Assembly: GCF_018449475.1 (NCBI RefSeq)
Contig: NZ_JAHCQH010000015.1
Coordinates: forward strand, 62,001 to 126,000
Direction: 5' to 3'
Length of the DNA: 64,000 bases
DNA from: Ancylobacter radicis
Lineage (GTDB): Bacteria > Pseudomonadota > Alphaproteobacteria > Rhizobiales > Xanthobacteraceae
This document shows, piece by piece, positions 1 to 64,000 of the stretch (its first letter is position 1; each line of letters starts with the position of its first letter). The position numbers were made by a program, and so were the translations under genes. The notes beneath the pieces are model-generated. The model was given only the letters and a program-made list of their open reading frames with translations, did no database searches and had not been told where the DNA came from.

Positions 1-232
1 GCGGCTCCGCTATCCTGCACAGACAGACCGGGAACGCCCACGCGCATGCGCTGCGCGGCCCCGACCTTTTTAGCAACCTTATTTAGCGTGGCGGCAAGCC
101 GGCCGGCTCAAATGACCACGTTCCCGGCGGGATTACTCCCGCACCCGGCTTGGCGTCAAGGGGCGCGTCCGTTAAACCGAACGGAACTTGCGCGAGGCGG
201 GACCGCGCGCGGCGAGAAGCGGAGCGAACGGC

Positions 233-1351
233 GTGGCTATTTCGGGTCTTAGCGGCGAGGGTATCCTGCCGGGCCATGCCATCGAGGCGCTGGCCGAGCG
301 CGGGCAAATCCGCATCGGCCGCCCCTTCGATGCCGACCAGATCCAGCCCGCGAGCCTCGATTTGCGCCTCGGCCCGACCGCCTGGCGCATCCGCGCGAGC
401 TTCCTGCCCGGCCCGAACGAGACAGTGGCCGACCGGCTGGCCCGGCTCGCTTTGCACAAGCTCGACCTCACCGCGGGCGAGGTGCTGGAGACCGGCTGCG
501 TCTATCTCGTCGAGCTGGAGGAGGCGCTCGCTCTGCCCTCCGACATCGCCGCCTCGGCCAACCCGAAAAGCTCCACCGGCCGGCTCGACGTGTTCACCCG
601 CGTCATCGCCGACCGCTCGCGCGCCTTCGACATCGTGCCGGCGGGCTATGAGGGCCGGCTGTATCTCGAAATCAGCCCGCGCACCTTCCCGATCCTGGTG
701 CGGCAGGGCTCGCGCCTGTCGCAGATCCGCTTCCGGCGTGGCGACGCGCGGCTCGACGAGGCGGCGCTGGCCGCCCTCAATGCGAGCGACCGGCTGGTCG
801 ACAGCGCGACGCCCGACACGGTGGGCGGCGGCATCGCGGTCAGCGTCGACCTGTCCGGGGAAGGCTTTGGCGGGCTGCTCGGCTTCCGCGCCAAGCGCCA
901 CACGGCGGTGATCGACGTCGACAAGCGCGCCGCCTGCGAGGTCGAGGATTTCTGGGAGCCGCTGGTGACGCGCGGCCGGCGCGAACTGGTGCTCGACCCC
1001 GACGCCTTCTACATCCTCGCCTCCAAGGAAGCCGTGCATGTGCCGCCGAGCCATGCCGCCGAGATGGTGCCGTTCGACCCGCTGGTCGGCGAATTCCGCG
1101 TGCACTATGCCGGCTTCTTCGACCCCGGCTTCGGCCATGACGCCGCCGGGGGAACGGGCGCGCGCGCCGTGCTGGAGGTACGCTCGCGCGAGGTGCCATT
1201 CATTCTGGAGGACGGCCAGATCGTCGGGCGTCTGGTCTATGAGCGCATGATCGAGCGCCCCCGCACCCTCTATGGCGAGGGCCTCGGCTCGAACTATCAG
1301 GCGCAGGGGCTGAAGCTGTCCAAGCACTTCCTGCCCTGGACGCGGGACTGA
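233..1351 (+). CDS. dcd: 2'-deoxycytidine 5'-triphosphate deaminase (long alphaproteobacterial form)
   Basis: This gene probably deaminates dCTP to dUTP in pyrimidine nucleotide metabolism in the cytoplasm. The 372-residue product has the length of the two-lobed alphaproteobacterial form, about twice that of the classical 190-residue Dcd. The N-terminal lobe carries the substrate-loop motif NPKSSTGRLDVF, matching the Ser/Arg loop of dCTP deaminases, followed by ADRSRAFDIVPAGYEG typical of the dUTPase-like fold. A second dUTPase-like repeat follows. I chose the GTG at 233 because GGAG at 221-224 lies eight bases upstream. A TTG 45 bases earlier would add a poorly conserved basic tail. The gene stands alone and converges on nudC. 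Function is assigned by family resemblance; the role of the second lobe is not evident from sequence. Confidence 0.85.
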   Translation: MAISGLSGEGILPGHAIEALAERGQIRIGRPFDADQIQPASLDLRLGPTAWRIRASFLPGPNETVADRLARLALHKLDLTAGEVLETGCVYLVELEEALALPSDIAASANPKSSTGRLDVFTRVIADRSRAFDIVPAGYEGRLYLEISPRTFPILVRQGSRLSQIRFRRGDARLDEAALAALNASDRLVDSATPDTVGGGIAVSVDLSGEGFGGLLGFRAKRHTAVIDVDKRAACEVEDFWEPLVTRGRRELVLDPDAFYILASKEAVHVPPSHAAEMVPFDPLVGEFRVHYAGFFDPGFGHDAAGGTGARAVLEVRSREVPFILEDGQIVGRLVYERMIERPRTLYGEGLGSNYQAQGLKLSKHFLPWTRD

Positions 1352-1372
1352 GCGCGCACGTCCAGAGGCCTC

Positions 1373-2332
1373 TCACCCCACCGGCGGGTCGCGCCCTTCC
1401 ACGAAGGCGCGGATCAGATGATGGGCGATCGCCATCGCCGGCGGGGCGGTCAGCCCGTCGGGGTGCGTGCGGGTGAGCAGCAGCGCCGCTTCGTCGCGGT
1501 GGAACCAGCGCGCGGCTTCCAGCTCGTTCGGGTCGATGGTGATCTCGCGGGTGATCGCCTGCGCATGCATGCCGATCATCACCGACATGGGGAACGGCCA
1601 GGGCTGCGAGGCGAGATAGCGCACCGCGCGGGTGAGAATGCCCGCCTCTTCCAGCGTCTCGCGCTGCACCGCCTGTTCGAAGGTCTCGCCCGGCTCGACG
1701 AAGCCGGCCAGGCACGACCACATGCCCGGCGCGAAGCGGGCGGAGCGGCCGAGCAGGCACTCGTCGCCATCCACCACCAGCATGATGACCACCGGATCGG
1801 TGCGTGGGAAATGCTGCGCGCCGCAATGGGCGCATTCCCGCCGCCAGCCGCCCTCGACCGCCGTGAGCGGCTGCGCGCAATTGGAGCAATAGGTCCGCCG
1901 GTCATGCCAGGCCAGCATCGACTTGGCGCAGGCCAGTTCGCCGAGCTGCTCGGGCGAGACCAGCCCCTCCACCGCGATGCGGCGCAGATCGGTGATCAGC
2001 AGGTCCTCGCGCTCGGTGAGCTGACCGAGCGCGGCCGGGTGCATCGGCAGCACGAAATGCGGCACGTCGTCGGCAAGGCCGAGCAGGCACGCCTCGCTGA
2101 GCCGGCCGCCGAGCGAGACGGCGCGGCCCAGCTCGAACAGCGCGTCGAACCCCTCCGCTCCCGCGCCCGTCGGGCGACGCTGCAGCACGATGCTCTCACC
2201 CGAGACCAGACAGGCGCGGGCACGCTCGTCGCGCAGCATGTCCGGCGCCTGGGAGCGGCGCTCGCTGGCGCGGTTCAGCCGGTTGCCGACATAGCCGAGA
2301 TGGGGCCAGAGCCCGAGACTGTGCGTCGCCAT
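1373..2332 (-). CDS. nudC: NAD(+) diphosphatase / NADH pyrophosphatase (Nudix)
   Basis: This enzyme hydrolyses NAD(H) to NMN(H) and AMP, and in some bacteria removes NAD caps from RNA. The 319-residue product shows the full family layout: a variable N-terminal half, a four-cysteine zinc ribbon (CSNC...CAHC) near the middle, and a complete Nudix box (GFVEPGETFEQAV followed by RETLEEAGI). The NudC signature SQPWPFPMS follows just downstream of the Nudix box. The ATG at 2332 overlaps the stop codon of the upstream HIT gene by one base (TGATG), so the two genes are translationally coupled. The longer reading frame upstream is only the HIT gene read in another frame. Pairing a NAD hydrolase with a HIT nucleotide hydrolase suggests a nucleotide clean-up operon. 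Confidence 0.93.
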   Translation of the reverse strand: MATHSLGLWPHLGYVGNRLNRASERRSQAPDMLRDERARACLVSGESIVLQRRPTGAGAEGFDALFELGRAVSLGGRLSEACLLGLADDVPHFVLPMHPAALGQLTEREDLLITDLRRIAVEGLVSPEQLGELACAKSMLAWHDRRTYCSNCAQPLTAVEGGWRRECAHCGAQHFPRTDPVVIMLVVDGDECLLGRSARFAPGMWSCLAGFVEPGETFEQAVQRETLEEAGILTRAVRYLASQPWPFPMSVMIGMHAQAITREITIDPNELEAARWFHRDEAALLLTRTHPDGLTAPPAMAIAHHLIRAFVEGRDPPVG

Positions 2333-2754
2333 CAGGCACACCCCAGTTCGCGGCGCAGCTTGCCCGCCAGCAGCATCGCCTGCGGCGCCGCGTAGTCCCG
2401 CCGCTCGCCGACACCCCAGACCGGGCCAGGCCAGGCGGCATCGCTGGTGAGCCGGGCGATGACATGGATGTGCAGCTGGCGCACCATATTGCCGAGCGCG
2501 GCGACATTGAGCTTGTCGCACGGCGCCACCGCCTTCAGCGCCCGGCTGGCCGCGTCGATCTCGGCGGTCAGCTGCGCGCGGGCCTCGCCTTCCAGCTCGA
2601 TCAGCTCGGCGAGGCCGGGACGGCACGGCACCAGGATCAGCCAGGGAAAGCGCGCATCATTCATCAGCCGGATAGTGCAAAGGGCGAGATCGCCGACCGG
2701 GAACGTGTCGGCCTCCAGCCGGGAATCGAGCTGGAAATCGGCTGCGTCGCTCAT
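2332..2754 (-). CDS. HIT-domain protein
   Basis: This is a 140-residue protein of the histidine-triad superfamily, probably a nucleotide hydrolase or transferase. The signature region reads QLHIHVIAR, so the first two histidines of the HxHxH triad are present but the third is isoleucine. I recall the same form (LHVHVIAR) from other alphaproteobacterial members, so it appears to be a subfamily trait rather than decay. The middle of the protein (RFPWLILVP, a region typically involved in nucleotide contacts) is well preserved. It is the first gene of a two-gene operon with nudC, joined by a one-base overlap. The substrate cannot be inferred from sequence. Confidence 0.85.
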   Translation of the reverse strand: MSDAADFQLDSRLEADTFPVGDLALCTIRLMNDARFPWLILVPCRPGLAELIELEGEARAQLTAEIDAASRALKAVAPCDKLNVAALGNMVRQLHIHVIARLTSDAAWPGPVWGVGERRDYAAPQAMLLAGKLRRELGCA

Positions 2755-2884
2755 GTCCTCACCTCGCCGCTCCCCGCACTGACGGGTGATGCCGGCGCAC
2801 GCCCACCGGCCGGGGAGCTATAGCCGCGGCTGTGCACGAACGCCACGCCGAAAGATTGAATTTGTTGGTATTATAGTAATTTAA

Positions 2885-3910
<1,026 letters not shown>

Positions 3911-3929
3911 GCCGCAGGGCGCGCGGTCG

Positions 3930-4430
3930 TCAGCCGGCCGCGCGCAGCTCCATCTGCACGATCTCGATCGGCTCGCCGCCGAGACCGTGCGAGAAATGGC
4001 CGATGCCGACCGGCTCGAAGCCGTGGCGGCGATAGAAGCCCTCGGCGTTGCGGGTCGATTCCAGCCGGATCGGCCCGTCATGCCCGGCCCGCGCCGCGGC
4101 GATGCCGACCTCCAGAAGACGCCGGCCAAGCCCCGCGCCGGCCACTTCGGGCAGGATGAACAGCCGCGTCACCTCGCCGGGATCGGCGTCGACAAAACCG
4201 ACCACCACCCCATCGCGCTCCGCCACCACCATGCGCCCGCCGGTGATCAGCGCCTCGTAGAAGGCCGGCGTGCGCGCCCCCATCCAGCCCTCGATCTGCG
4301 CCGACGAATAAGCCCCGGTGGCCAGCCCGCGCACCGATTGATGCGTGACGGCAAACACCGCCGGCCCATCGCCCGCCCGCGCGGGACGCAAGAGGATATC
4401 GCCCAACAGGATATCGCCAGTACCTGCCAT
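3930..4430 (-). CDS. GNAT-family N-acetyltransferase
   Basis: This predicted cytoplasmic acetyltransferase uses acetyl-CoA; the acceptor is unknown. The 166-residue product has the acetyl-CoA-binding motif A (RLFILPEVAGAGLGRRLLE) and the closing segment FYRRHGFEPVG typical of the GNAT fold. I chose ATG 4430 because AGAGG sits eight bases upstream; a TTG at 4445 would add only five residues. About 25 bases upstream of the start is a perfect 18 bp palindrome (4455-4472) that may control it. It lies between pip (convergent) and the divergent SRP RNA gene. Confidence 0.8.
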   Translation of the reverse strand: MAGTGDILLGDILLRPARAGDGPAVFAVTHQSVRGLATGAYSSAQIEGWMGARTPAFYEALITGGRMVVAERDGVVVGFVDADPGEVTRLFILPEVAGAGLGRRLLEVGIAAARAGHDGPIRLESTRNAEGFYRRHGFEPVGIGHFSHGLGGEPIEIVQMELRAAG

Positions 4431-4454
4431 CCCGACACCTCTCAAGCCGCAGTG

Positions 4455-4472
4455 ATAATGTGATCACATTAT
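4455..4472. promoter_or_regulatory. Perfect 18 bp palindrome, candidate operator
   Basis: The sequence ATAATGTGATCACATTAT is a perfect 18 bp inverted repeat between the divergent GNAT gene and the SRP RNA. The core TGTGATCACA with no central spacer is unlike a CRP site, which has six spacer bases, and is closer to operators of GntR-type regulators. The same GTGATCAC core recurs at 49477-49484 ahead of the omega-aminotransferase gene, but without the flanking symmetry. The cognate regulator is not identifiable in this window. Confidence 0.5.
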
Positions 4473-4588
4473 GAGGGGCCGACGGGTGCGGCAAGCCACT
4501 CAAGGTAGCGCCATGGACAGAGCGCGCGTCGCGCGGGTTGAACCTCCCCTCCCCCTTGCATCGCGCCCGCATCTGCCCGATATAGGCG

Positions 4589-4688
4589 CCGGGAGGTTGG
4601 CGGTGGACGAGCCACTCGCCAACCGGGTCAGGTCCGGAAGGAAGCAGCCCCAACGAGCCCGGTCTCGGGTCTCTGTCCAGCCTCCCAC
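4589..4688 (+). ncRNA. ffs: Bacterial small signal recognition particle RNA (4.5S)
   Basis: This is the RNA scaffold of the signal recognition particle, which binds Ffh and targets membrane proteins to the translocon. The universally conserved apical segment GGTCAGGTCCGGAAGGAAGC is present at 4626-4645, including the GGAA tetraloop. The ends form a closing helix between GGGAGG (4591-4596) and CCTCCC (4681-4686), giving the roughly 100 nt length of the bacterial small SRP RNA. It lies directly upstream of dnaX and ebfC, an arrangement I recall from other alphaproteobacteria. The exact ends are estimated from the terminal helix. Confidence 0.93.
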
Positions 4689-4715
4689 CCTTTCCCGCAT
4701 GACGGATGAACGGCC

Positions 4716-4931
4716 ATGGCCAGCGGCGAGCGTACCTCGGAGCGCAGCGGCCATCTCGGCGCGGCGCGCGGCGGCATCGCCGTGGTGCTGTTCACCGGCC
4801 TCGCCGCCGTGACGCGGCTGCCGCATGAGACCTTCCTTGACGGCGTCATCGTGACCGCCATCGCCGCCCTGTCGCTCAGTGGCGCGTTCGCGCTGTGGCG
4901 GCTGACGCGCCGGCAGGCCGTCGGCGGCTGA
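4716..4931 (+). CDS. Small putative membrane protein
   Basis: I do not recognise this family. The 71-residue product has two hydrophobic stretches (roughly residues 20-34 and 42-61) separated by a short polar turn, and ends in a basic tail, so it could be a small inner-membrane hairpin protein. It sits between the SRP RNA and dnaX in the same direction. Its ATG at 4716 has no strong ribosome-binding site. It may be a real small gene or an open frame in GC-rich spacer DNA; conservation in related genomes would decide. Confidence 0.4.
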   Translation: MASGERTSERSGHLGAARGGIAVVLFTGLAAVTRLPHETFLDGVIVTAIAALSLSGAFALWRLTRRQAVGG

Positions 4932-5038
4932 ACGAACCCCTGTCGCCAGCCTGCGCCGATTTTTCCCCACCCGGCTCCCGGCGCGGGTTGCCCTATCCGC
5001 TCCCCGCGATGATATGAAGGGGCCAGCAGCGAGGGACC

Positions 5039-7006
5039 ATGAGCGCGGACAGCCCCGATCTTCCGGCGACCGAAGATATCGACGCCTCGGATGTGGACGC
5101 ATCTCCGGGCTTCGATCTCGGCAAGGCGCCGCAGAGCCTGCGCGGCGCGGTGACGCCCTATCGCGTGCTCGCCCGCAAATACCGGCCGCAGACCTTCACC
5201 GACCTGATCGGCCAGGAGGCGATGGTCCGCACGCTGAAGAACGCCTTCAGCTCCGGCCGCATCGCGCAGGCCTATATCCTCACCGGCGTGCGCGGCGTCG
5301 GCAAGACCACCACCGCCCGCATCCTCGCCCGCGCGCTCAATTACGAGCCGATGGACGGCCCGGCGGGCGGCGGCGCGCCGACGCTCGACATGCCCGTGCT
5401 CGGCCGGCACTGCCGCGACATCATCGAGAGCCGGCATGTCGACGTGCAGGAGATGGATGCCGCGTCCAACACCGGCATCGGCGATATCCGCGAGATCATC
5501 GAGGCCGCCCGCTACAAGCCGGTGCTGGCGCGCTACAAGGTCTTCATCATCGACGAAGTGCACATGCTCTCGACCGCCGCCTTCAACGGTCTGTTGAAGA
5601 CGCTGGAGGAGCCGCCCGAGCATGTGAAGTTCATCTTCGCCACCACCGAAATCCGCAAGGTGCCGGTCACCGTGCTCTCGCGCACGCAGCGTTTCGACCT
5701 GCGCCGCGTCGATGCCGGCACGCTGGCCCGGCATCTGCGCGGCATCTGCGACGCGGAAGGTGTCGGCATTGATGTCGAGGCGCTGAGCCTCGTCGCCCGC
5801 GCCGCCGAAGGCTCGGTGCGCGACGCGCTCTCGCTGCTCGATCAGGCGATCGCCCATGCGGGCGGCACCGTGCATGGCGAACAGGTGCGCGCGCTGCTCG
5901 GCCTCGCCGACCGCGGCCGCGTCATCGATTTGTTCGAGGCGCTGATGAAGGGCGATATCGGCCAGGCGCTGGCCGAGCTGCGCGAGCAATATGACAGCGG
6001 GGCCGATCCGGCGGTGGTGCTCACCGATCTCGCCGAATTCACCCATCTCGTCACCAAGCTGAAGATCCTGCCGCAGACGGCGGACGACCCGGCGCTGATC
6101 GAGGCCGAGCGCACGCGCGGGCGGGACTTCGCCAACGCCCTGTCGATGCGCGTGCTCTCGCGGGCGTGGCAGATGCTCAATCGCGGCCTCGCCGAAGTGC
6201 AGCAGGCGGCCAAGCCCATGCAGGCGGCGGAAATGGTGCTGGTGCGCCTCGCCTATGCCAGCGACCTGCCGACCCCGGACGAGGCGCTGCGCCGGCTGCG
6301 CGACGGGGCGGAGGACGCGCCCGCCCGCCCGCCGGCCGGCGGCGGTGCGCCATCGGGGGGCGGAAGCGCGGGTGGGGGAAACTCGGGCGGCGGCGGCGGT
6401 GGATCGGCGGCGATGGCGATGGCGCCGCGCTTTGCCGCCCCGCGCGCACTACCCTCATCGGCCCCATCATCCACCCCATCGGCCTCCAGCCATCTCTCGC
6501 TCGCCGCCCGCGGCACGCCCCAGCCCGCCGCCCCGGCGCAGGAACAGCCGGGCGTCGCGGTCGGCACCCTCGCCGAACTGGTGGCGCTGGCCGCCCAGAA
6601 GCGCGACCTTAAGGCCAAGTTCGCGCTGGAGAATCAGATACGGCCGGTCTCCTTCGAGGACGGCAAGCTGGAATTCTCCCTCGCGCCGGGCGCCTCGATG
6701 GCGCTGGTGCAGGAGCTTCAGACCAAGATTTCCGCCTGGACCGGCAAACGCTGGCTCGTGGCCGTCTCGCGCGAAGAGGGCGATTCGACGTTGGCCGAGC
6801 AGGCGAAATCCGCCCGCGAGAGCCTGCTCACCGATGTGCGCGCCAATCCGCTGGTGGCGGCCGTGCTCGCCCGCTTTCCCGGCGCCTCGGTGGTGGATGT
6901 GCGCACTCAGGTCGCCGATGAAGGCCCGCCCGCCGGTTCGCTCGACGAGTATGAAATGATGGCCGCGCGCGATGATGCCGGGCCCGATGACGACCTCGAT
7001 TTTTAA
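5039..7006 (+). CDS. dnaX: DNA polymerase III subunits gamma/tau
   Basis: This is the ATPase of the replicative clamp loader; its tau region also links the polymerase cores to the DnaB helicase. The 655-residue protein has the Walker A motif GVRGVGKTT (83-91), the Walker B segment ending DEVH (172-175), and the sensor region of the AAA+ module. A glycine-rich linker (around residues 430-460) leads to the tau-specific C-terminus. An oddity lies between Walker A and B: the zinc module that normally has four cysteines keeps only one (C125, in GRHCRDI). The others are replaced, so zinc binding is probably lost. I recall related Hyphomicrobiales sharing this. GAGGG precedes the ATG at 5039. The gene is followed 12 bases later by ebfC and is probably co-transcribed with it. 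Confidence 0.95.
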   Translation: MSADSPDLPATEDIDASDVDASPGFDLGKAPQSLRGAVTPYRVLARKYRPQTFTDLIGQEAMVRTLKNAFSSGRIAQAYILTGVRGVGKTTTARILARALNYEPMDGPAGGGAPTLDMPVLGRHCRDIIESRHVDVQEMDAASNTGIGDIREIIEAARYKPVLARYKVFIIDEVHMLSTAAFNGLLKTLEEPPEHVKFIFATTEIRKVPVTVLSRTQRFDLRRVDAGTLARHLRGICDAEGVGIDVEALSLVARAAEGSVRDALSLLDQAIAHAGGTVHGEQVRALLGLADRGRVIDLFEALMKGDIGQALAELREQYDSGADPAVVLTDLAEFTHLVTKLKILPQTADDPALIEAERTRGRDFANALSMRVLSRAWQMLNRGLAEVQQAAKPMQAAEMVLVRLAYASDLPTPDEALRRLRDGAEDAPARPPAGGGAPSGGGSAGGGNSGGGGGGSAAMAMAPRFAAPRALPSSAPSSTPSASSHLSLAARGTPQPAAPAQEQPGVAVGTLAELVALAAQKRDLKAKFALENQIRPVSFEDGKLEFSLAPGASMALVQELQTKISAWTGKRWLVAVSREEGDSTLAEQAKSARESLLTDVRANPLVAAVLARFPGASVVDVRTQVADEGPPAGSLDEYEMMAARDDAGPDDDLDF

Positions 7007-7018
7007 AGGGAGCCTCGC

Positions 7019-7339
7019 ATGAAAGACCTTCTCGGCATGATGTCCAAGGTGAAGGAGATGCAGGCCCGCATGGAACAGATGCAGGCCGAGCTGGAGAGCA
7101 TCGAGGTGGACGGCGCCTCCGGCGGCGGCATGGTCGCAGTGCGCCTCACCGCCAAGGGCGCGCTCAAAGCCATCCGCATCGACCCGAGCCTGCTCAACCC
7201 CGACGAGGCCGAGATCCTCGAAGACCTGATCGTCGCCGCCCATGCGGAAGCCCGCGCCAAGGGCGAGCGGCTGATCCAGGAGAAGACGCAGGCCCTCACC
7301 GCCGGCCTGCCGATCCCGCCGGGCATGAAGCTGTTCTGA
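7019..7339 (+). CDS. ebfC: Nucleoid-associated protein YbaB/EbfC
   Basis: This is a small dimeric DNA-binding nucleoid protein. The 106-residue product has the family pattern: an N-terminal helix rich in methionine and glutamate (KVKEMQARMEQMQAELE), a central beta region with the VDGASGGGMVAVRLTAKG motif, and a C-terminal helix ending in GLPIPPGMKLF. It follows dnaX by 12 bases with an A/G-rich ribosome-binding site. In many bacteria recR comes next. Here the following 160 bp are repeat DNA and then the amide cluster on the opposite strand, so recR is displaced. Confidence 0.95.
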   Translation: MKDLLGMMSKVKEMQARMEQMQAELESIEVDGASGGGMVAVRLTAKGALKAIRIDPSLLNPDEAEILEDLIVAAHAEARAKGERLIQEKTQALTAGLPIPPGMKLF

Positions 7340-7403
7340 GCGGGGCCGCGACCCGCGGCCATCATCAAACGGAGAGAATGGCTGCCGCCGCCCTCTCCGA
7401 GCG

Positions 7404-7456
7404 CATTTTCGAGCGAAGTGGATTCCGGTTCGCGTGAAGAAAATGCGTCAGAACAA
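7404..7456 (+). repeat. Dispersed intergenic repeat, copy 1
   Basis: This 53-base core is identical, base for base, to the reverse complement of 41486-41538. It contains internal inverted arms (CATTTTC near one end, GAAAATG near the other) and could fold into a long hairpin. I recall very similar elements in other Hyphomicrobiales genomes. It sits between the convergent ends of ebfC and the nitrilase gene, and directly abuts a long hairpin (7462-7503). Confidence 0.85.
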
Positions 7457-7461
7457 TAATT

Positions 7462-7503
7462 TAGAGCTTTTCCGGTGACCTGGAGTTCACCGGAAAAGCT
7501 CTA
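7462..7503. terminator. Perfect 17 bp hairpin at convergent gene ends
   Basis: Arms TAGAGCTTTTCCGGTGA (7462-7478) and TCACCGGAAAAGCTCTA (7487-7503) are perfectly complementary with an 8-base loop. The right arm contains the TAG stop codon of the minus-strand nitrilase gene. It probably acts as a bidirectional terminator or mRNA 3' stabiliser for dnaX-ebfC and the amide operon. Its GGAAAAGCTCTA end resembles the shorter element after ccoP at 27482-27501, so it probably belongs to a repeat family. Confidence 0.75.
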
Positions 7504-9237
7504 GGTGCGCCCCGGCGCGCCTAGGATGAGGTCCTGGTAGTGGTGCGGCAGTCGCATCACCATCAGATCCTTGCGGCGCACCACATTGGTGGGGTAGCGG
7601 CTGTCGAGATTGGTGGTGTCGATCTCGGCTGACGCGACACCCTCCCCCGCCGCGACGATGGCTTCCCGGCGGGGAAACTCGAACGTATCCGGCCCGAACA
7701 CGCCGCTCTTGCCCTCATAGCCGCGCAGCGGGTCGAGGACGTTCGCGAAGGCGAGAAACACATTGTTCTCGCCGGCACGGGCGCGGAAATGGTGCCAGTG
7801 GTGCGGATCCGCTCCCGTCGGGATCGGGTAGTTCTGCGCGACTTTGGTGCCGGCATGCGGGGCGGTGAAGCGCCCGCCTATCGCCGCGGGACAGGCGATC
7901 AGGTCGCAGCCGCGCAGCGCCAGCACACGCCCGGATTCGGGAAATACCGCATCATGGCCGACCAGCAGGCCGATACGGCCGAGGCGGGTGTCGAACACGC
8001 TCCACGCATCCCCGGCGCTGGCCCAGTTGCCGTCCCTGGCGTCGAGGTGGAGCTTGCGATGGGTGCCGATCAGCCCTTCCGGCCCGACCAGCACGGCGCT
8101 GTTGTAGAGCGCGGCGCCGTCCTGCTCGGCGAGGCCGGCGACGATGTACAGGCCATGCCGGGCGGCGAGCGCCACGAGCCGGTCGGTAGCCGGCCCCGGC
8201 ACGCTCTGCGCCCCCAGTGACTCGAAACCGGTGATGGCGCGCTCGGGGAACACGACGAGGTCGGCGCCGTCGGTCCTGGCCTCGATCGTGAGTTGCTCGA
8301 TCCGCGCGAGATTGGCCTCGATGTCGCCGGAGGGCGCGAACTGCGCGACGGCGACGCGCGAGCGCCGGCCGGGCGGCAGCGGGCGATGGCCGTACAGGCC
8401 GAAGAAATCGAGCGGGTTCCAGGCGAAAGTGGTGGTCGGCAATTCCATGTAAAGCTCGGGCCGGCGCTGCTCGAACACCGGCTCGTCGAACACCCGGCGC
8501 GCGCGGGCGCGCTCAAGGTCGATCTGCGCATAGGCGATGCCGTCCCCTGAATCGATGACGGCGGCGATGGAGCCATCCGGCTCGATCACGCAGCTGCCGC
8601 CGGAGAACTGCACGGTACGCTCCAGCCCCCAGCGGTTGCTCTCGATCAGATAGCAGCCATTCTCGACGGCGCGGCTGATCCAGTAGGGCGCGGGGGTGCG
8701 CTCGGCCAGCCAGTTGGAGATGTGGCAGATGACATCCGCCCCGCCCAGCGCGGCAAGGCGGGCGGTCTCGATGAAATGGATGTCCATGCAGACCAGCAGC
8801 GCGATGCGCCCGACCGGGGTGTCGAACACCTGATGGCCGAGATCGCCCGGCGCCGACCATTTTGGTTCGGAAATATAGGGATGGGTCTTGCGGTGGGTGC
8901 CGATCACCCCGTCAGGGCCGATCAGCACCGCCGCATTATAATAGAGCCCGGTGGCCGCATCGACCTCGGGCATGCCAATGACGATGTAGCAGTCATGGGC
9001 CTTCGCCACCTGGCCGAAGCGTTCCGTGGTCGGGCCGGGAATGGTCTCGACATAGGGCGCCACCTCGGCACGGTCGAACCAGCAATAGCCGGTCGTGCCC
9101 ATTTCCGGCGTCACGATCAGCCGCGCGCCGGCCTGCGCGGCCTCCACCGCCATGTCCAGCAGGCGGCCGATATTGCGCTCCTTCTCGAACATCGTCGGTT
9201 CGAACTGAACGGTTGCGACCTTCAGCGGCGTGGTCAT
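7501..9237 (-). CDS. Tandem two-domain nitrilase-superfamily amidohydrolase with a degenerate second domain
   Basis: This 578-residue protein is two carbon-nitrogen hydrolase domains fused head to tail. Domain 1 (about 1-260) has the complete catalytic set: E45 (VTPEMG), K117 (THRKTHP) and C150 (LLVCMDIHF). Domain 2 (about 293-560) keeps E332 (VVFPERA) and K395 (THRKLHL), but the nucleophile position is glycine 427 (LLVGHDAVF), so it cannot work by the usual mechanism. The first half probably hydrolyses a nitrile or amide; the second may be structural or regulatory. It is the last gene of the amide transport/formamidase cluster, which supports an amide or amide-precursor substrate. ATG 9237 is preceded by GGAG. 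The stop codon lies inside a long hairpin. Exact substrate is unknown. Confidence 0.85.
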   Translation of the reverse strand: MTTPLKVATVQFEPTMFEKERNIGRLLDMAVEAAQAGARLIVTPEMGTTGYCWFDRAEVAPYVETIPGPTTERFGQVAKAHDCYIVIGMPEVDAATGLYYNAAVLIGPDGVIGTHRKTHPYISEPKWSAPGDLGHQVFDTPVGRIALLVCMDIHFIETARLAALGGADVICHISNWLAERTPAPYWISRAVENGCYLIESNRWGLERTVQFSGGSCVIEPDGSIAAVIDSGDGIAYAQIDLERARARRVFDEPVFEQRRPELYMELPTTTFAWNPLDFFGLYGHRPLPPGRRSRVAVAQFAPSGDIEANLARIEQLTIEARTDGADLVVFPERAITGFESLGAQSVPGPATDRLVALAARHGLYIVAGLAEQDGAALYNSAVLVGPEGLIGTHRKLHLDARDGNWASAGDAWSVFDTRLGRIGLLVGHDAVFPESGRVLALRGCDLIACPAAIGGRFTAPHAGTKVAQNYPIPTGADPHHWHHFRARAGENNVFLAFANVLDPLRGYEGKSGVFGPDTFEFPRREAIVAAGEGVASAEIDTTNLDSRYPTNVVRRKDLMVMRLPHHYQDLILGAPGRT

Positions 9238-9323
9238 CGCTGGTCTCCGGGCAAAGAGTGAGCGTCCGGCGCCCGGCTGGTGCGGAACGCCGTGAGGGAA
9301 CGAACAGGGGACTTGGGTAGGCC

Positions 9324-9406
9324 CGTCATGGCCGGACTTGTCCCGGCCATCCACGTCTTCGCGCGGGGAGGAAGGCGTGGAAGCCCGGCCCTTCGGCCGG
9401 GCATGA
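9324..9406. repeat. REP-like palindromic pair
   Basis: Two short palindromic units lie in the spacer between the nitrilase and formamidase genes. One is a GGCCGG...CCGGCC stem beginning GTCATGGCCGGACTTG, and the other is a GCCCGGCC/GGCCGGGC stem. They match the GTCAT-type repeats at 35.5, 42.4-43.0, 43.6 and 51.0 kb. As they lie within a presumed transcription unit they may form RNA hairpins that reduce expression of the downstream nitrilase. Confidence 0.7.
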
Positions 9407-9420
9407 GGGTTGGGCCTACG

Positions 9421-10410
9421 TCAGGGTGTCAGGAACGACTTCTTGATCGAGGCGCCCATCGTGTATTTCGGGTCGACCATGTTGCCGAGCCGCACCCGGC
9501 CGCACTGGGTCAGCAGCATGTAGGCGTCGATCTCCTCGAAGCCGTAATCGGCCGCCATCCAGCGGATCAGGTCGCGATAGGCCATGCGGGCGGCGTCCTC
9601 CAGCGGGCGCGAGGCACCGATCGACATGATGAAATCCTTGGTCTCCAGTCGCGGGATCTTCACCGACCAGCCCTTGATCAGGTCGATCTGCAGGGTGGTG
9701 ACGGTCGGATGCTCGATGGCGACGCCGCACAGTTCGCCGTCGCCCTGCGCGGCGTGGCAGTCGCCGAGATAGAGCAGGCCGCCCTTGATGTTCACCGGGA
9801 GATAGATCACCGCGCCGACGCCGACATCCGGCAGGTCCATGTTGCCGCCGAAATAGTCCGGCTGCAGAGCGGTGATGGCCTCGATCTCCGGCGACGTACC
9901 GATGGTGCCGATGAACGGCTCATAGGGCAGCGTGATCTTGTCGTTCCACTTCGTGCCGTTCTCGTCGATGTGGAGCTTCTTGACCCGCTCGGGCAAAGCC
10001 GGGCTGATCATGGCGGTGTCGTGGGTGGGAACGAGCCCGCCGAATTCCGGCATGATCACCGTGGTGCCGCGCGGCTGCGGGCCACGGGGCACGATGCTCT
10101 TGATATAGACCGCGAGCGTATCGCCCTTCTCCGCGCCATTGACGAAGATCGGCCCGTTCTGCGGGTTGAGATAGGGGAAGTTCAGGATCTCGCTCGGCTT
10201 GTCGGTCTCGGACTTGATCTGGCCCTCGAAAGCGTCATGCGTCTCGGCCGAGACCACCGCGCCGGGGTCGACGGTGAGCACCGGGTCGACATAGGGGCCG
10301 TAGACGTAATGATACTTGCCCTGCGACGCCTCGGTGATGGCGTAGGTCTCCCCCGCCTGGCCCTTGGCGAGGCCTTTGCGGGACATGATGGAATTTTCGA
10401 GCCAGGACAT
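9421..10410 (-). CDS. fmdA: Acetamidase/formamidase
   Basis: This predicted cytoplasmic amidase of the acetamidase/formamidase family (distinct from nitrilase-type formamidases) hydrolyses short-chain amides to ammonia and the acid. The 329-residue product has the recognisable family blocks NPQNGPIFVNGAEKGDTL, YLGDCHAAQGDGELCGVAIE and the C-terminal IDAYMLLTQCGRVRLGN. AGGAG lies seven bases upstream of the ATG at 10410. It follows the ATPase gene of a branched-chain-type ABC transporter by 40 bases. It resembles the FmdA partner of the FmdDEF short-chain amide transporter known from Methylophilus methylotrophus. Position within an AmiC/AmiR-controlled cluster supports amide induction. Confidence 0.9.
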   Translation of the reverse strand: MSWLENSIMSRKGLAKGQAGETYAITEASQGKYHYVYGPYVDPVLTVDPGAVVSAETHDAFEGQIKSETDKPSEILNFPYLNPQNGPIFVNGAEKGDTLAVYIKSIVPRGPQPRGTTVIMPEFGGLVPTHDTAMISPALPERVKKLHIDENGTKWNDKITLPYEPFIGTIGTSPEIEAITALQPDYFGGNMDLPDVGVGAVIYLPVNIKGGLLYLGDCHAAQGDGELCGVAIEHPTVTTLQIDLIKGWSVKIPRLETKDFIMSIGASRPLEDAARMAYRDLIRWMAADYGFEEIDAYMLLTQCGRVRLGNMVDPKYTMGASIKKSFLTP

Positions 10411-10450
10411 TCGGTTTCTCCTTTTGGCTGTCTCGGTAGGACGGCGGTGC

Positions 10451-11164
10451 TCAGACCGCGAGATGGCGGCGCATGGCGGCGCCGTCGGCGAGCCCGTCGC
10501 GGTCCAGCTCGGCGACGATGCGACCCTTGTCCATGACGTAGCAACGCTGGGCCATGGCGCGGATCATGTCGATGTTCTGCTCGACCAGCACGATGGTGAC
10601 GCCGGTGGTGCGGTTCAGCTCGACCATGATGCGGGCGATGTCCTGCACAATGTTGGGCTGGATACCTTCGGACGGCTCATCCAGCAGGATCAGCGCGGGG
10701 TCGGCGATCAGCACGCGGCCAATGGCGAGCTGCTGCTGCTGGCCGCCGGACATGGTGCCGGCGCGCTGGCCCCAACGCTCGCGCAGGATCGGGAAATAGT
10801 CGAGCACGCGGTCGCGGTCGGCTTGCGTCACCGCGCGCTTCAGCATGGCGCCGACCGCGATGTTCTCGGCCACCGTCAGGCGCGGAAACACGTCGCGGCC
10901 CTGCGGCACATAGCCGACACCGAGCCGGGCGCGCTTGTGGGCGGGCAGATGCTCGACCGCCTCGCCGCGATAAATGACCGACCCGTCCATGACCGGGACG
11001 AGGCCGATCAGGCTTTTCATCAGCGTCGACTTGCCGACGCCGTTGCGCCCGATCACGGCGACGATCTCGCCCTCGCGCACGGTGAGGTCGAGGCCCTGAA
11101 GGACCGGCTTGCCGCCATAGCCGGCGCGCAGTCCGAGTGTGGAGAGCAGGACTTCCTTACGCAT
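10451..11164 (-). CDS. ABC transporter ATP-binding protein (LivF/UrtE type)
   Basis: This is the second ATPase of the amide/urea-type importer. The 237-residue product has Walker A (GRNGVGKSTL), the Q-loop (PQGRDVF), the signature MSGGQQQQLAIGR, and Walker B (LILLDEPSEGIQP), with the LivF-family SEGIQP ending. I chose ATG 11164 (RKEVLLSTLGLRAGYG) because longer frames add only arginine-rich sequence. It overlaps the end of the first ATPase gene by 8 bases, showing tight translational coupling. The whole set resembles the urea (UrtABCDE) and short-chain amide (FmdDEF) importers; the adjacent formamidase favours amides. Confidence 0.9.
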   Translation of the reverse strand: MRKEVLLSTLGLRAGYGGKPVLQGLDLTVREGEIVAVIGRNGVGKSTLMKSLIGLVPVMDGSVIYRGEAVEHLPAHKRARLGVGYVPQGRDVFPRLTVAENIAVGAMLKRAVTQADRDRVLDYFPILRERWGQRAGTMSGGQQQQLAIGRVLIADPALILLDEPSEGIQPNIVQDIARIMVELNRTTGVTIVLVEQNIDMIRAMAQRCYVMDKGRIVAELDRDGLADGAAMRRHLAV

Positions 11165-11903
11165 GTGCAGCCTCCGGCGCATCCGTCGACGGGGTGCTTT
11201 GACCGAGGTAGATGGCGGCGACGCGCTCATCGGCGACGATCTCGTCGATGGTGCCCTGCGCGAACACCTGGCCGAGATGCAGCACCGTGACCTTGTGGGC
11301 GACCTGCCGGACGAAGGCCATGTCGTGCTCCACGGCGAGAACCGTCATCCCGTCGGCATTCAGCCGCTGGATCATATCCCCCGTGGCACGGGTCTCATCG
11401 GGCGACATGCCGGCGGTCGGCTCGTCGAGCAGCAGCAGGCGCGGCTTGAGGCTGACCGCCATGCCGATCTCCAGCCACTGCTTCTGGCCGTGACTGAGAT
11501 TGCCGGCAAGCTGCTTTGCTTCGCCTTCGAGCTTGAGGAAGTCGAGCAGCCGGTCGATCTCGGCATGGAGCGCCGCCGGCGGGTAGTGCTGCTGCATCGC
11601 GATTTCCAGATTCTGCCGCACGCTCAGCGCCTTGAAGATGCCGGGCACCTGGAACTTCACACTCATGCCGCGCCGGATGCGCTTGTAGGATTTCAGCGCG
11701 GTGATGTCCTCGCCGCCGAACAGAATCTGTCCGCTGCTCGGCTGGTGCTCGCCGAGGATGAGACGGAACAGCGTGCTCTTGCCGGCGCCGTTGGGGCCGA
11801 TGAGGCAGTGGATCTCGCCCGGCTCCAGCGCGAGGTCGACATTGTTGGTGACGTGCAGGCCGCCGAAATGCTTGTTGAGCGCGCGCGCTTCGAGAAGGGC
11901 CAT
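11157..11903 (-). CDS. ABC transporter ATP-binding protein (LivG/UrtD type)
   Basis: This is the first ATPase of the importer. The 248-residue product has Walker A (GPNGAGKSTL), the signature LSHGQKQWLEIG and Walker B (LLLLDEPTAGMSPDE). LSHGQKQWLEIG and the TAGMSPDET ending are, as I recall, characteristic of the UrtD/FmdE-type urea and amide transporter ATPases rather than LivG of amino-acid transporters, which has LSYGxQRRLEI. It shares one base with the preceding permease stop (11903) and overlaps the next ATPase by 8 bases, so the transporter genes are translated as a coupled set. Confidence 0.92.
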   Translation of the reverse strand: MALLEARALNKHFGGLHVTNNVDLALEPGEIHCLIGPNGAGKSTLFRLILGEHQPSSGQILFGGEDITALKSYKRIRRGMSVKFQVPGIFKALSVRQNLEIAMQQHYPPAALHAEIDRLLDFLKLEGEAKQLAGNLSHGQKQWLEIGMAVSLKPRLLLLDEPTAGMSPDETRATGDMIQRLNADGMTVLAVEHDMAFVRQVAHKVTVLHLGQVFAQGTIDEIVADERVAAIYLGQSTPSTDAPEAAHA

Positions 11904-12961
11904 CACGCGTCTCCCCGCTTGCCGAACAGGCGGCCGATGCGGCTTGCGCCGGACAGGATCAGCCCGCGCGGGGCGATCAGCACGGTGAGCACCAGCAGGA
12001 TGCCCATCACCACCAGCGCATACTGGCTGCCATGGATGGTCAGCGCCTGGAAGGCGGAGAGCACGACCAGCGTGCCGATCAGCGTCGAGGTGATGTCCGA
12101 CCGGCCGCCGACCGCGACCCAGACGATCGGCAGCGCCGCCGCCGTCATGCCCATGCTGGAGGGCGTGATGTACTGGCCCCAGGTGGTGTAGAGCACGCCC
12201 GACAGCCCGGCGAGGGCCGCGCCAATGACGAAGGCGCCGAGCTGATATTTGCGGATGTCGTAGCCGAGCATCTCGGCGCGCTCCGGGTTCTCGCGGATGG
12301 CGACCAGCACATTGCCGAAGGACGAGTTCACCAGAATGCGCAGCAGCAGATAGACTAGCACGAGCAGGCCGAGCACGACGTAATAGAGCTGCACATCCGG
12401 GAACAGCACGATGTCGCCGCCGGGCCACGGAATGGTCAGGGGCGGCATGTTGCTCATGCCGTTGAAGCCGTTCAGCCGGGCGCTGCCGATGCGCCATTCC
12501 GGCCCCGCCGTCTGCGCCATGAAGCGTTCCAGCACCAGCGTCACCGACAGCGTGACAATGCCGAGGAACACGCCCGATATGCGCCCGAAGAACAGGAAAT
12601 AGCCGAGCAGCACCGCGAACAGCGCGGCGATGGCCACCGCCAGCACCACCGCGACCAACGTGAAGCCATAGGCGGCGCCGAAATTGATGGTGAGGATGCC
12701 GTAGCTGTAGCCGGCGATGCCGAAGAACGCCGTCTGGCCGAAGGAGAGCGCGCCGCCATAACCCCAGATCAGGCTCAGCCCGAGCGCCATGAACACCCAG
12801 GTGAAGAAGTACACCGTGTTGCCCACCGTGTAGCCATCGCTGAACTGCGGGTAGAGGCAGGCCCCCGTGAGCACGACGAGGAAGCCGATCCAGAAGCCCG
12901 GTCCGCGGCCGATGGTCTGCGGGCCTTCCAGCCGAGCGAAAAAGCGAGTGAGAGCGTTCAT
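11903..12961 (-). CDS. ABC transporter permease (LivM/UrtC type)
   Basis: This inner-membrane channel subunit pairs with the LivH/UrtB-type permease. The 352-residue product has about ten hydrophobic segments and the family signature GYGGALSFGQTAFFGIAGYSYG near residues 66-88. It also has the cytoplasmic coupling loop VAIRENPERAEMLGYDIRKYQLGAFVIGAALAG, in which the EAA-like helix contacts the ATPase. It starts 17 bases after the previous permease and its stop overlaps the ATPase start by one base. Substrate is inferred from the cluster to be short-chain amides or urea. Confidence 0.92.
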   Translation of the reverse strand: MNALTRFFARLEGPQTIGRGPGFWIGFLVVLTGACLYPQFSDGYTVGNTVYFFTWVFMALGLSLIWGYGGALSFGQTAFFGIAGYSYGILTINFGAAYGFTLVAVVLAVAIAALFAVLLGYFLFFGRISGVFLGIVTLSVTLVLERFMAQTAGPEWRIGSARLNGFNGMSNMPPLTIPWPGGDIVLFPDVQLYYVVLGLLVLVYLLLRILVNSSFGNVLVAIRENPERAEMLGYDIRKYQLGAFVIGAALAGLSGVLYTTWGQYITPSSMGMTAAALPIVWVAVGGRSDITSTLIGTLVVLSAFQALTIHGSQYALVVMGILLVLTVLIAPRGLILSGASRIGRLFGKRGDA

Positions 12962-12978
12962 TGATTCCTGTCCCCGGC

Positions 12979-13851
12979 TCAGGCGCGTTCGCGCAGCAGG
13001 AAGCCGGAAATGCCCTTGGGCAGAACCCGGATGACGATGATGACCGTGACCAGCAGGCCGATCTGGCCGAACAACTGCCCCTGCCAGGAGGTCATCACCG
13101 ATTTCACCACCGCCAGCACGGCGGCGGCCGGCGCGGTGCCGAGGAAGACGTCCGCCCCGCCGACGACGACGGTGACGAAGGCTTCCATGATGAAGGTCGT
13201 GCCCATGGTCGGCACCAGCGTCATGGTCGGTGCGTAGAGCCCGCCCGTGAGCCCCGCCAGTCCCGCGCCGAGAGCGAAGGTCAGGCTGTAGACGAGGCGG
13301 GTGTCGACGCCGAGCGCGGCGGCCATATGCGGTACCTGGATGGTGGCGCGCGCCATCACGCCGAAGCGGGTCCAGTTGAACAGCGCGTAAAGCCCGGCCA
13401 GCACCGCCAGCGCCATGAAGAACAGCACGAGGCGGTAGAGCGAGTAGGAATAGCCGCCCATCTGGAAGCTGCCGAACGGCGTGCCGACCCCGGCCATGGT
13501 GGAGCCGAGCAGGATCAGCGTGCCCTGGGTGGCGATCAGGCTGAGGCCCCAGGTGGCGACGATGGTGTCGAGCGGGCGCTCATACAGATGCCGGATGACG
13601 ATGAGCTCCACCAGCGCGCCGACCATCGCGGAAACGATGGCACCGCAGGCGATGGCGAGCGGCAGCGGCAGCCCGGTATGGGCGACCGAGACCGTCACAT
13701 AGGCCCCGCACATGATGAATTCGCCATGGGCGAGGTTGATGACGCCCATCATGCCGAAGATCACGGCGAGCCCGCAGGCGGACAGCACGAGAAAGGCGAA
13801 GGCATCGCCGAATTGGTACAGGGCGGAAAAGGCGAGTGTCCCGACATCCAT
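12979..13851 (-). CDS. ABC transporter permease (LivH/UrtB type)
   Basis: This is the other inner-membrane subunit of the importer. The 290-residue product has about eight transmembrane segments and the family signature MGVINLAHGEFIMCGAYV in the first third, plus RALGVDTRLVY-like and VGGADVFLGT segments matching LivH/UrtB proteins. At 290 residues it is the usual length and lacks the large periplasmic insertion found in some UrtB proteins. It is separated from the binding-protein gene by 131 bp that hold two strong hairpins, which may set a lower level of permease relative to binding protein. Confidence 0.92.
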   Translation of the reverse strand: MDVGTLAFSALYQFGDAFAFLVLSACGLAVIFGMMGVINLAHGEFIMCGAYVTVSVAHTGLPLPLAIACGAIVSAMVGALVELIVIRHLYERPLDTIVATWGLSLIATQGTLILLGSTMAGVGTPFGSFQMGGYSYSLYRLVLFFMALAVLAGLYALFNWTRFGVMARATIQVPHMAAALGVDTRLVYSLTFALGAGLAGLTGGLYAPTMTLVPTMGTTFIMEAFVTVVVGGADVFLGTAPAAAVLAVVKSVMTSWQGQLFGQIGLLVTVIIVIRVLPKGISGFLLRERA

Positions 13852-13892
13852 GTGCGGTGGGGCCCATTAGCTCGACGACGAAAAGGAAGGGG

Positions 13893-13965
13893 ATCGCCCC
13901 GGCGCAGAGGGGGTCATAGCCGGGGCGATGTTGGCGGATGCCGCCGAAGGGGAAGCGGCATCCGC
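13893..13965 (-). promoter_or_regulatory. Two tandem intercistronic hairpins
   Basis: In the spacer between the binding-protein gene and the first permease, an 11 bp perfect inverted repeat (ATCGCCCCGGC at 13893-13903 with 13919-13929) is followed by another 11 bp perfect one (GCGGATGCCGC at 13934-13944 with 13955-13965). Neither has a U-run, so they are more likely mRNA stabilisers than full terminators. Such hairpins downstream of binding-protein genes commonly keep that part of the message abundant. Confidence 0.65.
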
Positions 13966-13982
13966 GAAAGGTCAGCCCGCGA

Positions 13983-15221
13983 TCAGGGCTTGGGCGGCGG
14001 ATTCGAGGGCGTGTACTGCGCGCTCGGGTCGCTCTTGGTCAGGTCGCAACCGGCTTCGCCCAGCCAGTAGGGCTTGATGTCCTCCCACACCTTCGGGAAG
14101 GTGATGGAGTGATCCGCGCCCACCTTCGCCAGATAGATGGTGTGCGACATGTGTTGGCTCTTGGGGTCGAGGCAGACCTTGCCCTCGGGCGCGTCCATGC
14201 AGACATCGCCCTTGGCGATCTCCTTGCGCAGGTCGTCGCGCTTGGTCGACTTCGCGCGCTCGACCATCTGCTTGTAGAGATAGACGGCGAGATACGAGTT
14301 CTCGGCCTCCTGGTTCACATAGGGCTCGTCCGGGAACTTCGCCTTGAACTTGGCGAAGAACGCCTTGGAGGCCGGCGTGTCGATTTCCTCGATGTAATTG
14401 GTGGTGACGTACATGTCCTTGAGCGATGGCGGCTTGAAACGCTTGTGCTCATAGCCCTGGCCGACATTCACCGAGGAGGCCATCGGCAGGTTCACGCTCG
14501 CGGCAGCCGCCTGCTCGTAATAGGAGGCCTGCGCGGTGCCGACGAGCAGCGTCACCACGAAATCGGGCTTGGCCTTCTGGATGTTCTGGATGTTCTGCGA
14601 GAACTGCGACACGCCGAGCGGGATGAAATCCTCGCCGACCATTTCGCCGCCATTCTCCTTGACGATGTTGCGCACCCATTCGGCCGAGATCTGGCCGAAA
14701 TTATAGTCGGCGGCGAGCGTGTAGACCTTCTTGCCGTACTTCTCCATCATCCACGGGATGAGGGTGGAGAACTGCTGCTCGGGCACCGCGCCGGTGACGA
14801 TCATGTTGGCGTCGCAGACGCCGCCTTCATACTGGTTGTTGTAGAAGGCGAGGCCGTCGAACTGGTTGACGATCGGCCGGTAGGCCTCGCGCGAGGCGGA
14901 GGAAAAGCCGGCGAACACCGCGTCGACCTTGTCGCGCTGGAGCACGCGGCGCATGAACTCCTGGTAGCGGGTGTTGTCGGACTGGGTGTCGTAGATCACC
15001 AGTTCGAGCGGGCGGCCATCGATGCCGCCAGCCTTGTTGATTTCTTCCGCCGCCAGCTGGATCGCGTGGACCTTGCCGATGGTGGCGGCGGCGAAGTCGC
15101 CGGACTGGTCTTCCAGAACGCCGAGCTTGATCGGGTCGGCCGCAAAGGCCACCCCGCTGCCGAGCACAAGCGTCCCCGAGAGGGCTGCGGCACGCAGCCC
15201 CCGCATGATCTTCCCAGACAT
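13983..15221 (-). CDS. Periplasmic amide/urea-type substrate-binding protein
   Basis: This is the periplasmic receptor of the importer. The 412-residue precursor has a signal peptide: a basic start, a hydrophobic core, and an AFA-ADP cleavage site near residue 28. The mature part begins DPIKLGVLEDQSGDFA and has the type I periplasmic fold of UrtA/FmdD/AmiC proteins, including YTLAADYNFGQISAEW and the conserved FAGFSSASREAYRPI loop. Two cysteine pairs near the C-terminus may form disulfides. GAGGAGA precedes ATG 15221. It begins only 21 bases after amiR, so no separate leader control is possible here. Substrate is inferred from neighbours. Confidence 0.9.
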   Translation of the reverse strand: MSGKIMRGLRAAALSGTLVLGSGVAFAADPIKLGVLEDQSGDFAAATIGKVHAIQLAAEEINKAGGIDGRPLELVIYDTQSDNTRYQEFMRRVLQRDKVDAVFAGFSSASREAYRPIVNQFDGLAFYNNQYEGGVCDANMIVTGAVPEQQFSTLIPWMMEKYGKKVYTLAADYNFGQISAEWVRNIVKENGGEMVGEDFIPLGVSQFSQNIQNIQKAKPDFVVTLLVGTAQASYYEQAAAASVNLPMASSVNVGQGYEHKRFKPPSLKDMYVTTNYIEEIDTPASKAFFAKFKAKFPDEPYVNQEAENSYLAVYLYKQMVERAKSTKRDDLRKEIAKGDVCMDAPEGKVCLDPKSQHMSHTIYLAKVGADHSITFPKVWEDIKPYWLGEAGCDLTKSDPSAQYTPSNPPPKP

Positions 15222-15242
15222 ATGGTCTTCTCCTCTGTGGGT

Positions 15243-15905
15243 TTATTTCCGGTCGGCGCGCGGCAGGGGTAGGGCCTGTTCGTGCGCCGTCGGGTCGGGC
15301 GTTGTCGCCCTGCTGCGCAGATACTGCTCGCAGTAATCTTCGAGGTTCAGCCGCGCGCGCATGCTCTCGCGCCGCAGCCGGTTGTAGGCTTCGTCGTCAT
15401 CGACCCCCGCATCCGTCATCAGGGCTATGATCGCCTTGACCACCGAGCGACGGCCGCGGCGGCGACGTTCCATATCCTCCAGCCGGCCATGCATGTCGCT
15501 GCGCAGCAGGAACTGGTTGATGCCGAGGAACAGCGCCGTGTAGACGGCGGCGCCATGCACGGGCTTGCGCAGGAACGCGGTCGCCCCGAGATTGATCAGG
15601 TTCCTCAGCCGGCTCGGCGCCTCGACACCGACCAGCCCGATGACCGGCACGCGCGGCAGCCGGGAGACTTCATCGGGCTCCGGCGTTCCCGTGACGTCGA
15701 GATCGCCATCGATGAAGACGATGTCGCGCTCGGCATTGAGGGGGCTGAAGTCGATCTCCGCCCGCGCATCCACAATTTCAGGATATTCCGCCGTAACGCC
15801 AAGCTTGGCGAGCGTCATATCGAGGGACACCACCGCGCTGCGATTGGCCGTGACAATAAGCGCCCGGCCGCCATTGAAGTTCTGAAGCAGGCGAGGAGCC
15901 ATCAT
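15243..15905 (-). CDS. amiR: AmiR-type transcription antiterminator (ANTAR domain)
   Basis: This is an RNA-binding positive regulator of amide genes. The 220-residue product has a receiver-like N-terminal domain (about 13-125) that lacks the acidic phosphorylation pocket of a true receiver. A coiled linker follows, and then a C-terminal ANTAR domain (about 145-205) with the helical pattern AIIALMTDAGVDDDEAYNRL and LEDYCEQYL. In Pseudomonas aeruginosa, AmiC holds AmiR inactive until amide binds; AmiR then prevents termination in the leader RNA. The ATG at 15905 overlaps the amiC stop by four bases (ATGA), consistent with a stoichiometric complex. It is followed by the transporter genes, so the regulators are the first genes of the unit they probably control. 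Confidence 0.9.
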   Translation of the reverse strand: MMAPRLLQNFNGGRALIVTANRSAVVSLDMTLAKLGVTAEYPEIVDARAEIDFSPLNAERDIVFIDGDLDVTGTPEPDEVSRLPRVPVIGLVGVEAPSRLRNLINLGATAFLRKPVHGAAVYTALFLGINQFLLRSDMHGRLEDMERRRRGRRSVVKAIIALMTDAGVDDDEAYNRLRRESMRARLNLEDYCEQYLRSRATTPDPTAHEQALPLPRADRK

Positions 15906-17059
15906 CTTACCACTCTCAGATTTGGAGTTCGGGAAGAGACTGCGTAGCGCGGAGACGAGGTGACGAGGTAAGGGTCGGGCCGCACGGGGGCCGGTTCTTC
16001 GACAATGATGTCGAAGCGCGCTTTTTCCGTGGAGCGGCCGATGCGCGGCGTCAGCCATGCATGCAGCGTCTGCGGGTCGATCCACACATCGCCCTGGGGA
16101 GCCTGGAGGCGCTGTCGCGTCACCGCCTGCTTCACCGCGGCCACTTCGTCCGTGCCCGCATCGTGCAGCGCCCGCAGCAGCAGCTTCACGGCAATATAGG
16201 AGGCTTCGGCGTCGGCCGAGGTCGAGGGCCCCTCCGGGAAAGCGGCGTCATAGGTGCCGGTGAAGACGGCATTGGCGGGGTTGTCGAGCGTCGAGAAATA
16301 GACGCTGGACGACAAATGCCCGTCGACGGCCTCCTCGCCGATCTCCTCCAGTTCCGGCTCGGACAGCGTGCAACTGGCCACCGGGATAGACTTGGCCTGG
16401 TCGATGCCCCGCTCCTTGCAGGCGGCACGGAACAGCCGGAAGAAGGCATAGGCGCTGGTGCCGATCAGATTGTTGAAGACGAAATTCGGCCGCGCCTCCA
16501 ATATCGCCTCGACAACCTGCTGAAGCTCGGTGTCGCCGATGGCGGCATAGCGTTCGGCCAGCACCTGCCCGCCCTGCGCGGTCATCGCCTCGCGGAAGAT
16601 ACGGTTGTTCTCCCACGCCCAGATGTAATTGGAGCCGACGCAGAAGGCGCGGGGACCGACATTGGCGAGCATATGAGCGACCAGCGGCAGGACATGCTGG
16701 TTCGGCGAGGCACCGGTATAGATGACGTTGTTGGAGCTTTCGAAGCCTTCATAATGCGAGGGATACCAAAGCAGCGCGTCGTGCTTCTCGAAGCACGGAA
16801 TGACTTCCTTGCGGCTCGACGAGGTATAGCAGCCGACCACATGGCGGATGCCCGACGCGATCAGTTCCTGGCTCAGCTCGGCATAGCGGTTGAGATCGCC
16901 GCCCGGATTGACCACGACCGGCTCGATGGTGAAATCCGCGCCCAGAGCCGCACTTTCGCGGCACGCCAGCAGCGCACCGTTCAGCATCGAGCGCGCCACC
17001 ACGGCATAGGGCCCGGTGGTTGAGAACATCACTCCGATGCGATGATGCGTCGACGACAT
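15902..17059 (-). CDS. amiC: AmiC-type amide sensor, negative regulator of AmiR
   Basis: This cytoplasmic amide-binding protein with a periplasmic-binding fold sequesters AmiR. The 385-residue product lacks a signal peptide (it begins SSTHHRIGVMFSTTGPYAVV), which separates it from transport receptors. It contains typical AmiC/UrtA segments such as GCYTSSSRKEVIPCFEKHDALLWYPSHYEG and AFCVGSNYIWAWENNR. It is the first gene after a 267 bp spacer holding a terminator and small hairpins. Gene order amiC-amiR-transporter-formamidase suggests that amides entering the cell relieve termination of the whole cluster. Confidence 0.92.
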   Translation of the reverse strand: MSSTHHRIGVMFSTTGPYAVVARSMLNGALLACRESAALGADFTIEPVVVNPGGDLNRYAELSQELIASGIRHVVGCYTSSSRKEVIPCFEKHDALLWYPSHYEGFESSNNVIYTGASPNQHVLPLVAHMLANVGPRAFCVGSNYIWAWENNRIFREAMTAQGGQVLAERYAAIGDTELQQVVEAILEARPNFVFNNLIGTSAYAFFRLFRAACKERGIDQAKSIPVASCTLSEPELEEIGEEAVDGHLSSSVYFSTLDNPANAVFTGTYDAAFPEGPSTSADAEASYIAVKLLLRALHDAGTDEVAAVKQAVTRQRLQAPQGDVWIDPQTLHAWLTPRIGRSTEKARFDIIVEEPAPVRPDPYLVTSSPRYAVSSRTPNLRVVR

Positions 17060-17070
17060 TGTTCAAGCCC

Positions 17071-17144
17071 AAAATAAAAAAACGCCCGCCGGCCGATATG
17101 CCGTGGGCGTCGCTGCCGCCAGCCTGACAGGTGCTCGATCGCAC
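17071..17144 (-). promoter_or_regulatory. amiC leader: intrinsic terminator with competing hairpins, candidate AmiR target
   Basis: On the minus strand, ACGCCC pairs with GGGCGT (17105-17110 with 17082-17087) around an inner GGC/GCC stem with a six-base loop. It is followed directly by a U-rich run (17071-17081), a good intrinsic terminator about 12 bases before the amiC start. Upstream, GGC-AGCGAC-GCC (17106-17117) overlaps the terminator's 5' arm, so the two are mutually exclusive. Its loop has A at position 1 and G at position 4, as in ANTAR targets, but the stem is only three base pairs. A further hexaloop hairpin GTGC-GATCGA-GCAC lies at 17131-17144. The terminator is clear; the AmiR site is a proposal. 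Confidence 0.6.
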
Positions 17145-17326
17145 ATGCTCGCTGGAAATAATGCGTTGAATGGCGCGTTAGTGGGCAACTTTGCCCGGCG
17201 CCGTAAAAATAGGCTCGCGCGGAACGCGGGACTTGTCAAGCACTAAGTCGCCACCGCAACGCGCCGCCTTGCGCTCCTGCGGATCGCGTCCTTGAAAGCG
17301 ACTTCTGCGCCGGCGCCGCGCCGCCC

Positions 17327-17953
17327 TCACCCGCGCCGCGCGCCCTCGACGATGCCCAGCACCGCCCCGGCGATCGCCTCGGCGCGGGCCGTGAGCGGGC
17401 CGGGCAGCCGGCCATAGAGCGCGAACACCGCCGGCTGCACCACGCAGCCGAGCGCCATGGCGGCGGCGAGCGTCGCGCGCTCGGCCTCCAGCCCGGCGCC
17501 GCGCATCAGCCGCGCCACCGCCTCGACCACATTCGCCTCCGGCGTTTCCGGCACATAGGTGAGATGGTCGTGCTGGTGGATCAGCAGATAGGCGAACAGA
17601 GCCGGCTCGGCATCGAACAGCCGGCAGGCAAGACCGACCACGGCACTGATCTTCTCCGCGAGCGTGCCCCCGCCCGCATCCACCGCGCCGATCTCACCGG
17701 CCAGCGCGGCATAGCGGGAGAGAAACAGCTCGCGCGCCAGTTCCTCCTTGGAGGGGAAATGCCGGTAGAGCGCGCCTTCCGAGAGCCCGGTGGCCTGTGC
17801 GATGTCGCGCACCGAGGTGCCGTCGACCCCCTTCTGGGCGAACAGGGTCAGCGCCTCCGCCTCGATCCGCGCGCGCGTCACCGTGCCGTCGCGCCCGCGC
17901 CGGGCGGCGGGCGGCACGGCACGGGCCGGCGGACGATGGGAGGGCGCCCTCAC
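17327..17953 (-). CDS. TetR/AcrR-family transcriptional regulator
   Basis: This is a one-component repressor with an N-terminal DNA-binding domain. The region LFAQKGVDGTSVRDIAQATGLSEGALYRHFPSKEELAREL is a canonical TetR helix-turn-helix; the C-terminal half is a helical ligand-binding domain of unknown specificity. The likely GTG start at 17953 overlaps the stop of the acyl-ACP synthetase gene (GTGA), so the regulator is coupled to its probable target. That gene has a TetR-like palindrome (21397-21420) in its promoter region. The ligand is likely to be a fatty acyl compound by context. Extra residues between the start and the helix-turn-helix are arginine- and proline-rich, so the true start could be further in. 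Confidence 0.85.
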   Translation of the reverse strand: MRAPSHRPPARAVPPAARRGRDGTVTRARIEAEALTLFAQKGVDGTSVRDIAQATGLSEGALYRHFPSKEELARELFLSRYAALAGEIGAVDAGGGTLAEKISAVVGLACRLFDAEPALFAYLLIHQHDHLTYVPETPEANVVEAVARLMRGAGLEAERATLAAAMALGCVVQPAVFALYGRLPGPLTARAEAIAGAVLGIVEGARRG

Positions 17954-20900
17954 GAGACCGCCCCCGAGGCACTCCCCGACGCCGCGTTGCGCGCCGCGAT
18001 CATCTCCAGCGCCATCACCCGCGCGCGGGTGAAGTCCACCTTGCCGGTGCCGAGCAGCGGCAGGGAGTCCATGAGCAGGATCTCGGCCGGGATCATCAGC
18101 TCGGTCACGCCGATCTCGCGGCCATGGGCCTGCAACGCCGCGCGGGTGAGATCGGTCGCGGTGGTGAGCAGGAGGATGCGCTCGCCGCGCTTGGCATCGG
18201 GAATGGCGACGGCGACATGCTCGGCATCCGGCCGCAGCGTGGCGACCATGGCGTCGATGGCGGCGAGCGAGATCATCTCGCCGGCGATCTTGGCGAAGCG
18301 TTTGACGCGGCCGCGAATGGCGACGAAGCCTTCCTCGTCCAGCGCCACGATGTCGCCGGTGTCGTACCAGCCCTGTTCCGGCGGCTCCAGCACGCCCGGC
18401 GCCTCGGGGCGGATATAGCCGAGCATGATGTTCGGCCCGCGCACGCGCAGCCGCCCGCCCTCCTCGATGCCGGCCATCGGCTCCAGCACATGGTCGATGC
18501 CCGGCAGCATCCGGCCGACGGTACCGGCGCGGTTGAACATCGGTGTGTTCACCGCGAGCACCGGCGCGCATTCGGTGACGCCATACCCTTCCAGAATGCG
18601 GTGGCCGAACTTCTCCATCCACATCCGCCGGGTTTCCGCCTTCACCGGCTCGGCGCCGGCCACGACGAAGCGCAGCGAGCGGAAGTCGTAGGGGTTGGCG
18701 GTGCGGGCATAGCCCATGAGGAAGGTGTCGGTGCCGACGATGGCGGTGGCGTTGGTGGCGTAGACCAGTTCCGGGATGATCCGGTAGTGCAGCGGCGAGG
18801 GGTAGAGATAGGTCTTGAGGCCGGACACCATGGGCAGGATCAGCCCGCCGGTGAGGCCGAAGGAGTGGAACACCGGCAGCACGTTGAACATGATGTCGGC
18901 CGGCGAAAAGTCGATCCGCGCCGCCACCTGCGCGACATTGGTCAGCACGTTGCGGTGGGAGAGCACGACGCCCTTGGGGCTGCCCTCCGAGCCCGAGGTG
19001 AACAGGATGAAGGCCGGCTCGTCGGGATGGGCAGGCTTCGGGTCGGGCAGCGGCAGCAGCGCCTTGAGCTTGTCCGCGCTGGTCACGCTCGCGCGCACCT
19101 CTTCGGTCAGCAGCACGCGCACATGCTTGGCAAGCTCCGCGACTTCCGCCTCCAGCCGCGCCTTGTCGATGAAGGCCTGCGAGGCGACGACGATCTTCAC
19201 CTGCGCCGCCTTGCAGGCCGCGACGAGGTTCACGGCGCCGGCGGTGTAGTTCAGCATCACCGGCACGCGGCCATGGCGGGACAGGCCCATCAGCACCACG
19301 GCGATGCCGGCCGCATTGGGCAGCAGCACGCCGACCTTCTCGCCGCGCTCCGTCACCGCCGCCAGCTTGTCGCCGAGGATGCGCGCGCCGAGAATGAGCT
19401 TGCGATAGGTGAGCGCGGTGCCGAGCGGGTCCTCCACCACCAGCCGCCCCGTGCCGAGCCGCTCGCCGGCCTCCTTCACCGCCTGATAGACGGTCTGGTT
19501 GGTGTGCGAGGTCTCGAAGACGAGATCGGACATGATGTCGTAGAGCGCCGCCCCCGCCGCGCGCCGCCGCTTGCGGCCGAACAGTTCCGGGTCGATCTGG
19601 ATGCGCCGGGGCGGGAGAATGGTGACGCGCACCTTGGGGAAGAGGCGCTTGCGCGTCTGGTCCGGGGTGAGGCGGGAGAAATAGGTCTGCTCCAGCCCCT
19701 CGATGCGCACCGGCACGACGGGCGCCTGCGCCTTGTCCGCCACCAGCGCCGAGCCGTCATAGATCTTCATGATGGAGCCGGTGACGGTGATCCGTCCCTC
19801 CGGGAAGATCACCAATTGCTCGCCTTGCTGGACGAGGCGGATCAGGTCGCGCGTCGCCAGCGGCCGGGTCGGATCGAGCGGGAAGGCCCGCACCAGCGAG
19901 AGGAAGGGCTTGATCCACCACCGCTCGGCGATGCTGGCATCGACGGCGAAGATCGGGTCATGGTCGAGCAGCGCCATGATCAGCGGCGCGTCGAGGAAGC
20001 TCACATGGTTGATGGCGATCACCGAGCCGGGCCCGGCGGCCTTCAGATGCTCGGCGCCCTTCACCTCGACGCGGAAGGCGACGCGGAAGACGAGGCGGAT
20101 CAGGTCGCGCAGCACATGGCCGCGAAAGGCCCGCGCCGTGAGGAAGGCGGCGATCAGCGTCGTGGCGCCGATCAGCGCCAGCAAAGCGGGAGCGCCGACT
20201 CCCGCCGCTTGCAACCCGGCGACCACCACCGCCCCGGCCGTCATGAAGGCGGCGTTCAGCACATTGTTGCCGGCGATGACGCGGGCGCGGCGATCCTCGC
20301 CCGCTTCCGCCTGCACGAAGGCGAAGGTCGGCACGACGAAGGCACCGCCCGCCGCGGCAAGGCCGATCAGCCCGAAACCGGCGAGCAGCCCCTCTTTCGA
20401 GGTGAGGAAATCATACCAGCCGATCGGCTCCACCGTCGGGGTCAGCGCGGCGAAATGGGCGCCGAGGAACAGCGCGAAACCCGCCATGACGAAGCCGGCG
20501 AAGGGCACCAGCGCCAGCAATATGCGCCCTTCCGAGAGCTTGGCGGCCAGCGTCGAGCCGATCGCGACACCGACGGTGAACAGCATCAGGAACAGCGTGA
20601 CGACGCCTTCCGTGCCGCCGATATCCTCCTTCACCAGCGTCGGCAGCAGGGCCAGCACGACCGCGCCGACCAGCCAGAACCAGGAGACGATCAGCGTGCC
20701 GCGCCAGATGGCGGGCGTCGTGCGCAGCTCGGAGATCAGCGCCACCGTGCTGCGCCAGATGTTGCGGTCGATCTTCAGGTCGGGCGCGCCCTCCAGTGTC
20801 GGCGGGATGGCCCGCGCGCTCAGCCAGCAGATCACCGCGAAGACGAAGGTGAAGCCGGCCACCGCCCAGTCATGGGTATGGGTGATGGCGATGGCGCCGC

Positions 20901-21378
20901 CCACCGTGCCGGCGAGGATGGCGGCGAAGGTCGCCATCTCCACCAGCGCATTGCCGGAGACCAGTTCCTCGCGGGCGAGATGGTCGGGCAGGATGCCGTA
21001 TTTCACCGGCCCGAACAGCGCGCTCAGCGTACCCATCAGGAACAGGCCGATGAACAGCAGCGGCAGCGAGCCGAGCACGAAGCCGGAGGAGGCGACGAGC
21101 ACGATCCAGATCTCGGCGAATTTCAGCCGGCGGGCGATCAGCGACTTGTCGTAGCGGTCGGCCAGTTGCCCGCCGAGGCTGGAGAACAGAAAGAAGGGCA
21201 GGATGAACACGCCGCCCGCCAGCGTCACCAGCGCCCCGCCGGTCTCCGCCGTCGCGGCGAGGCCGTAGAGGATGAGCAGCGCCATCGCGTTCTTCACGAA
21301 ATTGTCGTTGAAGGCGGAGAAGAACTGGCACCAGAAAAGCGGCGCAAAGCGCCGTGACGTCATCAGCCGGGTGAACAA
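17950..21378 (-). CDS. aas: Trimodular lysophospholipid flippase / acyltransferase / acyl-ACP synthetase
   Basis: This 1142-residue membrane protein fuses three activities of lysophospholipid repair. Residues 1 to about 410 are an MFS transporter resembling LplT, with 12 predicted membrane segments, which flips lysophospholipid inward. About 430-620 form a PlsC-type acyltransferase with the catalytic NHVSFLD (H....D) and FPEGRI motifs. About 640-1130 form an AMP-binding acyl-ACP synthetase with the ATP motif FTSGSEGSPKGV, GYGVTE and the YDTGD core. In Escherichia coli LplT and Aas are separate neighbouring genes; the fusion makes the pathway one polypeptide. It is followed by a coupled TetR regulator and preceded by an imperfect 24 bp palindrome. 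Function is well supported by domains; the gene symbol is used by homology. Confidence 0.93.
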   Translation of the reverse strand: MFTRLMTSRRFAPLFWCQFFSAFNDNFVKNAMALLILYGLAATAETGGALVTLAGGVFILPFFLFSSLGGQLADRYDKSLIARRLKFAEIWIVLVASSGFVLGSLPLLFIGLFLMGTLSALFGPVKYGILPDHLAREELVSGNALVEMATFAAILAGTVGGAIAITHTHDWAVAGFTFVFAVICWLSARAIPPTLEGAPDLKIDRNIWRSTVALISELRTTPAIWRGTLIVSWFWLVGAVVLALLPTLVKEDIGGTEGVVTLFLMLFTVGVAIGSTLAAKLSEGRILLALVPFAGFVMAGFALFLGAHFAALTPTVEPIGWYDFLTSKEGLLAGFGLIGLAAAGGAFVVPTFAFVQAEAGEDRRARVIAGNNVLNAAFMTAGAVVVAGLQAAGVGAPALLALIGATTLIAAFLTARAFRGHVLRDLIRLVFRVAFRVEVKGAEHLKAAGPGSVIAINHVSFLDAPLIMALLDHDPIFAVDASIAERWWIKPFLSLVRAFPLDPTRPLATRDLIRLVQQGEQLVIFPEGRITVTGSIMKIYDGSALVADKAQAPVVPVRIEGLEQTYFSRLTPDQTRKRLFPKVRVTILPPRRIQIDPELFGRKRRRAAGAALYDIMSDLVFETSHTNQTVYQAVKEAGERLGTGRLVVEDPLGTALTYRKLILGARILGDKLAAVTERGEKVGVLLPNAAGIAVVLMGLSRHGRVPVMLNYTAGAVNLVAACKAAQVKIVVASQAFIDKARLEAEVAELAKHVRVLLTEEVRASVTSADKLKALLPLPDPKPAHPDEPAFILFTSGSEGSPKGVVLSHRNVLTNVAQVAARIDFSPADIMFNVLPVFHSFGLTGGLILPMVSGLKTYLYPSPLHYRIIPELVYATNATAIVGTDTFLMGYARTANPYDFRSLRFVVAGAEPVKAETRRMWMEKFGHRILEGYGVTECAPVLAVNTPMFNRAGTVGRMLPGIDHVLEPMAGIEEGGRLRVRGPNIMLGYIRPEAPGVLEPPEQGWYDTGDIVALDEEGFVAIRGRVKRFAKIAGEMISLAAIDAMVATLRPDAEHVAVAIPDAKRGERILLLTTATDLTRAALQAHGREIGVTELMIPAEILLMDSLPLLGTGKVDFTRARVMALEMIAARNAASGSASGAVS

Positions 21379-21396
21379 GGCGGAGCCTCCCGCGTT

Positions 21397-21420
21397 ATGT
21401 TAGTGAGCGATCACTTACAT
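21397..21420. promoter_or_regulatory. Imperfect 24 bp palindrome, probable TetR operator
   Basis: The 24 bases starting ATGTTAGTGAGC and ending GATCACTTACAT form an inverted repeat matching at 10 of 12 positions per arm. It lies 19 bases before the aas start codon, where a repressor would block transcription. The TetR gene coupled to aas is the obvious candidate regulator. The rest of the 21421-21600 spacer shows nothing else that I recognise. Confidence 0.6.
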
Positions 21421-21600
21421 AAGGAGGACGCAAGGTCAAGGGGCCGGCCCTTGGGCCACACGTGAAAGCCCCCATGAGGCGCCGGACGCGGCCGGATGCC
21501 GGCAACGCCTCGGGCTTCTGTCGGGATCGGTCTGTCAAGGTCGGCAAGGTTGAGGGCGGGTGAGCGGCGTTTGGCACGGCTTCCTGCCGAGCGCGCACGG

Positions 21601-22776
21601 TCACACGAACACGCCCGCCAACGCGGCGGCGAGCAGCGTGCCGTCATGGGCGGCGAGTTGCAGCCGCGAGGGCCGGCCCCTCTCATGCACCATCAACGTG
21701 GCGCCGCACATGGCGAGCGACCAGCCGGCGCCGACCGCGAGGAAGGCGGTGCCGATACTAAGCGCGTCCGGCAGCAGGCGGACCAGCGCCGCCGCGACCG
21801 CGCAGAGCATCACCGCGCCCACCGCGAGAGCCGGCGCGCCGATCCGGCGGGCGAGCACGCCGCCGGCCAGCGCCGGCCCGTACATCGCCACCACATGCCA
21901 GGCGACGATGCCGGACACCAGCGGCACGCTGACGCCGCAGCCGATCAGCGCCAGCGGCGCCCCGGCCATGGCGGAGGTCATGGCGCCCCAGGCGAGCGCG
22001 CCGATCAGCGTCGGCAGCGCCAGCGCCCGCCAGGCGAGAGCGGGGTGGGCCCCCGTCTGGCGGGCCGCCTGCGCCGCCTCGACGGTGAAATCGGCATGGG
22101 AAAAGCGCGCCTCGGGCAGCGTCACCGCAAAGCCGAGCGCGCCAAGCTGGGCCAGTGCGGCGAGCACCAGCGTCCCGGCGAAGGTGTAGGGCACGGCGAG
22201 CGCCTCGGCCTGCCCGGCGAGCAGCGGCCCGGCAAGGCCGGCCAGCGCGCCGGCACCGATGAGCCGGGCCACCGCGCCGGGCCGGCCGGCGGATTCCGCG
22301 CCGAAGGCGGCGGCGTGGCGGTAAAACATGCCGAAGCCCTGTGCCGCGCCGAGCCAGAAGGCGCCCAGCACCAGCGGCGCGAACAGCGCCGTCACCAGCG
22401 CATAGGCGCAGACGAGACCGCCCGCGACACCGAGGCTCGCCCCGAGCGCGAAGCCGGCCCGCCGGCCGAAAGCGTCGAGCAGCAGGCTGGCCGGCAGGCT
22501 GGCCAGCGCCGCGCCGCCGAGAAAGGCGGCGAGCGGCAGGCCGGAGACGGGCAGCAGGCCGAGCCGGTCGCCCGGCGGCGCCAGCATGTCACCGGCCAGC
22601 GGCAGCACGCCCAGCGTCAGCGCCTGCGCCAGCACCACCAGCGCGAAGCCGGCGGCAAGGCGGGCTTCGCCCGCTCCCCGGCGCAGGCCGAGCGCGCTGT
22701 CTTCCGGGCAGGCACAGCCGAGCCGGCCGGCGCGCGCGCCCTCCGTCTCCACGCCGAACAGGTCGCCGGCACTCAT
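21601..22776 (-). CDS. ccoA: CcoA-type MFS copper importer
   Basis: This 391-residue MFS protein has about 12 membrane segments and carries the two copper-binding motifs of the CcoA family. These are M266xxxM270 (AMTSAM) and H294xxxM298 (HVVAM). The distance between them equals that in Rhodobacter capsulatus CcoA as I recall it (M233, M237, H261, M265). CcoA imports copper needed to assemble cbb3-type oxidase. The gene overlaps ccoS by four bases (ATGA) and is the last gene of the ccoGHIS assembly cluster, which strongly supports the role. A cysteine pair near residues 21-23 is an additional possible metal ligand. Generic MFS annotation would miss this. Confidence 0.85.
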   Translation of the reverse strand: MSAGDLFGVETEGARAGRLGCACPEDSALGLRRGAGEARLAAGFALVVLAQALTLGVLPLAGDMLAPPGDRLGLLPVSGLPLAAFLGGAALASLPASLLLDAFGRRAGFALGASLGVAGGLVCAYALVTALFAPLVLGAFWLGAAQGFGMFYRHAAAFGAESAGRPGAVARLIGAGALAGLAGPLLAGQAEALAVPYTFAGTLVLAALAQLGALGFAVTLPEARFSHADFTVEAAQAARQTGAHPALAWRALALPTLIGALAWGAMTSAMAGAPLALIGCGVSVPLVSGIVAWHVVAMYGPALAGGVLARRIGAPALAVGAVMLCAVAAALVRLLPDALSIGTAFLAVGAGWSLAMCGATLMVHERGRPSRLQLAAHDGTLLAAALAGVFV

Positions 22777-22955
22777 GGCCGCTCACCTCCGGGCGCGCCA
22801 TGGCGGCCGTCCTCAAGGTCGTCATCCTTCAGCACGCGCAGCGCCGCGCCTTCCATGTCGTCATACTGGCCGGCACGCAGCGACCACATGAAGGCGAGAA
22901 GACCGAGCAGGCCAAGGCAGAGCGCGGCCGGCACGAGATAGAGAAGAACGGTCAT
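22773..22955 (-). CDS. ccoS: cbb3-type oxidase assembly protein CcoS
   Basis: This small membrane protein is required for insertion of cofactors into cbb3 oxidase. The 60-residue product has one N-terminal transmembrane segment (residues 4-24). It then has the family signature of an aromatic/acidic stretch, SLRAGQYDDMEGAALRVL, in which the QYDD and GAALRIL-like parts are diagnostic. It overlaps ccoI upstream and ccoA downstream by four bases each. Confidence 0.93.
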   Translation of the reverse strand: MTVLLYLVPAALCLGLLGLLAFMWSLRAGQYDDMEGAALRVLKDDDLEDGRHGAPGGERP

Positions 22956-25258
22956 TTGGCCTCCCGGATGTGTGCCGGAGCGGGCGCAGCAGTGGGGCCG
23001 CCGCGCGCGCGCAGCGCGTTGAGCGTGACGATCACCGACGAACCGGACATGGCGAGCGCGGCGATCAGCGGCGTCACCAGCCCGGCAATGGCGAGCGGCA
23101 CGGCGATCAGATTGTAGACGATGGCGATCATCAGGTTCTCGCGCATCAGCCGGCGCGCCCGCGCGGCCACCGCCAGCGCGGCCTCGACCGGGGCGAGACG
23201 GTCGCCGAGGAACACCGCGTCGGCCTGCGCGCGGGTCACGTCGGCGGCGGTGATGGGCGAGAGCGAGACATGGGCGCTGGCCAGAGAGGGCGCGTCATTG
23301 ATGCCGTCGCCGACCATCAGCACGCGGTGCCCTTCGGCGGCGAGGCTGTCGAGCACGGCGATCTTGTCGGCCGGGCGCGCCTGCGACCACCAGTCCTCGA
23401 CGCCCAGAGTCGCGGCGACGGGGGCCACCGCTTCCGTCCGGTCGCCGGAAAGGACGACAATGCGCAGCCCCTCGCCCCGGCGCCCGCCAAAGTTCTTCAG
23501 CCGACTTATGACCTGCGCCGCGTCCGGCCGCAGCGTCTGGCGGATTTCCAGCACCGCGCAGGTCTCGCCGAGCCGCACCGCCACCAGCGAGGCATCGGGC
23601 GCGTGCCGCACGAGGTCGGCACAGCCGCAGAAGGCCGGGCTGCCGAGCCGTGCCGCGCGCCCGTCGATCATCGCCTCGATGCCCGCGCCGGAGGTCTCGC
23701 GCGCCTCGCGCACCGGCTCCGCGTCGGGATGGGTGGCGGCGATGGCGCGGGCGAGCGGGTGGGTACTGGCCAGCGCCAGCCGGGCCGCCGCCAGCAGCAA
23801 ATCGGGCGGCACCGCCGCGGCATTGGCGACCGCCGGCTCCGGCAGGGTCAGCGTGCCGGTCTTGTCGAAGGCCACCGTGTCGATCTCGGCCAGCCGCTCG
23901 AAGGCATCGCCGGAATTGAGCAGGATGCCGTGGCGCATCAGCGTGCCGGCGGCCACCACCTGCACGGCCGGCACGGCCAGCGCCAGCGCGCAGGGGCAGG
24001 TGATGATGAGCACGGCGACGGCGATCAGCACCGCCTGATGCAGCGAGGCGCCGGCGATCAGCCAGCCGATCAGCGACAGCAGCGCGGTCGCGTGGACCAC
24101 CGGCGCGTAGAGCCGGGCCGCCCGGTCGGCGAGCCGTACATAACGCCCACGCGCGGTTGCCGCCTTGTCGAGCAGGCGCTCGATTTCCTCCAGAAACGTG
24201 TCCTCGCCCGCCGCCGTGGTGCGCAGGCGCAGCGCGCCGTCCTGCACCAGGCTGCCGGCATGCACGCTGGCACCGGCCGAGACCGGGCGCGGCAGGGTCT
24301 CGCCGGTGACGAGGCTTTCATCCACGGCGCCGAAGCCCTCGACCACGATACCGTCCACCGGCGCCCGCTCGCCCGCGCTCACCAGCACCTCGTCGCCGGC
24401 CGTCACGGCGGCGGCGGGCACGGTGACGAGGCTGCCATCGGGCGCGAAGCGGCGCGCGCTGACCGCTTTCAGCGCGGCGAGATTGCCGGCCTCGGCCCGC
24501 GTCTTGCGGCGCATGGCGTGGTCGAGATAGCGCCCGGTGAGCAGGAAAAAGAGCAGCATCACCGCGGAATCGAAATAGGCGTGCTCGGCATGGTTCAGTG
24601 TCTCGAAGACGGAGACGCCGAGCGCCAGAATCACGCCGAGCGTGATCGGCACGTCCATGTTGAGCGAGCGCGCTTTCAGTGCCCGCAGGGCGCTGTGAAA
24701 GAACGGCTGGCCGGCATAGGCGGCGGCCGGCAGCGCGATCAGCGCCGAGAGCCAGTGGAACAGGTCGCGCGTCTCCGGCGTGATGTCGGTGGCATTGCCC
24801 GACCACACCGACACCGAGAGCAGCATGATGTTCATCGCCGCGAAGCCCGCCACGGCGAGGCAGCGCAACAGATGGCGCGCATTGGCGTGCTCGATCGCCT
24901 CCAGCCGGTCGGCCTCGAACGGGTAGGCGCGGTAGCCGATCCGGGCGAGCGCGTCGAGCACCGCCTCGGGCCGGGCCAGCGGCCGCGCGGTCCAGCCGAC
25001 GGTGAGGCGGTGGGCGGTGTAATTCAGCCGCGCCCGGGCGACCCCGTCCAGCGCCTCGGCCGCATCCTCGATCTCGTCGATGCAGGCGGCGCAGTCGATG
25101 CCCTCGATGGCGAAGGCCATCTCCGCCTGCCCGCTGGCATCCTCCCGCAGAAACAGGGAGAAATCCCGCGCCGCCGGCTCGGCCCCCGCCGTCCCGGCAG
25201 GGGTCCTACGCTCCACCGGGCCGGGGGACGCGGAAAAGTCGATGACCTGCGCACCCAT
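22952..25258 (-). CDS. ccoI: Cu(+)-exporting P-type ATPase for cbb3 assembly (CcoI/FixI)
   Basis: This P1B-type ATPase moves copper to the periplasm for cbb3 oxidase assembly. The 768-residue product has an N-terminal heavy-metal-associated domain with GIDCAACIDEIE, and eight predicted membrane segments including the ion-binding CPC in ITCPCALAL. It also has the phosphorylation motif DKTGTLTL, the HP motif THPLA and the hinge GDGINDAPSLA. The long N-terminal region before the metal-binding domain is typical of FixI/CcoI rather than CopA. ATG 25258 gives the expected length. It lies 23 bases after ccoH and overlaps ccoS by four bases. Confidence 0.95.
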   Translation of the reverse strand: MGAQVIDFSASPGPVERRTPAGTAGAEPAARDFSLFLREDASGQAEMAFAIEGIDCAACIDEIEDAAEALDGVARARLNYTAHRLTVGWTARPLARPEAVLDALARIGYRAYPFEADRLEAIEHANARHLLRCLAVAGFAAMNIMLLSVSVWSGNATDITPETRDLFHWLSALIALPAAAYAGQPFFHSALRALKARSLNMDVPITLGVILALGVSVFETLNHAEHAYFDSAVMLLFFLLTGRYLDHAMRRKTRAEAGNLAALKAVSARRFAPDGSLVTVPAAAVTAGDEVLVSAGERAPVDGIVVEGFGAVDESLVTGETLPRPVSAGASVHAGSLVQDGALRLRTTAAGEDTFLEEIERLLDKAATARGRYVRLADRAARLYAPVVHATALLSLIGWLIAGASLHQAVLIAVAVLIITCPCALALAVPAVQVVAAGTLMRHGILLNSGDAFERLAEIDTVAFDKTGTLTLPEPAVANAAAVPPDLLLAAARLALASTHPLARAIAATHPDAEPVREARETSGAGIEAMIDGRAARLGSPAFCGCADLVRHAPDASLVAVRLGETCAVLEIRQTLRPDAAQVISRLKNFGGRRGEGLRIVVLSGDRTEAVAPVAATLGVEDWWSQARPADKIAVLDSLAAEGHRVLMVGDGINDAPSLASAHVSLSPITAADVTRAQADAVFLGDRLAPVEAALAVAARARRLMRENLMIAIVYNLIAVPLAIAGLVTPLIAALAMSGSSVIVTLNALRARGGPTAAPAPAHIREAK

Positions 25259-25281
25259 GACGACGACCTTCCGCCCGGCAG

Positions 25282-25782
25282 CTATTTGACGATGACGCGG
25301 TTCATCGAGCGGTAGAGCCGCTCGCCGTCGCGGGAGAAGTCGATCACCAGCTCCCACTGGCCGGGCGGAATCTCCCCGCGCGCATTCCACAGGCCGTCGG
25401 AAATTTCATGCGGTTGCAGCACGATATCCAGCCGGCGGTTGGTCGGATGATGCAGCTCGGCCGTGAGGTCGACACCGGACAGCGGCAGCCCGTGGTCGTC
25501 GCGCCCGCTCACCACCAGCCGGGTCGGCTCGACATGGGCGTCGACCTGCCAGTGCCGCTGCGCCTGCGCCGCCGCGGCTTCGCTTTCCCTGCGGAAATCA
25601 AGCCCGGCCTTGTAGGAGCTTTCCGTCTCCACCCCGCCGAAGCTCGTCACCGCTGCCCGCACGAGGAAGAAATTGGCCGCGAAGACGATGGCGAAAAAGC
25701 CGAGAAAGCAGGCGAGCACGGTACGCCCGGTGAGGGGCCGCCCGCCCGGCGGCGGCGTAAGATCGGTGGCATGGAAAGCCAT
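25282..25782 (-). CDS. ccoH: cbb3 oxidase assembly protein CcoH/FixH
   Basis: This membrane-anchored assembly factor associates with cbb3 oxidase and CcoI. The 166-residue product has a single N-terminal transmembrane helix (about 21-45, VLACFLGFFAIVFAANFFLVRAA) and a periplasmic domain. That domain has the FixH pattern YKAGLDF, the HPTNRRLD segment and the closing RLYRSMNRVIVK. It sits 11 bases after ccoG and before ccoI, the usual ccoGHIS order. Confidence 0.93.
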   Translation of the reverse strand: MAFHATDLTPPPGGRPLTGRTVLACFLGFFAIVFAANFFLVRAAVTSFGGVETESSYKAGLDFRRESEAAAAQAQRHWQVDAHVEPTRLVVSGRDDHGLPLSGVDLTAELHHPTNRRLDIVLQPHEISDGLWNARGEIPPGQWELVIDFSRDGERLYRSMNRVIVK

Positions 25783-25793
25783 GGCGGTGCTCC

Positions 25794-27257
25794 TCAGGGG
25801 CCCTTGAAGTGGTCGAACACGGTGCTGGTCTGGCCACCCGCGACATCGGTGATGGAGAAGGTGATGCCGAGCGAGGCTTCCGCCGGAAGCTTCGCGTGGG
25901 TCGAGAGCAGGACGCGCAGCTCATAGGTCTGGTCCGGGCCGACCTCGATCACCGGATGGCCGTTCTCGACCGCGCTCACCCCGCCGGCAACCTCCAGCCG
26001 GGCCTGCGGCACGCCCTCGACGGCGACGGCGAAGCGGCGCGGCATGGGCTGCTTGTTGACGATGCGCATCGTGTAGGCGTTGCGGATCGAGCCGTCCGAG
26101 AGCTGCACGAATAGCGGGTTGCGGTCATGCAGGACGGACACGCTCTCGGTGCCGCGCGCGGCGAGGCTGTAGACCATGATCCCGCCGATCACGGCGATCA
26201 GCGCGGCATAGAGCACGGTGCGGGCGCGCAATATCTTGGTGATCGGCGCCAGCCCCTTGCTGCGGCGCTCGACATTCATCTCGGTGTCGTAGGCGATCAG
26301 CGCGGTCGGCCGGCCGACCTTCTTCATCACCGTGTCGCAGGCGTCGATGCACAGGCCGCACTGGATGCAGGCGAGCTGGCTGCCGAGGCGGATATCCACG
26401 CCGGTCGGGCAGGCGGCGACGCATTGATGGCAATCGACGCAATCGCCCGCCGGCAGCCCCTCGCGCTTCAGCGCCTCGGTCTTCTTCAGCGAGCCGCGCG
26501 GCTCGCCGCGATCATAGCGATAGGTGACGTTCAGCGCGTATTCGTCGGTAAGCGCGGCCTGAATGCGCGGCCAGGGGCACATATAGGTGCACACCTGCTC
26601 GCGCATGTGGCCGGCCAGCACATAGGTGGTGAAGGTGAGGATGCCGATCCACAGATAGGCGACAGCGGGCCCCTCGCCCTTGAGAAGCTGCATGGTCAGC
26701 GTCGGCGCGTCGGCGAAATAGAGCACCCAGGCGCCGCCGGTCCACCAGGCGACCATGATCCAGAGGAAATGCTTGGCGGCGGCCTCGAAGGCGCGCTGGG
26801 CGCGCGAGGCGGTCTTCAGCTTCTCGCGGCGCTGGCGCGGATCGCCCTCGACCATGCGCTCGATCACCTGGAACAGGTCCGTCCACACGGTCTGCGGGCA
26901 CAGATAGCCGCACCAGAGCCGGCCGGCGACGGCGTTCATCAGGAACAGCACCAGCGCGGCGAGGATCAGCAGGCCGGTGACGTAGTAGATTTCCTGCGGC
27001 CAGATCTCGATGAAGAAGAAGTAGAAGCGGCCATTGGCGAGGTCGACCAGCACCGCCTGCGAGGGCGCGTTCGGCCCGCGATCCCAGCGGACGAAGGGCA
27101 GCAGATAATAGATGCCGAGCGTGATGATCAGCAGCGTCCACTTGATGCGGCGGAACGTGCCGTGGACGGCGATCGGGTAGATCTTGCGCCGCGACTCATA
27201 GAGCGGGCCGTCGATCTCGGTTTCCACGGTTTCAGGTTTGCTTGCCACGTTCATCAT
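25794..27257 (-). CDS. ccoG: Polyferredoxin CcoG/FixG, cupric reductase of cbb3 assembly
   Basis: CcoG is a membrane-bound iron-sulfur protein that, in Rhodobacter capsulatus, reduces Cu(II) to Cu(I) for the oxidase assembly pathway. The 487-residue product has several transmembrane helices, the GRLWCGYLCPQTVW motif, and the related VCTYMCPWPRIQ motif. Two 4Fe-4S clusters follow (CVDCHQCVAACPTG and CIQCGLCIDACD), and then a C-terminal immunoglobulin-like periplasmic domain. ATG 27257 follows GGGGA; an upstream ATG at 27350 would add an unconserved basic stretch. It starts the ccoGHIS-ccoA operon, and the 240 bp before it hold repeats plus the presumed promoter. Confidence 0.95.
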   Translation of the reverse strand: MMNVASKPETVETEIDGPLYESRRKIYPIAVHGTFRRIKWTLLIITLGIYYLLPFVRWDRGPNAPSQAVLVDLANGRFYFFFIEIWPQEIYYVTGLLILAALVLFLMNAVAGRLWCGYLCPQTVWTDLFQVIERMVEGDPRQRREKLKTASRAQRAFEAAAKHFLWIMVAWWTGGAWVLYFADAPTLTMQLLKGEGPAVAYLWIGILTFTTYVLAGHMREQVCTYMCPWPRIQAALTDEYALNVTYRYDRGEPRGSLKKTEALKREGLPAGDCVDCHQCVAACPTGVDIRLGSQLACIQCGLCIDACDTVMKKVGRPTALIAYDTEMNVERRSKGLAPITKILRARTVLYAALIAVIGGIMVYSLAARGTESVSVLHDRNPLFVQLSDGSIRNAYTMRIVNKQPMPRRFAVAVEGVPQARLEVAGGVSAVENGHPVIEVGPDQTYELRVLLSTHAKLPAEASLGITFSITDVAGGQTSTVFDHFKGP

Positions 27258-27400
27258 CTTCCCCGGCACGGCGACAGCTTCTTGTAGGCTTTCGAAGCTA
27301 CGCCTTTGATCCGGGCGATGCCGGGCGGGAAAATGCTTATGCGGCGGCACGCCACGGGCTCGCCGAGGCCCTCACCTCGCCCCTGCCTCGGCCCTCACGC

Positions 27401-27491
27401 CGTCATCCCGGACAGGTCCATTGGACCGATCCGGGATCATTGTCGGGGCTGGCGCGGCCGGGATCCGATCAGGCGATTCCACCTGATCGGA
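27401..27491. repeat. REP-like repeat and hairpin after ccoP
   Basis: A GTCATCCCGGAC...GATCCGGGATC palindromic unit (27401-27440) is followed by a 10 bp inverted repeat around CCGATCAGG/CCTGATCGG (27464-27473 with 27482-27491). The second ends eight bases from the ccoP stop codon. Its GGAAAGGGCTTTA tail resembles the long hairpin at 7462-7503. It probably terminates or stabilises the ccoNOQP mRNA. Confidence 0.7.
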
Positions 27492-27498
27492 AAGGGCT

Positions 27499-28383
27499 TT
27501 AGCTGCCGCCGCCCAGCGAGTGGACATACACGGTCAGCGCCTTGATCGTCGTCGGGTCGAGGCGGCCCGACCAGGCCGGCATGATGCCGGCGCGGCCATT
27601 GGTGATGGTGGCGATCACGCTGTCGCGGTCGGAACCATAGAGCCAGATGCCGTCGGTGAGGTTCGGCGCGCCAAGCTCGATATTGCCCTTGCCGTCGGCG
27701 CCGTGGCAGGCGGCGCAATTGGCCTCGAACAGTTCCTTGCCCTTGGTGAGGTCGGGCGTGACCCCGGCCGGCACCGGCAGGTTGCCGAGCGAGCGCACAT
27801 AATCGGCCACCACGACGACCTCGGGACGCGTCAGGATGCCGTCGCGGCCAAAGGCCGGCATGTCGCCGACATGCGCGTCGGGATCGGCCGAGCGGATGCC
27901 GTGCAGCAGGGTCTGCTGGATCTGCTCCAGCGAACCGCCCCACATCCAGTCGTCATCGTTCAGGTTCGGGTAGCCTTTGGAGCCGCCCGCACCCGCGCCA
28001 TGGCAGGGCGCGCAATTGTCGCCGAAGGCGGCGCGGCCCTGCGCGCGGGCGAAGGACAGCAGCGCCGGCGTGCTCTCGATCTGCTCCAGCGAGGCCGCGT
28101 CCAGCTTGTCGGCGAAGGCCGCGCGCTGGGCCCGCAGATCGGCGAGCTGGACCTGCACCGCGTCGCGCGACTTCCAGCCGAACACGCCGCTCGTATAGGA
28201 GCTGACCAGCGGCCAGGCCGGGTAGACCACCCAATAGGCCACCGACCAGACGATGCAGAGGTAGAAGACCCACAGCCACCAGCGCGGCAGCGGGTTGTTC
28301 AGCTCGCGAATGCCGTCCCACTCGTGGCCGGTGGTCGAGACGCCGGTGATGGCGTCCACATCGTTCTTGTGAATGTCGGCCAT
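27499..28383 (-). CDS. ccoP: cbb3-type cytochrome c oxidase diheme subunit
   Basis: This membrane-anchored diheme cytochrome c subunit feeds electrons into the oxidase. The 294-residue product has one transmembrane helix (about residues 36-56) preceded by the conserved ELNNPLPRWW. Two c-type heme sites lie in the periplasmic part: CAPCH at 124-128 and CAACH at 223-227. Both are followed by methionine ligand candidates (MPAF, MPAW). It begins four bases after ccoQ and ends the ccoNOQP operon before a hairpin. Confidence 0.96.
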   Translation of the reverse strand: MADIHKNDVDAITGVSTTGHEWDGIRELNNPLPRWWLWVFYLCIVWSVAYWVVYPAWPLVSSYTSGVFGWKSRDAVQVQLADLRAQRAAFADKLDAASLEQIESTPALLSFARAQGRAAFGDNCAPCHGAGAGGSKGYPNLNDDDWMWGGSLEQIQQTLLHGIRSADPDAHVGDMPAFGRDGILTRPEVVVVADYVRSLGNLPVPAGVTPDLTKGKELFEANCAACHGADGKGNIELGAPNLTDGIWLYGSDRDSVIATITNGRAGIMPAWSGRLDPTTIKALTVYVHSLGGGS

Positions 28384-28387
28384 GATG

Positions 28388-28543
28388 TCAGTCCTCGCTC
28401 AGAGGCAGGCGGGCGGCGTGGTCGAACTGCGCCTTGCGCGAGGGCGAGAGCGCGTAGATCAGCACGCAGAGGAAAATGCCCACGAAGTAGAGGAGCCCCC
28501 AGGTCTGGGCGAATTCCGCGAGGGCGCGATAGGTCTCGTTCAT
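28388..28543 (-). CDS. ccoQ: cbb3-type oxidase small subunit CcoQ
   Basis: This small single-span membrane protein stabilises the oxidase complex. The 51-residue product has one transmembrane helix (about 12-31, TWGLLYFVGIFLCVLIYAL) followed by the basic segment SPSRKAQFDHAARLPL, typical of FixQ/CcoQ. GAGGAGG lies just before ATG 28543. A longer start reading into the spacer is less likely. Confidence 0.92.
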   Translation of the reverse strand: MNETYRALAEFAQTWGLLYFVGIFLCVLIYALSPSRKAQFDHAARLPLSED

Positions 28544-28553
28544 GGATGCCTCC

Positions 28554-29315
28554 TCAGCGGATGTTCGCCTTGTCGTCATAGAGCTTGAAGTCGACCATGG
28601 TGCCGAGCGCCTGGAGATAGGCGATCAGCGCGTCGGCTTCGGTGAGGGCCCCGGGGTTGCCGTCGAAATCGCGGACCTGCGCGCCGGGATACCGCTTCTG
28701 CAGATCATCCACGTCGCCGTCGGGCGAGGCCTGGAGGCGCAGATCGGCGATCGCCGATGCCTGCATCTCCTCCGTGTAGGGCACGCCGAGTATCGCGTTG
28801 ACCGTGATGTCCTCGCCGATATTGGCGAATTTCAGCGGCGTCTTTTCCAGGAACGGGTAGCCCGGCATGATCGAGCCCGGCACGACCGAACGCGGATCGG
28901 CCAGATGCTGGCGCTGCCATTCGTCGGAATATTTGTTGCCGACGCGGGCAAGGTCCGGCCCGGTGCGCTTGGAGCCCCACTGGAACGGGCGGTCATACAT
29001 GCTCTCGGCCGCCAGCGAGTAGTGGCCGTAGCGTTCCACCTCGTCGCGCAGCGGGCGCACCATCTGCGAGTGGCAGTTGTAGCAGCCTTCGCGGACATAG
29101 ATGTTGCGGCCGGCGAGTTCCAGCGGCGTCCAGGGACGCACGCCGGAGACCTTCTCGATGGTGCTCTTGAGGTAGAACAGCGGCACGATCTCGACGAGCC
29201 CGCCGACCGAGATCACCAGCAGGATGCCGATGATCAGCCAGATCGAGTTCTTCTCGAAGAAGGCATGCTTGGCCCAGAGCGACGACTTCTTGGGGGTTGC
29301 GGCCAGTTCAGCCAT
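28554..29315 (-). CDS. ccoO: cbb3-type oxidase monoheme subunit
   Basis: This is the membrane-anchored monoheme cytochrome c subunit. The 253-residue product has one N-terminal transmembrane segment (about 25-48) and then the heme c site CYNCH at 78-82 within [14 protein letters not shown]. It continues with [15 protein letters not shown] and MPGYPFL, whose methionine is the probable axial ligand. It follows ccoN by 10 bases, in the conserved ccoNOQP order. Confidence 0.96.
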
Positions 29316-29325
29316 TTTTGTGTCC

Positions 29326-31002
29326 TCACTCAGCCGGCACGAGGGACGGGGTGTGCACGCCAGTATCTGCCTCGACGGTGCTCGGCTGGCGGATGGTCAT
29401 GAAGATGTTGAAGGCCATCAGCAGCCCGCCGATCAGGAACAGCACGCCGCCCAGGGCGCGGATGATGTAGAAGGGGTGCATCGCCTCGACGGTCTCGATG
29501 AAGGAATATTCGAGGAAGCCGAGCGAGGTGTAGGCGCGCCACATCAGGCCCTGAAGGATGCCCGCCACCCACATCGACGAGATGTAGAAGACGATGCCGA
29601 TGGTGGAGATCCAGAAGTGCCAGTTGACGAGGCGCAGCGAGTACAGTTCGCGCTTCTGCCAGAGCCAGGGCACCAGGCAGTAGATCGCGCCGAAGGAGAT
29701 GTAGGCGACCCAGCCGAGCGCGCCGGAATGCACATGGCCGATGGTCCAGTCGGTGTAGTGGGACAGCGAGTTCACCGCCTTCACCGACATCAGCGGGCCT
29801 TCGAAGGTCGACATGCCGTAGAAGGCGACGGAGACGACCATCATGCGCAGCACCGGGTCGGTGCGCAGCTTGTCCCAGGCGCCCGAGAGCGTCATCAGGC
29901 CGTTGATCATGCCGCCCCAGGAGGGCATCCACAGCATGATCGAGAAGGTCATGCCCAGCGTCTGCGCCCAGTCCGGCAGCGCCGTGTAGTGCAGGTGATG
30001 CGGGCCGGCCCAGATGTAGAGGAAGATCAGCGCCCAGAAGTGGATGATCGAGAGCCGGTAGGAATAGACCGGCCGGTCGGCGCGCTTGGGAATGAAGTAG
30101 TACATGATGGCGAGGAAGCCGGCGGTCAGGAAGAAGCCGACCGCGTTGTGGCCGTACCACCACTGCACCATGGCATCCTGCACGCCCGACCAGACGATGT
30201 AGGATTTGGGCGAGAACACCGAGATCGGGATGGTCGCGTTATTGCCGAGATGCAGCACGGCAATGGTGACGATGAAGGCGAGATAGAACCAGTTCGCCAC
30301 ATAGATGTGCGGCTCCTGCCGGCGCCACAGCGTGGCGAGGAAGACCAGCAGATACGTCACCCACACAACCGTCAGCCACAGATCGGCATACCATTCCGGC
30401 TCGGCGTATTCCTTGCCCTGGGTGATGCCCAGCAGATAGCCGGTGCCGGCAATGACGATGAAGAAATTGTAGCCGAGCACGACGAACCACGGCGCCAGAT
30501 AACCGGCGAGCCGGGCGCGCGAGGTGCGCTGCACCACATAGAAGGAGGTCGCGATCAGCACGTTGCCGCCAAAGGCGAAGATCACCGCCGAGGTGTGCAG
30601 CGGGCGCAGCCGGCCGAAGGCGATCCAGGGCAGGTCGAAATTCAGCGCCGGGAAGGCGAGCTGGAAGGCGATGATGACGCCGACGAGGAAGCCGGCGAGG
30701 CCCCAGAACACGGAGGCGAGGGTAGCGAACTTCACCGGGCCGAAATTGTAGTTCGGCTTGCCGTCGATCATCAGCGGCGGCAGCGCGGCCGGCCGGTCCA
30801 TATAGCGGTTGAGAATGACGAACACCGTCGCCAGGCTCGCAAAGGCCGACAGATAGGCGTGGAAGGCATAGGCGCTGTCCTGTGCCTTGGCCGCCACGGT
30901 GATGCTGGATAGCGCCAGAAGCGCGAAGACGACGGCAAGGCCCCCCTCGCCGAATGTCAGACTCTTCCGTACGCCACCGACGGCGCTGCTCTGCTGCGAC
31001 AT
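29326..31002 (-). CDS. ccoN: cbb3-type cytochrome c oxidase catalytic subunit I
   Basis: This catalytic heme-copper subunit reduces oxygen with high affinity under microaerobic conditions. The 558-residue product has about 12 membrane helices and the metal-binding residues of the C-family. Visible histidine sites include [14 protein letters not shown] (low-spin heme), [15 protein letters not shown] (CuB and the cross-linked tyrosine region), GPHHLHYT, and [24 protein letters not shown] precedes ATG 31002. The perfect FNR/FixK box TTGATGCAGATCAA lies 117 bases upstream, so low oxygen should induce the operon. Confidence 0.97.
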
Positions 31003-31118
31003 GCGACCCTCCTCGCCCGGTTCAGGCCGGACATGCCCGCACGGGACATGTCCACTCTGGACCTGGAACGACTCCATTTTTCCGGGTGGAGCTTTCGCGC
31101 TGCGGAAGGTGCGCAGCG

Positions 31119-31132
31119 TTGATGCAGATCAA
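31119..31132. promoter_or_regulatory. FNR/FixK box (anaerobox)
   Basis: TTGATGCAGATCAA matches the FNR/FixK consensus TTGAT-N4-ATCAA at all ten defined positions. It lies 117 bases before the ccoN start, about where an activator would sit for a promoter 60-75 bases upstream of the start codon. It could also affect the divergent gene at 31391. No fnr or fixK gene is in the window. Confidence 0.88.
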
Positions 31133-31390
31133 GCCTAGGTGTCTTCACGGACGCGCGAGCCCGGCGGCGCAATGACGCGGCGCAAGCGTGGGGCCGGCCG
31201 GCGGCGGCCCGCGACGGCCCCACGCTCCCGAACCCGTCGCGCCGACGGAGCGCCCCTCATCCCCGCCCCATGCCGGGTGTCCTTCGCCCCCGCGCATTGC
31301 CCGGCCACTTGCCCGGCGCGGGCGCGGGCGTCTAAGAGAAACACCGTCCCGCCGGCCAGCCGCCGCGCGGGATTTGGCGAAGAGGGCAAC

Positions 31391-31699
31391 GTGCTGCGCG
31401 CGATCCGGTTTCTGCTGCGCTTTCTCGGTATCTGGCTGCTCGCCGGCGGCTTTGTCGCGCTGGTGCTGGACGGGGTGCGCTCGATCGCCTCCTCGGAAGT
31501 GGTCGCCACGCCGCTGGGCGTCACCTGGCTCGCCAGCCATGAGGACAGCCTCGCCGCCTTCCAGCGATGGGTAAGCGACACGCTGCCCGGCGGGACCTGG
31601 GACCTTCTCGTCGCCCCGGTGCTGCAAACGCCGCTGTTCATCGTGCTCGCCGTGATCGGCCTCGTGCTCATGCTGCTCGGCCGCCCGCGCCCGGCCTGA
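31391..31699 (+). CDS. Small inner-membrane protein of unknown function
   Basis: I do not recognise a named family. From the GTG at 31391 the product has 102 residues with two hydrophobic helices (about 10-27 and 78-97). They enclose a soluble loop with the sequence PLGVTWLASHEDSLAAFQRWV. The short C-terminus is basic. The reading frame extends 252 bases upstream, but that part is arginine- and proline-rich and looks non-coding. It is divergent from ccoN and 83 bases ahead of msrA. A role in the membrane is all that can be said. Confidence 0.65.
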   Translation: MLRAIRFLLRFLGIWLLAGGFVALVLDGVRSIASSEVVATPLGVTWLASHEDSLAAFQRWVSDTLPGGTWDLLVAPVLQTPLFIVLAVIGLVLMLLGRPRPA

Positions 31700-31782
31700 G
31701 CGCCCCGCCCACCTGCCGGCGCGACCCTCGCAAAACCCGCCGCCGCTTCCTACATTGGCGGCACACATAGCGAGGACGGACC

Positions 31783-32436
31783 ATGTTCTTCTTCAAGAAG
31801 AGTGACGACCTGCCGACCGCGGCCAATGCCCTGCCCGGCCGGGCGCAGCCTTTGCCCACCGCCAGCCATCACGCGGTCAACCACAATCCGCTCAAGGGGC
31901 CCTATCCCGAGGGCTTCGAGACCGCGATCTTCGCTCTGGGCTGCTTCTGGGGCGCCGAGCGCAAGTTCTGGCAGACGCCGGGCGTCTGGGTGACGGCGGT
32001 CGGCTACATCAACGGCATCACCCCGAACCCGACCTATGAGGAAACCTGCACCGGCCTCACCGGCCATGCCGAGGCGGTGCTGGTGGTGTTCGACCCGGCC
32101 GTGATCAGCTACGCGCAGCTTCTCAAGCTGTTCTTCGAGAACCACGACCCGACGCAGGGCATGCGCCAGGGCAATGATGTCGGCACCACCTACCGTTCCG
32201 GCATCTACCCCACCTCACCCGCCCAGCACGCGGCGGCGCAGGCGGCCAGGGCCTCCTATGAGGCCGCGCTGAAGGCCAAGGGCTACCCGCCGATCACCAC
32301 CGAGATCGTCGACGCCCCGGTGTTCTATTTCGCCGAGACCTATCACCAGCAATATCTCGCCAAGAACCCGAACGGCTATTGCGCCCTCGCCGGCACCGGC
32401 GTGTCCTGCCCGATCGGCACCGGCGTGAGCGCGTAG
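31783..32436 (+). CDS. msrA: Peptide methionine (S)-S-oxide reductase
   Basis: This enzyme repairs oxidised methionine in proteins. The 217-residue product contains the catalytic motif GCFWG (Cys54) in [13 protein letters not shown], and the family segments [41 protein letters not shown] and [20 protein letters not shown]-terminal cysteines (in NGYC and VSCP) can act as resolving cysteines. GAGGAC lies upstream of the ATG at 31783. The 45-residue N-terminal extension without a signal peptide is common in alphaproteobacterial MsrA. Confidence 0.95.
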
Positions 32437-32578
32437 GACGAGCGGCGGCGGGTTCGCCCGCCGCCGACCCTCCCCCTTTCCGGGGATGTCGATTATTGGT
32501 CGGATCGCGTCGGGCGCCTTCCGCCGGGTGGGCCTGCGGCGGTAATCTGCGGCACCTTGAGCTGAACGAGGGACCGCC

Positions 32579-33295
32579 GTGACCACCGCCCGCCTGTCGA
32601 TCCGCTTCTGCCTGCCCGCGCTCCTCGCCCTGCTGCTGCCGCTCTGCGCACAGGCACAGCAACCCGCGCCGAAGCTGCCGGTGGTTCTGCGCGATGCCCG
32701 CTATTGCGAGATCGTGCCCATTCATGTGACGCGGGTGGGGCTGCGCGCCTCGGTCTACAACACGCTCGGCTTCGACGACTGTCCGGCCGACAAGTGGGAC
32801 GCCCTCAGCCGGCTGGAGCTGCTTCGCCAGTTCGACACCCTCGCCGTGGTGATGAACGGGCCGCGCCATTTCCTCATGGACGACATCATCGCCAGCGGCG
32901 CCACCAAGACCGGCGAGGTCATCACCATTGGCGGCATAACGCTGGCCAAGCGCGCCGAGGTCGGGCTGTCGCTGCACCAGGCCATGGGGCCCGCCTTCAC
33001 CGAGCAGACCATAGAGCGCGACACGACCTATCGTTTCGACGCCGGCAAGCCGGTCTTCACCCTCACCGCACCCGACGGGGCGGTCTATGTGATGCAGTCC
33101 TACGCTCAGATCGTCGACCCCGCGCTCGCCTATGCCGACCTGCCCAGCCTCGGCGCCAAGCTGACACTGCCGGCGGGCTGGACTTATGGCACGCGCACGC
33201 CGGACAAGGACCTGCTGCTCACCGCCACCGGCACGGCGACGGTGGTTCAGGACGACCTCAAGAACACCTATCAGAAGATGGTGCCGCAGAACTGA
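32579..33295 (+). CDS. Secreted protein of unknown function
   Basis: I do not recognise this family by name. The 238-residue product, from a GTG start, has a clear signal peptide: basic start, then LPALLALLLPLCAQAQ, with cleavage near residue 26. The mature domain has two cysteines (in RYCEIVP and DDCPADKW) that could form a disulfide. Its C-terminal region ends LLLTATGTATVVQDDLKNTYQKM, and I recall similar unnamed proteins in other Hyphomicrobiales. No catalytic motif is evident. It is a single gene between msrA and a UPF0114 membrane protein. Confidence 0.8.
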   Translation: MTTARLSIRFCLPALLALLLPLCAQAQQPAPKLPVVLRDARYCEIVPIHVTRVGLRASVYNTLGFDDCPADKWDALSRLELLRQFDTLAVVMNGPRHFLMDDIIASGATKTGEVITIGGITLAKRAEVGLSLHQAMGPAFTEQTIERDTTYRFDAGKPVFTLTAPDGAVYVMQSYAQIVDPALAYADLPSLGAKLTLPAGWTYGTRTPDKDLLLTATGTATVVQDDLKNTYQKMVPQN

Positions 33296-33430
33296 GGGCC
33301 ATCCGGCAACGGGCGCCCGAACGCCCCGGAGCTTTGCCGCGCCTGTGCCGCGCCTCTTCTTGCCGCACCTCTTGCCGCCGGCCCGGCGCCGTGGCACCCC
33401 TCTCGCAGTCGCGAAAGGGAACGGACCCCC

Positions 33431-33928
33431 ATGCAGAAGATCATCGAACGCGTCATCTTCATCAGCCGCTGGATCATGGCGCCGTTCTATCTCGGCCTCG
33501 TCATCGCGCTGCTCGTGCTGCTGTTCAAGTTCGGCCATGAGCTGCTCCACTTCGTCACCCATGCCTATGACTCGGACGAGAGCGACATCATCCTCGGCCT
33601 GCTCGCGCTGATCGACCTCACCTTCACCGGCAGCCTGGTGATCATCGTGATCTTCTCCGGCTATGAGAATTTCGTCTCGCGCATCGACGCCGAGGGCCAT
33701 GAAAACTGGCCGGAATGGATGACCAAGGTCGATTTCGCCGGCCTCAAGCAGAAGCTGCTCGCCTCGATCGTCGCCATTTCCGCCATCGCCCTGCTCAAGG
33801 CCTTCATGAATCTCGACAAGGGCGTGGATGAGAAGCAGCTCATGTGGCTCGTCATCATCCACATGGTGTTCGTCGTCTCCGGCGTGGTGCTGGCCTGGAC
33901 CGACCGGCTGTCGGAAAAGAGCCACTGA
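33431..33928 (+). CDS. UPF0114 (YqhA-type) inner-membrane protein
   Basis: This is a 165-residue integral membrane protein of the UPF0114/YqhA family, whose function is unknown. It has four hydrophobic helices. The family pattern includes ERVIFISRWIMAPFYLGLV at the N-terminus, the central LIDLTFTGSLVIIVIFSGYENFVS, and a basic linker before the last two helices. The central segment is the most diagnostic. It is monocistronic, preceded by a spacer with no clear regulatory site, and followed by an AT-rich stretch before the siroheme synthase gene. Confidence 0.85.
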   Translation: MQKIIERVIFISRWIMAPFYLGLVIALLVLLFKFGHELLHFVTHAYDSDESDIILGLLALIDLTFTGSLVIIVIFSGYENFVSRIDAEGHENWPEWMTKVDFAGLKQKLLASIVAISAIALLKAFMNLDKGVDEKQLMWLVIIHMVFVVSGVVLAWTDRLSEKSH

Positions 33929-34020
33929 TTTACCGGTTGAATGACGTTTATTGACTTCAATGAACGTAATTTTTGTGTAATAAATAAACGATCCTTTCCG
34001 CCAGCGCGACCCGATCCGAT

Positions 34021-35520
34021 ATGAGCACTGAGACGCCGACGCCCGCCCCCTCCCGCCGCGCCGCCCCGAACGGGGCGCGCATGGCGCCGCTGGCGCGCCT
34101 GCCGGTGTTCTTCACGCTGGAGGGACGGCGCGTGGTGCTGGCCGGCGGCTCGGAAGCCGCCGCCTGGAAGGCCGAGCTGCTCGCCGCCGCCGGCGCCGAC
34201 CTCATCGTCTATGCCGCCGAGTTCTGCGAGGATCTACTCGCTCTCGCCGCCGCCCCGCCCGCCGGTGCGATCACCCTCATCGTCCGCGAGTGGACGCCGG
34301 AGGATCTGCATGGGGCTGCACTGGCCATCGGGGCGCTGGAAGAGGAAGAGGACTGCGCCCGCTTCCGCGCCGCCGCGCAAGACGCCGGCGTGCCGGTCAA
34401 TGTGGTCGACAAGCCCGCTTATTGCGACTTCGCCTTTGGCGCCATCGTCAACCGCTCGCCGCTGGTGGTGGGCATCTCCACCGACGGTGCCGCCCCGGTG
34501 TTCGGGCAGGCGGTGCGGGCCAAGATCGAGGCGGTAATCCCGCAGGGCTTCAAGCGGTGGGCCGAGGCGGCGCGGCAATGGCGCCCGGCGGTGCAGGCGC
34601 TGGAACTGTCCTATCAGGGCCGCCGCCGCTTCTGGGAGCGTTTCACCGGCGCCGCGCTGGAGACGCCCGAGGAGGAGCCTTCCGAGGCGCTCAAGGCCGA
34701 GTTGCTGGCGGATGCGCGCGGCGCGCGCAGCGACACGCCGCGCGGCTCGGTGGCGCTGGTCGGCGCCGGGCCGGGCGACCCAGAACTGCTGACGCTCAAG
34801 GCCGTGCGCGTGCTCCAGTCCGCCGATGTGGTGCTCTATGACGATCTCGTCGCCCCGGCGGTGCTCGATGTCGCCCGCCGCGAGGCGAGGAAGATGCTGG
34901 TCGGCAAGACCGGCTACAAGCCCTCCTGCAAGCAGGACGACATCAACGCGCTGATGGTCTCGCTGGCCAGGCAGGGCAAGCGCGTGGTGCGGCTCAAGGG
35001 CGGCGACCCGATGGTGTTCGGCCGCGCCGGCGAGGAGATCGCCGCCGCCCGCCTCGCCGGGCTGCCGGTCGAGGTGGTGCCGGGCATCACCGCCGCGCAG
35101 GGCGCCGCGAGCCGGCTCGCCACCTCGCTCACCCATCGCGACCATGCCCGCCGGCTGCAGTTCATCACCGCCCATGCGAGAGACGGCAAGCTGCCGCGCG
35201 ATCTCGACTGGGGCGCGCTGGCCGATCCGGCGGCGACCACGGTGGTCTACATGCCGCAGCGCACCTGGGCCGAACTGGCCGGGAAGGCGATGGCCGCCGG
35301 GCTCGATCCCGCGACGCCCGCCATCGCCATCTTCTCCGCCACCCGCCCGCAGGAACGGCAGGTGCCGGCCACCGTCGGCACGCTCGGCGAGGCGCTGGCG
35401 CAGGCGGTCGCGGACGGCGCGAGCGGCCCCTGCCTCGTCCTGTTCGGCCATGCGCTCGGCGAAGCCCCCGCCTTCGCCGCGCTGGACGCCGACAGGGATG
35501 CGCAGGCCGCGCAGGGGTAA
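34021..35520 (+). CDS. cysG: Siroheme synthase (uroporphyrinogen III methyltransferase/dehydrogenase/ferrochelatase)
   Basis: This trifunctional enzyme makes siroheme for sulfite and nitrite reductases. The 499-residue product has an N-terminal dehydrogenase/ferrochelatase module with GRRVVLAGGSEAAAWK and the segment NVVDKPAYCDFAFGAIVNRSPLVVGISTDGAAP. It is joined to a C-terminal uroporphyrinogen methyltransferase with LVGAGPGDPELLTLKAV, YDDLVAP and RLKGGDPMVFGRAGEE. The start could also be the ATG at 34081, which gives the usual N-terminus (APLARLPVFF); neither has a strong ribosome-binding site. The sulfite-reductase genes that often follow are absent here. An AT-rich promoter region lies at 33930-34000. 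Confidence 0.93.
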   Translation: MSTETPTPAPSRRAAPNGARMAPLARLPVFFTLEGRRVVLAGGSEAAAWKAELLAAAGADLIVYAAEFCEDLLALAAAPPAGAITLIVREWTPEDLHGAALAIGALEEEEDCARFRAAAQDAGVPVNVVDKPAYCDFAFGAIVNRSPLVVGISTDGAAPVFGQAVRAKIEAVIPQGFKRWAEAARQWRPAVQALELSYQGRRRFWERFTGAALETPEEEPSEALKAELLADARGARSDTPRGSVALVGAGPGDPELLTLKAVRVLQSADVVLYDDLVAPAVLDVARREARKMLVGKTGYKPSCKQDDINALMVSLARQGKRVVRLKGGDPMVFGRAGEEIAAARLAGLPVEVVPGITAAQGAASRLATSLTHRDHARRLQFITAHARDGKLPRDLDWGALADPAATTVVYMPQRTWAELAGKAMAAGLDPATPAIAIFSATRPQERQVPATVGTLGEALAQAVADGASGPCLVLFGHALGEAPAFAALDADRDAQAAQG

Positions 35521-35527
35521 TAGCTAC

Positions 35528-35890
35528 GCCGTCATCCCGGACGGCCGCAGGCCGATCCGGGATCGCGTGCCGCGTGAGCACTGTCATCCGTCTGCGTCCT
35601 TCGAGGCCCGGGCCTTGCCCGGGCACCTCAGGATGACGGCGTTGCGCAGATCTCCGTCATGCTGAGGCGCGAGCACAGCGAGCCTCGAAGCACGCAGACG
35701 CGCAGGCCGCGGAGAGGTAGCCCCCTTCGCCGTCATCCCGGACGGCCGGGGCTCGAGCCGGGATCGCGTGCCGCGTGAGCACTGTCATGAGCGACGTCAT
35801 CCCCGGGCTTGGCCCGGGGATCCACGACTTTGGCTGGGCGCGACGGTTGAGAAGTCGTGGATGGCCGGGCCAAGCCCGGCCATGACGCCG
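35528..35890. repeat. Array of REP-like palindromic repeats
   Basis: This non-coding stretch between cysG and hisG is a mosaic of GTCAT-type units: GTCATCCCGGACGGCC with GATCCGGGATCGCGT, GTCATGCTGAGGCGCGAG with CCTCGAAGCACGCAG, and GTCATCCCCGGGCTTGG with its GGGGATCCACGACTT partner. Most units can fold into GC-rich hairpins. The same units recur at 9.3, 27.4, 42.4-43.0, 43.6 and 51.0 kb. They are dispersed palindromes, not a CRISPR: spacing and order are irregular. Confidence 0.85.
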
Positions 35891-35934
35891 TGAGGAAGCC
35901 CTCGGTAGGCGGAATATGTGCTCCCGCCGGGCGC

Positions 35935-36921
35935 TCAGCCGATCTTGGCTTCCAGCTTCTCGAATAGCGGGTTCTCGGCCGCGAACACATAATCGAGCGC
36001 GCCGACCGAGACGGTAGCGGCGCCCTTCTCGCGCAGGAACACGGCGAGGCCGTGCAGCGTGTCGGGCGGGCAATGCAGTGTCACCATGCCCGACGAGGTC
36101 GGCGCGCCGAACGGCGCGGTGCAGCGGAAGCGGCGCACCGCCTCGGCCACGGTGACGCTGTCGCAGGCGGCAAAGCGCGTCTTCACCTCGCGCATGGTCG
36201 CCGCGCGCTTGGCCGCCGTCACCCGGTCGAGCAGCGCCCGCGCCGCCGCCCGCGCGCCCGCGTTCCAGTCGGCCGAGAGCGAGGCGACGAGATTGGCCTC
36301 CGAGCGCAGCATCACCCCGTCATCGACCACTTTCAGCGCGTTGGCCGCCAGCGTCGAGCCGGTGGTGGTGATGTCGACGATCAGCTCCGCCGTGCCCGCC
36401 GCCGGCGTGCCCTCGGTGGCGCCGAGGCTCTCGACGATGCGGTAATCGACGATGCCATGGCGGGCGAAGAAGCCGCGGGTGAGGTTGAGATATTTCGTCG
36501 CCACCCGCATGCGCCGGCCGCGGCTGGCGTGGAAATGCGTCGCCACATCGTCGAGGTCGCGCATGGTACGCACGTCGATCCAGGCCTGCGGCACCGCCAC
36601 CACCACATTGGCGTGGCCGAAGCCGAGACCTTCCACCAGCAGCACCTTGGAATCGGCGTCCGGGATGCTCTCGCGCACCAGATCCTCGCCGGTGACGCCC
36701 AGATGCACGGCGCCGGCGGCGAGCTGGCTGGCGATTTCGGAGGCGGAGAGATAGGCGACCTCCACCCCCTCCACGCCCGACAGCGTGCCGCGATAGTCGC
36801 GCGCCCCGCGCGACTGGTTCAGCGTCATGCCGGCACGGGCGAAGAAGGCGGTGGCGTTTTCCTGCAACCGGCCCTTGGAGGGCACGGCGACGATGAGGGG
36901 AGAGGTCACGGGAGAACTCAT
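35935..36921 (-). CDS. hisG: ATP phosphoribosyltransferase, catalytic subunit
   Basis: This enzyme catalyses the first step of histidine biosynthesis, condensing ATP and PRPP. The 328-residue product has the N-terminal [19 protein letters not shown], the gated region [11 protein letters not shown], and the phosphate-binding loop [22 protein letters not shown]. Its partner HisZ is encoded immediately upstream with a four-base overlap. The pair therefore looks like the HisZ/HisG type, although this HisG is longer than the classical short form (about 210 residues) and carries an extra C-terminal stretch. It is followed by the repeat array at 35.5-35.9 kb. Confidence 0.93.
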
Positions 36922-38036
36922 GAGCGCGCCTCCACGGCGTCGAGACGGCCGAGCCAGACGGCGAAGCCGACCGCCGGAATCGGCGCGGGCGCGCCGAGCC
37001 GGGCGAGCAGCCCGTCATAGCGCCCGCCGGCCACCAGCGGGGCGCCGTTGCCATTCTCGTGCAGTTCGAACACCATGCCGGAATAATAGTCGAGCGGGCG
37101 CCCGAAGGCGGCGGCGAAGGCCAGCCGGTCGGGCTCGATGCCCTGCGCGGCGATGAAATGGGTGCGCCCCTCAAAGGCGTCGAGCGCCTGCCCAAGATCG
37201 AGCCGGGCATCGTCGGCCAGCGCGCGCAAAGCGGCGGCCGCCGTGTCCGGGTTGCCCTGAATGGCGAGATAGCGTTCCAGCACCGCGACCTTTTCAGGCG
37301 ACAGCCCCTCCGCGTCGCCCGGCGCCGCCTGTTCGAGGAAGCGTTCGGCGATTTCCGGCACGGTGCGGCCGGCCACCGTCGTGATGCCGGCAATCGACAG
37401 CAGGTCCGCCACCAGCGCGCGCGCCGCCGCCGGATCGGAGCCGGCCAGCGCCGAGAGCACGCCGGCATGGGCGGCCACGCCACCGGCTTCCGGGCGCTGC
37501 TTGAGCGCCGCGAGATCGGCGCCGAGATCGCCGGAGCGGGCGAAATCCTTGATCAGCCGCCGCCGCCAGCCGGGCGGCAGGTCGAGCGCGTCGAGCAGGC
37601 GCGCGAACAGCCCGGCATCGCCGAGGCGCACGGTCGGCTCGATCACGCCCCACAGCGCCGCCGTCTCCAGCCCGAGCGCCAGCACCTCGGCATCGGCCGC
37701 CTCGCGGTCGGCCCGGCCGAAGGATTCGACGCCCGCCTGAAGCAGTTCGCCGGCCGTCACGTCGGAGCGGAACACCGGGCCGAGATAGGCGAAGTCGCGC
37801 GGCTGCACGGCGCCGTCGGCAATGTAATGGCGGCACACCGGCAGGGTCAGGTCCGGGCGCAGGCACAGTTCGCGCCCGTCCGGGTCGGTGGTGATGAACA
37901 TGGTCCGCCGCATCTCCTCGCCCGACAGGTCGAGAAAGGCGTCGGCCGGTTGCAGCACCGGCGGTTCGACGCGGCCGAAGCCGGCGCGCGCATAGAGCGC
38001 GAGCAGTTCCTCGGCATGGCTCATTTCGGCGGGCAT
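36918..38036 (-). CDS. hisZ: ATP phosphoribosyltransferase regulatory subunit
   Basis: This is a histidyl-tRNA synthetase-like paralogue that is a regulatory partner of HisG, without aminoacylation activity. The 372-residue product has synthetase-like motif 2 ([13 protein letters not shown]...[11 protein letters not shown]) and motif 3-like [18 protein letters not shown] with [15 protein letters not shown], but no C-terminal anticodon-binding domain. AGGA precedes the ATG at 38036. It overlaps hisG by four bases. In many alphaproteobacteria hisS lies directly upstream; here hisS is 5.7 kb away beyond oxyR, katG and ialB. Confidence 0.92.
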
Positions 38037-38158
38037 GGAATCCTGTCCGGTACGGTCGGTGAGGTCTCAGCGTGCCCAGCAGCTGGGCAGCGCGCTTCTA
38101 GCAAAGGGGGCGGGCCCGGTCCATGCATGGGCGATGACATGGTTTCCGTACGCCGCGC

Positions 38159-39052
38159 TCACCCCGGCGCGCCCGCGCGCAGCTGCGCCGCCTCGCGCAC
38201 GATCTGCGCCAGCAGCTCGAACTGCCCGGAGAGCGGGTTGCTGCGGCGCCAGACCATGCCGATGCTCCGGGCCGGACGCGGCGGGGCGAGCCGGGCGACG
38301 GCGACCTGCGCCTGCGCGGTCTCGATCCGCACCGCCATTTGCGGGATCAGCGTCACCCCGATGCCGGCCCCGACCATCTGCACCAGCGTGGTCAGCGAGC
38401 TTCCCTCCATCAGCTCGCGCGGCCGGCTGGAGGAGAGGTTGCAATAGGACAGCGCCTGCTCGCGGAAGCAATGTCCCTCCTCCAGCAGCAGAAGCTGCAT
38501 CTCGCGCAGCATCTCGGAATTGGGCACCGGCTTCATCGCATCCGCCGCCGGGCGCACCAGCACGAACTCTTCCTCGATCAGCGCGACCTCCACCAGCGAG
38601 GGCTCGGAGACCGGCAGGGCGACGATCGCGGTGTCGAGCCGGCCTTCCAGCAGATCCTCCACCAGCCTCTGTGTCACCGCCTCGCGCGGGCGCAGGTCGA
38701 GGCCGGGAAAGCGACCGGAAATCCGGGTAAGAATAGCCGGCAAAAGATACGGCGCCACGGTGGGGATGACGCCGATGCGCAGCCGCCCGGCCAGCGGGCT
38801 GTGCGAGGCGCGGGCGAGATCGTCCAGCTCGTCCACCGCCCGCAGGATGACCCGCGCCCGCTCGGCGAACTGCTCGCCCAGGCTGGTGAGGCGGATCTGC
38901 CGCATGCCGCGCTCGACCAGCGGCGCGCCGAGGATTTCCTCCAGCTCCTTGATCTGCAGCGACAGCGCCGGCTGGGAGATGGCGCAGGCTTCGGCGGCCC
39001 GGCCGAAATGGCCGTGATGGGCCAGAGCCTCGAAATAGCGCAGATGCTTCAT
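38159..39052 (-). CDS. oxyR: Hydrogen peroxide-responsive regulator OxyR
   Basis: This LysR-family activator is switched on by peroxide. The 297-residue product (from ATG 39052) has the N-terminal winged helix (residues 1-60, with GRAAEACAISQPALSLQIKELEE). The redox cysteines C195 and C204 lie in EEGHCFREQALSYC, with the same nine-residue spacing as Escherichia coli C199/C208. An alternative ATG at 39067 would add five residues; neither start has a clear ribosome-binding site. It is divergent from katG across a 148 bp AT-rich spacer, where OxyR presumably binds. Confidence 0.94.
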   Translation of the reverse strand: MKHLRYFEALAHHGHFGRAAEACAISQPALSLQIKELEEILGAPLVERGMRQIRLTSLGEQFAERARVILRAVDELDDLARASHSPLAGRLRIGVIPTVAPYLLPAILTRISGRFPGLDLRPREAVTQRLVEDLLEGRLDTAIVALPVSEPSLVEVALIEEEFVLVRPAADAMKPVPNSEMLREMQLLLLEEGHCFREQALSYCNLSSSRPRELMEGSSLTTLVQMVGAGIGVTLIPQMAVRIETAQAQVAVARLAPPRPARSIGMVWRRSNPLSGQFELLAQIVREAAQLRAGAPG

Positions 39053-39158
39053 GGAGATATTACCCATAAGCTGTACATATCGTGCCAATTAGAAAATGCA
39101 AATTTTCATTATCACAGAGACGCGGTAAGACCCTGCCATCAGGCACGCATTGGTCTAA

Positions 39159-41375
<2,217 letters not shown>

Positions 41376-41427
41376 GGCCGCGCGGCAGCCGGGCGCTGCC
41401 GCACCGTCCTTCACGCTCCACGGCACG

Positions 41428-41465
41428 GAAAAACCCCGCTCACCTCACGGTGGGCGGGGTTTTTG
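41428..41465 (+). terminator. Intrinsic terminator of katG
   Basis: The stem AAAACCCCGC (41429-41438) pairs with GCGGGGTTTT further on, the inner part TCACC pairs with GGTG, and the stem ends in a T-run at 41460-41464. It starts about 50 bases after the katG stop codon and directly precedes the dispersed repeat at 41476. Confidence 0.85.
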
Positions 41466-41475
41466 CTGGCGCGGG

Positions 41476-41544
41476 TTAGAGCTTTTTGTTCTGACGCATT
41501 TTCTTCACGCGAACCGGAATCCACTTCGCTCGAAAATGCTCTAA
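41476..41544 (-). repeat. Dispersed intergenic repeat, copy 2
   Basis: This is a 69 bp element bounded by TTAGAGC and GCTCTAA. The 53-base core (41486-41538) is the exact reverse complement of 7404-7456, over 34 kb away. It lies between the convergent katG and ialB genes. Complete identity of two distant copies implies a mobile or recently duplicated element or strong selection for the structure. Confidence 0.85.
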
Positions 41545-41557
41545 CGGGCTACCGCTT

Positions 41558-42211
41558 TCAGAGCAGCGATTGCAGCCGGGTGAGGCCGGCGGCGAAGCCC
41601 TTGAGCGAGACGGTGAGCACGACGCTCTTGCCGCCCTCGAAGGCGCGGGCGGTGATCTTCATCTGCTGGCCGGCCTTCATCCGCGCCAGCGTGTCGCCGT
41701 CGAAGCGGAACTGCACGATGCAGCCCGCCGGCAGGCAGACCTGGAACGGCAGCGGCGGCAGCGGCGCGGCATCGTCGATCTGCACGATCGCCCCGCTCGC
41801 CAGCGCGATGCCAAAGGGCAGCGCCATGATGCCGGTCACGCTCTTGGTATCTGTGGCGCCGACCTCGATGGCCAGCGCGCGCTGCTTGCTCTGCTGGTCC
41901 ACCTGCACCTGCGCCAGCACGCAGACCCGCCGCCCGCCGGGCAGGGCGCAATTCACCGTCCAGTCGTCGAAGCTCTCCTGCAGCGACGTCGCCCCGCCCG
42001 GCAGGCTCGCATCCGGCTTGGGGGCATCGGTCTTGGCGGCGTCGGCTTTGGGGGCCGCAGGAGCGGCGGCGGGCACGGCGGCAGCGGGCTTGGGCGCCGT
42101 CTGCGCCCAAGCGGGCGCGGCGGACAGGCCAAGCACGGCCGGCATCAGCGCCGCCATAAGCGCGGCGCTTCCCAGAAAAGCGAGGGTGGGGCGAGACGGC
42201 AGACGGAGCAT
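41558..42211 (-). CDS. Invasion-associated locus B (IalB)-like secreted protein
   Basis: This secreted protein belongs to the IalB family; it is named after a Bartonella protein but is widespread in free-living Hyphomicrobiales. The 217-residue precursor has a signal peptide ending AAPAWAQ near residue 36 and an alanine/proline-rich linker. The family domain starts SFDDWTVNC, followed by CVLAQVQVDQQSKQRALAIEV. Four cysteines (DWTVNC, RVCVL, VCLPAGC) probably form disulfides. The start at 42211 gives a proper signal peptide; the longer frame does not. It converges on katG, separated by a terminator and a repeat. Confidence 0.85.
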   Translation of the reverse strand: MLRLPSRPTLAFLGSAALMAALMPAVLGLSAAPAWAQTAPKPAAAVPAAAPAAPKADAAKTDAPKPDASLPGGATSLQESFDDWTVNCALPGGRRVCVLAQVQVDQQSKQRALAIEVGATDTKSVTGIMALPFGIALASGAIVQIDDAAPLPPLPFQVCLPAGCIVQFRFDGDTLARMKAGQQMKITARAFEGGKSVVLTVSLKGFAAGLTRLQSLL

Positions 42212-42425
42212 CGGGTTCTTCCTCTGGAACAGGCGAAAAGCTCGGGTGCCGCGCGCGGCACCGGGACGCGGCGGGCACCGCACAGCCTTACCTTCCGCAC
42301 GCCCTGCATAGCCCACATAAGCAACGGCCTGAAGCGGGATGTTGGGGCCCGCCCATCCCTCAGCTCGCTTCGCTCATCCCCTCGGGAGGACGTCGCGTGC
42401 TGCAGGAGACGTTGGCAGCAAATAG

Positions 42426-43025
42426 GCCTCGTCATGCTGAGGCGCCCGGCAACGCCGGGCCTCGAAGCACGCAGGGCACTTCGCCGTCATCCCGGCCGCC
42501 ATCCCCTTGCGCCGTCATGGCCGTCCCCGGACGTGATCCGGGGATCAACCCGGCCATCCACGCCTTCCCCCCGATGCGCCCGAACCCAAGTCGTGGATCC
42601 CCGGGTCAAGCCCGGGGATGACGGCGTTCTGCGGGGCGGGACGCGATCCCGGCTCGGCCTTCGGCCGTCCGGGATGATAGGATGCCGTTCTTTCAACCCT
42701 CCTTCGAGGCTCGCTGCGCTCGCACCTCAGGATGACGGCGCGCCCAATCTGCCCTCCGTCATGCTGAGGTGCCCGGCAACGCCGGGCCTCGAAGCACGCA
42801 GGCAGTTCACCGTCATCCCGGCAGCCATCCCCTTACGCCGTCATGGCCGTCCCCGGACTTGATCCGGGGATCAACCCGGCCATCCACCCCCGGCACGGCG
42901 TCGCCATCTCCGCACACTGTCATGGCCGGACTTGATCCGGCCATCCACGCCTTCTCCCATCGCGCCCGGCCCCAAGTCGTGGATCCCCGGGTCAAGCCCG
43001 GGGATGACGGTGGGAAGGCGGGACG
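42426..43025. repeat. Large array of REP-like palindromic repeats
   Basis: At least a dozen GTCAT-type units lie between ialB and hisS. They alternate GTCATGCTGAGG...CTCGAAGCACGCAG units, GTCATCCCGG units, and GTCATGG(C)CGG-ACTTGATCCGG-CCATCCACG units. Many carry inverted arms such as ACTTGATCCGGGGATC. The same units occur at 35.5, 43.6 and 51.0 kb. No reading frame here looks like a protein; translations are low-complexity arginine/proline. Confidence 0.85.
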
Positions 43026-43566
43026 CGCGGGGACGGAACGCCGATGCACAGGCGCGGCGAAAGAGTTATCTAGGAATATTTCCCTAGACACGATCCCCGA
43101 ACTGCGCCATCCTACCCCCACCTGTCCTCACCGAGGGGTGCGTCCGGAGCGGCCGGCGTGGGGGATGGGGGCGGTGGCGGCGTCGGCGGGCTTAACGCAC
43201 CCGGTGGCGTCGCGGCCCAAGTCGGATGTTCCCGTGCGGCGGAGCGCCGTTCACGGGCGGGATGCTACGCGCCTTGGTGCGCGTGGGCGCCGCCTTCAGT
43301 GGAGGATAGCAAGTCTGTCTCCTCCAGGGGCCATTCGGAGCAAGCCATAAAACACCGCGTGCGGGGCGCCGGGGACGGCGTGTCGGTTGGCTGAGTGAAG
43401 GCTTGCACCACCTTTTAAAACAAAGGTGCAGGCGGCCGCTGATGGCGTCCGCCCCGGTGCCCCGCGCGCCCTTCACAGGGCGGATGGGAAATGGCGCAGA
43501 ACCCCGGCCGCGAGGCGGTGCGGGGCTTTTGGTGTGGGGACCCTTCAGCGTCGCCATCACCTCACA
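43026..43566. other. Non-coding spacer without a recognisable gene
   Basis: This stretch of about 540 bp between the two repeat arrays holds no convincing gene; short open frames are low-complexity. One feature is a small hairpin, CACCTTT-TAAAAC-AAAGGTG (43409-43428), whose A/T-rich loop stands out from the GC-rich surroundings. I see no RNA gene that I recognise. Nothing further can be supported. Confidence 0.4.
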
Positions 43567-43664
43567 CCGTCATGGCCGGACTTGATCCGGCCATCCACGA
43601 CTTCCTCCCGCCGTGCCCGGCCTCAGTCGTAGATCCCCGGGTCAAGCCCGGGGATGACGGTGTG
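43567..43664. repeat. REP-like repeats downstream of hisS
   Basis: A GTCATGGCCGGACTTG-ATCC unit is followed by a GATCCCCGGGTCAAGCCCGG-type unit, both palindromic. They match the 42.4-43.0 kb array. They lie about 100 bases past the hisS stop codon and could terminate or stabilise its message. Confidence 0.75.
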
Positions 43665-43760
43665 AGGACGGGACGGGATGACGATGCACATGGGGGTGCG
43701 CGATGCCCCCCCGCACTTCCACCCTCAAACCGTCAGTTCGGCCATCGGCCGCCCGTCGCG

Positions 43761-45260
43761 TCAGCCCAGCTTGTCGCCGTGCGGCACGCCGTGATGGTCG
43801 AGCACCTCGATGACCTTCGCGACCAACTCGGCCTCGGCACAGGAGAACTGCGCCGGGCGGCTCTCGCGCCATTCCGCATTGTCGGTGATGGCGGCGGCGG
43901 CCTTGGCGCCCTCGATCAGATCCTTGATCTGCACGGTGCCGGCGGCGCGCTCATCCGAGCCCTGGATGACCACGCACGGGCTGTTGCGCCGGTCGGCATA
44001 TTTGAACTGGTTGCCGAGATTCTTCGGGTTGCCGAGATACATCTCGGCGCGGATGCCTTCTTTACGCAACTGCGCCACGAGGCCCATATAATGGGCCGTC
44101 TGGTCGCGATCCATGACCACCACCACGACCGGGCCGAACTCGGGTTTGGCTTCGGTTTTCAGATAGGAGAGCGCGGAAGCCAGGCGCGAGACGCCGATCG
44201 AGAAGCCGGTCGCCGGCACCGCCTCGCCGCGGAAGCGGCCGACCAGCCCATCATACCGCCCGCCGCCGCCGACCGAACCGAAACGCACCGGGCGGCCCTT
44301 CTCGTCCGAGACGGTAAAGGTCAGCTCGGCCTCGAAGACCGGGCCGGTGTAATATTCGAGGCCGCGCACGACGGAGGGGTCGATGCGGATGCGCTCTTGA
44401 TAGCCGGCTCCGTTCACCAGCGCCTCGATCTCGTCGAGCTCGCGACGCCCATCGAGATAGGTTGCGCTGGCCGGAAAGAATTCGCCGCCGCCGGGGGTGA
44501 GCATGGACAGGACAACCTGCGTCTGCCCTTCATCGAGCCCGGCACCCTTCGTAAAATCCCCGCTCTTGGCCTCGGGGTTCTCCCAGCGTCCGGGACCGAG
44601 CAGGTCGCGCACGCCGTCAATGCCCACCTTGTCGAACTTGTCGATGGCGCGCAGCACGGTGAGCCGGCGCCCGGCATTCTCGTCGCCGCCGAGGCCGATG
44701 GCCTCCAAGACGCCATCGAGCACCTTGCGGTTATTGACCTTGATGACGAACTTGCCGGCCAGCCCGAGCGCCTCCAGCGTGTCGGCCATCATCATGCAGA
44801 TCTCGGCGTCCGCCGCGACGGTGGGGGCGCCCACCGTGTCGGCGTCGAACTGCATGAACTGGCGGAAGCGCCCCGGTCCAGGCTTCTCGTTGCGAAACAC
44901 CCAGCCCGCCCGGTAGGAGCGGAAGGGCTTGGGCAGCTTGTCGAAATGCTCCGCCACATGGCGGGCGAGCGGGGCGGTCAAGTCGTAGCGCAGCGAGAGC
45001 CACTGCTCGTCATCGTCCTGGAAGGAGAACACGCCCTCATTCGGCCGGTCCTGATCGGGCAGGAATTTTCCCAGCGCGTCGGTGTACTCGATGAACGGGG
45101 TCTCCAGCGCCTCGAAGCCGTAGAGCTCATAGACCTTGCGGATGGTCTCCAGCATGGCACGCGTGGCGCCCAGTTCGCCCGGCCCGCGATCGGCAAAGCC
45201 GCGCGGCAGGCGGGCCTTGGGTTTGCTCGCCTTCAGTTTGCTGGGCTTGTCCGTGGCCAT
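43761..45260 (-). CDS. hisS: Histidyl-tRNA synthetase (long alphaproteobacterial form)
   Basis: This enzyme charges tRNA-His. The 499-residue product is the longer, divergent alphaproteobacterial class II form. It has motif 2 ([16 protein letters not shown] and [32 protein letters not shown]), motif 3 (GFSIGVSRL) and a C-terminal anticodon-binding domain ([17 protein letters not shown]...). It has an insertion of roughly 80 residues in the middle relative to the enterobacterial enzyme. It is known from the literature that some alphaproteobacteria lack the extra G at position -1 of tRNA-His and have an altered HisRS of this type. AAGGA precedes ATG 45260. In relatives hisZ and hisG often follow directly; here they are displaced. 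Confidence 0.95.
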
Positions 45261-45341
45261 GGCACCGTCCTTCAAGAGTCTCGGCGCGGTTTAGAGGACG
45301 CAGGCGCGGGCGGCAAGACGGGAGGGGGCGCCCGGACGCGC

Positions 45342-46139
45342 CTAGGGCCGCAGCCCGGCGGCGAGGCGCGCCTCGATGGCGTCGAGCACCGGCAGCAGGT
45401 CTGCCACCGTGTCGATGACGAAATGCGCCCCGGCCCGCGCGAGCTTGTCGCTGGCGCGCTTGCGCAAAGCGGCGCGCTCATCGGGCGCGAGCCGGTCGAG
45501 TTCTGCCTTGGACAGGCCCGCCGCATTGCCGGAGAGCGCGAGGCCCACGGTCCAGGTACCGGCGGCCAGCCCCTCGGCGATGCCCGGCTCGGTATCGTCG
45601 AGCTTGACGCAGGCGCCGGGCGGCCACACGCCGATATCGGCGAAGGTGCGGTACATCATCAAGGGGCTCGGCCGCCCCGCCACGAGGTCGCCGGCACACA
45701 CCACATTGTCCGGCGCATAGCCGGCGCTGGCGGCGAGCGGCATCAGCTTTTCCATGATCGGCCGGGTATAGCCGGTGGTGGAGCCGATCTTCATGCCGCG
45801 CCGACGCGCCTCGGCGACCACTTCCAGAAGGCCCGGAATGAGGTCGGCATGGCGCGGAATGACCTCGACATTGAGCGGTTCGAACACGGCGAGCACGCGG
45901 TCGACATCGGCCTCGGTCGGGGCGGCGCCCTGCGCCTGCTGCCAGCGGGTGGCGATGGCCGGGCTATAGATCAGGCTCGCCACATGGTCGCGCTTGGGCA
46001 GCCCCATCGGCCCGCGCGCCTCCTCGATGGAGAGCATCACCCCGAACTGCCCGAAGGCCTCGACAAAGGCCCCCATCGGCGCCCGCGAGCCGAAGTCGAC
46101 GGCCGTGCCGGCCCAGTCCAGAATCAGCGCCTTGAGCAT
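45342..46139 (-). CDS. phnX: Phosphonoacetaldehyde hydrolase (phosphonatase)
   Basis: This HAD-superfamily enzyme cleaves the carbon-phosphorus bond of phosphonoacetaldehyde, giving acetaldehyde and phosphate. The 265-residue product has the nucleophile D8 in ALILDWAGTAVD and the Schiff-base lysine K49 in GLPKRDHV. Their 41-residue spacing equals that of the Bacillus cereus enzyme (D12/K53). KLDDTEPGI and GYTRPIM are further family segments. AAGGAG precedes ATG 46139. It follows a FAD oxidoreductase gene by 31 bases; that enzyme probably makes the phosphonoacetaldehyde. No PhnW transaminase is in the window. Confidence 0.93.
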   Translation of the reverse strand: MLKALILDWAGTAVDFGSRAPMGAFVEAFGQFGVMLSIEEARGPMGLPKRDHVASLIYSPAIATRWQQAQGAAPTEADVDRVLAVFEPLNVEVIPRHADLIPGLLEVVAEARRRGMKIGSTTGYTRPIMEKLMPLAASAGYAPDNVVCAGDLVAGRPSPLMMYRTFADIGVWPPGACVKLDDTEPGIAEGLAAGTWTVGLALSGNAAGLSKAELDRLAPDERAALRKRASDKLARAGAHFVIDTVADLLPVLDAIEARLAAGLRP

Positions 46140-46170
46140 GGTCCACTCCTTCGCGAGGGGTTGGTGACGA

Positions 46171-47286
46171 TCAGCCGAACAGCTCCGCCACCGCTTCCTC
46201 GGCGATGGCAAAGCCGGTGGAAGCGCCGGTGCCGCTGGTCACCACCACGAGGCGGATGTCGTCATGCGGCCGGTCGATAAAGGCGAGCCGGTCGGAGGCC
46301 GAGGCATAGGTGCCGAGCCAGCGTTCGGTGACCTGCGGGCGGCGACCGAACAGCGCGGCGTATTCGTCGAGGATCAGCTCATCGACGAAATCGGGCGCGA
46401 AGGGATCCGGGGTGGCGCCGTAATGATGGCTGTCGCCCACCACCAGCGAACCATCGGCCGACTGCACGACGATGAGATGAACGCCATGCTTCAAGTGCTC
46501 GGCCTGCTCCACGGCAAGGCGGCGCTTCAGCGGCTCGGCCTCGGGAAGCTCGGCATAGCCGAGATAGCGCCCGAGCGAGAGGTCGGTCATCACCGAGCCG
46601 GGAAGCCGGCCCAGCGCGGGATCGCTGACGCGCAGCATGTGCAGCTTGCAGCGGGTGACGCCATAGGCGGTGAAGCGGTCCTCGAACAGGGTGTGGAAAT
46701 CATCGCCCGGCGCCACCACGATGCGGGCGGCGGTGACGGTGCCGCCGGAGGTGTGCACCTTGCCGGGCTCGACGCCGGTCACCGCCGTCTCGCGGCGGAA
46801 GGTGACGCCGCGTGCCGCGAGGAAGGCGGCGAGCTTGGGAATCGCGTCCCGCGATTCAACCCGCATGTCGTGCGGGCTCCACAGCGCGCCGGAGAGCTCG
46901 CCGGAGAGCGCCGGCAGGCGGGCGCGGGCCTCGTCGGGGGTCAGCAATTCGCACCCCTCGCCCATCTCGGTAGCGAGAAACGCTTCGAGCACCGGCATCG
47001 CCTCGGGTCGGCGCCCGGCAACGAGCAGGCCGCGATGAATCACCTCAATGCCCGCCTGCGGGGCGATCTCGGCCCAGATGTCGCGGGAGCGCATGGCCCG
47101 GCGCCAGCATTCGCCGCGCTGCTGGCCGGTCACGGTGACAAAGCCGAAATTGCGGATCGAGGCGCCGTTGGCCTGCGCGTCGCGGTCGATCACCACGACC
47201 TTCAGCCCGCGCCGCAGACCGGCAATGGCATGGCCGAGACCGACGACGCCCGCGCCGACAATGGCGAGATCGAAACTGTGCGACAT
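46171..47286 (-). CDS. FAD-dependent oxidoreductase of aminophosphonate catabolism (TIGR03364 type)
   Basis: This D-amino-acid-oxidase-like flavoprotein probably oxidises N-methyl-2-aminoethylphosphonate or 2-aminoethylphosphonate to phosphonoacetaldehyde. The 371-residue product has the dinucleotide-binding motif GAGVVGLGHAIAGLRRG and the C-terminal FAD segment VTSGTGASTGFAIAEEAV. It also has the sequence NGASIRNFGFVTVTGQ, typical of a clade that I recall being linked to phosphonate genes. The adjacent phosphonoacetaldehyde hydrolase supports the role. I recall published work on FAD enzymes of this kind acting in place of the PhnW transaminase. The precise substrate needs an assay; glycine-oxidase-like activity on another amine is the alternative. 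Confidence 0.85.
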   Translation of the reverse strand: MSHSFDLAIVGAGVVGLGHAIAGLRRGLKVVVIDRDAQANGASIRNFGFVTVTGQQRGECWRRAMRSRDIWAEIAPQAGIEVIHRGLLVAGRRPEAMPVLEAFLATEMGEGCELLTPDEARARLPALSGELSGALWSPHDMRVESRDAIPKLAAFLAARGVTFRRETAVTGVEPGKVHTSGGTVTAARIVVAPGDDFHTLFEDRFTAYGVTRCKLHMLRVSDPALGRLPGSVMTDLSLGRYLGYAELPEAEPLKRRLAVEQAEHLKHGVHLIVVQSADGSLVVGDSHHYGATPDPFAPDFVDELILDEYAALFGRRPQVTERWLGTYASASDRLAFIDRPHDDIRLVVVTSGTGASTGFAIAEEAVAELFG

Positions 47287-47376
47287 GAGCGTGTTCCGGC
47301 GGCCAGAAGGTGGGAGACGCCTCATAGCGCGTTCGCCCGTGGAGCGCCACGCGACCAAGGGTCGATTACCGGCGCG

Positions 47377-49341
47377 TCAGTTCGCCGCCGCCGAGGTCTT
47401 GCGCATGGGCAGGCCGAGCGCGGCGAGGTCCGCCTTGACGCGCTTGGCGATCTCCGGGCTCGGGAAGAAGCGCGCCACCATCGCCTCGGGCTCCGCCGCC
47501 CAGATCGGCGCGACCTCGGTCAGGCGGCGCACATCCGCCCGCGCGGCATCGGTCTCGCCGGCGAGATGGGCCGCGAGTGCGCGGGCCAGCAGGCCGGGAG
47601 CAAAGCCCTCGCCCATCAATTGATCGGCCGCCGCCGCCGCGGCCGGTGCGTCGCCCCGCAGATAGGCCGCCATGACCCGGTAATAGTCGACCCAGGGCGG
47701 CATGCCCGGCGCGATCTGCGCCGCGCTCGCCAGCATCGCCTCGCCCCGCGCCGCATCGCCGAGCAGGATGAGCTGGCCCCCGAAATCGGCGAGCACCTCG
47801 ACATCATAGGGGTTCAACGCCAGCGCCGCTTCCCCGGCGGCGATTACCCCGCCGCGCTCGCCGCGGAAGAAATGCACATGCATCAGCACGCGCTGGGCGG
47901 TGGAGCTGGTCGGCGCCAGTTCGACCGCCTGCTCGGCGGCGGCCAGCGCGCGATTGATCGCCGGCTTGAGCGAGGAGGACGGCGCCCCGTTGCGAATTTC
48001 GTCGAGATAGAGTTCGGCCAGCAGGGCGTAACCGAGCGCGAAGGTCGGGTCAGAAGCCACCGCGCGCTCAAGGCAGGTCCGCGCTTGCTCGTGCTCCTCC
48101 GGCCGATAGGAGCGCCAATAGGAGAACGCCATCAGCACGCAGCCATAGGAGCCCGCATTGGCAGGGCCGCCCGCCGCCGTGACCTGGGCGCGGGCGCGGG
48201 CCTGGATCACGCCATAGGGTTCGGCGATGGCGGCCATGATGTCGCGCACCAGCGCAACTTCCGAGGCCGTCGCATCGGATCCCCGCTTCAGACTGTCGAA
48301 TTCGCGCGACCAGACAATGGTGCCGTCACACAGATCGGAGAGCCGCAGCAGCAGGGATATGGCGCCATCATCGTGATTCTCCACGAGGCCACCCAGCGCG
48401 AAGACCGAATGCGGCGAGTTGCTGCCGGCCCCGCAATTGAGCGAAGGCCGCACATCAGGGCTGGCCAGCACGTCAAGCAGATCGAACCGGGCAAGCGCAT
48501 CACGCACCCGCACCTCAAGAGCCCGCGCGGTGAAATCGCCGCTGGTGATCGCCCCGGAGGTGCCGGCGATCTCGCTCGGCGGCAAGGGCTTGCCGCCCGT
48601 GGTATCGAAAGCGCGCACCTCGATCATCGGAATGCCCAGGCGATTGGCCCGTTCCACCGGCCGCAGCGCGGCGTCCGAGACAAGGGCCCGCCAGCCCCTT
48701 GGATCGACCATGTCGACGGCAATGGCGACGATGAAGACGAGCGCGAAAGCCGCTGCGGCCAGCACGGCGATGCGCGGCAGCCCCCGCCCCGCGCGCTGGC
48801 CACGTGGCTCCCGGTCGTCCGCATCGGTGGGCGACGGCTTGTTTACAACAGAAGGAACCTCGTCCGCGCCCGTCGCCGGCTCGCCATCCGGCGGAAGCGC
48901 CGCCACCGCGTTGCCGCCGCCCCGCGGCAGGAATTGCGGCACATAGCTGCCGCGCGGCACCACGATCTCGATTTCGTCGCCCGCGCCGGCACCGGCATAA
49001 TAACGCTCCAGCGCCCGGCGCAGCCGCGTCGCCTCCACCCGCACGATCGGGTCAGCCTGCGGGTCGAAGGACGCATCCCGGCCCAGCGCCTCAACCGCGA
49101 TGGTGTAGCCCTTGATGGCGTCGGCCCGCCCTTGCAGGGTCGCCTCGACGATGAAGCGCAGAATGTTGGAGAGCTGGGGAGACGAACGCAGCTCCTCCGA
49201 CTCGAGCACCTGAGCCAGCGCCCGGCGTACCACCTCGGCCGCCGCCGCATCGGGCGGGCCGGCGGCGGATACCGGCGGTACGGCCTCCATCTCGGGTCTG
49301 GTGCTGTCGGGCAACGGCGCCGTCCTGTGAACGGGGTTCAC
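47377..49341 (-). CDS. Membrane-anchored TPR protein with a conserved N-terminal regulatory domain
   Basis: I do not recognise an established name. The 654-residue product has a conserved N-terminal domain (about 36-137) with SPQLSNILRFIVEATLQGRA, the segment DPIVRVEATRLRRALERYY, and a closing GSYVPQF. I recall this domain in many alphaproteobacterial signalling proteins, often preceding TolB-like or TPR regions. A transmembrane helix follows (190-209), then a middle region that may bind a ligand, and TPR repeats from about residue 430 (including LERAVASDPTFALGYALLAELYLD and AGEAALALNPYDVEVLADFGGQLILLG). The plan (cytoplasmic N-terminus, one helix, periplasmic TPRs) recalls CadC-like membrane regulators. 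It lies between the phosphonate genes and a divergent aminotransferase. Confidence 0.6.
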   Translation of the reverse strand: MNPVHRTAPLPDSTRPEMEAVPPVSAAGPPDAAAAEVVRRALAQVLESEELRSSPQLSNILRFIVEATLQGRADAIKGYTIAVEALGRDASFDPQADPIVRVEATRLRRALERYYAGAGAGDEIEIVVPRGSYVPQFLPRGGGNAVAALPPDGEPATGADEVPSVVNKPSPTDADDREPRGQRAGRGLPRIAVLAAAAFALVFIVAIAVDMVDPRGWRALVSDAALRPVERANRLGIPMIEVRAFDTTGGKPLPPSEIAGTSGAITSGDFTARALEVRVRDALARFDLLDVLASPDVRPSLNCGAGSNSPHSVFALGGLVENHDDGAISLLLRLSDLCDGTIVWSREFDSLKRGSDATASEVALVRDIMAAIAEPYGVIQARARAQVTAAGGPANAGSYGCVLMAFSYWRSYRPEEHEQARTCLERAVASDPTFALGYALLAELYLDEIRNGAPSSSLKPAINRALAAAEQAVELAPTSSTAQRVLMHVHFFRGERGGVIAAGEAALALNPYDVEVLADFGGQLILLGDAARGEAMLASAAQIAPGMPPWVDYYRVMAAYLRGDAPAAAAAADQLMGEGFAPGLLARALAAHLAGETDAARADVRRLTEVAPIWAAEPEAMVARFFPSPEIAKRVKADLAALGLPMRKTSAAAN

Positions 49342-49476
49342 GCTCCCGGTAGGCCAGGCGGGGGCGCTTGTCGATGAAATAACGTGACGCAGGGTGACTG
49401 TAGCCCGCTGTGCGGCGAGTTCATGACGATCGATCGGGGGCCGTTCCGCAGCGTGGACGGCACGGCAGAAGGGAAA

Positions 49477-49484
49477 GTGATCAC
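49477..49484. promoter_or_regulatory. GTGATCAC palindrome ahead of the aminotransferase gene
   Basis: An 8 bp palindrome GTGATCAC lies 95 bases before the aminotransferase start, in the 237 bp spacer it shares with the divergent TPR gene. It has the same core as the 18 bp palindrome at 4455-4472 but lacks its symmetric flanks. A run of A/T bases follows (49488-49530). It could be an operator half or coincidence. Confidence 0.3.
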
Positions 49485-49578
49485 ATCATCATTTTTTCTC
49501 GTGAGCATGCCGATGCTCAAGCATTATACATGATCAAAAGCGCGGCCCTTACCTATGGCCCGTCACTCGGAGCTGATC

Positions 49579-50925
49579 ATGTCCGTTGCCTATGACTACG
49601 ACGTCACCGCCACCACGCCGAACGACCTTGAGGCGTTCTGGATGGGCTTCACCGCGAACCGCGCCTTCAAGCGCCGCCCGCGCATGGTGTCCAAGGCGAA
49701 GGACATGCACTATTACACGCCGGAAGGCCGGGCGATCCTGGACGGCTCCGCCGGCCTGTGGTGCTCGAATGCCGGCCACAACCGCGACAGCATCGTCGCC
49801 GCCATCCAGAAGCAGGCGGCGGAGATGGATTTCGCCCCCACCTTCCAGTTCGGCCACCCGCTGGCGTTCAAGGCGGCCTCGCGCATTGCCGAGCTGGCGC
49901 CGGGCGATCTCGACCATGTGTTCTTCTGCAATTCCGGTTCGGAAGCCGGCGATACCGCGCTGAAGATCGCCCTCGCTTTCCACGCCGTGACCGGCAAGGG
50001 CACCCGCACCCGCCTGATCGGCCGCGAGCGCGGCTATCACGGCGTCGGCTTCGGCGGCATCACCGTCGGCGGCATCTCGCCCAACCGCCGCTTCTTCGGC
50101 AGCCTGCTGGCGGGCGCCGACCATCTGCCGCACACCTATGACCGCGAGAAGCAGGCCTTCTCCAAGGGCGAACCGGAATGGGGCGCCGAGCGCGCCGACG
50201 CGCTGGAGGGCATCGTCGCCCTGCATGACGCGCAGACCATCGCCGCCGTCATCGTCGAGCCGATGGCCGGCTCCACGGGTGGCCTCCCGGCGCCCAAGGG
50301 CTATCTCAAGCGCCTGCGCGAGATCTGCGACAAATACGGCATCCTGCTGATCTTCGACGAGGTCATCACCGGCTTCGGTCGCCTCGGCTTCCCCTTCGCC
50401 GCCGAGCGGTACGGCGTGGTGCCGGACATGATCACCTTCGCCAAGGGCGTGACCTCCGGTTCCGTGCCGATGGGTGGCGTGATCGTGCGCAAGCACATCT
50501 ACGACGCCTTCATGAACGGCCCGGACCACGTGATCGAGCTGTTCCACGGCTACACCTATTCCGGCCATCCGCTGGCCTGCGCCGCCTCGCTGGCGACGCT
50601 GGACCTCTATCGCGACGAAGCCCTGTTCGAGCGCGCCCGCGCCATGGAGCCGATCTTCGCCGATGCGGTGATGACGCTGAAGGGCAAGCCCGGCCTGCTG
50701 GACATCCGCACCGTCGGTCTCGTCGCCGCCTTCGACATGGCGCCCAAGCCCGAGACCCCCGGCAAGCGCGGTTATGAGGCGATGGAGCATGCCTTCCACG
50801 ATGAGGGGCTGATGTTCCGGGCCACCGGCGACACCATCGCCGTGAGCCCGCCGCTCATCATCAACGAATCGCAGATCGGCGAACTGGTCGAGAAGGTCGG
50901 CAGGACCATCGACGCGGTGATGTGA
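49579..50925 (+). CDS. Omega-amino acid--pyruvate aminotransferase (class III)
   Basis: This class III pyridoxal-phosphate enzyme transfers amino groups from beta-alanine or similar omega-amines to pyruvate. The 448-residue product has the conserved FFCNSGSEAGDTALKIA near residue 110, RGYHGVGFGG, the aspartate motif LLIFDEVITGFGRLG, and the active lysine in TFAKGVTSGSVPMGG. GLWCSNAGHNRDSIV is typical of the beta-alanine:pyruvate group. ATG 49579 has CGGAG eight bases upstream. It lies opposite the phosphonate genes but is not a PhnW-type class V transaminase, so a role in phosphonate breakdown is not supported. A GTGATCAC palindrome lies upstream. Confidence 0.92.
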   Translation: MSVAYDYDVTATTPNDLEAFWMGFTANRAFKRRPRMVSKAKDMHYYTPEGRAILDGSAGLWCSNAGHNRDSIVAAIQKQAAEMDFAPTFQFGHPLAFKAASRIAELAPGDLDHVFFCNSGSEAGDTALKIALAFHAVTGKGTRTRLIGRERGYHGVGFGGITVGGISPNRRFFGSLLAGADHLPHTYDREKQAFSKGEPEWGAERADALEGIVALHDAQTIAAVIVEPMAGSTGGLPAPKGYLKRLREICDKYGILLIFDEVITGFGRLGFPFAAERYGVVPDMITFAKGVTSGSVPMGGVIVRKHIYDAFMNGPDHVIELFHGYTYSGHPLACAASLATLDLYRDEALFERARAMEPIFADAVMTLKGKPGLLDIRTVGLVAAFDMAPKPETPGKRGYEAMEHAFHDEGLMFRATGDTIAVSPPLIINESQIGELVEKVGRTIDAVM

Positions 50926-50966
50926 GGTCGGGTTGCCTCCAGGGCATCCCGCCTCTCTTTGAAGAC

Positions 50967-51066
50967 GTCATCCCGGCCGCAGCGAAGCGCAGAGCCGGGA
51001 TCGCGTCCAGAACAGCATTTACCTCGTACGATCCCGGATATGGCCTGACGGCCATTCGGGGATGAC
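50967..51066. repeat. REP-like repeats between the aminotransferase gene and hrpB
   Basis: Two palindromic GTCAT-type units (GTCATCCCGGCCGCAGCG...GCCGGGATCGCG, and a degenerate GATCCCGGATATGGCC...GGGGATGACG) occupy the 198 bp spacer. They match the arrays at 35.5 and 42.4 kb. No gene is present in the spacer. Confidence 0.7.
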
Positions 51067-51123
51067 GATCCTTGTTAACGACGCAGCGACGGCCGGCGCA
51101 CAATTCTGCTATGAGCGGGCGCG

Positions 51124-53598
51124 ATGCGCGCGTTCGACCAGCCCCTCCCCATCGACGAGGCCCTGCCCGGCCTGACAGCGGCCCTGCGCGCCGGCAATGC
51201 CGCCGTGCTCGTCGCCCCGCCCGGCGCCGGCAAGACCACCCGCGTGCCGCTCGCTTTGCTGGACGAGCCTTGGGTCGCCGGCCGCCGCATCCTCGTGCTG
51301 GAGCCGCGCCGTATCGCCGCCCGTGCCGCCGCCGAGCGCATGGCGGCGACGCTGGGCGAGAGCGCGGGCCAGACGGTCGGCTATCGCGCCCGCTTCGGCT
51401 CGAAAATCGGCCGCACCACCCGCATCGAGGTCATCACCGAAGGCATCTTCACCCGCATGATGCTCGACGACCCGGAACTGTCCGGCGTCGCCGCCGTGCT
51501 GTTCGACGAATTCCACGAGCGCAGCCTCGACGCCGATCTGGGCCTCGCCCTCGCTCTCGATGCTCAGGGCGCGCTGCGCGAGGATCTGCGCCTCCTCGTC
51601 ATGTCCGCGACGCTCGACGGCGCCCGCGTGGCGCGGCTGCTCGGACCGGACGCCCCGGTGATCGAGAGTCAGGGACGCGCCTTTCCCGTCGAGACCCGCT
51701 ATCTCGGCCGCGACCCGCGCGCGCCGATCGACCGGCAGATGGCGGAGGCGGTGCAGCGCGCGCTCGCCACTGAGGCCGGCTCCGTCCTCACCTTCCTGCC
51801 CGGCGCCGGCGAGATCCGGCGCACCGAGCGCCTGCTGCGGGAGAGCGTACGCGATAGTTCGGTCGACATCGCCCCGCTTTATGGCGCGCTCGACCCGCGC
51901 GAGCAGGATCTCGCCATCGCCCCGTCCCCGCCGGGGCGGCGCAAGGTGGTGCTGGCGACCTCCATCGCCGAGACCAGCCTGACCATCGAGGGCGTGCGCC
52001 TCGTCATCGACAGCGGCCTCGCCCGCGTGCCGCGTTTCGAGCCCGGCGTCGGGCTGACGCGGCTTGAGACCGTACGCGTCTCCCGTGCCGCCGCCGACCA
52101 GCGCCGGGGCCGCGCCGGCCGCACCGCGCCGGGCGTGTGCCTGCGCCTCTGGCACGAGCCGGAAACGGCGAGCCTTCCGGCCTTCGCGGCGCCGGAAATC
52201 CTCGCCGCCGACCTCTCCCGCCTCGTGCTCGACCTCGCCGTCTGGGGCGTGCGCGAGCCCGGCGCGCTGGCCTTCCTCGATCCGCCGCCTGAGGCCGCAT
52301 GGCGGGAAGCGCGGACCCTGCTTCAGAGCCTCGGCGCGCTCGACGCGGACGGGCAGGCGAGCGAGCGCGGACGCGCCATGGCGCGCCTGCCGCTGGAGCC
52401 GCGTCTGGCCCGCATGGTGATCGACGGTGCCCGGCGCGGGGCCGGTCCCACGGCGGCGCGCATCGCCGCCATCGTCTCCGAGCGGGGGCTCGGCGGCGAC
52501 AGCCTTGACCTTGCCCACCGCCTCGATGGCTTCCAGCGCGAGAGCGGGCGCCGGGTGGAAGATGCGCGTCGCCTCGCCGAACGCTGGGCCCGCGAAGCCG
52601 AGGGGCTGGCGCCTTGCACACGCGGCGCCGTCCCCTCGCCGGCCGTGCTGCTGGCACTGGCCTTTCCCGACCGTATCGCCCGCGCGCGTGGCGACGGGCG
52701 CCGCGTTGTGCTGGCCAATGGCCGGGGCGCCGCGCTCGACCCTGCCAGCGCCCTCGCCCGCGCTCCCTATCTCGCCATCGCCGAACTGACGGGCACAGCG
52801 GATGAGGCGCGTATCCTGCTGGCTACCGAGCTCACCGAAGCGGAGCTTGAGGCCGAGTTCGGCCCGGCGATCACCCAAGCCGTGGAGACCGGTTTCGACG
52901 CCGCATCCGGCGCCCTGCGTGCGCGCGACATTCGCCGGCTCGGCGGGCTGGTCCTGTCCGAACGCCCCGCCTCGGTAAAGCCGGGACCGGAAACCTCGCG
53001 CGCCCTCGCGCAGGCGGCGCGCGCGCGCGGGCTGGACCGCCTGCCCTGGTCGGATCATCAGCGTCAATGGCTCGACCGCGTGCGCTTCCTGCACGCCCGC
53101 CTGCCGGAGACCTGGCCCGACCTCTCCTGGGACACCCTCGCCGCCACGGCAGAGGACTGGCTCGCCCCTCACCTCGACGGCCTGACCGGCCTGAATGGCC
53201 TCGACGCCAGCCGGCTCGGTCAGGCGCTGCACGCCCTCCTGCCCTGGGAACTCGCCCGCCGCCTCGATGAGGAGGCCCCGACCCATGTCGAGGTGCCGAC
53301 CGGCTCCCGCCTGCCGATCGATTACGCCGCCGAGGGCGGGCCGGTGCTGAGCGTGCGCGTGCAGGAACTGTTCGGGCTGAAGACCCACCCCTCGATCGCG
53401 CAGGGTCGCGTGCCGCTGACCCTCGCCCTCCTCTCCCCCGCCCACCGGCCGATCCAGCTGACGCGCGACCTGCCGGCCTTCTGGGGCGGCTCGTGGCGCG
53501 ATGTGCGCGCCGATATGCGCGGACGCTATCCCCGGCATTCCTGGCCGGACGACCCGGCCAATGCCGAGCCCACGCGCCGCGCCAAGCCGCGCGGCTAA
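51124..53598 (+). CDS. hrpB: ATP-dependent RNA helicase HrpB
   Basis: This DEAH-box-like RNA helicase of bacterial HrpB type has an unknown cellular target. The 824-residue product has motif I (APPGAGKTTRVPL), the DEFH box (FDEFHERSLDADLG) in place of DEAH, motif III (SATLDG), and motif VI (QRRGRAGRTAPGV). The HrpB-specific C-terminal domain ends with LPAFWGGSWRDVRADMRGRYPRHSWPDDP. Length and motifs are normal. It is a single gene with a repeat-filled spacer upstream; the antisense frame across it is a composition artefact. Confidence 0.95.
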   Translation: MRAFDQPLPIDEALPGLTAALRAGNAAVLVAPPGAGKTTRVPLALLDEPWVAGRRILVLEPRRIAARAAAERMAATLGESAGQTVGYRARFGSKIGRTTRIEVITEGIFTRMMLDDPELSGVAAVLFDEFHERSLDADLGLALALDAQGALREDLRLLVMSATLDGARVARLLGPDAPVIESQGRAFPVETRYLGRDPRAPIDRQMAEAVQRALATEAGSVLTFLPGAGEIRRTERLLRESVRDSSVDIAPLYGALDPREQDLAIAPSPPGRRKVVLATSIAETSLTIEGVRLVIDSGLARVPRFEPGVGLTRLETVRVSRAAADQRRGRAGRTAPGVCLRLWHEPETASLPAFAAPEILAADLSRLVLDLAVWGVREPGALAFLDPPPEAAWREARTLLQSLGALDADGQASERGRAMARLPLEPRLARMVIDGARRGAGPTAARIAAIVSERGLGGDSLDLAHRLDGFQRESGRRVEDARRLAERWAREAEGLAPCTRGAVPSPAVLLALAFPDRIARARGDGRRVVLANGRGAALDPASALARAPYLAIAELTGTADEARILLATELTEAELEAEFGPAITQAVETGFDAASGALRARDIRRLGGLVLSERPASVKPGPETSRALAQAARARGLDRLPWSDHQRQWLDRVRFLHARLPETWPDLSWDTLAATAEDWLAPHLDGLTGLNGLDASRLGQALHALLPWELARRLDEEAPTHVEVPTGSRLPIDYAAEGGPVLSVRVQELFGLKTHPSIAQGRVPLTLALLSPAHRPIQLTRDLPAFWGGSWRDVRADMRGRYPRHSWPDDPANAEPTRRAKPRG

Positions 53599-53702
53599 GC
53601 GCGTTGGTCACCGCGACGCGCGTCTTGGCGGACGTCTTGCGGCTGTAAAACATTAACCACAGGGGAAGTAACCGCCGCGCAGAAACCGCGTGAAGCCGTG
53701 AT

Positions 53703-53718
53703 TTAACGCGCGATCAAC
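53703..53718. promoter_or_regulatory. CtrA-like site
   Basis: TTAACGCGCGATCAAC matches the CtrA consensus TTAA-N7-TTAA with one mismatch in the second half (TCAA). It lies 82 bases before the Flp-like pilin gene. In Caulobacter CtrA controls pilA, so the site fits a cell-cycle-regulated pilin, but a single imperfect site is only suggestive. A TTAACC at 53652-53657 lies nearby. Confidence 0.35.
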
Positions 53719-53799
53719 ATCTGGGGCTCAGTCTGACGGCACAAGAAAATCTGTCCCAAGACAGAAATCGTCACAGACAGGCGCAAGCAGAGTAAGCCC

Positions 53800-54024
53800 A
53801 TGAGAGAGCTTGTTGACAGGGATCTGGTCGGTCGCACTGTGGCGCAACGGCGCCGCACGGCGGTTGCCCGGCGCAATCACGGCACCGGTCTCGAATACGG
53901 CCTGATCGCCGCCGCCCTCGCCGTCGCCATCGTCACCGTCGTGGCGGGGCTCGGCGCCAGGTATGGCGGCGTGCAGGCCAATGCAGCCTCGCCCATGGGA
54001 GCGATCGAGCGCGTGGTGCGCTGA
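53800..54024 (+). CDS. Orphan Flp/Fap-type pilin-like peptide
   Basis: This 74-residue peptide has a basic leader (about 1-27) and then the hallmark of Flp pilins, EYGLIAAALAVAIVTVVAGLG. In Flp pilins the prepilin peptidase cuts after a glycine with glutamate at +5. Aligning on EYGLIAA places H27 at -1 here, while the nearest glycine would put E at +4, so processing may be unusual. No tad/cpa pilus assembly genes are in the window, so it is an orphan. A CtrA-like site lies upstream. It converges with the CNNM gene six bases away. It could be a divergent pilin or a small membrane peptide. Confidence 0.65.
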   Translation: MRELVDRDLVGRTVAQRRRTAVARRNHGTGLEYGLIAAALAVAIVTVVAGLGARYGGVQANAASPMGAIERVVR

Positions 54025-54029
54025 TCGCC

Positions 54030-55349
54030 TTACCCCATCAGCGGTGCGCGGCGGCGTGGCGTCACCGCCCGCGCAACGAGGATCTTGTCGACACGTCGCC
54101 CATCCATATCGACGACCTCGAAGCGCCAGCCCATCGCCTCGAACGCGGCGCCTTCCTGCGGCAGCCTCTTGAGCTCATGCAGCATGAATCCTGCGGCCGT
54201 ATGGAAACTCGAATCCTGCGGCAGCCGGATGGCCAGCACATCCGCCAGTTCGTCGATCGGCGTAGAGCCCGCCACGAGATAGCTGCCGTCCGCGCGCTCC
54301 ACCACGTCGGGCTTCACCTGCCCACCCTCGTCGAATACCACCGTGCCGGCGATCGTATCGAGGAGGTCGGCCGGGGTGAGAATGCCTACCATCGACCCAT
54401 ACTCGTCGACCACCAGCGCCAGCGGCGTCTCGGCATGGCGCAACACCTTCATCGCGTCCAGCGCACCGGCCGTCTCGACCAGTACCGGCGCCTGCTTGAC
54501 GAACTGGCGCGGGTCCGGCGTCTCACCGTCGAGATAGGCCTCGAGAAGATCGCGAATGTCGATGACGCCGACGCTCTCCTCCGGTGTGCCTTCGCAGGCG
54601 GGCATGCGGGTATGGTGGGTCTCGCGGATCGTCTGGCGCACCGCGTCCGGGTCGTCGGTGAGGTCGATCCAGTCCACATCGGTGCGCGGCGTCATGACCG
54701 CCCGGACGGGCCGGTCAGCGAGGCGCATCACGCCGGCGATCATGCGCCGCTCCTCCGGGTCGATCACGCCAGCCGTCTCGGCTTCGGCGACAATGGCGCG
54801 GATCTCCTCGTCGGTAACGTTGCTGTCGTCGCCCTTGCCGCTCTCGCCGAGCAGGCGAAGAATGCCGCGCGAGGAAATGTCCAGCAGCCACACCGCCGGC
54901 GCGGCGACGCGCGAGAGCAACATCATACCGGGAGCGACGAGGCTGGCGAGTCTCTCGGGACTCTGGAGCGCCAGGCGCTTGGGGATCAGTTCGCCGATGA
55001 TCAGCGAGATATAGGTGATGGCCGCCACCACCAGTGAGTAGCCGAGGCCGTCCGCCAGACCGGGCGAGACGCCCATGTCCCGAAGCCATTCCCCGAGCCG
55101 GCCACCAAGCGTGGCGCCCGAAAAGGCGCCGGCGAGAATACCAATCAGCGTGATGCCGATCTGCACCGTGGACAGAAAGCGGCCGGGATCGGCGGCGAGC
55201 GAGAGAGCGATGCGTGCGCCGCTCGATCCATTATCCGCCATGGATCGCAAGCGGGCCGGGCGAGCCGAGACAACGGACAGCTCGGCCATGGCGAGAACGC
55301 CGTTGATCAGCACGAGCAGAACAACGACGGCGATTTCAAAAACAGGCAT
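54030..55349 (-). CDS. CNNM/CBS-domain hemolysin-family membrane protein
   Basis: This is an integral membrane protein of the CorC/TlyC family, often annotated hemolysin; members are now associated with magnesium transport. The 439-residue product has a DUF21/CNNM domain with four membrane segments (about 1-190, including NGVLAMAELSVVSAR and GELIPKRLALQSPE). Two CBS domains follow (about 215-335, with VMTPRTDVDWIDL and LALVVDEYGSMVGILTPADL), then a C-terminal CorC_HlyC domain (DGSYLVAGSTPIDEL...). ATG 55349 starts the first membrane helix properly. It is divergent from aroC. Confidence 0.92.
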   Translation of the reverse strand: MPVFEIAVVVLLVLINGVLAMAELSVVSARPARLRSMADNGSSGARIALSLAADPGRFLSTVQIGITLIGILAGAFSGATLGGRLGEWLRDMGVSPGLADGLGYSLVVAAITYISLIIGELIPKRLALQSPERLASLVAPGMMLLSRVAAPAVWLLDISSRGILRLLGESGKGDDSNVTDEEIRAIVAEAETAGVIDPEERRMIAGVMRLADRPVRAVMTPRTDVDWIDLTDDPDAVRQTIRETHHTRMPACEGTPEESVGVIDIRDLLEAYLDGETPDPRQFVKQAPVLVETAGALDAMKVLRHAETPLALVVDEYGSMVGILTPADLLDTIAGTVVFDEGGQVKPDVVERADGSYLVAGSTPIDELADVLAIRLPQDSSFHTAAGFMLHELKRLPQEGAAFEAMGWRFEVVDMDGRRVDKILVARAVTPRRRAPLMG

Positions 55350-55513
55350 TGGGTCCGTGATTTCAGGGTTTCGCCTTATTATGGAGCACGGCAGCCGCCT
55401 TGACCATGGCCGCGATCCCATTTCGAACGACGGCACCGAACCAAGCGTGGTTTGACGCCCGGCGCCGGCGGGCCTAGAAGCCCGACCATCCCTTCCCTGC
55501 CCGGGCGCCGTTC

Positions 55514-56626
55514 ATGTCGTTCAACACCTTCGGCCAATTGTTCCGCGTGACGACTTTCGGCGAGAGCCATGGACCGGCGATCGGCGGTGTCATCGACGGC
55601 TGCCCTCCGGGTCTGCGCTTTCGCCTGGAAGAGGTGCAGGAGGCGCTGGACCGTCGCCGGCCGGGCCAGTCGCGCTTCACCACCCAGCGCCGCGAACCGG
55701 ATGAGGTGAAGATCCTCTCCGGCACGCTGCCGCAGGAAGACGGGTCTCATATTACCACCGGCACGCCTATCGCCCTGGTGATCGAGAATGTCGACCAGCG
55801 TTCCAAGGACTATTCGCAGATCGCCGAGAGCTACCGGCCCGGCCATGCCGATTACGCCTATGACGTGAAATACGGCCTGCGCGATCATCGTGGCGGTGGG
55901 CGCTCCTCGGCGCGTGAGACCGCGGTGCGCGTGGCCGCCGGGGCGATCGCCGCCAAGGTGCTGGAGGGTGTCGCCATCACCGGCGCCCTCGTCCAGATGG
56001 GCGAGATCGTGATCGACCGCGCGAACTGGGACAGTGCCGAGATCGGCCGCAACCCGTTCTTCTGCCCGGATGCGCAGGCGGCGGCGCGCATGGCGGATTA
56101 TCTCGACGGCATTCGAAAGAACGGCTCCTCGGTCGGCGCCGTGATCGAAGTGGTAGCCGAGGGTGTGCCCGCCGGGCTCGGTGCCCCGCTTTACGCCAAG
56201 CTGGACGCCGATCTGGCCGGGGCGCTGATGAGCATTAATGCGGTGAAGGGCGTGGAGATCGGCGAGGGTTTCGCCTCGGCCACCCTCACCGGCGAGGACA
56301 ATGCGGACGAGATGCGCATGGGCAATGACGGCAAGCCCGTGTTCCTCGCGAACCATGCCGGCGGCATCCTTGGCGGCATCTCGACCGGACAGCCGGTGGT
56401 CGTGCGGTTCGCGGTGAAGCCGACGTCGTCGATCCTGACGCCGCGTCGTACGGTAACAAGATACGGCGACGACGCGGAAATCATGACCAAGGGCCGGCAC
56501 GACCCTTGTGTCGGCATCCGCGCCGTCCCGGTTGGCGAGGCGATGGTCGCCTGCGTGCTGGCGGACCATTTGCTGCGCCATCGCGCGCAGGTCGGCACGC
56601 CCCCGGCTTGGCCGTTCCCACGCTGA
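55514..56626 (+). CDS. aroC: Chorismate synthase
   Basis: This enzyme catalyses the last step of the shikimate pathway to chorismate, using reduced FMN. The 370-residue product shows the signatures [49 protein letters not shown], and [21 protein letters not shown]. Length and N-terminus ([19 protein letters not shown]) are standard. Its FMN requirement gives a loose functional link to the riboflavin gene 90 bases downstream. The ribosome-binding site is weak. Confidence 0.96.
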
Positions 56627-56648
56627 CTTTCTGCAATCAAGGCGTGCA

Positions 56649-56665
56649 TTTCAGTAATACTGAAA
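56649..56665. promoter_or_regulatory. Perfect 17 bp palindrome ahead of the HTH-RibB gene, candidate self-operator
   Basis: TTTCAGTAATACTGAAA is perfect over two 8 bp arms with one central base. It lies 52 bases before the start codon, immediately upstream of the predicted -35 element, in the 90 bp spacer between aroC and ribB. Its size is that of operators bound by Cro/CI-like proteins. The gene it precedes encodes an enzyme with a Cro-like N-terminal domain, so it is a natural candidate for binding by that domain. Confidence 0.6.
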
Positions 56666-56681
56666 GCCTGTCCGTTTTTCA

Positions 56682-56710
56682 TTGCGAGTGAATTTTCCCG
56701 CGCTTATGCT
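56682..56710 (+). promoter_or_regulatory. Predicted promoter giving a leaderless ribB message
   Basis: TTGCGA (56682-56687) and TATGCT (56705-56710) are 17 bases apart, a fair sigma-70 promoter. Transcription would start about position 56717, at the A of the ATG of the fusion gene. There is no ribosome-binding site in front of that ATG, which agrees with leaderless translation. Confidence 0.5.
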
Positions 56711-56716
56711 CTCTGC

Positions 56717-58024
56717 ATGAAGCTCGCGGATTGGCTCGCCCTGACAGGAACGACACGCAGCGCCTTCGCGCGCAGTGTCGGCCTGTCGCCGGCCAGCATC
56801 ACCGCGCTGTGCAACGACCAGCAAGCCTGGGTCTCCCGGGAAGCGGGCAGCCGCATCGCCGCAGCCACGGCGGGGGCGGTGACGCCGAACGACTTTCTCG
56901 GGATCGATAGCGTCGAGGTGGCAATGATGAGCGATAATCTGCAGGCCCGCGTGCAAGCGGCGATCGAGGCCTTCGCGCGTGGCGAGATGCTGGTCGTCAC
57001 GGATGACGATGACCGCGAGAATGAGGGCGATCTCATCGTCGCCGCGGTTCACGCAACACCGGAGAAGCTGGCTTTCATCGTGCGGCACACCTCCGGCATC
57101 GTCTGCACCCCGCTGCCGGCCGAATATGCCAAGCGGCTGCGGCTCAACCCGATGGTGACGGACAACGACGCGCCGCACGCCACGGCCTTCACCATATCGG
57201 TCGACTACAAGCACGGCACGACCACCGGCATTTCCGCCGAGGACCGCACCGCGACCGTGCGGGGGCTCGCCAACCCCAATGCCGGCGCCTCGGATTTCGT
57301 GCGCCCGGGCCATATCTTCCCGCTGATCGCCAAGGAAGGCGGGGTGCTGATGCGCTCCGGCCATACCGAAGCGGCGGTGGACCTGTGCAAGCTGGCCGAT
57401 CTCGAACCCGTGGGCGTCATCTGCGAGCTGGTGAATGATGACGGCAGCGTCATGCGCGGCCCGAAGGTGGCGGATTTCGCCGCCGCCCATAATCTCACCC
57501 GCATCTCCGTCGCCGACCTCATCGCCTACCGGCAGTTGCGCGAGAAGCTGGTGAGCCGCACCGCGGAGTTCACCGCGCCGACGGCGGTGGGCGACATGCA
57601 CGGCATCTCCTATGTGACGCCCTTCGAGCCGGTGAACCATATCGCTCTGATCCACGGCAAGATCGGCGACGGGCGCGACGTACTGGTACGATTGCACCGC
57701 GCCGATCCCATTGGCGACGTCTTCACCGGCGGCAAGGCGATTCACGCCTCCCTGGAGCGGATCAAGGCGGAGGGGCGCGGCGTGCTGGTCTATCTGCGCG
57801 ACGGCACGACGGGCGTTCCGGTCAATTCGGTCGGTTCCGAAGGCACGCCGGCGGAAAGCGCGCGGCTGCGCGATGAAAGCTGGCGCGAAGTGGGCCTGGG
57901 GGCGCAGATCCTGCGCGATCTCGGTATTTCCTCGATCCGGCTGCTCGCCTCGCGCGCCCGCACCTATGTCGGCGTCGCCGGCTTTGGGATCGAGATCACC
58001 GGTACCGAGACACTGGACGCCTGA
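56717..58024 (+). CDS. ribB: HTH-fused 3,4-dihydroxy-2-butanone-4-phosphate synthase with degenerate GTP cyclohydrolase II-like domain
   Basis: This enzyme makes the four-carbon precursor of riboflavin. The 435-residue product has three parts. Residues 1-63 are a Cro/XRE-type helix-turn-helix (RSAFARSVGLSPASITALCN). About 71-280 are the RibB domain with TDDDDRENEGDLIVAAVHA, HTSGIVC and GHTEAAVDLCKLA. About 285-435 resemble GTP cyclohydrolase II but lack its zinc cysteines: after GDVF comes TGGKAIHASL instead of the CDCG region. That last arrangement resembles known RibBX proteins. An internal start at 56924/56927 with GAGG at 56915-56918 could give RibBX without the HTH. A 17 bp palindrome and a leaderless promoter lie upstream, suggesting autoregulation. 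Confidence 0.9.
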   Translation: MKLADWLALTGTTRSAFARSVGLSPASITALCNDQQAWVSREAGSRIAAATAGAVTPNDFLGIDSVEVAMMSDNLQARVQAAIEAFARGEMLVVTDDDDRENEGDLIVAAVHATPEKLAFIVRHTSGIVCTPLPAEYAKRLRLNPMVTDNDAPHATAFTISVDYKHGTTTGISAEDRTATVRGLANPNAGASDFVRPGHIFPLIAKEGGVLMRSGHTEAAVDLCKLADLEPVGVICELVNDDGSVMRGPKVADFAAAHNLTRISVADLIAYRQLREKLVSRTAEFTAPTAVGDMHGISYVTPFEPVNHIALIHGKIGDGRDVLVRLHRADPIGDVFTGGKAIHASLERIKAEGRGVLVYLRDGTTGVPVNSVGSEGTPAESARLRDESWREVGLGAQILRDLGISSIRLLASRARTYVGVAGFGIEITGTETLDA

Positions 58025-58159
58025 ACCCCGCTCACGCGAATGGCATTGCGAAGCCAGGACGGCGTGAAGTTTCGGCTTCTGAGCGTCGCCCGACCGTGTC
58101 ACCATCGAATGTGACGCGTCTCTGACACGTCGTGGTCCCGTCATGGACGGAGGTTCGCG

Positions 58160-58963
58160 ATGGCGTGCGTGAGGTTCTGGGCGGCGATATCAACGCTGGC
58201 GTTGGGGCTGCTGGCAGCCTCGCCCTTGCGCGCGCAGGAGCCTGTCGATGTCGAGCTGGTGCTGGCGGTCGACATTTCCTATTCGATGGACCTCGACGAA
58301 CTGGCGCTCCAGCGTGAGGGGTATATTGGTGCCGTCACCTCGCAGGAATTTCTCAACGCCCTGAAGCTCGGCCCGCATGGCCGCGTCGCGCTGGCCTATG
58401 TCGAATGGGCGGGCGCGGAGGAACAGAAGCTGGTGGTCGACTGGATGCTGGTCGGCGGGCGCGCGGATGCGGAACGCTTCGCGCAGGCGATCCGCGCGGC
58501 GCCGCTGCGGCGGGTCTACCGAACCTCCATATCCGGCGCCATGGACTTCGGCGCGGATCTGCTGGAGAGCAACAATTACAAAGGCTTGCGCCGTGTCATC
58601 GACATTTCCGGCGACGGCACCAACAATCAGGGGCCGATGGTTGAGCCGACGCGCGATGCCCTTGTGGCGCGCGGGATTACCATTAACGGCCTGCCGCTGA
58701 TGCTCAAGGAGCCGGCCGGCTCGATGCTCGATATCGGCCAGCTCGACATCTATTATGAGGATTGCGTGGTCGGCGGTCCCGGCGCCTTCGTCATCCCCGT
58801 GCGGGGCGCGCACCAGTTTGCCGACGCGATCAAAACCAAGCTGGTGCTGGAAATCGCCGGGGTGACGCCGCCGAAAGAGGTGTTATTGCACCGCGCAGCG
58901 GGCGAGCCACGCATTTCCTGCACCATTGGCGAGCGCATGTGGATGGAACGCTGGGGCAATTAG
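58160..58963 (+). CDS. Secreted von Willebrand factor A protein (DUF1194)
   Basis: This is a secreted protein of unknown role with a metal-binding VWA domain. The 267-residue precursor has a signal peptide ending LRAQEP near residue 26. The VWA domain begins [14 protein letters not shown], giving the MIDAS motif DxSxS as DISYS. It has [11 protein letters not shown] as a second metal-site segment and conserved cysteines (YYEDCVVGG and RISCTIG). DUF1194 proteins are common in alphaproteobacteria and have no assigned function. GGAGG precedes ATG 58160. Its stop codon overlaps that of the convergent methyltransferase by four bases. Confidence 0.88.
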
Positions 58964-60282
58964 CGCCGGAAGACGCCCACCAGCTCCACATGCGCGGAAT
59001 AGAGAAACTGGTCGACCGGTGTCACGCTGTCCAGCCGATACCCCTTATCGGTCAATATCTTGGCATCGCGGGCGAAGCTCGCCGGATCGCAGGACACGCC
59101 GACCACCAGCGGCACCTTGCTGAGCGCCAGTTGCTGGGCCTGCGCCTCCGCGCCCTGGCGGGGCGGATCGAACACCACGGCGTCGAAGTTCTTGAGTTCC
59201 AAGGGATAGAGCGGGCGGCGGAACAGGTCGCGCACCTCGGCGCTGACCGGCTTCAGGCCGGACACGCCGCGCGTCGCGCGGGTCAGCGCATCCACCGCCA
59301 AATCGGAGGATTCATAAGCACTTACCCGCGCCTTGCGGGCGAGGCGCAGGGCGAAGGTGCCGACGCCACTGAACAGGTCGGCCACCCGCGCGGCACCCTT
59401 GGTCGCCTCCAGAACCAGCCCGGCCAGCGTCTCCTCGCCGGCCGCGGTGGCCTGAAGGAAGGAGCCGGGCGGCAACGGCACGCGGGCGGAACCCATTGTA
59501 ATCACAGGAGGTTCGCGCTGGAGCACGAGTTCGCCATGGCGGGTCAGGCGGGCGAGGCCGTGCCGCTCGGCGAGATCGGCGAGGCGCGCCACCAGAGCGG
59601 GCCGCAGCGGGCCGCTGCCACGCACATCCATGTCGAGGCCGGTATCGGTGGCGGTGACCTGGATATCCAGAGGTTTCGCAAGCGGGGCAAGGAGTTGCGC
59701 CACCGCCCAGGCCGCCGGCAAGGCGCCGTCGAGGCCGGGGGCGAGGATGGGGCAGGAATCGATGGCGACGATGGCGTGGCTGCGCCGCCCGGCAAAGCCG
59801 ACCGCCAGTATGTCGTTACCGCGCCCGGCGCTGCCGCCGGTGGAGCGGGCATGGAACACGGCGCGGCGCCGGCCCTCGCCATGGGCGGGGATCAAGTCCT
59901 TGATCTCAGGCGACAATCCGACGCGGGCCAAGGCGTCGGCCACCAGCTCGCGCTTCCATGCGTGGTATTTTGATGCCTCCCAGTGCTGGAGCGAGCAGCC
60001 GCCGCACTGGCCGACATGGCGGCAGATCGGCTCGATCCGCTCCGCGCTGGGCTGGAGAATCGAAATAAGCTTGCCACGGTCGTGACTTAGCTCGGCCTCC
60101 ACGATTTCACCGGGCAAGGTGAGCGGCACATAGACCGGCCCCTCCGCCGTCTCCGCCACCCCGTCGCCGCGCTGGCCGAGATGGTGGATGGTCAGTGCAG
60201 TCGGGTGGACGATCGGTGCAGTGTGGACCGGTTCGCTCAAGGGGGAGGCCGGCGAGGGCCGTGCGCCGCGTGTCATGGTCAT
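58960..60282 (-). CDS. Class I RNA 5-methyluridine methyltransferase (TrmA/RlmD family)
   Basis: This SAM-dependent enzyme probably makes 5-methyluridine in rRNA or tRNA. The 440-residue product has a TRAM-like N-terminal region and an iron-sulfur cysteine cluster ([14 protein letters not shown] plus a later cysteine). The methyltransferase domain has [24 protein letters not shown], and the catalytic [11 protein letters not shown]. It overlaps the TlyA gene by four bases (ATGA), so two RNA methyltransferases are co-translated after dxs. A choice between RlmC, RlmD and TrmA is not possible from sequence alone. Confidence 0.92.
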
Positions 60283-61040
60283 ATTTCCCCCTGCCGGGCG
60301 ACGAGGAGGAACTCCTCATTGCCATCTCCCCCGAGGATGGGCGAGGTGAGACGGTGAGTCACGCGCCACCCCATCGCGGCGAGCCGCGCCTCGATCCGCT
60401 CCGCCGCCGCCTGCCGGGCCTCCGCATCCTTGACGATGCCGCCCTTGGCGAGCTTGTCGCGCCCGACCTCGAATTGCGGCTTCACCAGCGCGACGAAATG
60501 GGCACCGGCGCGGGCATGGGCGAGCGCCGCCGGCAGCACGGCCTCCAGCGAGATGAAGCTGACGTCGATGGTGACGATGTCCATGGTCGGCAGGTCGCCG
60601 GGGGCGAGGTCGCGTATGTCGGTCGCCTCGCGCGAGACGATACGGGGATCGTCCCGCAGCCGGGCATGGAGCTGGTCGCGGCCGACATCGATAGCGTGGA
60701 CGCGGGCGGCACCGCGCGCCAGCAGCACCTCGGTAAAGCCGCCGGTGGACGCGCCGACATCGAGCGCCTCCCGCCCGGCCACGTCGAGCCCGGCGGCGTC
60801 GAGCGCGGCGACGAGCTTGAGGCCGGCACGGGAGACCCATTCATAGGCTTCCTGCGCCTCGATGGCGGCGTCACTGGCAATGGTCTCGGAGGGCTTGGCG
60901 ATGACGCGCCCGCCGACCCGGACCAGACCGGCGGCGATGGCGGCCTGGGCGCGGGCGCGGCTGTCGAACAGGCCGCGCGCCACCAGCACCCGGTCGGCCC
61001 GGTCGCGGGTGGGCGCGGCGGGCGTCTCCTGCGTGGACAT
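60279..61040 (-). CDS. tlyA: TlyA-family rRNA 2'-O-methyltransferase
   Basis: This 253-residue RNA methyltransferase has an N-terminal S4 RNA-binding domain (about 17-75, [22 protein letters not shown]) and an FtsJ/RrmJ-like domain. The latter has [11 protein letters not shown], the SAM motif [16 protein letters not shown], and LVKPQFEVG. In Mycobacterium TlyA methylates 16S and 23S rRNA and is linked to capreomycin sensitivity. It starts six bases after dxs and overlaps the next methyltransferase by four bases. The dxs-tlyA pairing is common in alphaproteobacteria. Confidence 0.94.
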
Positions 61041-61046
61041 CCCGGT

Positions 61047-62987
61047 TCAGCCGCGCAGCAAGGTGAGGCGGGCTTCCTCGTCGCGACCCAGCGCCGCGAA
61101 CACGCCGCGCACAATGCCATCCGCGTCGAGCCCGGCCTGCTTCATCTGCGCGGCCGGCGAATCATGGTCGATGAACAGATCGGGCAGCGCCAGGGTGCGC
61201 ACCTTGAGGCCGCGATCCAGCGCCCCGGCCTCGGCCAGAAGGGTGAGCACATGGCTGCCGAAGCCGCCCGTGGCGCCTTCCTCGACCACCATCAGCACCT
61301 CATGCTCGCGGGCAAGACGCAGCACCAGATCGCGGTCGATCGGCTTGGCGAAGCGGGCATCCGCCACCGTGGCCGACAGGCCGAAGCCGGCAAGATGCTC
61401 GGCGGCGTTGAGGCAGGCGGCCAGCCGGGTGCCGAGCGAGAGCAGCGCGATCTTCGAGCCCTCGCGCAGCACGCGGCCGCGACCGATCTCCAATGGAATG
61501 CCGCGCGCGGGCCGCTCGACGCCGACGCCCTCGCCGCGCGGGTAGCGGAAGGCGATGGGGCCCTCGTCATAGGCGGCGGCGGTGGCGACCATGTGCACCA
61601 GTTCCGCCTCGTCGGCGGCGGCCATCACCACCATGCCCGGCAGGCAGGCGAGCATCGGCACGTCGAAGGCGCCGACATGGGTGGCGCCATCCGCGCCGAC
61701 CAGCCCGGCGCGGTCGATGGCGAAGCGCACCGGCAGGCGCTGGATCGCCACGTCATGCACGATCTGGTCATAGGCGCGCTGGAGGAAGGAGGAGTAGATC
61801 GCGCAGAACGGCTTGTAGCCCTCGGTGGCGAGGCCCGCAGCGAAGGTGACGGCGTGCTGTTCGGCGATGCCGACATCGAAGCTGCGCTCGGGAAAGGCCT
61901 GACCGAACAGATCGAGTCCGGTGCCCGCGGGCATGGCGGCATTGATGGCAACGATCCGGTCGTCGCGCTGCGCCTCGCTGATCAGGCTCTCGGCGAACAC
62001 GCTGGTATAGGTCGGCGCGTTCGACACCGCCTTGCGCTGCGTGCCGGTGGCGACATCGAAACGCTGCACGCCGTGATATTTATCGGCCGAGGCCTCGGCG
62101 GGGGCGTAGCCCTTGCCCTTCTGGGTGACGACATGGACCAGGATCGGCCCGGTCTCGCTGTCGCGCGCATTGCGCAGCACCGGCAGCAGATGGTCGAGAT
62201 TGTGCCCGTCGATCGGCCCGACATAGTAGAAGCCGAGTTCCTCGAACAGCGTGCCGCCGGTCCAGAAGCCGCGCGCGAACTCCTCCGCCCGCGCCGCCTG
62301 ACGGCCGAAGAACTTCGGCAGATTGCCGGCGAGCTGCTTGGCGGTCTCGCGCAGCGACCGGTAGGTGCGCCCGGAAATCAGCCGGGCGAGATAGGCCGAC
62401 ATGGCGCCGACCGGGGGCGCGATCGACATGTCATTGTCGTTGAGGATGACGATGAGGCGCGAATCCATGGCGCCGGCATTGTTCATCGCCTCATAGGCCA
62501 TGCCCGCCGACATGGCGCCGTCGCCGATGACCGCGACCACATTGCGCGGGCTGGTGCCGGCGGCCTTGGCCGCCTCCAGATCGCGCGCCACAGCCATGCC
62601 GAGGCCGGCGGAGATCGAGGTGGAGGAATGGCCGGCGCCGAACGGGTCGTAGATGCTCTCGGTGCGATTGGTGAAGCCGGACAGGCCGCCGCCCTGGCGC
62701 AGCGTGCGGATGCGCTCGCGCCGGCCGGTCAGGATCTTGTGCGGGTAGCACTGGTGGCCGACATCCCAGATCAGCCGGTCATTGGGCGTGTCGAACACGT
62801 GATGCAGGGCGACCGTGAGTTCCACCACGCCCAGGCCGGCGCCCAGATGCCCGCCGGTGACGGATACCGCGTCGATCATCTCCGCGCGCAGCTCCGCCGC
62901 CAGTTGCGGGAGCTTGTCGTCGGACAGGCGGCGCAGATCCGCCGGCACCTGCACAGTATCGAGAAGCGGCGTGGAAGGACGGGTCAA
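61047..62987 (-). CDS. dxs: 1-deoxy-D-xylulose-5-phosphate synthase
   Basis: This thiamine-dependent enzyme starts the MEP isoprenoid pathway from pyruvate and glyceraldehyde 3-phosphate. The product from the TTG at 62987 has 646 residues, close to the usual length. It has [16 protein letters not shown], the thiamine-diphosphate motif [18 protein letters not shown], and the second-domain [13 protein letters not shown]. The TTG is chosen because GGAG lies six bases upstream and it yields the typical start [11 protein letters not shown]. An ATG at 63050 would add 21 residues. It is followed by tlyA and an rRNA methyltransferase as one operon. Confidence 0.95.
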
Positions 62988-63161
62988 GGACGTCTCCGGT
63001 AACGGCTCATCCACGGCAGATGCGATGCAGTGGACGAAGTTCAAGGGCATACACAATGCCCCCAGCAGGCGCAACGCGCGCCCACCGGCGCCCGCTCCGC
63101 AACTGATACGCAGCAAAGCCGAGCAAGAGTGTGGAGACGGCGCGGCGCCATGTCACAAATA

Positions 63162-63193
63162 TTGGATTGAACCGTCCGGTTCGTTTAGAACCG
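63162..63193 (+). promoter_or_regulatory. Promoter with three GAACCG/CGGTTC half-sites, probable TetR-type operator
   Basis: GAACCG (63169-63174), CGGTTC (63177-63182) and GAACCG (63188-63193) form two overlapping inverted repeats. They lie between, and partly over, a TTGGAT (-35, 63162-63167) and a TTAGAA (-10, 63185-63190) that are 17 bases apart. The arrangement suits a repressor such as a TetR protein, but no regulator gene lies next to it in the window. It precedes the gene at 63200. Confidence 0.55.
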
Positions 63194-63199
63194 AGCGGC

Positions 63200-64000
63200 A
63201 TGAACGAGGTGGCATCTCAGGCGAGGACCGCAGAGGGCACGGCGCAGGCCGCCGGCACGCGCCGTCTCGTGCTGTTCCTGCCGGGCCATGACCCGACCGG
63301 CATGGACTATCACCATGGTCGCTTCGCCAACCAGGCCGGGCGCTTCGCGCGGCTGTGGTCGTTCAGGGTCGCGGTCTCGCCGCGCCGCGACGACGGCGCC
63401 CTGCCCTTCGCCCGCTGGGACGTCGACACCTCCGGCCCGAACTGGAACACGCGGACCGATTACCGCATCCTCTCCTGGGACGACATCGTGCGCGAGCTGG
63501 ACGACCGGCCCGACCCGGTGCGGCTGTGGCGCGGCCTTGGCGGGCTGACCGATTTCCTGTTCGGCGGCGCCGCGCGGGGCTATTTCCGCGCCAGCCCGCG
63601 CTACGGCTTCTTCTTCTTCTTTCCCTATGTGATGGTCTGGCTGTTCGCCTTAGGCGGGCTCGTCGCCGGGGGCCTCGCCTATTGGCTGCTGGCCGGCACG
63701 CTGGGGGCGGTGCTGGCCGGACTGGCGGCAGGAGTGGCAACGTTTTTCGGCCTGTTCCGCTGGCCGGGCCGCTACTGGCGGCTGCATCAGGCGCTCGATG
63801 ATTGGGACCTTGCCCGCAACTATCTGCATGACGCGACGCCCAGCGTCGATGCGCGGCTCGACGAGTTCGCCGGCGTGCTGGTGGCGGCGGCACAGACCGG
63901 CGCTTATGACGAAATCGTGCTGGTCGGCCACAGCCTCGGGGCGACGCTGATGCTCGGCGTGCTCGACCGCGCGCTCGACCGCCACCCCGGCCTTGCCGAC
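63200..64000 (+). CDS. Membrane alpha/beta-hydrolase-like protein (partial, runs off the window)
   Basis: The first 267 residues are present and the frame stays open to the window edge. After a short polar start comes LVLFLPGHDPTGMDYHHGRFANQ, then two hydrophobic membrane helices (about 140-182) in the middle. A lipase-type nucleophile elbow, VLVGHSLGATLM, lies near residue 250. The order (hydrolase core, inserted membrane hairpin, GHSLG) suggests a membrane-bound hydrolase of unknown substrate. ATG 63200 lies just after a palindromic operator-like site and is divergent from dxs. The catalytic acid and histidine would lie beyond the window. Confidence 0.75.
   Translation, partial: MNEVASQARTAEGTAQAAGTRRLVLFLPGHDPTGMDYHHGRFANQAGRFARLWSFRVAVSPRRDDGALPFARWDVDTSGPNWNTRTDYRILSWDDIVRELDDRPDPVRLWRGLGGLTDFLFGGAARGYFRASPRYGFFFFFPYVMVWLFALGGLVAGGLAYWLLAGTLGAVLAGLAAGVATFFGLFRWPGRYWRLHQALDDWDLARNYLHDATPSVDARLDEFAGVLVAAAQTGAYDEIVLVGHSLGATLMLGVLDRALDRHPGLAD

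Follow-up and report, generated by a model that had tools for sequence, protein, structure and literature searches.

The window, the whole 64,000-nucleotide stretch of Ancylobacter radicis DNA that was analysed, contains a gene that encodes two nitrilase domains in one chain, the second with a glycine at the position of the catalytic cysteine. The locus raises the questions of whether this second domain is catalytically dead, how old the loss is and what would keep such a domain in place.

Two nitrilase domains in one chain

The double nitrilase gene begins with an ATG at 9237 and is read on the minus strand; plus-strand frame 1 of 7501-9237 is interrupted by stops. A preliminary description had given these coordinates correctly, leaving the strand unstated, and all six of its residue numbers agreed with the window protein: E45, K117 and C150 in domain 1, and E332, K395 and G427 in domain 2 (Table 1). 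CN_hydrolase (PF00795) was the sole Pfam family in the protein and was matched twice, above the curated cut-off. In the scan of the same genome, domain 1 scored 181.3 bits and domain 2 scored 120.5 bits, each above the cut-off by itself. The protein fell below the cut-offs of two NCBIfam models: the one-domain, 345-position aliphatic amidase model of the AmiE type (NF009802; 83.7 vs. 427 bits) and nitrile_Arch (NF040852; 289.4 vs. 500 bits), which was nonetheless the best-scoring model. By sequence family the double nitrilase belongs to the nitrilase superfamily. The two domains shared 35% identity over 267 columns, in an alignment that paired Gly427 with Cys150. Domain 1, as read from its sequence, carries the full set of residues for superfamily chemistry.

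Table 1. Positions in the window of the double nitrilase gene, its parts and the genes of its cluster.
Feature	Position	Strand	Basis
Terminator-like hairpin, 17 pairs, beginning at the stop codon	7462..7503	-	Consensus match only
Double nitrilase CDS, 578 aa	7504..9237 (stop codon 7501-7503)	-	Two CN_hydrolase matches, family E 1.2e-88
Domain 1, residues 1-265	8443..9237	-	Complete Glu45-Lys117-Glu124-Cys150 set
TGC codon, nucleophile Cys150	8788..8790	-	Sequence read
Linker, residues 266-291	8365..8442	-	Model confidence lowest at 271-277
Domain 2, residues 292-578, putative pseudo-nitrilase domain	7504..8364	-	Alignments, model
GGC codon, Gly427 at the domain 2 nucleophile position	7957..7959	-	Alignment, 119 doubles
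Domain 2 insert region, residues 456-489	7771..7872	-	Alignment with remote doubles, models
Acetamidase/formamidase-family protein (FmdA_AmdA)	9421..10410	-	Pfam; below NCBIfam FormamaseFmdA cut-off
Urea/amide-type ABC transporter UrtE, D, C, B, A	10451..15221	-	UrtA above TIGR03669 cut-off; other four below cut-offs of best Urt models
ANTAR-domain regulator (AmiR-like)	15243..15905	-	ANTAR 4.5e-10; AmiR_N 4.7e-4, below cut-off; start picked by eye
AmiC-like sensor, periplasmic-binding-protein fold	15902..17059	-	Peripla_BP_5 1e-128; name AmiC from place beside ANTAR gene

Loss of the domain 2 cysteine and its age

The near set consisted of the window protein and the best 80 of 151 relatives confirmed in a scan of genome contigs (62-81% identical). 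Position 150 was Cys and position 427 was Gly in all 81 sequences; position 332 was Glu in 79, and position 395 was Lys in 75 and Gln in six. A wider set contained 119 distinct doubles including the window protein, the other 118 being 25-83% identical to it. These came from 150 double ORFs, 31 of which were dropped for an identical 380-residue core, and a double was counted only if the profile matched from position 30 or earlier to position 440 or later, so truncated doubles were left out. Remote doubles from searches of relatives and plasmids (about 25-38% identical) included proteins of Priestia, of Novosphingobium and of various proteobacterial genomes, and an intermediate one (55%) came from Pantoea. 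The genome searches, by protein and by profile, covered the phylum of the window with a maximum of three or six candidates scored per genome, and Bacillota was represented by three named records only.

In domain 1, E45, K117 and C150 were present in 119/119 doubles, and position 124 was Glu in 102 and Asp in 17. In domain 2, Glu332 was present in 116, Lys395 in 105 (Gln in 11, Ala in three) and an acidic residue (Asp or Glu) at position 402 in 114. The domain 2 nucleophile position was Gly in 118 doubles, Ala in one (L191) and Cys in none; all queries were Gly-type doubles, from which a Cys-Cys double of a distant branch could have escaped. As a control, all 34 single-domain nitrilases compared, drawn from this genome and its relatives, had Glu, Lys and Cys in the same columns; these loci were taken from the best-scoring family matches and lean to canonical enzymes. 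Nine further single-domain relatives in the tree set also carried Cys. Among the ten CN_hydrolase matches of the genome itself, nine had Cys at the nucleophile place (L001-L003, L005, L006, L008, domain 1, L196 by motif only, and L197), and domain 2 alone was without it. L197 (C9:274000-275700) is a divergent nitrilase-like sequence that keeps Cys and has no Glu at the place of Glu45, possibly a degenerate member.

The preliminary description had called domain 2 catalytically dead and had named homologues with Cys at this position as evidence to the contrary. The comparison of homologues found no such Cys, and with the cysteine missing from 119/119 doubles and kept in 34/34 controls, the claim of a dead, degenerate domain held. 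The Cys-to-Gly change is thus fixed in the double nitrilases examined. Because the catalytic cysteine was found in 0/119 second domains, domain 2 is classed, on sequence, as a pseudo-domain of the nitrilase superfamily and not as a nitrilase enzyme.

In two trees built with the nucleophile column omitted, the second domains fell on one side of a branch, with support of 99/95 in the first (20 second-domain rows) and 98/95 in the other (18 second-domain rows). This branch spanned the near and remote subfamilies. The first tree used 66 of 86 rows and the other 53 chosen rows, with long branches in both. First domains formed two groups in the 66-row tree and one weak group (58/78) in the 53-row tree, and a tree joining first and second domains as one group was not rejected (p-AU 0.425, 53-row set). 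The fusion may have arisen by tandem duplication. Pairwise distances of domain 1 and domain 2 tracked one another (Spearman 0.91 among 42 representatives, with pairs that are not independent). A single clade of sampled second domains fits one old loss, and the simplest reading would be one fusion and one old loss of Cys followed by descent as a unit.

In 105 pairs of 15 sequences (the window protein and L009-L022), the median dN/dS of domain 1 was 0.203 and that of domain 2 was 0.224. Both domains are under purifying selection, and domain 2 is kept and is not decaying. Across the whole family the mean majority share was 0.647 in domain 2 vs. 0.750 in domain 1. The dead half seems to be an ancient component held by selection rather than a fresh mutation. 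The family has a nucleophile-less half in all members examined, under selection, and spans several bacterial classes and two phyla; two active sites should not be assigned to double nitrilases.

Predicted packing and possible role of domain 2

The full-length AlphaFold2 model had a pLDDT of 88.3 and a pTM of 0.89; the structure alignments took in 46 of the 81 near sequences. Domain 1 of the model matched Pyrococcus 6ypa_D with Z 39.3 and rmsd 1.3 over 260 aligned residues. Domain 2 modelled alone (pLDDT 80.7, pTM 0.83) matched the same chain with Z 34.2 and rmsd 3.9 over 245 aligned residues, and its fold is predicted to be intact. The top-ranked solved structural matches of both domains were Pyrococcus PH0642 (1j31), 6ypa (deposited as an amidase, with glutaramide) and 3ivz (deposited as a nitrilase), which were also the top-ranked solved sequence matches of domain 1. 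Unlike the double nitrilase, these Pyrococcus CN hydrolases are single-domain chains without a fusion. Two sequence searches of solved structures listed chains (60 of 65 matches in one, 58 in the other), and none of those listed spanned both domains.

Block-mean pLDDT differed between domain 2 alone and the full protein in three places: the insert at 456-485 (37-45 alone vs. 77-80 with domain 1 present), the stretch around and after Gly427 at 426-445 (80-81 vs. 89-95) and the C-terminal tail at 556-575 (50-55 vs. 57-70). Residues 296-395 stayed at 92-98 with or without domain 1. Such local drops without domain 1 are expected if the insert, the stretch after Gly427 and the tail pack on domain 1, and the models suggest that the insert and the helices following the dead site are in contact with domain 1. 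Part of the drop may be general, the model of domain 2 alone being weaker overall. Seven of the 50 structural alignments listed for the full model had a range that ran from domain 1 to 552-570 at the C-terminus of domain 2, which suggests that this tail lies on domain 1. The insert (456-489) was much shorter in the remote doubles aligned, L129 excepted, so any role of the insert would not be general.

We infer from these observations that domain 2 is probably, if not securely, a pseudo-subunit that packs on domain 1 and stabilises it, with the amide chemistry confined to domain 1. In the proposed mechanism, Cys150, activated by Glu45, would attack the amide (or nitrile) carbon with assistance from Lys117 and Glu124. 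Domain 2 would take no part in catalysis since glycine stands for its cysteine, and would instead act as a built-in partner, packed on domain 1 where a homodimer would have its second subunit. The helices after Gly427, the insert and the C-terminal tail would hold domain 1 in working shape. A pseudo-subunit that permanently supplies contacts would explain the retention of a dead domain and would make this family a clean case of an enzyme pair turned into an active/pseudo-subunit pair in one chain. Of the structural or pseudoenzyme role put forward in the preliminary description, the partner role fits the models, in both the confidence differences and the aligned ranges. The allosteric role and the replacement of the homodimer interface also raised there are conjectural, and the full-length double nitrilase may itself dimerise.

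Contacts between nitrilase units have a parallel in beta-ureidopropionase of human and fly, a nitrilase-like enzyme with a Glu-Lys-Glu-Cys tetrad like the set in domain 1 (extracts of PMC10741476). According to these extracts, the C-terminal helix of the human enzyme largely mediates the 'mutual hugging' of the dimer subunits, and the fourth catalytic residue lies on a loop ordered via dimer-dimer contacts; contact from one nitrilase unit to another can therefore affect activity. In the same extracts, subunit contacts control at least one superfamily member that is well studied (PMC10741476). As a parallel for holding the active site of domain 1 the comparison would be loose, because the active-site loops there are ordered by dimer-dimer contacts and not by the dimer contact (same extracts, PMC10741476). 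The subunits of beta-ureidopropionase are identical and active, in contrast to the fused active/dead pair of the double nitrilase.

Gly427 itself could have a positive role. The nucleophile of nitrilases sits on a tight turn, which is strained, and glycine could have been selected there for the stability of the fold once catalysis was lost. In favour of this explanation, the place of the lost Cys is taken by Gly in 118 of the 119 doubles and by Ala in one, rather than by a scatter of residues, but one ancestral change inherited by all would explain the uniformity too. We regard such a role as possible though doubtful; it is compatible with domain 2 as a pseudo-subunit.

Domain 2 might instead regulate domain 1 by binding a ligand: its emptied pocket, with Glu332, Lys395 and the acid at 402, would bind a small amide, substrate or product uncut and switch domain 1 on or off. 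Consistent with this, domain 2 is under purifying selection and its pocket residues are conserved, Glu332 at 97.5% (93rd percentile within domain 2) and Lys395 at 88% (84th percentile). The retention of Glu332, Lys395 and the acid at 402 is perhaps more than a structural block needs and leaves room for ligand binding. The conservation is incomplete, however: Lys395 gives way to Gln or Ala in the doubles counted above and position 402 is non-acidic in 5/119, and a buried Glu and Lys may serve the fold alone. Dead paralogues that activate a live one exist, namely the prozyme of trypanosome AdoMetDC (extracts of PMC5201418) and deoxyhypusine synthase, DHS (extracts of PMC3663545). In both, as here, a dead copy is kept beside a live one; these are other enzymes, on separate chains, for which those extracts report regulation, and regulation by domain 2 would be an analogy. 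We consider this regulatory role, the main rival of the pseudo-subunit, unlikely. A narrower form, in which the pocket, including Gly427, serves as a built-in sensor that binds the amides or products of the cluster and gates domain 1, seems slightly less likely again; if true, the double nitrilase would be a single-chain, self-regulated amidase, an intramolecular counterpart in the nitrilase superfamily of the prozyme systems.

Catalysis by domain 2 with another nucleophile, such as one of two cysteines close to the old site (Cys444 and Cys449) or a Ser, His or Asp, is highly improbable. Cys444 occurred in 79/81 and Cys449 in 76/81 near sequences, but L085 has Val444 and Ala449, L099 lacks Cys449, and L100, L117 and L129 lack both. 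The two cysteines were rejected as nucleophiles, not being conserved among the members aligned. Asp429, present in 81/81 near sequences, is no new nucleophile since its counterpart is Asp152 in domain 1 and Asp or Glu in the ordinary nitrilases of the control set. The preliminary description had named activity of domain 2 through an alternative nucleophile as a refutation; with its candidate cysteines not conserved, a second active site appears very unlikely. A sequencing error or recent point mutation of the strain at position 427 was ruled out, with a probability that is practically nil, by Gly in 81/81 near sequences and the absence of Cys in 119/119 doubles.

The domain arrangement differs from that of other nitrilase-domain fusions, in which a nitrilase domain is likewise joined to a second domain but the partner is not a nitrilase domain; NitFhit and NAD synthetase, also by their entry names, are of this kind. 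Among titles and the starts of abstracts in the open-access literature, a scope that most subscription journals fall outside, no tandem or dead nitrilase domain was described. Papers found there dealt with other subjects, namely the NIT2/NIT1 genes that lie in tandem in Arabidopsis and a reverse transcriptase of phage defence that carries a nitrilase domain. The plasmid records consulted annotate double nitrilases as 'nitrilase-related carbon-nitrogen hydrolase' or 'amidohydrolase'.

Gene cluster, substrate and distribution

The double nitrilase gene is the last of a same-strand series that runs, 5' to 3', from the AmiC-like sensor through the ANTAR regulator, UrtABCDE and the FmdA-family protein. 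The hairpin at its stop codon likely marks the end of the operon by its sequence; it had the longest stem of five terminator-like sites in the region, where shuffled sequences had a mean of 4.7 sites. In the leader of the AmiC-like gene (17060-17160, minus strand), a G+C-rich hairpin is followed by seven T ending 16 bases before the start codon, an arrangement that would fit ANTAR-controlled antitermination. The leader as a whole folded no better than shuffles (z -0.58). Where the FmdA-family gene gives way to the double nitrilase gene, the intergenic gap contains a short inverted repeat, noted by eye at 9324-9351 on the minus strand.

The preliminary description had proposed a substrate that yields amides. 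Neither line of evidence on the substrate supported this: the cluster combines an AmiC-type sensor and ANTAR regulator, a urea/amide-type transporter and an acetamidase/formamidase-family protein, and the nearest solved relatives of domain 1 are archaeal enzymes, deposited as a nitrilase and as an amidase with glutaramide. Because of this cluster content and these relatives, the double nitrilase would, by analogy, be at least as likely an amidase as a nitrile-consuming enzyme. On gene context, a small amide or amide-like compound would be the likeliest substrate. The aliphatic amidase AmiE is a nitrilase-superfamily enzyme. Its operon contains amiC and amiR (extracts of PMC13209695), and AmiC- and AmiR-like genes also lie beside the double nitrilase. 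The available extracts of that paper, on plasmid amidase operons, describe AmiE operons, and the word 'nitrilase' does not occur in them (PMC13209695).

The double nitrilase family is patchy in distribution: matches at E 1e-60 were found in 5/385 genomes of the class, 9/398 of the phylum and 31/198 of the family. Among 70 near-relative loci with full 8-kb flanks, all eight neighbour genes were found at 47 under strict identity limits; under looser limits, an AmiC-like gene was near 64, a UrtA-like gene near 65 and an FmdA-like gene near 49. Sixteen of 80 loci, mostly in Rhizobiaceae, had diverged AmiC-like and Urt-like genes and no FmdA gene, and one of them (L079) was also without a UrtC match. 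The ANTAR protein of the window had no match in these 16 loci at E 1e-15, although an ANTAR gene is annotated in A. fabrum C58. Rhizobiaceae loci, among them the one on the At plasmid of that strain, have the double nitrilase after Urt-type genes and without FmdA. At four loci (L040, L045, L052 and L065) neither AmiC nor UrtA was found; at L040, five of six neighbour ORFs, picked as the longest and possibly in wrong frames, had no Pfam match. The double nitrilase of L066, which has a short downstream context, adjoins hydantoinase-type genes. FmdA is not required, and neither companion is universal. The conserved cluster as a proof of the substrate was weakened by these differences in gene context between loci.

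Other settings were seen among plasmids and remote doubles. In L161 (6680-11744, a Pantoea plasmid), the double nitrilase has a cytosine-permease gene on one side and a substrate-binding/ANTAR gene pair on the other. Neither a Urt transporter nor an FmdA gene was seen in this stretch, which hints at a different substrate. The neighbours of a remote double nitrilase in L166 (4652-11123) are an NMT1-type binding protein, an ABC ATPase and a BPD_transp_1 permease, which make up a transporter type unlike Urt. The Klebsiella michiganensis plasmid pK342-KPC (L131), typed as conjugative, carries the cluster in full (Urt, FmdA, AmiC, ANTAR and double nitrilase), with an IS3-family transposase gene on each side and an IS26-type one farther out. 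Other Klebsiella plasmids match the double nitrilase too, and in some the match ends near residue 518 of 578. A remote subfamily of doubles (L191 from 1353 onward and L192 from 1350 onward), to which the double with Ala at the dead position (L191) belongs, has an N-terminus that looks hydrophobic and signal-like by eye, so these proteins may be exported. Near and remote double nitrilases occurred together in four genomes of the family (G861, G768, G903 and G914, with remote copies L121, L122, L124 and L128), so the two subfamilies coexist in one genome.
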